The translations under genes and the position numbers were made by a program. The notes under the pieces were generated by a model. That model had not been told where the DNA came from. It saw nothing but the letters and a program-made list of their open reading frames with translations, and searched no databases. From positions 1-12,694 of the forward strand of contig JAISGB010000090.1 of NCBI GenBank assembly GCA_031263335.1: a DNA stretch of 12,694 nucleotides, read 5' to 3'. Source of the stretch: Eubacteriales Family XIII. Incertae Sedis bacterium (GTDB lineage Bacteria > Bacillota > Clostridia > Peptostreptococcales > Anaerovoracaceae). Positions 1 to 12,694 of this stretch are shown piece after piece. Within the stretch, counting starts at the first letter, position 1. Every line of letters begins with the position of its first letter.

Positions 1-65
1 TCTTCCTCACGTACGTCTGTGTACGCTCCGGGGAGCCAAAACAGGCATTGGAACCCGAACTCCAT

Positions 66-95
66 CAAAACTATCGCGACCGTCGAGTAGTTTTG
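66..95. repeat. Dyad-containing repeat element, copy 1
   Basis: Outer arms CAAAACTA (66-73) and TAGTTTTG (88-95) are perfect 8-bp inverted repeats, with a further TCG/CGA pair inside. The first 18 bases, CAAAACTATCGCGACCGT, recur exactly at 4933-4950 upstream of the second permease of the same operon. Looser similarity (ATT..GGAACC) extends about 20 bases further upstream in both copies. No T-run follows, so it does not look like an intrinsic terminator. A shared operator, or a dispersed repeat of this genome, are the two readings. Confidence 0.6.
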
Positions 96-120
96 ATTGA
101 ACCCTTGAGTAGTAACTTCA

Positions 121-143
121 AAATAAATACGTAAATAAATACG
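121..143. repeat. AT-rich tandem repeat
   Basis: AAATAAATACG occurs twice (121-131 and 133-143) with one base between. It sits about 10 bases before the TTGACA at 154. It may be a binding site or an upstream promoter element; the function is inferred only from position. Confidence 0.45.
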
Positions 144-153
144 GTTATTCCTC

Positions 154-182
154 TTGACAGAAAAATTAGATCGTGCTAACCT
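154..182 (+). promoter_or_regulatory. Candidate promoter of the iron operon
   Basis: A perfect -35 hexamer TTGACA (154-159) is followed after 17 bases by TAACCT (177-182), a weak -10 matching 3 of 6 consensus bases. Transcription would start near 189, giving a leader of about 115 nt before the TTG start at 304. A GTTAC-N5-GTAAC inverted repeat (183-197) lies just after the -10, a plausible repressor site. The weak -10 lowers confidence. Confidence 0.4.
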
Positions 183-197
183 GTTACAAAAGGTAAC
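183..197. promoter_or_regulatory. Inverted repeat GTTAC-N5-GTAAC next to the promoter
   Basis: The arms are 183-187 and 193-197. The sequence GCTAACC also occurs directly repeated on both sides (175-181 and 202-208). Its position at the expected transcription start suggests an operator. It does not match a classical Fur box, so no regulator is assigned. Confidence 0.35.
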
Positions 198-288
198 GCG
201 CGCTAACCGACAAACCGCCCCACAGGCAAGGCGGAGAACCCGTCGCGGCAAGATCAAAATCGGACGGGGACGATCGGGGCGTCGGAAC

Positions 289-295
289 AGGAGGG
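289..295 (+). promoter_or_regulatory. Ribosome binding site that sets the FTR1 start
   Basis: AGGAGGG (289-295) stands 8 bases before the TTG at 304. This is the only good Shine-Dalgarno in the 5' region. It argues against starting at the in-frame TTG at 154, which has none and forms part of a -35 box. Confidence 0.7.
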
Positions 296-303
296 ATCTT
301 CGG

Positions 304-1539
304 TTGCGAAAAAAAATTGTGGTCGCGATCACGCTGATGTTGGCCGTCATATGTCTTTTCCCGATCCAAAGCTCCGCCGCGTACGAGACGTGGAATGAGG
401 TCGTGGACGACATGGAAGCGGTCTTGAACGAATCATATGACATCTTTGCGTCCGGGGATATCGAGGGCGGGAAGAAAAAGGTGGACGAGGCCTACTTCGG
501 ATATTATGAGAAATTGGGTTATGAGAAAACCGTCATGGCCTATATCTCCGGGGAACGCGCCGCACAGGTGGAATACGAGTTCAGCTTCGCGAAAAAGGCC
601 ATGACCTCCAACGATGAGGCGGCGGTTCGGGAATCCTTGGACAACCTGATCCGCTATCTGCGCGAGGACGCCAATTCCTTGGACGGCTCCGACGAGAGCG
701 CGGCGGGAACCTTTATCGCGTCACTGCTCATCATCACGCGGGAAGGCTTCGAGGCCATCATCGTGGTGGGCGCGATCGTCGCCTACCTCGTAAAGAGCGG
801 GAACAAGGGGCATACAAGGGCCGTCTACATCGGTTCCCTCATCGCCTTGGCGCTCAGCGTCGCGATGGCGTTTGTCCTCAACGCCTTGGCCGGCGCAAAC
901 GCGGGAGAAAATCAGGAGATCATCGAGGGCGCCACCATGTTGGTGGCGGTGGCGGTGCTGTTCTATGTAAGCAATTGGATGGTCTCAAAAGCCGAGGCTT
1001 CCGTATGGATGCGCTATATCGAAGGGATGGTCGAGACGTCCATCACGCGGGGCAGCGTGTTCTCCCTGTCGTTCGCGGCGTTCTTGGCCGTATTCCGGGA
1101 AGGCGCCGAAACCATCCTCTTTTACCAAGCCCTCTTGGCCGGGACGGACAGTTACGCCAACATGATCTGGTTGGGCTTGGGCGTCGGTTGCGTGGTACTG
1201 GTGGTCATCTACATCCTGATCCGCGTCCTCAGCTTCCGTCTGCCGCTGAAACCCTTCTTCCTCGGCACCAGTATCCTGCTTGCGGTCATGTGCATCTCGT
1301 TCCTCGGATCGGGCATCAAGGAGTTGCAGGAAGGCAATGTGATCGGCGTCACCTCCTTGCCGGGGGTCGGGACCGTGGACATCTTGGGCATCTATCCGAC
1401 GGCTGAAACGCTCATTCCTCAGATCATCCTGCTCGTCGTCACGGCGCTCACCTTCGTGATACAGATACGCAAGGGGCGGCGGTTGCGCGCGACCGTCGGT
1501 GATCCGCCGGGGAAGGACGGCGCGGGCAAGACATCCTGA
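304..1539 (+). CDS. FTR1 family iron permease with signal peptide
   Basis: This is the membrane permease of the iron uptake operon (FTR1/FetM/EfeU family, equivalent to Cj1658 in Campylobacter), importing iron across the cytoplasmic membrane. From the TTG at 304 the protein has 411 residues. It has a basic start and hydrophobic signal peptide (about 1-26), an extracytoplasmic helical domain (about 27-135), then roughly seven membrane segments. Both hallmark REXXE iron-binding motifs are present: REGFE (146-150) and REGAE (265-269). The N-terminal domain is a known variant of the family. An in-frame extension to 154 would add 50 Arg-rich residues before the signal peptide and is rejected. The P19 gene follows after 124 bases. 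Family certain; preferred iron form (ferrous or ferric) not readable from sequence. Confidence 0.93.
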   Translation: MRKKIVVAITLMLAVICLFPIQSSAAYETWNEVVDDMEAVLNESYDIFASGDIEGGKKKVDEAYFGYYEKLGYEKTVMAYISGERAAQVEYEFSFAKKAMTSNDEAAVRESLDNLIRYLREDANSLDGSDESAAGTFIASLLIITREGFEAIIVVGAIVAYLVKSGNKGHTRAVYIGSLIALALSVAMAFVLNALAGANAGENQEIIEGATMLVAVAVLFYVSNWMVSKAEASVWMRYIEGMVETSITRGSVFSLSFAAFLAVFREGAETILFYQALLAGTDSYANMIWLGLGVGCVVLVVIYILIRVLSFRLPLKPFFLGTSILLAVMCISFLGSGIKELQEGNVIGVTSLPGVGTVDILGIYPTAETLIPQIILLVVTALTFVIQIRKGRRLRATVGDPPGKDGAGKTS

Positions 1540-1663
1540 CGTTGCGGTTTTGTTGAAAATGATCCGCTCGCGCGGGCGTCCGAGCCGTACGCGTCTCGTC
1601 TCCATCGCGAAGGGATCTTTCAAATATCGGTTAGCACACAGTTATGATAGGAGGACAAACAGA

Positions 1664-2308
1664 ATGACAAGCAAGAAAATATTGGCGCTTCTCTTGGCGG
1701 TCCTGATCGCGATGTTCGGCTTCGCGGCCTGCGGCAATTCCGAAGACTCCGGCGATTCCGGCGATTCCTCGGATGCCGGCGCGGCGGATACGGGCGACGA
1801 CGCGGAGGACACCGAGGATGTGGGTCCCGGCGGCGCGGCGGGCTTTGAGGAATTCCCCATCGGCGACGACATCGAGGTCGGCCCCCTCAATGTGGCGGGC
1901 GTCTACTTCCAACCCGTGGACATGGAGCCGGCGGGCGGCAGCTTGGCTGCGGCCGAATCGGACTTCCATATCGAGGCGGACATCTCCGCGCTTGAGAACG
2001 ATCTCGGTTACGGCGTGGGCGACTTCGTGCCTTGGCTGACGGTCGATTATGAGATCACGGACGCGGACGGCAACATCGCCGCGGAGGGTACGTTCATGCC
2101 CATGAGCGCCAGCGACGGCCCCCACTACGGCGCGAACATCAGCCTCGGCGGCAAGGCCGGCACATATGACGTCAAGTTCTCCATCAAAAACCCCGAGTCC
2201 CAAGGCTATCTGTTGCATGTGGACAAGACCACCGGCGTAGAGGGACGCTTCTGGACGGAGCCGTTGGTGGCCGAATGGCAATTCGATTTCGTACCGAGGG
2301 AGTGGTGA
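1664..2308 (+). CDS. P19/Tp34-family iron-binding lipoprotein
   Basis: This extracytoplasmic metal-binding protein is the partner of the FTR1 permease (P19 of Campylobacter, FetP of E. coli). The ATG at 1664 has AGGAGG 9 bases upstream; the protein has 214 residues. A lipoprotein signal ends at Cys23 (FAAC), so it is anchored to the membrane rather than free, as expected for a Gram-positive envelope. A Ser/Asp/Gly-rich acidic linker (about 25-60) follows. The P19 fold (about 62-214) keeps the family signatures: DMEP, FHIEAD, a TFMPM motif and a SDGPHYGAN motif. His102, Glu104, Met147, Asp151, His154 and His185 fall where the family's copper/iron ligands lie. It is co-transcribed with the neighbours on both sides. 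Identification is strong; the linker is the unusual part. Confidence 0.95.
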   Translation: MTSKKILALLLAVLIAMFGFAACGNSEDSGDSGDSSDAGAADTGDDAEDTEDVGPGGAAGFEEFPIGDDIEVGPLNVAGVYFQPVDMEPAGGSLAAAESDFHIEADISALENDLGYGVGDFVPWLTVDYEITDADGNIAAEGTFMPMSASDGPHYGANISLGGKAGTYDVKFSIKNPESQGYLLHVDKTTGVEGRFWTEPLVAEWQFDFVPREW

Positions 2309-2381
2309 GCCACTGTTACAGTATCTCATACAGACAACAGAACATGCGCTGAATCCCGCAATTCTCCTCGCGCTGATCCTC

Positions 2382-3551
2382 ATGGCCGTATGCAGGGACG
2401 GCAACGGGACGGGCTATCGGCGGATATGGGCAAGCATTTTGACCGGCGTGATTATCGCGTCGGTCTTGGCTTGCCTGATCCATGAAACGACATGGATCAA
2501 TCGGGAATTCCTGAACATCGGCATCCTGTCCCCGGCGATCCTCGCCGCGCTCGTATGCATCGCGCTGTCGTGGGGCGCCTTGCGCGGGCGGGCGCGGCGC
2601 GCGCGCGGGATATCGTCCTCCCTGCTCATCGCGATCCTGCCGATCTACTGTCTGCCCACCATCCTGCTCTATCCCACGCAATTCCTGCTTGCGGGCGAAA
2701 GCATCTTCAGCACGGATTTCCTGTTCAAGTCCATCGGCTATTTGGCCGGCCTCCTGATCGTCCTGCTTGCGGCCTTGGCGCTCTTCAAGACGCGGGACGG
2801 CGTACCCGATCGATTGTTGCGCGTCCTTCTGACGGCGGGACTCGCGATCAACGTCACGGATTGGTTCTCCACCATCGTGCAGTTTCTCCTCGCGCGGCGG
2901 ATCATCCCCATGTCGAAGGGCGTCTTCCGGTTCGTGATGGAGACGGTCAATCACAGCGACTATTTCCTGTACCTCATCATGGCGATCACGTTGCCGTTGC
3001 CCTTCCTGCTGTGGGCAAAGAACTTCCGCCCGCAGGGGGATGGGGCAAATCCCGCCCAATATCGGAAGATCCGGGCGACGGCCCGACGGACCCGCCGCCT
3101 CAGCGCGCTCATTCTCGTCTGCTACGTCCTGTCCGTCGTCACCCTGACGGCGGTAAAAGCCTATGACGAACGGGAAGTGACGCTTTCGCCGGCGGAACCC
3201 ATGACCATAGAGGGCGGGCGCATCACCATCCCGATCGAGAACGTCGAGGACGGACATCTTCATCGTTTTGCCTATATGTCCTCCGAACAGGTCGAAATAC
3301 GCTTCATCGTGATCAAGAAGAACGCGTCCGCCTGGGGCGTCGGCTTGGACGCCTGTGACATCTGCGGCGCCACGGGCTACTATGAGCGGGACGACGAGGT
3401 GATATGCAAACTCTGCGACGTGGTCATGAACAAATCGACCATCGGCTTCAAGGGGGGATGCAACCCCGTCCCCTTGGCCTACACGGTCGCGGACGGCGAC
3501 ATGGTCGTCCTGACGCAGGATCTGGAAAACGAACAATCGCGGTTTGAATGA
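2382..3551 (+). CDS. DUF2318 membrane protein with CxxC/CxxC cluster domain
   Basis: Polytopic protein of the p19 locus (Cj1660-like). About seven or more membrane segments occupy residues 15-260. A C-terminal extracytoplasmic domain follows with CDIC (Cys325/328), CKLC (Cys342/345) and GGCNP (Cys360), plus a conserved HRFAY stretch at 294-298. The family is annotated as Fe-S-containing or metal-binding; a role in electron transfer to iron or to the ABC partners is inference. From the ATG at 2382 it has 389 residues, but that ATG has no ribosome site. The frame is open upstream, encoding a family-like start (LLQYLIQTTEHALNP) from a CTG at 2313, 10 bases after GGGAG. The true start is probably there. 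The stop overlaps the ATG at 3548 as ATGA. Confidence 0.88.
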   Translation: MAVCRDGNGTGYRRIWASILTGVIIASVLACLIHETTWINREFLNIGILSPAILAALVCIALSWGALRGRARRARGISSSLLIAILPIYCLPTILLYPTQFLLAGESIFSTDFLFKSIGYLAGLLIVLLAALALFKTRDGVPDRLLRVLLTAGLAINVTDWFSTIVQFLLARRIIPMSKGVFRFVMETVNHSDYFLYLIMAITLPLPFLLWAKNFRPQGDGANPAQYRKIRATARRTRRLSALILVCYVLSVVTLTAVKAYDEREVTLSPAEPMTIEGGRITIPIENVEDGHLHRFAYMSSEQVEIRFIVIKKNASAWGVGLDACDICGATGYYERDDEVICKLCDVVMNKSTIGFKGGCNPVPLAYTVADGDMVVLTQDLENEQSRFE

Positions 3552-3565
3552 ATGGAGCGGAATCG

Positions 3566-4849
3566 ATGTTTTGGCGATTGGTAAACGGCGCGCTGTTTCG
3601 GCAAAAAGGGAAGATGTTGATGATCGCCTTCACGATCGCATTGGGGGCGTCCTTGGCCACGGCCATGCTGAACGTCATGCTCGACGTGGGCGATAAGGTG
3701 AACCGGGAATTGAAGACCTACGGGGCCAACATCAACGTGATCCCCAAGGAAGCGTCCCTGCTCGACGATCTCTACGGCGTCGACGAGGGTTCCGGCGTCT
3801 CGGATCGGTATCTGCAGGAATCGGAAATGGGGCGGCTGAAGACGATCTTCTGGGCGTTCAACATCGTGGACTTTGCCCCCTACTTGGACGCGAAGATCCG
3901 TATGCCCGAATCGGAGGACGCGATCCGTCTCGTGGGAACTTGGTTCGCGAACCGGTTGGAACTCCCCACGGGGGAATCCTTGGACACGGGTATACGCAAT
4001 ATGAAGAGTTGGTGGACGGTGGACGGCGAATGGCTCTCCGACGGCGATACGGACGCCGCCATGGTGGGCCGTCTGCTTGCGGACAGAGCCGGACTCTCCG
4101 TGGGCGACCGCCTCTCCGTAAGCCTCGGCGACAAGGAGCGGAATCTGACGGTCAAGGGCATATTCGACGCCGGCAGCGAGGAGGACGAACGCGTCTATGT
4201 ACCACTGCCCATCGCGCAGGAGATGGCGGGCCGGGCGGGCTTGGTCACCGGCGTGGAGGTCAGCGCGTTGACGACGCCGGACAACGAACTCTCCCGTCGC
4301 GCGGCGCAAAACCCGAACAGCCTTTCCGTGAAGGACTGGGAGACTTGGTATTGCACGGCCTATGTGAGCGCCATCTGCTATCAGATCGAAGAAGTCCTGA
4401 CCGATTCCGTGGCCAAGCCCATTCGGCAGGTGGCGGAATCCGAAGGGGCGATCTTGGAAAAGACGCAGTTGCTCATGTTGCTGATCACCGTGCTGAGCCT
4501 CGCGGGCGCGGCCTTGGGCATATCGAACTTGGTTACGGCGAGCGTCATGGAACGAAGCCGCGAGATCGGGCTGTTGAAGGCGCTCGGCGCCAACAACGCG
4601 CCCATCTCGTGGTTGGTGCTGACGGAGATACTTATCACGGGCGTGATCGGCGGCGTGATCGGCTACTTCGTCGGCTTGGGTTTCGCGCAGATCATCGGAC
4701 AGACCGTGTTTGACGCGGCGATCAACATCAAACCCATGGTCATCCCGTTGGTCGCGATCCTCGTGTTCCTCGTGACCTTGGCGGGCAGCATCCCGTCGAT
4801 ACGGCTGTTGCTGTCGTTGCGCCCCGCGGAAGTCCTGCACGGCAGGTAA
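3566..4849 (+). CDS. FtsX/MacB-like ABC transporter permease, first of pair
   Basis: Cj1661-like permease of the p19 operon. It has the MacB-type layout: one N-terminal membrane segment (about 16-38), a large extracytoplasmic domain (about 40-295), and three C-terminal segments (about 300-325, 350-378, 389-415). The FtsX motif MERSREIGLLKALGA (328-342) is the coupling region facing the ATPase. The ATG at 3566 is chosen because GGAG (3554-3557) stands 8 bases before it and the family starts with an MFxRL-type sequence; length is then 427. The ATG at 3548 overlaps the upstream stop and would add six residues by translational coupling. Two cysteines (263 and 271) lie in the extracytoplasmic domain just before the second membrane segment. 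The transported substrate is unknown; such transporters often act on envelope proteins or lipids rather than move a small solute. Confidence 0.9.
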   Translation: MFWRLVNGALFRQKGKMLMIAFTIALGASLATAMLNVMLDVGDKVNRELKTYGANINVIPKEASLLDDLYGVDEGSGVSDRYLQESEMGRLKTIFWAFNIVDFAPYLDAKIRMPESEDAIRLVGTWFANRLELPTGESLDTGIRNMKSWWTVDGEWLSDGDTDAAMVGRLLADRAGLSVGDRLSVSLGDKERNLTVKGIFDAGSEEDERVYVPLPIAQEMAGRAGLVTGVEVSALTTPDNELSRRAAQNPNSLSVKDWETWYCTAYVSAICYQIEEVLTDSVAKPIRQVAESEGAILEKTQLLMLLITVLSLAGAALGISNLVTASVMERSREIGLLKALGANNAPISWLVLTEILITGVIGGVIGYFVGLGFAQIIGQTVFDAAINIKPMVIPLVAILVFLVTLAGSIPSIRLLLSLRPAEVLHGR

Positions 4850-4894
4850 GGTAACGACTCAACGATCACGCTGTTCGCCGCGCGCATAGCGGGC

Positions 4895-4933
4895 CGCATC
4901 CGATGCGTTGCGTATTCCGGAACCGCAATACGC
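4895..4933. repeat. Two short inverted repeats between the permease genes
   Basis: CGCATC/GATGCG (4895-4900 and 4902-4907) is a near-perfect dyad with a single central base. GCGTATT/AATACGC (4910-4916 and 4927-4933) is a 7-bp inverted repeat with 10 bases between. They abut copy 2 of the dyad-containing repeat. No T-run follows, so termination is unlikely. They show that the 155-bp gap between the permease genes is structured. Confidence 0.4.
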
Positions 4934-4963
4934 AAAACTATCGCGACCGTTGAATCGATTTTG
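4933..4963. repeat. Dyad-containing repeat element, copy 2
   Basis: The first 18 bases equal those at 66-83, and the rest diverges moderately while keeping a TTTTG end. The outer arms are weaker than in copy 1: CAAAA/TTTTG plus TCG/CGA, with three unpaired bases. An AT-rich stretch containing TATTAT (4967-4972) follows directly, then the second permease gene. This may be an internal promoter region sharing the regulator of the operon's main promoter. Confidence 0.55.
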
Positions 4964-5004
4964 TTATATTATTATTGTATGTTGCTATGAAGACGGAGCG
5001 CTGT

Positions 5005-6141
5005 ATGACGAAACGAAGCATGTACTTCAAGATGATCGCGAGTTCGCTGATCCGTCGGCGATCCCGGATGTTCGTCGCCCTGTTGGCCGTGGCTGTCGGG
5101 GCGACCATTCTCTCCGGACTCGTCACCATCTACTATGACATCCCGCGTCAGATGGGACAGGAATTCCGCTCCTACGGCGCGAACTTCATCTTGGTACCCG
5201 CGAGCGGGGAGGAAGCCCTCTCCGAGACGTCCGCGGAGGCGGCCGTGTCCCTCATCCCCTCAGACGAAGTCGTCGGGATCGCGCCTTACCGCTATGAAAC
5301 GGTGAAGATCAACGAGCAGCCCTTCATGGCGGCGGGGACGGAGCTCGAAGAAGCGCGCAAGGCCAGCCCGTATTGGTTCGTGTCCGGGGACTGGCCGGAG
5401 ACGGACGGGAGCGTACTCATCGGCCAAGAGGTGGCCGACACGATCCGCCTGCTTCCCGGAAACACATTCACCATGACGGGGACGGACGGAAACGGGGAAA
5501 GCTTCAGCCGGGAGTTTCGCGTTTCGGGCGTCGTGCAGACCGGGGGGACGGAGGAAGCGTTCATCTTCATGTCCATGGCGGACTTCGTCGCGGCCATGGG
5601 CGAGAGCGGGGCGTACGACGTGGTGGAATGCAGCATCTCCGCGCCGCAGACGGAACTTGAGGACATCGCCGCCTCGGTGACGGAACGCGTACCCGATGTC
5701 GCGCCGCGGTTGGTCACGCGCGTGACCCGTTCGGAGGGGACGGTCCTGACAAAACTGCAGGCATTGGTATTTCTCGTGACGGCGGTCGTGTTGCTCTTGA
5801 CGATGATCTGCGTCGCCACCACGATGATGGCGGTGGTCGCGGAGCGACGCAAGGAAATCGGGCTGAAAAAAGCCTTGGGCGCGCCGAACAGGAACATCAT
5901 CTTGGAATTCATGGGGGAGGGGCTGCTCTTGGGTTGCTTGGGCGGCGTCCTCGGCGTGATCCTCGGGTTCGGCTTCGCCCAACTCATCGGCGTCAATGTG
6001 TTCAGCCGTTCCGTCCATTTTCAGGCGGCGTTGGCGCCCGTCACCCTCATCGCGTCCGTCCTCATCACGGGTTTGGCCTGTATGATCCCCGTCAGAAGCG
6101 CGACCGATGTGGATCCGGCCATCGTGTTGCGCGGGGAATGA
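5005..6141 (+). CDS. FtsX/MacB-like ABC transporter permease, second of pair
   Basis: Cj1662-like permease, expected to form a heterodimer with the product of the preceding permease gene. From the ATG at 5005 (GGAG 4995-4998, spacing 6) it has 378 residues. One membrane segment lies at about 20-42, an extracytoplasmic domain at about 45-245, and three segments at about 250-280, 300-330 and 340-365. The FtsX coupling motif ERRKEIGLKKALGAP lies at 280-294. Upstream alternatives (TTG 4975, ATG 4987) add a short tail without a better ribosome site. The 155-bp gap before it is the longest within the operon and carries the repeat element, so it may also be transcribed from its own promoter. Substrate unknown. 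Confidence 0.9.
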   Translation: MTKRSMYFKMIASSLIRRRSRMFVALLAVAVGATILSGLVTIYYDIPRQMGQEFRSYGANFILVPASGEEALSETSAEAAVSLIPSDEVVGIAPYRYETVKINEQPFMAAGTELEEARKASPYWFVSGDWPETDGSVLIGQEVADTIRLLPGNTFTMTGTDGNGESFSREFRVSGVVQTGGTEEAFIFMSMADFVAAMGESGAYDVVECSISAPQTELEDIAASVTERVPDVAPRLVTRVTRSEGTVLTKLQALVFLVTAVVLLLTMICVATTMMAVVAERRKEIGLKKALGAPNRNIILEFMGEGLLLGCLGGVLGVILGFGFAQLIGVNVFSRSVHFQAALAPVTLIASVLITGLACMIPVRSATDVDPAIVLRGE

Positions 6142-6182
6142 GACGACCGGAAACCGAACGGCGGCGCAGCGGGCGAATTCAA

Positions 6183-6192
6183 AACTTAAGTT
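6183..6192. promoter_or_regulatory. Palindrome AACTTAAGTT before the ATPase gene
   Basis: A perfect 10-bp palindrome in an AT-rich island within the 88-bp gap between the second permease and the ATPase. It could be a protein-binding site. No convincing -35/-10 pair accompanies it. Confidence 0.25.
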
Positions 6193-6229
6193 ACGATAAA
6201 TGATATTCGGAGCGGAAAGAGGCATTGGC

Positions 6230-6916
6230 ATGAGTCTGTTGGAAATAAGAGGCATATCGAAGATCTACGGCAACGTCAACGCGTTGCGAAATGTGGACAT
6301 GACGGTCGAACAAGGCGAATGGCTCGCCGTCATGGGGCCGTCCGGCTCGGGCAAGACCACGATGATGAACATCATCGGTTGCATGGATAAGCCTTCCGAG
6401 GGGACGGTCCTGCTCGACGGCATCGATATTTCCACGGAAAGCGCGCGAAACCTGACGTCGATCCGCAGGGACAAGATCGGCCTGATCTTCCAACAGTTTC
6501 ACCTGATCAACTATCTGACGGCGCTGGAAAACGTGATGGTCGCCCAGTATTACCACAGTATGCCCGACGAAAAGGAAGCCCTGCAAGCCTTGGATCGGGT
6601 CGGCCTTTTGGCGCGGGCGAAGCATCTGCCGAGCCAACTTTCCGGCGGGGAGCAACAGCGGGTCTGCATCGCGCGCGCCCTGATCAACTACCCCATGTTG
6701 GTCCTTGCGGACGAACCCACGGGGAACTTGGATGAGGCCAACGAAGAGATCGTCCTCGATATCTTCAGAAAGCTGCATGAGGAGGGGATCACCATCGTCG
6801 TCGTCACCCACGACCCGGAGGTGGCGCAGGAAGCTCAGAGAACCGTGATCTTGGAACACGGTCGCATCGCGCGGATCGTCGTGAACGAAAGCGGAAAGGG
6901 ACAAGAGGGAGAGTGA
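6230..6916 (+). CDS. ABC transporter ATPase, MacB/LolD type
   Basis: Cytoplasmic ATP-hydrolysing subunit that should drive the two FtsX-type permeases (Cj1663-like). All motifs are intact: Walker A GPSGSGKT (36-43), Q-loop IFQQ (86-89), signature LSGGE (137-141), Walker B MLVLADE (156-162) with catalytic Glu162, D-loop GNLD and switch His194. The ATG at 6230 is preceded by AAGAGG (6217-6222) at 7 bases and gives 228 residues, normal for the family. An in-frame ATG at 6200 has no ribosome site. One base separates its stop from the next start, so the FMN-binding gene is certainly in the same transcript. Confidence 0.95.
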
Positions 6917-6917
6917 C

Positions 6918-7409
6918 ATGAACGCGAAGAGACAGAACAGGACGAAGGAGCAAAGGCGCGCGGCCCGCAAGGCGGCGCCGGGGATCAAGATCGCGGCGGC
7001 CTTGCTTGCGATTGCGCTTCCGGCGTTTGCCGGCGGTTGCGGCGGCGCGGACACAGACGTGACGGCTTTGGAGGACGGCGTATACATCGGCGTCAGCAGC
7101 GAGGACGACGACGGCGCCTACGGTGAAGTGACCATCACCGTGAAAGACGGGACGATCACGGACTGCGGCTTCGTCACGTGGCAGAAGGACGGCAGCGTAA
7201 AGGATGAAGAATACGGGAAGGTGAACGGAGAGATCTCCAACCGGGATTTCTACGACAAGGCGCAATTGGCGGTCCGCGCCATGCAACAATACGCGGACGC
7301 GTTGGTGGAGACCCAATCGTCGCAAGATGTGGATGCGGTGACGGGCGCCACCATCGCCCACGGGCAGTTCCTTGAGGCGGTCGACGACGCGCTGAACGAC
7401 GAGAAATAG
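6918..7409 (+). CDS. FMN-binding lipoprotein with flavinylation motif
   Basis: Extracytoplasmic redox carrier, 163 residues. A basic start and hydrophobic stretch (about 23-38) end at a lipobox-like GGC, Cys41. The FMN-binding domain (about 50-163) carries DAVTGAT (139-145). In this family the final Thr of the [S/T]GAT motif (here Thr145) is covalently linked to FMN by the flavin transferase ApbE. No apbE lies in the window. GAGGGAG (6905-6911) lies 6 bases before the ATG. As the last gene of the iron operon, it occupies the place where Campylobacter has thioredoxin-like genes. It probably passes electrons to the DUF2318 protein, to P19-bound iron, or to the ABC complex; that role is inference. 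Confidence 0.9.
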   Translation: MNAKRQNRTKEQRRAARKAAPGIKIAAALLAIALPAFAGGCGGADTDVTALEDGVYIGVSSEDDDGAYGEVTITVKDGTITDCGFVTWQKDGSVKDEEYGKVNGEISNRDFYDKAQLAVRAMQQYADALVETQSSQDVDAVTGATIAHGQFLEAVDDALNDEK

Positions 7410-7480
7410 CGACGCGCCCTTCCGTTCGCCCGCGATCCCTCCCGCGCCGCGCGCCCGACCGGACGCGCGGTGTTCGTCGC
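7409..7480. terminator. GC-rich nested hairpin after the iron operon
   Basis: Outer arms GCGACG/CGTCGC (7409-7414 and 7475-7480) enclose inner arms CCGCGCG/CGCGCGG (7447-7453 and 7464-7470). It lies between the convergent FMN-lipoprotein and flavin-reductase genes. No U-tract exists on either strand, so it is not a standard intrinsic terminator, though a strong hairpin between convergent genes could still block read-through. Confidence 0.3.
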
Positions 7481-7482
7481 GC

Positions 7483-7995
7483 TCATCCCCGATCCGCCTT
7501 ATACTTTTGGAAGGCCGCCATCGCGGCGTCCTTCATGTCCCGTTGGTAATCCCCGTAGATCAGCGGACGATGTTCGTTCTCACCGGTCCACGCGTCCTCC
7601 ACATCACAGAGAAAGAGCGTATGTGTGGCGAGTTCCTTCAGTTCGTACAAACGCAGACGCACATAGGATACCGCGCCGTCCAAGACCGGCAGACCGTTCT
7701 TGACGGTATGCGGCGCGTCCGCCCACTTGTCCGCGTTTCGCGCGGACCGAAACCCGAAATTCGCGACGACAAAGGGATCCACATCATCCGCGAGGACGGA
7801 GAGCGTAAGCTCCCGCTCCGCCTTGAAGCGCTCGTTCGTGTAGTTGTTCTTCATGCTGCCGATCGCGATGATCGGCCGTTCGCCCGCGGACACCTGCGCC
7901 ACCGCGTCGACGATGCAACCGCCGTATCCGTCCGGCGTCTTCACCCCCGCCACATACAAGCCGTACGACAATTTATATAAGGCCGTGTTATCCAT
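7483..7995 (-). CDS. Flavin reductase-like FMN-binding split-barrel protein
   Basis: A 170-residue protein of the flavin reductase-like family, which binds FMN and reduces flavin or hands electrons to a partner. The N-terminal LSYGLYVAG, the GGCIVDAVAQVS stretch (25-36), NNYTNERF (50-57), FGFRSARNADKW (80-91) and THTLFLCDVEDA (124-135) fit the conserved blocks. Clostridial homologues are often fused to rubredoxin or a diiron domain; here the protein ends after the barrel (GDYQRDMK), so the partner must be encoded elsewhere. The ATG at 7995 has GGAGG 7 bases upstream. It is encoded convergently with the iron operon. A link to flavin or iron reduction there is possible but unproven. Confidence 0.85.
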   Translation of the reverse strand: MDNTALYKLSYGLYVAGVKTPDGYGGCIVDAVAQVSAGERPIIAIGSMKNNYTNERFKAERELTLSVLADDVDPFVVANFGFRSARNADKWADAPHTVKNGLPVLDGAVSYVRLRLYELKELATHTLFLCDVEDAWTGENEHRPLIYGDYQRDMKDAAMAAFQKYKADRG

Positions 7996-8088
7996 CTCTT
8001 TCCCTCCGTAAACCAAACCCGTCGTCCTCGGCGCCAACTGCCGGCGATCCGCGCCGCACCGCCCCGAACGGACGCGCGGCACAAGGCA

Positions 8089-8094
8089 ATTATA
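8089..8094 (-). promoter_or_regulatory. Extended -10 promoter of the flavin reductase gene
   Basis: On the minus strand a perfect TATAAT is preceded by TGG, an extended -10 (TGnTATAAT). No good -35 is found at 16-18 bases, which is tolerable with an extended -10. Transcription would start near 8083, giving a leader of about 88 nt. Confidence 0.5.
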
Positions 8095-8171
8095 CCACAT
8101 TTGCCTCCGGGCCGCCCCGCAACGCAGACGAGCCGTGAAACTTACCGCCCGATCGCATTTTTGCGCGCAGG

Positions 8172-8200
8172 TTGATTCTCGCGGAGAAACGTGCCATAAT
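8172..8200 (+). promoter_or_regulatory. mobB promoter
   Basis: TTGATT (8172-8177) and CATAAT (8195-8200) are separated by 17 bases; each differs from consensus at one or two positions. Transcription would start near 8207, about 70 bases before the mobB ATG. Confidence 0.55.
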
Positions 8201-8275
8201 CTTCTTGCGGCGTCCCGCCCCACAGTCGGGGTTCCGTCCAATGTACGCCGGTTCACCGAGGATATGAGAGGCATC

Positions 8276-8770
8276 ATGAAGAAACCCTTCGTCGTCGCCG
8301 TCAGCGGCAGAAAAAACAGCGGCAAGACCACCTGTATCGAGCGACTCCTTCCGCTTCTCGCGGAGGCGGGCGTCCAAACCGCCGTCATCAAGCACCACGG
8401 CCACGATTTGGACCCGGACGTTCCGGGTACCGACACCTATCGGTTCTTTCACGTCGGCGCCGTCGGCGCCGTCATTACGGACGACAGCAACTTCATGTTG
8501 GTGAAACGAAGCAAGGCGGACGAACGCGCGTTGATGGCGTATTTCCCCGAGGCGGATCTCATTCTTTTGGAGGGCTATAAGCGATCCGCATGGCCCAAGA
8601 TCGAGATGTTGCGCCATATCAAGGAGCCCGACAGCGACCCGTCCACGCTCATCGCCGTCGTCAGCGACGACCCCGCGTGCCGCGTACCGGCGGGTACGCC
8701 CATCTTTCGTTTCGGGGACTGCGAGGGGATCGCGGCGCTGCTCCTGCGACTGCTTCGATCCGTCGTGTAA
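8276..8770 (+). CDS. mobB: Molybdopterin-guanine dinucleotide biosynthesis protein MobB
   Basis: A P-loop GTP-binding adaptor that assists the last step of molybdenum cofactor synthesis, where MobA attaches GMP to molybdopterin. The protein has 164 residues. Walker A is GRKNSGKTT (11-19), with IKHHGHD (39-45) and the family's DLILLEGYK (94-102) followed by WPKIEMLR (106-113). The ATG at 8276 is preferred because the sequence MKKPFVVAVSG is a typical MobB start and AGAGG lies 4 bases before it; an in-frame ATG at 8264 would add four residues. No other molybdenum-cofactor gene is in the window, so it appears to be a single-gene unit with its own promoter. Its presence implies at least one molybdo- or tungsto-enzyme in the cell. 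Confidence 0.9.
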   Translation: MKKPFVVAVSGRKNSGKTTCIERLLPLLAEAGVQTAVIKHHGHDLDPDVPGTDTYRFFHVGAVGAVITDDSNFMLVKRSKADERALMAYFPEADLILLEGYKRSAWPKIEMLRHIKEPDSDPSTLIAVVSDDPACRVPAGTPIFRFGDCEGIAALLLRLLRSVV

Positions 8771-8787
8771 TATTTTTGTAATATTTT
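8767..8787. repeat. Tandem AT-rich repeat, possible UP element of csp
   Basis: GTAATATTTT occurs twice in an 11-base period (8767-8776 and 8778-8787). The first copy overlaps the mobB stop codon. The tract ends 12 bases before the csp -35, where AT-rich UP elements that bind the RNA polymerase alpha subunit usually lie. Confidence 0.4.
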
Positions 8788-8799
8788 CAAACAAACCGA

Positions 8800-8828
8800 T
8801 TGACAACCGCCCATTCGCGTGTAATAAT
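8800..8828 (+). promoter_or_regulatory. Strong promoter of the cold-shock gene
   Basis: A perfect TTGACA (8800-8805), 17-base spacer and AATAAT (8823-8828, 5 of 6 matches). Transcription should start near 8835, which leaves an untranslated leader of about 125 nt before the csp start. Confidence 0.75.
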
Positions 8829-8834
8829 AAGCTG

Positions 8835-8960
8835 TACTTTGTATTGATGCCACATGACCTCGCATGTCTTGTATGTCATTGCTGTGTAGGATGGTTTACG
8901 GGACATGCGATTTTCACATCAGGCGTCGGTACCGGCCGGTAATTATTTGGAGGTATTGAA
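8835..8960 (+). promoter_or_regulatory. Structured csp mRNA leader, candidate RNA thermoswitch
   Basis: The leader contains TCGCATGTC (8860-8868) pairing perfectly with GACATGCGA (8902-8910). It also contains ATGAC (8854-8858) pairing with GTCAT (8875-8879). The arms interleave, so the two helices either form a pseudoknot or exclude each other. A perfect 12-bp palindrome TACCGGCCGGTA (8930-8941) lies just before the GGAGG (8949-8953). Long leaders that refold with temperature are known for cspA-type genes; that this one does so is inference. Confidence 0.5.
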
Positions 8961-9173
8961 TTGAGTAACGGGACTGTGAAATGGTTTAATTCTGAGAAGG
9001 GATATGGCTTCATATCCGATGACGACGGCGGAGACGATGTGTTTGTGCATTTCTCCTCCATCGTGGGCGATGGGTTCAAGACCCTTGCCGAAGGACAGAA
9101 GGTCACATTCGAAACGGAGCCGGATCCCAAGGACAGCAACAAGATGCGCGCCATCAACGTACTGGCCGTATAA
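8961..9173 (+). CDS. cspA: Cold-shock protein, CspA family
   Basis: A 70-residue single OB-fold that binds single-stranded RNA or DNA and melts secondary structure in mRNA. RNP1 is KGYGFI (13-18) and RNP2 is VFVHF (27-31). NGTVKWFN at the start is typical. Length is standard. The start is TTG, set by GGAGG with 7 bases spacing and by family alignment; there is no alternative ATG. The region 20-26 is rich in Asp and Gly, and the tail is slightly longer in acidic residues than in Bacillus CspB. It has its own promoter and terminator. The paralogue letter is not meant as an orthology claim. Confidence 0.95.
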
Positions 9174-9184
9174 CAACAGGGAGC

Positions 9185-9233
9185 CAAAAAACAATTGGGA
9201 TTCGCCGTGACTCTTTCCCTCGGCGAATCCCAA
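9185..9233 (-). terminator. Intrinsic terminator of the bceAB transcript (minus strand)
   Basis: A perfect 13-bp inverted repeat (9195-9207 and 9221-9233, 13-base loop) is followed on the minus strand by TTGTTTTTTGG (from 9194 downward). The bceB stop is about 90 bases upstream on that strand. The hairpin would also form in the csp transcript, but there the downstream side has no U-tract. Confidence 0.7.
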
Positions 9234-9267
9234 ACATTTAAACGGACAATCCCCCGTCTCAAAAGAT

Positions 9268-9295
9268 CCCTCCACGAGAGGGCATTTCTTTTTTA
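9268..9295 (+). terminator. Intrinsic terminator of csp (plus strand)
   Basis: CCCTC (9268-9272) and GAGGG (9278-9282) form a short GC-rich stem with a 5-base loop, followed by CATTTCTTTTTTAT, a good U-tract. It lies about 95 bases after the csp stop, just before the converging bceB gene. Confidence 0.6.
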
Positions 9296-9321
9296 TCCGT
9301 CGGAAGATATGATTGCATGAT

Positions 9322-11328
9322 TCATTCGATCCGCGCATACTCCCTGTCGAGCATATTCTTACTGCCCAAATAGGTCGCGAAGAAATACCCGCCGTAGACG
9401 ATCAGCATGATCAGCGCCATGAACAGGCTGCCGGCGAGTATACTGCCCGTTCCCAACATGCCTGTGACCCGATTCACCATGGAGATGCCCACGACGGCGT
9501 GTACCAAGGCGAGCGCCAACGGTACGCCGAAAAAGATCAGTATCTGCGTGAACAACGCCCGATGAATCATCCGCTCATCCGTGCCGATCTTGCGGAGCAA
9601 CCCATATCGGCTGATGTTGTCGCTCGTCTCCGACAATTGCGAGATGGCGAGTATGGCGGCGGAGGTGATCAGGAACACGATGCCCAGATATATGGCGAGA
9701 TAGGCGATGGTTGTGGTCGCCGTACTGCTCGTTTCCCGAACGCTCGCGCCCGTCTCCAACGATCTCTCGACCCCGGAGGGCAATGGGAGGCCCTTCAGGG
9801 CTTCGCGGCATTGCGTATCGTATTCGCGCCCTTCCCCCTTATAGATGATGTGAAGGACGTCGGCTGCGGGACGCGCGCCGTCGAGCAAGGCGTCCGGCAC
9901 GATGAGGGTCGGCGACATGCCCGAATTCTGCGTGACGTACAGCGCGTATTGAAACAGGAGGGACGCGTCCGTCTTGAGTTTCTCGCCGCCGACCCGGATC
10001 GTCGGGGCGCGCCCCGCGAGCGCGGTAAGCTTTTCCACGTACGCCTCATTATCAAAACCGGAGTCAATCGCAAATTGCCCCGGCGCCAAGGCGATGGGGT
10101 CGACGCCCCTGTTTTTCAGTATCGTGTTGAAATCCGACAGTTTCATGAACCGAGGCCCCATATCCGAGAGTTCCCGATCCATATCCGCGTTCCCGTCCGC
10201 CTTGTAATAGCGCGTCGTCCAATACGTCTTCGCGAAACCGGACAAGTCCGCCCCGCCCTCCTTCGCGGCGCGGATCAGGTCAACCCCCGGATAATCCCGC
10301 ACGGTCTCGCCGTCCTTCGTAAACCCCGCGTTCACGAGGAACCCCGCGTCAAAGGGGATGTTTTTTTCCATGGACTCGGCAAGCCCCTTCGCAACTCCGA
10401 TGCCGGAGGACAGCGTGGAGATCGAGATGAAGAGCATCAGGCAGACCATGGTCATGGATATATAGGTCGTGTTGATCTTGCTGTTGATCTGCCGCAACAC
10501 GAACATATTGAGTCCCTTCAAATACACTCGCTTGTTCTGTTGCAACAGCTTCAGGAAGAACCCGGACAGCGAGAAGAAGAACAGAAAGGTGCCGACAACG
10601 CCCAAGACGATCGCGACGCCGAGGGTTTGCACCCCGAACACGCCGTCGCCCGAAACCAAGAAATACGCGCCCCCGAGCAGAACGGCCGCGACGATGAAGA
10701 GAAACACCGACAGGAAGAGCTTCGGCGTCTTGAACGTCTCATTCTTGCGGTCGGCATAGATCAGATCGATCAGGTTCTGCTTTTGCACCATGAACACGTT
10801 GAAGATCAAGGTCAGCAAAAAAACCGCGCCGAAGCAGATGACCGTTTTCCACATCGCGGCGGAGGAAAATATGAACTCAAAATGCCCGATCTCCGCGCCG
10901 AGCAGCCCGGCCGTGACCAACGCCATCCCTTGGGAAAGCAGGACGCCCATCGCCGTCCCGACGCCGAGTGAGATCAACCCGACGAGAATGGTTTCCGACA
11001 CCAAGATGCGCGACATTGCCCCCTTCTCCATGCCGAGCGTCATATAGATGCCGAACTCCTTCTTGCGGCGCCTGATCAGAAAGCGATTCGCGTAGAGGAT
11101 CAGGGCGCCGAGGATCACGGAGACAAACACGGAGAATGTGGTCATGACATTGTTCAACAGGCGCAGGATCCCCATCTGCCCGTTCGTCAGATCCATGATC
11201 GCCTGTTGGCTTTCGATGGAATTGAAGACGAAGAAGATGCACACGCCGAAGGTCAGCGTCAGGAAATAGATGGCATAGTCGCGAAAGCTCTTCTTCACAT
11301 TGCGCAACGCCAACTTAAATGATGTCAT
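9322..11328 (-). CDS. bceB: BceB-type ABC transporter permease
   Basis: Membrane subunit of a BceAB-type module, which protects against cell-wall-active peptide antibiotics and also senses them for its two-component partner. The 668-residue protein has the ten-segment BceB layout. There are four N-terminal segments with the FtsX coupling motif (KKEFGIYMTLG, about 89-99). Further segments reach residue 310, then the large extracytoplasmic domain characteristic of BceB (about 315-538), then three last segments with a second motif (SRYGLLRKIG, 573-582). The ATG at 11328 has GGAGG (11337-11341) at 8 bases. It overlaps the bceA stop by 14 bases, so translation is coupled. The recognised peptide cannot be read from sequence. 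Confidence 0.93.
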   Translation of the reverse strand: MTSFKLALRNVKKSFRDYAIYFLTLTFGVCIFFVFNSIESQQAIMDLTNGQMGILRLLNNVMTTFSVFVSVILGALILYANRFLIRRRKKEFGIYMTLGMEKGAMSRILVSETILVGLISLGVGTAMGVLLSQGMALVTAGLLGAEIGHFEFIFSSAAMWKTVICFGAVFLLTLIFNVFMVQKQNLIDLIYADRKNETFKTPKLFLSVFLFIVAAVLLGGAYFLVSGDGVFGVQTLGVAIVLGVVGTFLFFFSLSGFFLKLLQQNKRVYLKGLNMFVLRQINSKINTTYISMTMVCLMLFISISTLSSGIGVAKGLAESMEKNIPFDAGFLVNAGFTKDGETVRDYPGVDLIRAAKEGGADLSGFAKTYWTTRYYKADGNADMDRELSDMGPRFMKLSDFNTILKNRGVDPIALAPGQFAIDSGFDNEAYVEKLTALAGRAPTIRVGGEKLKTDASLLFQYALYVTQNSGMSPTLIVPDALLDGARPAADVLHIIYKGEGREYDTQCREALKGLPLPSGVERSLETGASVRETSSTATTTIAYLAIYLGIVFLITSAAILAISQLSETSDNISRYGLLRKIGTDERMIHRALFTQILIFFGVPLALALVHAVVGISMVNRVTGMLGTGSILAGSLFMALIMLIVYGGYFFATYLGSKNMLDREYARIE

Positions 11329-12082
11329 TTGCGTCACCTCCGAGCAGGCTGATCACCTCGATGATCCGATCGAAGAACTGCTTTCGGGACGCGCCGCCGC
11401 GCACCAACTCATGGAACAGCTTGCCGTCGCGTATGAACAGGATCCGATTGCAGTAACTGGCCGAGAACGCGTCATGGGTCACCATGAGAATGGTGGCGTT
11501 GCGCTGTTCGACCAAATGCTCGAAACGTTCGAGCAACATCCGCGCGGATTTGGAATCCAACGCGCCCGTAGGCTCGTCGGCAAGCACGAGCGACGGTTCC
11601 GTCACGATGGCGCGCGCGCTCGCGACCCGTTGTCTCTGGCCGCCGGACATCTGATAGGGGTATTTCTTCAGCACGTCGGAAATGCCCAATATCCGGGCGG
11701 CGTCCTGTGTCCGCCTGTCGATCTCCCGGTGCGGCGTGTCCAAGATGGTCAACGCCAACGCGATGTTCTCGTACGCCGTCAGCGTGTCCAATAAATTGAA
11801 ATCCTGGAATATAAACCCTAACTCCTCGCGCCGGAACTTGGCAAGCGCCTTGGCGTGCATGGCCGTGACGTCCACGCCGCCGATGAGAATTTGGCCCGAT
11901 GTGGCGGTATCGATCGTGGAAATACAGTTGAGCAAGGTGGTCTTTCCGCTGCCCGACGCGCCCATCACGCCCATGAATTCCCCGGCGTCGACATCGAAAC
12001 TGATGCCGTCCAACGCCTTCGTCAGATTGTTCCTGTTCCCGTAATATTTTTCAACATGATGCGCTTGTAATATCGCAGACAT
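11315..12082 (-). CDS. bceA: BceA-type ABC transporter ATPase
   Basis: Cytoplasmic ATPase powering BceB, 255 residues. Motifs are complete: Walker A GASGSGKT (41-48), Q-loop Gln93 (IFQDFNLLDT), signature MSGGQ (145-149), Walker B SLVLADE (164-170), D-loop GALD and switch His203. The IFQDFNLLDTLT and YPYQMSGGQRQRV blocks are typical of the BceA branch. The ATG at 12082 has GAGGG (12090-12094) 7 bases upstream; an open extension to 12193 lacks family resemblance. A candidate promoter and a BceR-like operator lie in the 233-base gap to the kinase gene, indicating expression induced through the adjacent two-component system. Confidence 0.95.
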   Translation of the reverse strand: MSAILQAHHVEKYYGNRNNLTKALDGISFDVDAGEFMGVMGASGSGKTTLLNCISTIDTATSGQILIGGVDVTAMHAKALAKFRREELGFIFQDFNLLDTLTAYENIALALTILDTPHREIDRRTQDAARILGISDVLKKYPYQMSGGQRQRVASARAIVTEPSLVLADEPTGALDSKSARMLLERFEHLVEQRNATILMVTHDAFSASYCNRILFIRDGKLFHELVRGGASRKQFFDRIIEVISLLGGDANDII

Positions 12083-12226
12083 AATATTTCCCTCATTTTC
12101 TCCACCGTGATTGGGGGAACCCCATCGGCGAACCTGTTGTAAATGCCTTTCCGTCAATTCCCGCTCGCAAACGGGGTTCCGCTTAGCGTACATCCGCGTC
12201 GAAACTCGACCTCTTCCGATGTCCGG

Positions 12227-12267
12227 CTATGGTCAATTATAGTTCGCGCCTAATACGGAAACCATAG
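12227..12267. repeat. Inverted repeat flanking the bceA -10
   Basis: CTATGGT (12227-12233) and ACCATAG (12261-12267) are perfect 7-bp arms 27 bases apart, enclosing the TATAAT of the candidate bceA promoter. Could be a second operator or coincidence. Confidence 0.25.
12236..12241 (-). promoter_or_regulatory. Candidate -10 of the bceAB promoter
   Basis: A perfect TATAAT on the minus strand. The -35 region at 16-18 bases spacing is poor (TGGTTT at 12264-12259), as expected for a promoter that needs an activator. The transcript would have a leader of about 147 nt. In that leader GGAACCCC and GGGGTTCC (12116-12123 and 12173-12180) could pair over a long distance. Confidence 0.5.
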
Positions 12268-12285
12268 AAGTACCTTTCGCGAACC

Positions 12286-12299
12286 TTACAATGCTGTAA
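12286..12299. promoter_or_regulatory. BceR-like response regulator binding site
   Basis: TTACA-ATGC-TGTAA, within the perfect dyad CTTACA/TGTAAG (12285-12300), matches the TNACA-N4-TGTAA consensus known for BceR-like regulators. It lies about 45 bases upstream of the bceA -10 and 16 bases past the kinase stop. This predicts induction of bceAB by the BceRS system whose kinase gene lies just upstream. Confidence 0.7.
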
Positions 12300-12315
12300 G
12301 CATAGGGAGGGGGAG

Positions 12316-12694
12316 TCAATCCCACGCGCGCTTCGGGAACACGATCTCCGCGGTCACCCCTTCCCCGGAGCGGGAAGAAGCGGAGATCGACAAGCCGAGC
12401 TTCGTACACAGTTTCCGGCACAGATACAGGCCCAATCCCGTGGAGCGTCCGTAGAGACGCCCGTTTTCGCCCGTAAAACTCTTTTCAAAGACCCGTTTGA
12501 GGTCCGCTTCGGGAATCCCGATGCCGTCGTCCCGCACCATGAGGGAAACGCCGCCCTCGCGCGGGACGGCGAAGAACTCGATGTTTTCACCGCCGTACTT
12601 CACGGAGTTGTTGATGATCTGGCGCAGGATAAAGGAGACCCATTTCACATCGGTATATACCTTGAAGGAAAGATCGCCCATGTGAACCCCGATC
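12316..12694 (-). CDS. bceS: BceS-like sensor histidine kinase, C-terminal part (cut by window edge)
   Basis: Only the ATP-binding domain is visible, about 125 residues; the gene continues beyond the right edge, and the frame is open through the last base. The N box IINNSVKYGG, G1 box DDGIGIPEADLKRVFEKSF and G2 box STGLGLYLCRKLC are intact, so the visible part is functional-looking HATPase_c. The preceding YTDVKWVSFILRQI block is typical of BceS-type intramembrane-sensing kinases, which lack a large external sensor and rely on BceB for detection. The phosphorylated His, membrane segments and the response regulator are outside the window. The internal Met at 12681 is not the start. Confidence 0.88.
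   Translation of the reverse strand, partial: IGVHMGDLSFKVYTDVKWVSFILRQIINNSVKYGGENIEFFAVPREGGVSLMVRDDGIGIPEADLKRVFEKSFTGENGRLYGRSTGLGLYLCRKLCTKLGLSISASSRSGEGVTAEIVFPKRAWD

Follow-up and report, generated by a model that had tools for sequence, protein, structure and literature searches.

A seven-gene P19-type iron-uptake operon ending in a gene for a putative FMN-binding lipoprotein in a clostridial draft genome

The operon and its surroundings

The window analysed here, a stretch of 12,694 nucleotides from an Eubacteriales Family XIII. Incertae Sedis bacterium (contig JAISGB010000090.1), contains an operon of seven genes, all on the + strand between positions 304 and 7409. Pfam matches over curated cut-offs bore out the kinds and order of the seven consecutive genes given in a preliminary description of this DNA, and the first six appear, as stated there, in the published order of P19 loci. 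The features are as follows.

154–184, + strand: TTGACA hexamer (154–159) and DtxR-box-like palindrome (166–184, 13 of 19 matches), 5' of the operon
304–1539, + strand: FTR1-family iron permease (PF03239, 5e-34), with REGFE (739) and REGAE (1096)
1664–2308, + strand: P19 iron-binding lipoprotein (PF10634, 1.3e-55; solved relatives 8t7m, 2o6c, 3lzl)
2313–3551, + strand: DUF2318/FtrD-like membrane protein, as FetA and SifA (PF10080, 3e-31; predicted start)
3548–4849, + strand: FtsX/MacB-type permease 1 (FtsX PF02687 and MacB_PCD)
5005–6141, + strand: FtsX/MacB-type permease 2 (FtsX PF02687 and MacB_PCD)
6200–6916, + strand: ABC ATPase of MacB/FtsE/LolD type (ABC_tran, 9e-35)
6918–7409, + strand: SifE-like FMN-binding protein, putative lipoprotein (FMN_bind PF04205, 8e-8; lipobox Cys codon 7038–7040)
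7332–7352, + strand: putative flavinylation motif D-A-V-T-G-A-T, expected FMN site T145 (codon 7350–7352)

Judged from sequence, this series of genes is not a product of chance, since the same order recurs in relatives belonging to several phyla. The FTR1 gene starts at a TTG codon (304) preceded by an AGGAGGG-like ribosome site, and its product contains both REGxE motifs, REGFE at residue 146 and REGAE at residue 265. In P19, residues H104, E106, M147, M149, H156 and H187 (aligned P19 numbering) are invariant among nine sequences, and we take these His, Glu and Met residues to have the metal role of those of Campylobacter jejuni P19. For the DUF2318 gene the probable start is CTG 2313 and not the first ATG at 2382, because the initial Met of its relatives falls at the CTG. 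Its product carries the cysteine series CDIC (3354), CKLC (3405) and a fifth Cys (3459), with the spacing CxxC-x13-CxxC-x14-C, in agreement with the motif CxxC-x13-CxxC-x14,15-C given in PMC6083913 for the DUF2318 proteins of P19 loci. As to the second permease, whose reading frame is open from 4975, the start at 5005 is a choice.

The seventh protein exceeds the FMN_bind cut-off of 22 bits with a score of 33.3, and its FMN domain has relatives of solved structure (3o6u, 2kzx, 8p2b). Among 55 aligned FMN protein sequences, G143, A144 and T145 are invariant, as is Cys41 in a lipobox-like setting. The 80 loci kept as the best among 586 confirmed ones yielded 59 frames of this gene: 48 of the 59 contain [DENQ]xx[ST]GAT, eight others keep GAT in an altered preceding context, one (L069) reads AAT and two end with the contig, while a lipobox-like pattern occurs in 47. 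Dxx[ST]GAT within an FMN_bind domain marks proteins flavinylated by ApbE. A single ApbE (4.4e-81) is encoded in the same genome on another contig. The presence of the DxxTGAT motif, of ApbE in the genome and of a conserved linkage with the locus makes it likely that the protein carries a covalent flavin, as had been proposed from the letters of the sequence.

Upstream of FTR1, the best match to the DtxR consensus reached at least 13 of 19 positions in 26 of 48 relative loci, the 95th percentile of shuffled sequences being 12. The TTGACA site at 154 was not among the sites listed by a promoter scan, and its −10 element is weak. Rfam and tRNA searches found nothing. Two downstream genes were considered as operon partners and rejected: the flavin reductase gene (7483–7995, − strand) had no match in relative loci besides that of the window itself, and the MobB gene (8276–8770, + strand) had one in a single relative locus (L026). 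Composition gave no sign of foreign origin, the G+C content being 60.0% in the operon, 57.2% in the rest of the contig and 58.5% in the ApbE contig.

Linkage of the flavin gene with related loci

A conserved linkage between FMN-binding and P19 genes is present in the relatives, so that the refuting result named in the preliminary description, a lack of such linkage, did not occur. In the set of 80 best loci, made up of close relatives and mostly of metagenome drafts, the FMN gene lies directly 3' of the ATPase gene in 55 of the 56 readable loci; of the 24 outside this count, 19 show no ATPase gene and five have less than 450 bases behind it, four of the latter still showing the FMN gene. One of the 19, L092, is a 19-kb locus in which the operon stops after DUF2318. 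Likewise, all eight near-complete genomes with P19 obtained by order and class searches combine an FMN gene in the locus with ApbE in the genome. Distances of the FMN and DUF2318 proteins correlated with r = 0.69 (n = 59), a value exceeded in none of 999 permutations and including any contribution of shared ancestry.

The flavin protein is not indispensable to the locus, since the readable locus L085 does without it, as do two Bifidobacterium species, B. bohemicum and B. bombi, that keep the sif cluster without sifE (PMC5449479). In L085 no FMN gene follows the ATPase gene, although its genome has 17 FMN_bind matches. A Fusobacterium locus contains the series DUF2318-FtsX-FtsX-ATPase-FMN, FTR1 and P19 not being found within 18.7 kb. 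Among 396 actinobacterial genomes, a P19-family match occurred in 14; apart from that of G588 and a stronger one in G935, the matches were weak (12 genomes, E 2e-8 or worse). G935 showed no FTR1 or DUF2318 in 17 kb, no FMN_bind and no ApbE.

FMN_bind and ApbE were counted genome-wide in 35 genomes, namely G000 and 34 that belong to loci of the set of 80, these being picked by the author for longer contigs and a spread of groups. The P19-locus protein was the sole FMN_bind match in 11 of the 35, and 23 of the 34 locus-derived genomes had more than one match. ApbE was found in nine of the 11 sole-match genomes; in five its gene immediately follows the FMN gene, and in one it precedes FTR1. No ApbE match was found in seven of the 35 genomes, all with FMN_bind and possibly incomplete as drafts, two sole-match genomes (G580 and G593) included.

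A common electron donor was sought among RnfD/NqrB, Fer4_5 and DsbD_TM, and had to be rejected, none of the tested families being found in all 11 sole-match genomes (RnfD/NqrB in two, Fer4_5 in five and DsbD_TM in six, one of them below the cut-off). None of the three was detected in G000, G583 and G588, drafts that may be incomplete.

Relation to published systems

The FMN-type arrangement is already in print, and the present locus adds a further case. The closest likeness is bfeUO-sifABCDE of Bifidobacterium breve UCC2003, described in a 2017 screen with mutants that include the FMN gene sifE (PMC5449479): its seven genes are of the same kinds (FTR1, BfeO, the 8-TM SifA, two FtsX, an ATPase and the FMN-binding SifE), BfeO being equated here with P19 and SifA with DUF2318 by description and gene order. 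B. breve is an actinobacterium with two transcripts (bfeUO and sifABCDE), whereas the present locus lies in a clostridial draft genome. In 2018 an FMN-binding seventh gene was reported for Actinobacteria, Firmicutes, Spirochaetes and Synergistetes, and thioredoxin for most Proteobacteria (PMC6083913). A 2021 paper reported 260 P19 clusters with FMN-binding genes, mostly Gram-positive, together with the same iron-redox proposal; it names no donor for such clusters, and Bifidobacterium and sifE are absent from its main text (PMC8238504). In view of these three papers, the preliminary description went too far in presenting the FMN form as a departure from the usual one.

The first six genes, their order and the DUF2318 Cys motif are shared with fetMP-fetABCDEF of C. 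jejuni and relatives (PMC6083913, PMC10783030), whereas genes seven and eight of C. jejuni are thioredoxin-like and gene seven of the present operon is FMN-binding; in addition, FetA is described as carrying a YHS domain, and Pfam found none in the present DUF2318 protein. It had also been claimed that the flavin lipoprotein replaces the thioredoxin-like genes, which is too strong a wording, as both occur jointly in enteric plasmid loci. A strict replacement of thioredoxin by FMN is ruled out by an Escherichia coli plasmid locus in which an NqrC-like FMN_bind gene lies upstream of FTR1, with thioredoxin-like genes to either side. Of 850 matching plasmid records, 817 hold at least 80% of this block at a single site, and it represents one lineage, since 849 of the 850 show at least 99% identity. 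No thioredoxin match was found in the best 80 of the 586 loci by phmmer with two E. coli queries, a search that weak relatives may escape.

The FtrABCD system of Brucella and Bordetella is similar in its FTR1-like FtrC (PMC11966278). Solved FtrA chains match the P19 of the window, making FtrA a P19 relative. The difference lies in the cupredoxin FtrB and the polyferredoxin FtrD, neither domain being found by Pfam among the present seven genes. Nor did Pfam detect an EfeO or EfeB domain in them, and FTR1 scored 116.6 against the EfeU model, far under its cut-off of 255.

Possible roles of the flavin lipoprotein

We consider it fairly probable that the operon encodes a P19 iron-uptake system of the FMN type, FetMP-FetABCD followed by a seventh gene like sifE, in which the flavin passes electrons, outside the cell, to DUF2318 or its iron. 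P19 would keep iron outside the membrane and FTR1 would import it, while DUF2318, the two FtsX permeases and the ATPase may form an ATP-driven accessory module. ApbE would load FMN onto T145 of the membrane-anchored seventh lipoprotein, and the reduced flavin could deliver electrons, outside the cell, to the Cys-rich DUF2318 domain or to iron bound there, a transfer that might maintain iron in a form usable by P19 and FTR1. In this scheme we infer the covalent FMN of the present protein, its partner and the direction of electron flow. In a related protein the covalent FMN lies at −184 mV, low enough for ferric iron reduction (PMC10339131); what is reported of FetE/FetF, which take this place in C. 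jejuni and seem oxidase-like rather than reductase-like, counts against the scheme (PMC10783030).

To judge by the Fusobacterium locus and the B. breve phenotypes, the FMN protein belongs to the DUF2318-FtsX-ATPase module more than to FTR1/P19. According to Table 3 of PMC5449479, bfeU and bfeO mutants fail under all three chelators, and sifA–E mutants under two of them only, dipyridyl and phenanthroline. Outside the cluster, no gene but apbE has a sif-like profile, and sifE or apbE insertions impair growth under ferrous chelators. Insertions in sifA–D may be polar on sifE. That iron is reduced before FTR1 takes it in, as first worded, is still something we can only infer, and by these phenotypes the FMN gene is linked with sifABCD rather than with FTR1/P19.

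A possible alternative, which we hold to fall short of an even chance, is that the flavin protein sets the redox state of the DUF2318 CxxC pairs or of another thiol, and that the FtsX-ATPase performs the iron step. DUF2318 with its CxxC pairs is the constant partner in FMN-type and thioredoxin-type loci, the Fusobacterium series persists without P19/FTR1, sifE groups with sifA–D in B. breve (PMC5449479), and FMN and thioredoxin genes share one cluster in the enteric plasmid loci. On the other hand, transfer from flavin to disulfide without a dedicated reductase fold is generally unusual, the four cysteines may bind metal instead of cycling, and a sequence search among solved structures found no relative of DUF2318. 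Such a thiol role parallels the thioredoxins of Gram-negative loci, and it overlaps with the extracellular transfer considered first, in which either the DUF2318 site or its iron could be reduced.

Electrons might also flow in reverse, the FMN protein accepting them from ferrous iron oxidised for FTR1, as does the ferroxidase that serves yeast Ftr1 and as is proposed for FtrB in FtrABCD. In other systems, permeases of the FTR1 family have an oxidase as partner or are proposed to have one (PMC11966278), C. jejuni FetE/FetF may be oxidases (PMC10783030), and Pfam found no cupredoxin or multicopper oxidase gene in the operon. We regard this direction as improbable, since a covalent FMN at about −184 mV would be a poor acceptor from ferrous iron (PMC10339131), FtrB being reported at about +500 mV (PMC11966278), and since loss of sifE in B. 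breve does not produce the bfeU/bfeO phenotype (PMC5449479). That the FMN gene is a passenger serving another extracytoplasmic electron chain (EET or respiration) is highly improbable: its product's sole NCBIfam match is the EET flavoprotein PplA (lipo_FMN_PplA), far under cut-off (36.7 of 325 bits), and most locus-reached genomes have further FMN_bind matches, but it is the only such match in 11 of 35 genomes, it stands in the operon in nearly all readable loci, and ferrous chelators impair a sifE insertion mutant (PMC5449479).

Taken jointly, the data allow a more specific and tentative reading, rather unlikely in our estimation, in which the flavin lipoprotein serves the DUF2318-FtsX-ATPase machine as its redox arm, is not a reductase of P19/FTR1 iron, and is often the only client of ApbE. 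If so, the iron phenotype of B. breve apbE, explained in 2017 by Fe-S repair (PMC5449479), would reflect loss of SifE flavinylation. A flavin protein acting as such a redox arm could be fed by a partial Rnf set in Clostridium minihomine and Faecalispora jeddahensis, whose genomes have genes of the RnfC and RnfD types and, by profile, none of the RnfG type. The locus itself is ordinary, and its interest lies in what DUF2318, the FtsX-ATPase machine and the seventh gene do in a system spread over several bacterial phyla. In the two species just named the P19-locus protein is the sole FMN_bind match and ApbE adjoins it, which makes the question directly testable, as loss of apbE there would affect no further profile-detectable FMN_bind protein.

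Operon composition and published counterparts

Profile searches confirmed all seven consecutive genes of the P19-type iron operon proposed in the preliminary description, and their defining residues are present.

304-7409, + strand: FTR1 permease; P19; DUF2318 protein (FtrD-like); two FtsX/MacB-type permeases; ABC ATPase; FMN_bind protein (profile search)

FTR1 contains both REGFE and REGAE, and DUF2318 carries CxxC-x13-CxxC-x14-C, the motif stated for its family (PMC6083913). The FMN protein combines a DAVTGAT motif with a lipobox-like cysteine, and its residues C41, G143, A144 and T145 show no variation across 55 aligned sequences, the window's among them; it is likely FLAVINYLATED. Among 59 FMN frames of surveyed loci (best 80 of at least 586), 48 contain [DENQ]xx[ST]GAT; of the others, eight retain GAT but differ in what precedes it, two are incomplete and one reads AAT. 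The DUF2318 gene probably starts at CTG 2313, since relatives have Met there and homology extends 5' of the first ATG; automatic calls would begin it 23 codons late (2313-2381).

The core of this finding, an FMN-type P19 operon, is known and has been published three times, so that the preliminary title restated earlier work. PMC5449479 (2017) described the same seven gene kinds in B. breve as bfeUO-sifABCDE, together with transposon mutants, and suggested that SifE may reduce ferric iron. In PMC6083913 (2018) the seventh position holds a thioredoxin in most Proteobacteria, whereas Actinobacteria, Firmicutes, Spirochaetes and Synergistetes have an FMN-binding protein there, with iron reduction as the suggested role. 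PMC8238504 (2021) listed 260 clusters that pair P19 with FMN-binding genes, drawing the parallel to thioredoxin. The observation of seven linked genes stands and its interpretation does so in part, the arrangement being already known; the statement that the flavoprotein replaces thioredoxin-like genes was too strong, because the Fet locus of an E. coli plasmid holds an NqrC-like FMN_bind gene alongside thioredoxin-like genes. The operon is of low interest as a discovery and of moderate interest as a test bed for the roles of DUF2318 and of the flavin protein or thioredoxin that partners it.

Linkage of the FMN gene and its flavin transferase

Co-occurrence of FMN_bind and p19 genes, which had been proposed as a check, proved to be conserved. 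A scan with a DUF2318 alignment yielded at least 586 confirmed loci, the best 80 of which were used; the ATPase gene was visible in 61 of these and followed by at least 450 bases in 56, and in 55 of the 56 readable loci the FMN gene came next. The exception, L085, has other genes there, and its genome 17 FMN_bind matches. P19 occurred in 4/198 genomes of the order and 7/391 of the class, both counts including the window's genome; all eight near-complete genomes with P19 from these searches have ApbE and an FMN gene within the locus, while in a ninth (G194) the P19 contig breaks off. Protein distances of FMN and DUF2318 were correlated (r 0.69, n = 59, 0/999 permutations; best 80 of at least 586 loci), a pattern that fits joint inheritance and that common ancestry alone would partly explain.

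Locus L092 differs in that, from 10192 on, the P19 operon ends after DUF2318 and unrelated genes follow; no FtsX, ATPase or FMN genes were found in it. In a number of relatives (L008, L009, L010, L018, L142-L147, L031-L034, L063), though not in the window, the P19-FMN operon adjoins a second gene for an FtsX permease, for an ABC ATPase or for both, often together with DUF4418, a membrane protein bearing Cys and His.

FMN_bind and ApbE matches were counted genome-wide in 35 genomes, namely the window's own and those of 34 of the best 80 of at least 586 loci. Since the P19-locus gene was the only FMN_bind match in 11 of the 35, part of these bacteria have ApbE without any other FMN_bind client, as far as this profile, which covers FMN_bind substrates only, can see. 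G598 likewise has a single FMN_bind match, yet no FMN gene is visible in its P19 locus (L092). ApbE was matched in 28/35 genomes and in 9 of the 11, with no match in G580 and G593. It directly follows the FMN gene in five genomes (G575, G579, G581, G583, G588), 5' of FTR1 on the same strand in G570, and about 2.4 kb off on the opposite strand in G597; an ApbE gene was visible in 9 of the best 80 of at least 586 loci. The sole-FMN set contrasts with the class's eight near-complete genomes, each of which holds two to four FMN_bind matches.

Partner of the FMN protein and direction of electron flow

According to the table of mutants in PMC5449479, strains mutated in bfeU or bfeO fail under dipyridyl, phenanthroline and ciclopirox alike, whereas sifA-sifE mutants fail or nearly fail with dipyridyl and phenanthroline and grow normally with ciclopirox. 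Because of this differing profile, sifE goes with sifA-D rather than with FTR1/P19; it is last in the cluster and displays this phenotype on its own (PMC5449479), though sifA-D insertions may be polar on it. The gene order of a Fusobacterium record, DUF2318-FtsX-FtsX-ATPase-FMN-DUF4418-FtsX-ATPase, agrees with this grouping, neither FTR1 nor P19 being found across its 18.7 kb. The 'plasmid' record of Fusobacterium vincentii (L018) comprises 2.1 Mb with one listed feature and more likely represents a chromosome that was deposited as a plasmid. A Pelobacter propionicus plasmid (L020, 8435-11244) encodes a short DUF2318 protein, an FtsX permease and an ATPase in heavy-metal surroundings (HMA protein, P-type ATPase), with neither P19 nor FTR1 found across 18.4 kb.

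Outside the cluster, apbE is the sole row of that table with at most + at both dipyridyl doses, at most + with phenanthroline and +++ with ciclopirox; nine further rows are +++ under ciclopirox with weaker defects. The authors attributed the apbE phenotype to Fe-S repair (PMC5449479). ApbE being a flavin transferase, the plain reading would be that its loss puts SifE out of action. Our literature search found no paper attributing the phenotype to SifE; the main text of PMC8238504 mentions neither Bifidobacterium nor sifE, and a term search of the main text of a 2025 ApbE review (PMC12052999) found neither Bifidobacterium nor P19.

With parts and linkage observed and phenotypes taken from PMC5449479, the mechanism as a whole is probably reductive: ApbE would load FMN onto T145 outside the membrane, the reduced flavin would pass electrons to the cysteine domain of DUF2318 or to iron at that site, and P19 and FTR1 would then import the iron. 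It is less likely that the flavin accepts electrons from ferrous iron; oxidases do partner FTR1-type permeases elsewhere (PMC11966278) and FetE/FetF of C. jejuni are thought to be oxidases (PMC10783030), but the potential disfavours this direction, the flavin of a studied relative lying at -184 mV (PMC10339131).

As candidate donors for the reductive route, the 11 sole-FMN genomes contain RnfD/NqrB in two cases, Fer4_5 in five and DsbD_TM in six (one below cut-off), and none of these in three. In C. minihomine (L121, G575, 5330-8772) RnfD stands beside an RnfC-type gene and two Rnf-Nqr membrane subunits (Pfam on L121 proteins), and in F. jeddahensis (L122, G579, 6285-8460) it adjoins an RnfC-type gene, recognized by sequence reading. 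The FMN_bind search found no RnfG-type gene in either genome, its only match being the P19-locus gene. These Rnf genes offer a lead to the donor, limited to that lineage.

Regulation and surroundings

A DtxR-like palindrome with 13/19 matches lies at 166-184. In 48 loci (of the best 80 of at least 586), the best DtxR match 5' of FTR1 averaged 12.6 against 10.9 in shuffles and reached 13 or more in 26/48 (95th percentile of shuffles, 12), and the Fur box showed a small excess (11.6 against 11.1), all rough figures because the shuffle preserved non-overlapping base pairs only. Iron control through a DtxR-type repressor is plausible.

The window spans an entire 12,694-base contig of a draft genome (1.57 Mb, 279 contigs, 58.8% complete), and its closest DUF2318 relatives, among the matches listed, are drafts named Clostridiales Family XIII. 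This incomplete draft has a single FMN_bind match, the operon gene itself, and a single ApbE match, which adjoins NusG_II-like and transporter-like genes, so named by sequence reading only. Among the relatives' loci examined, no Flavin_Reduct gene was found beside the operon, and MobB only in L026; in the window both lie 3' of it, followed by genes read from ORFs.

7483-7995, - strand: Flavin_Reduct-domain protein
8276-8770, + strand: MobB gene
9322-12693, - strand: permease and ATPase of a Bce-like ABC transporter, plus the end of a histidine kinase
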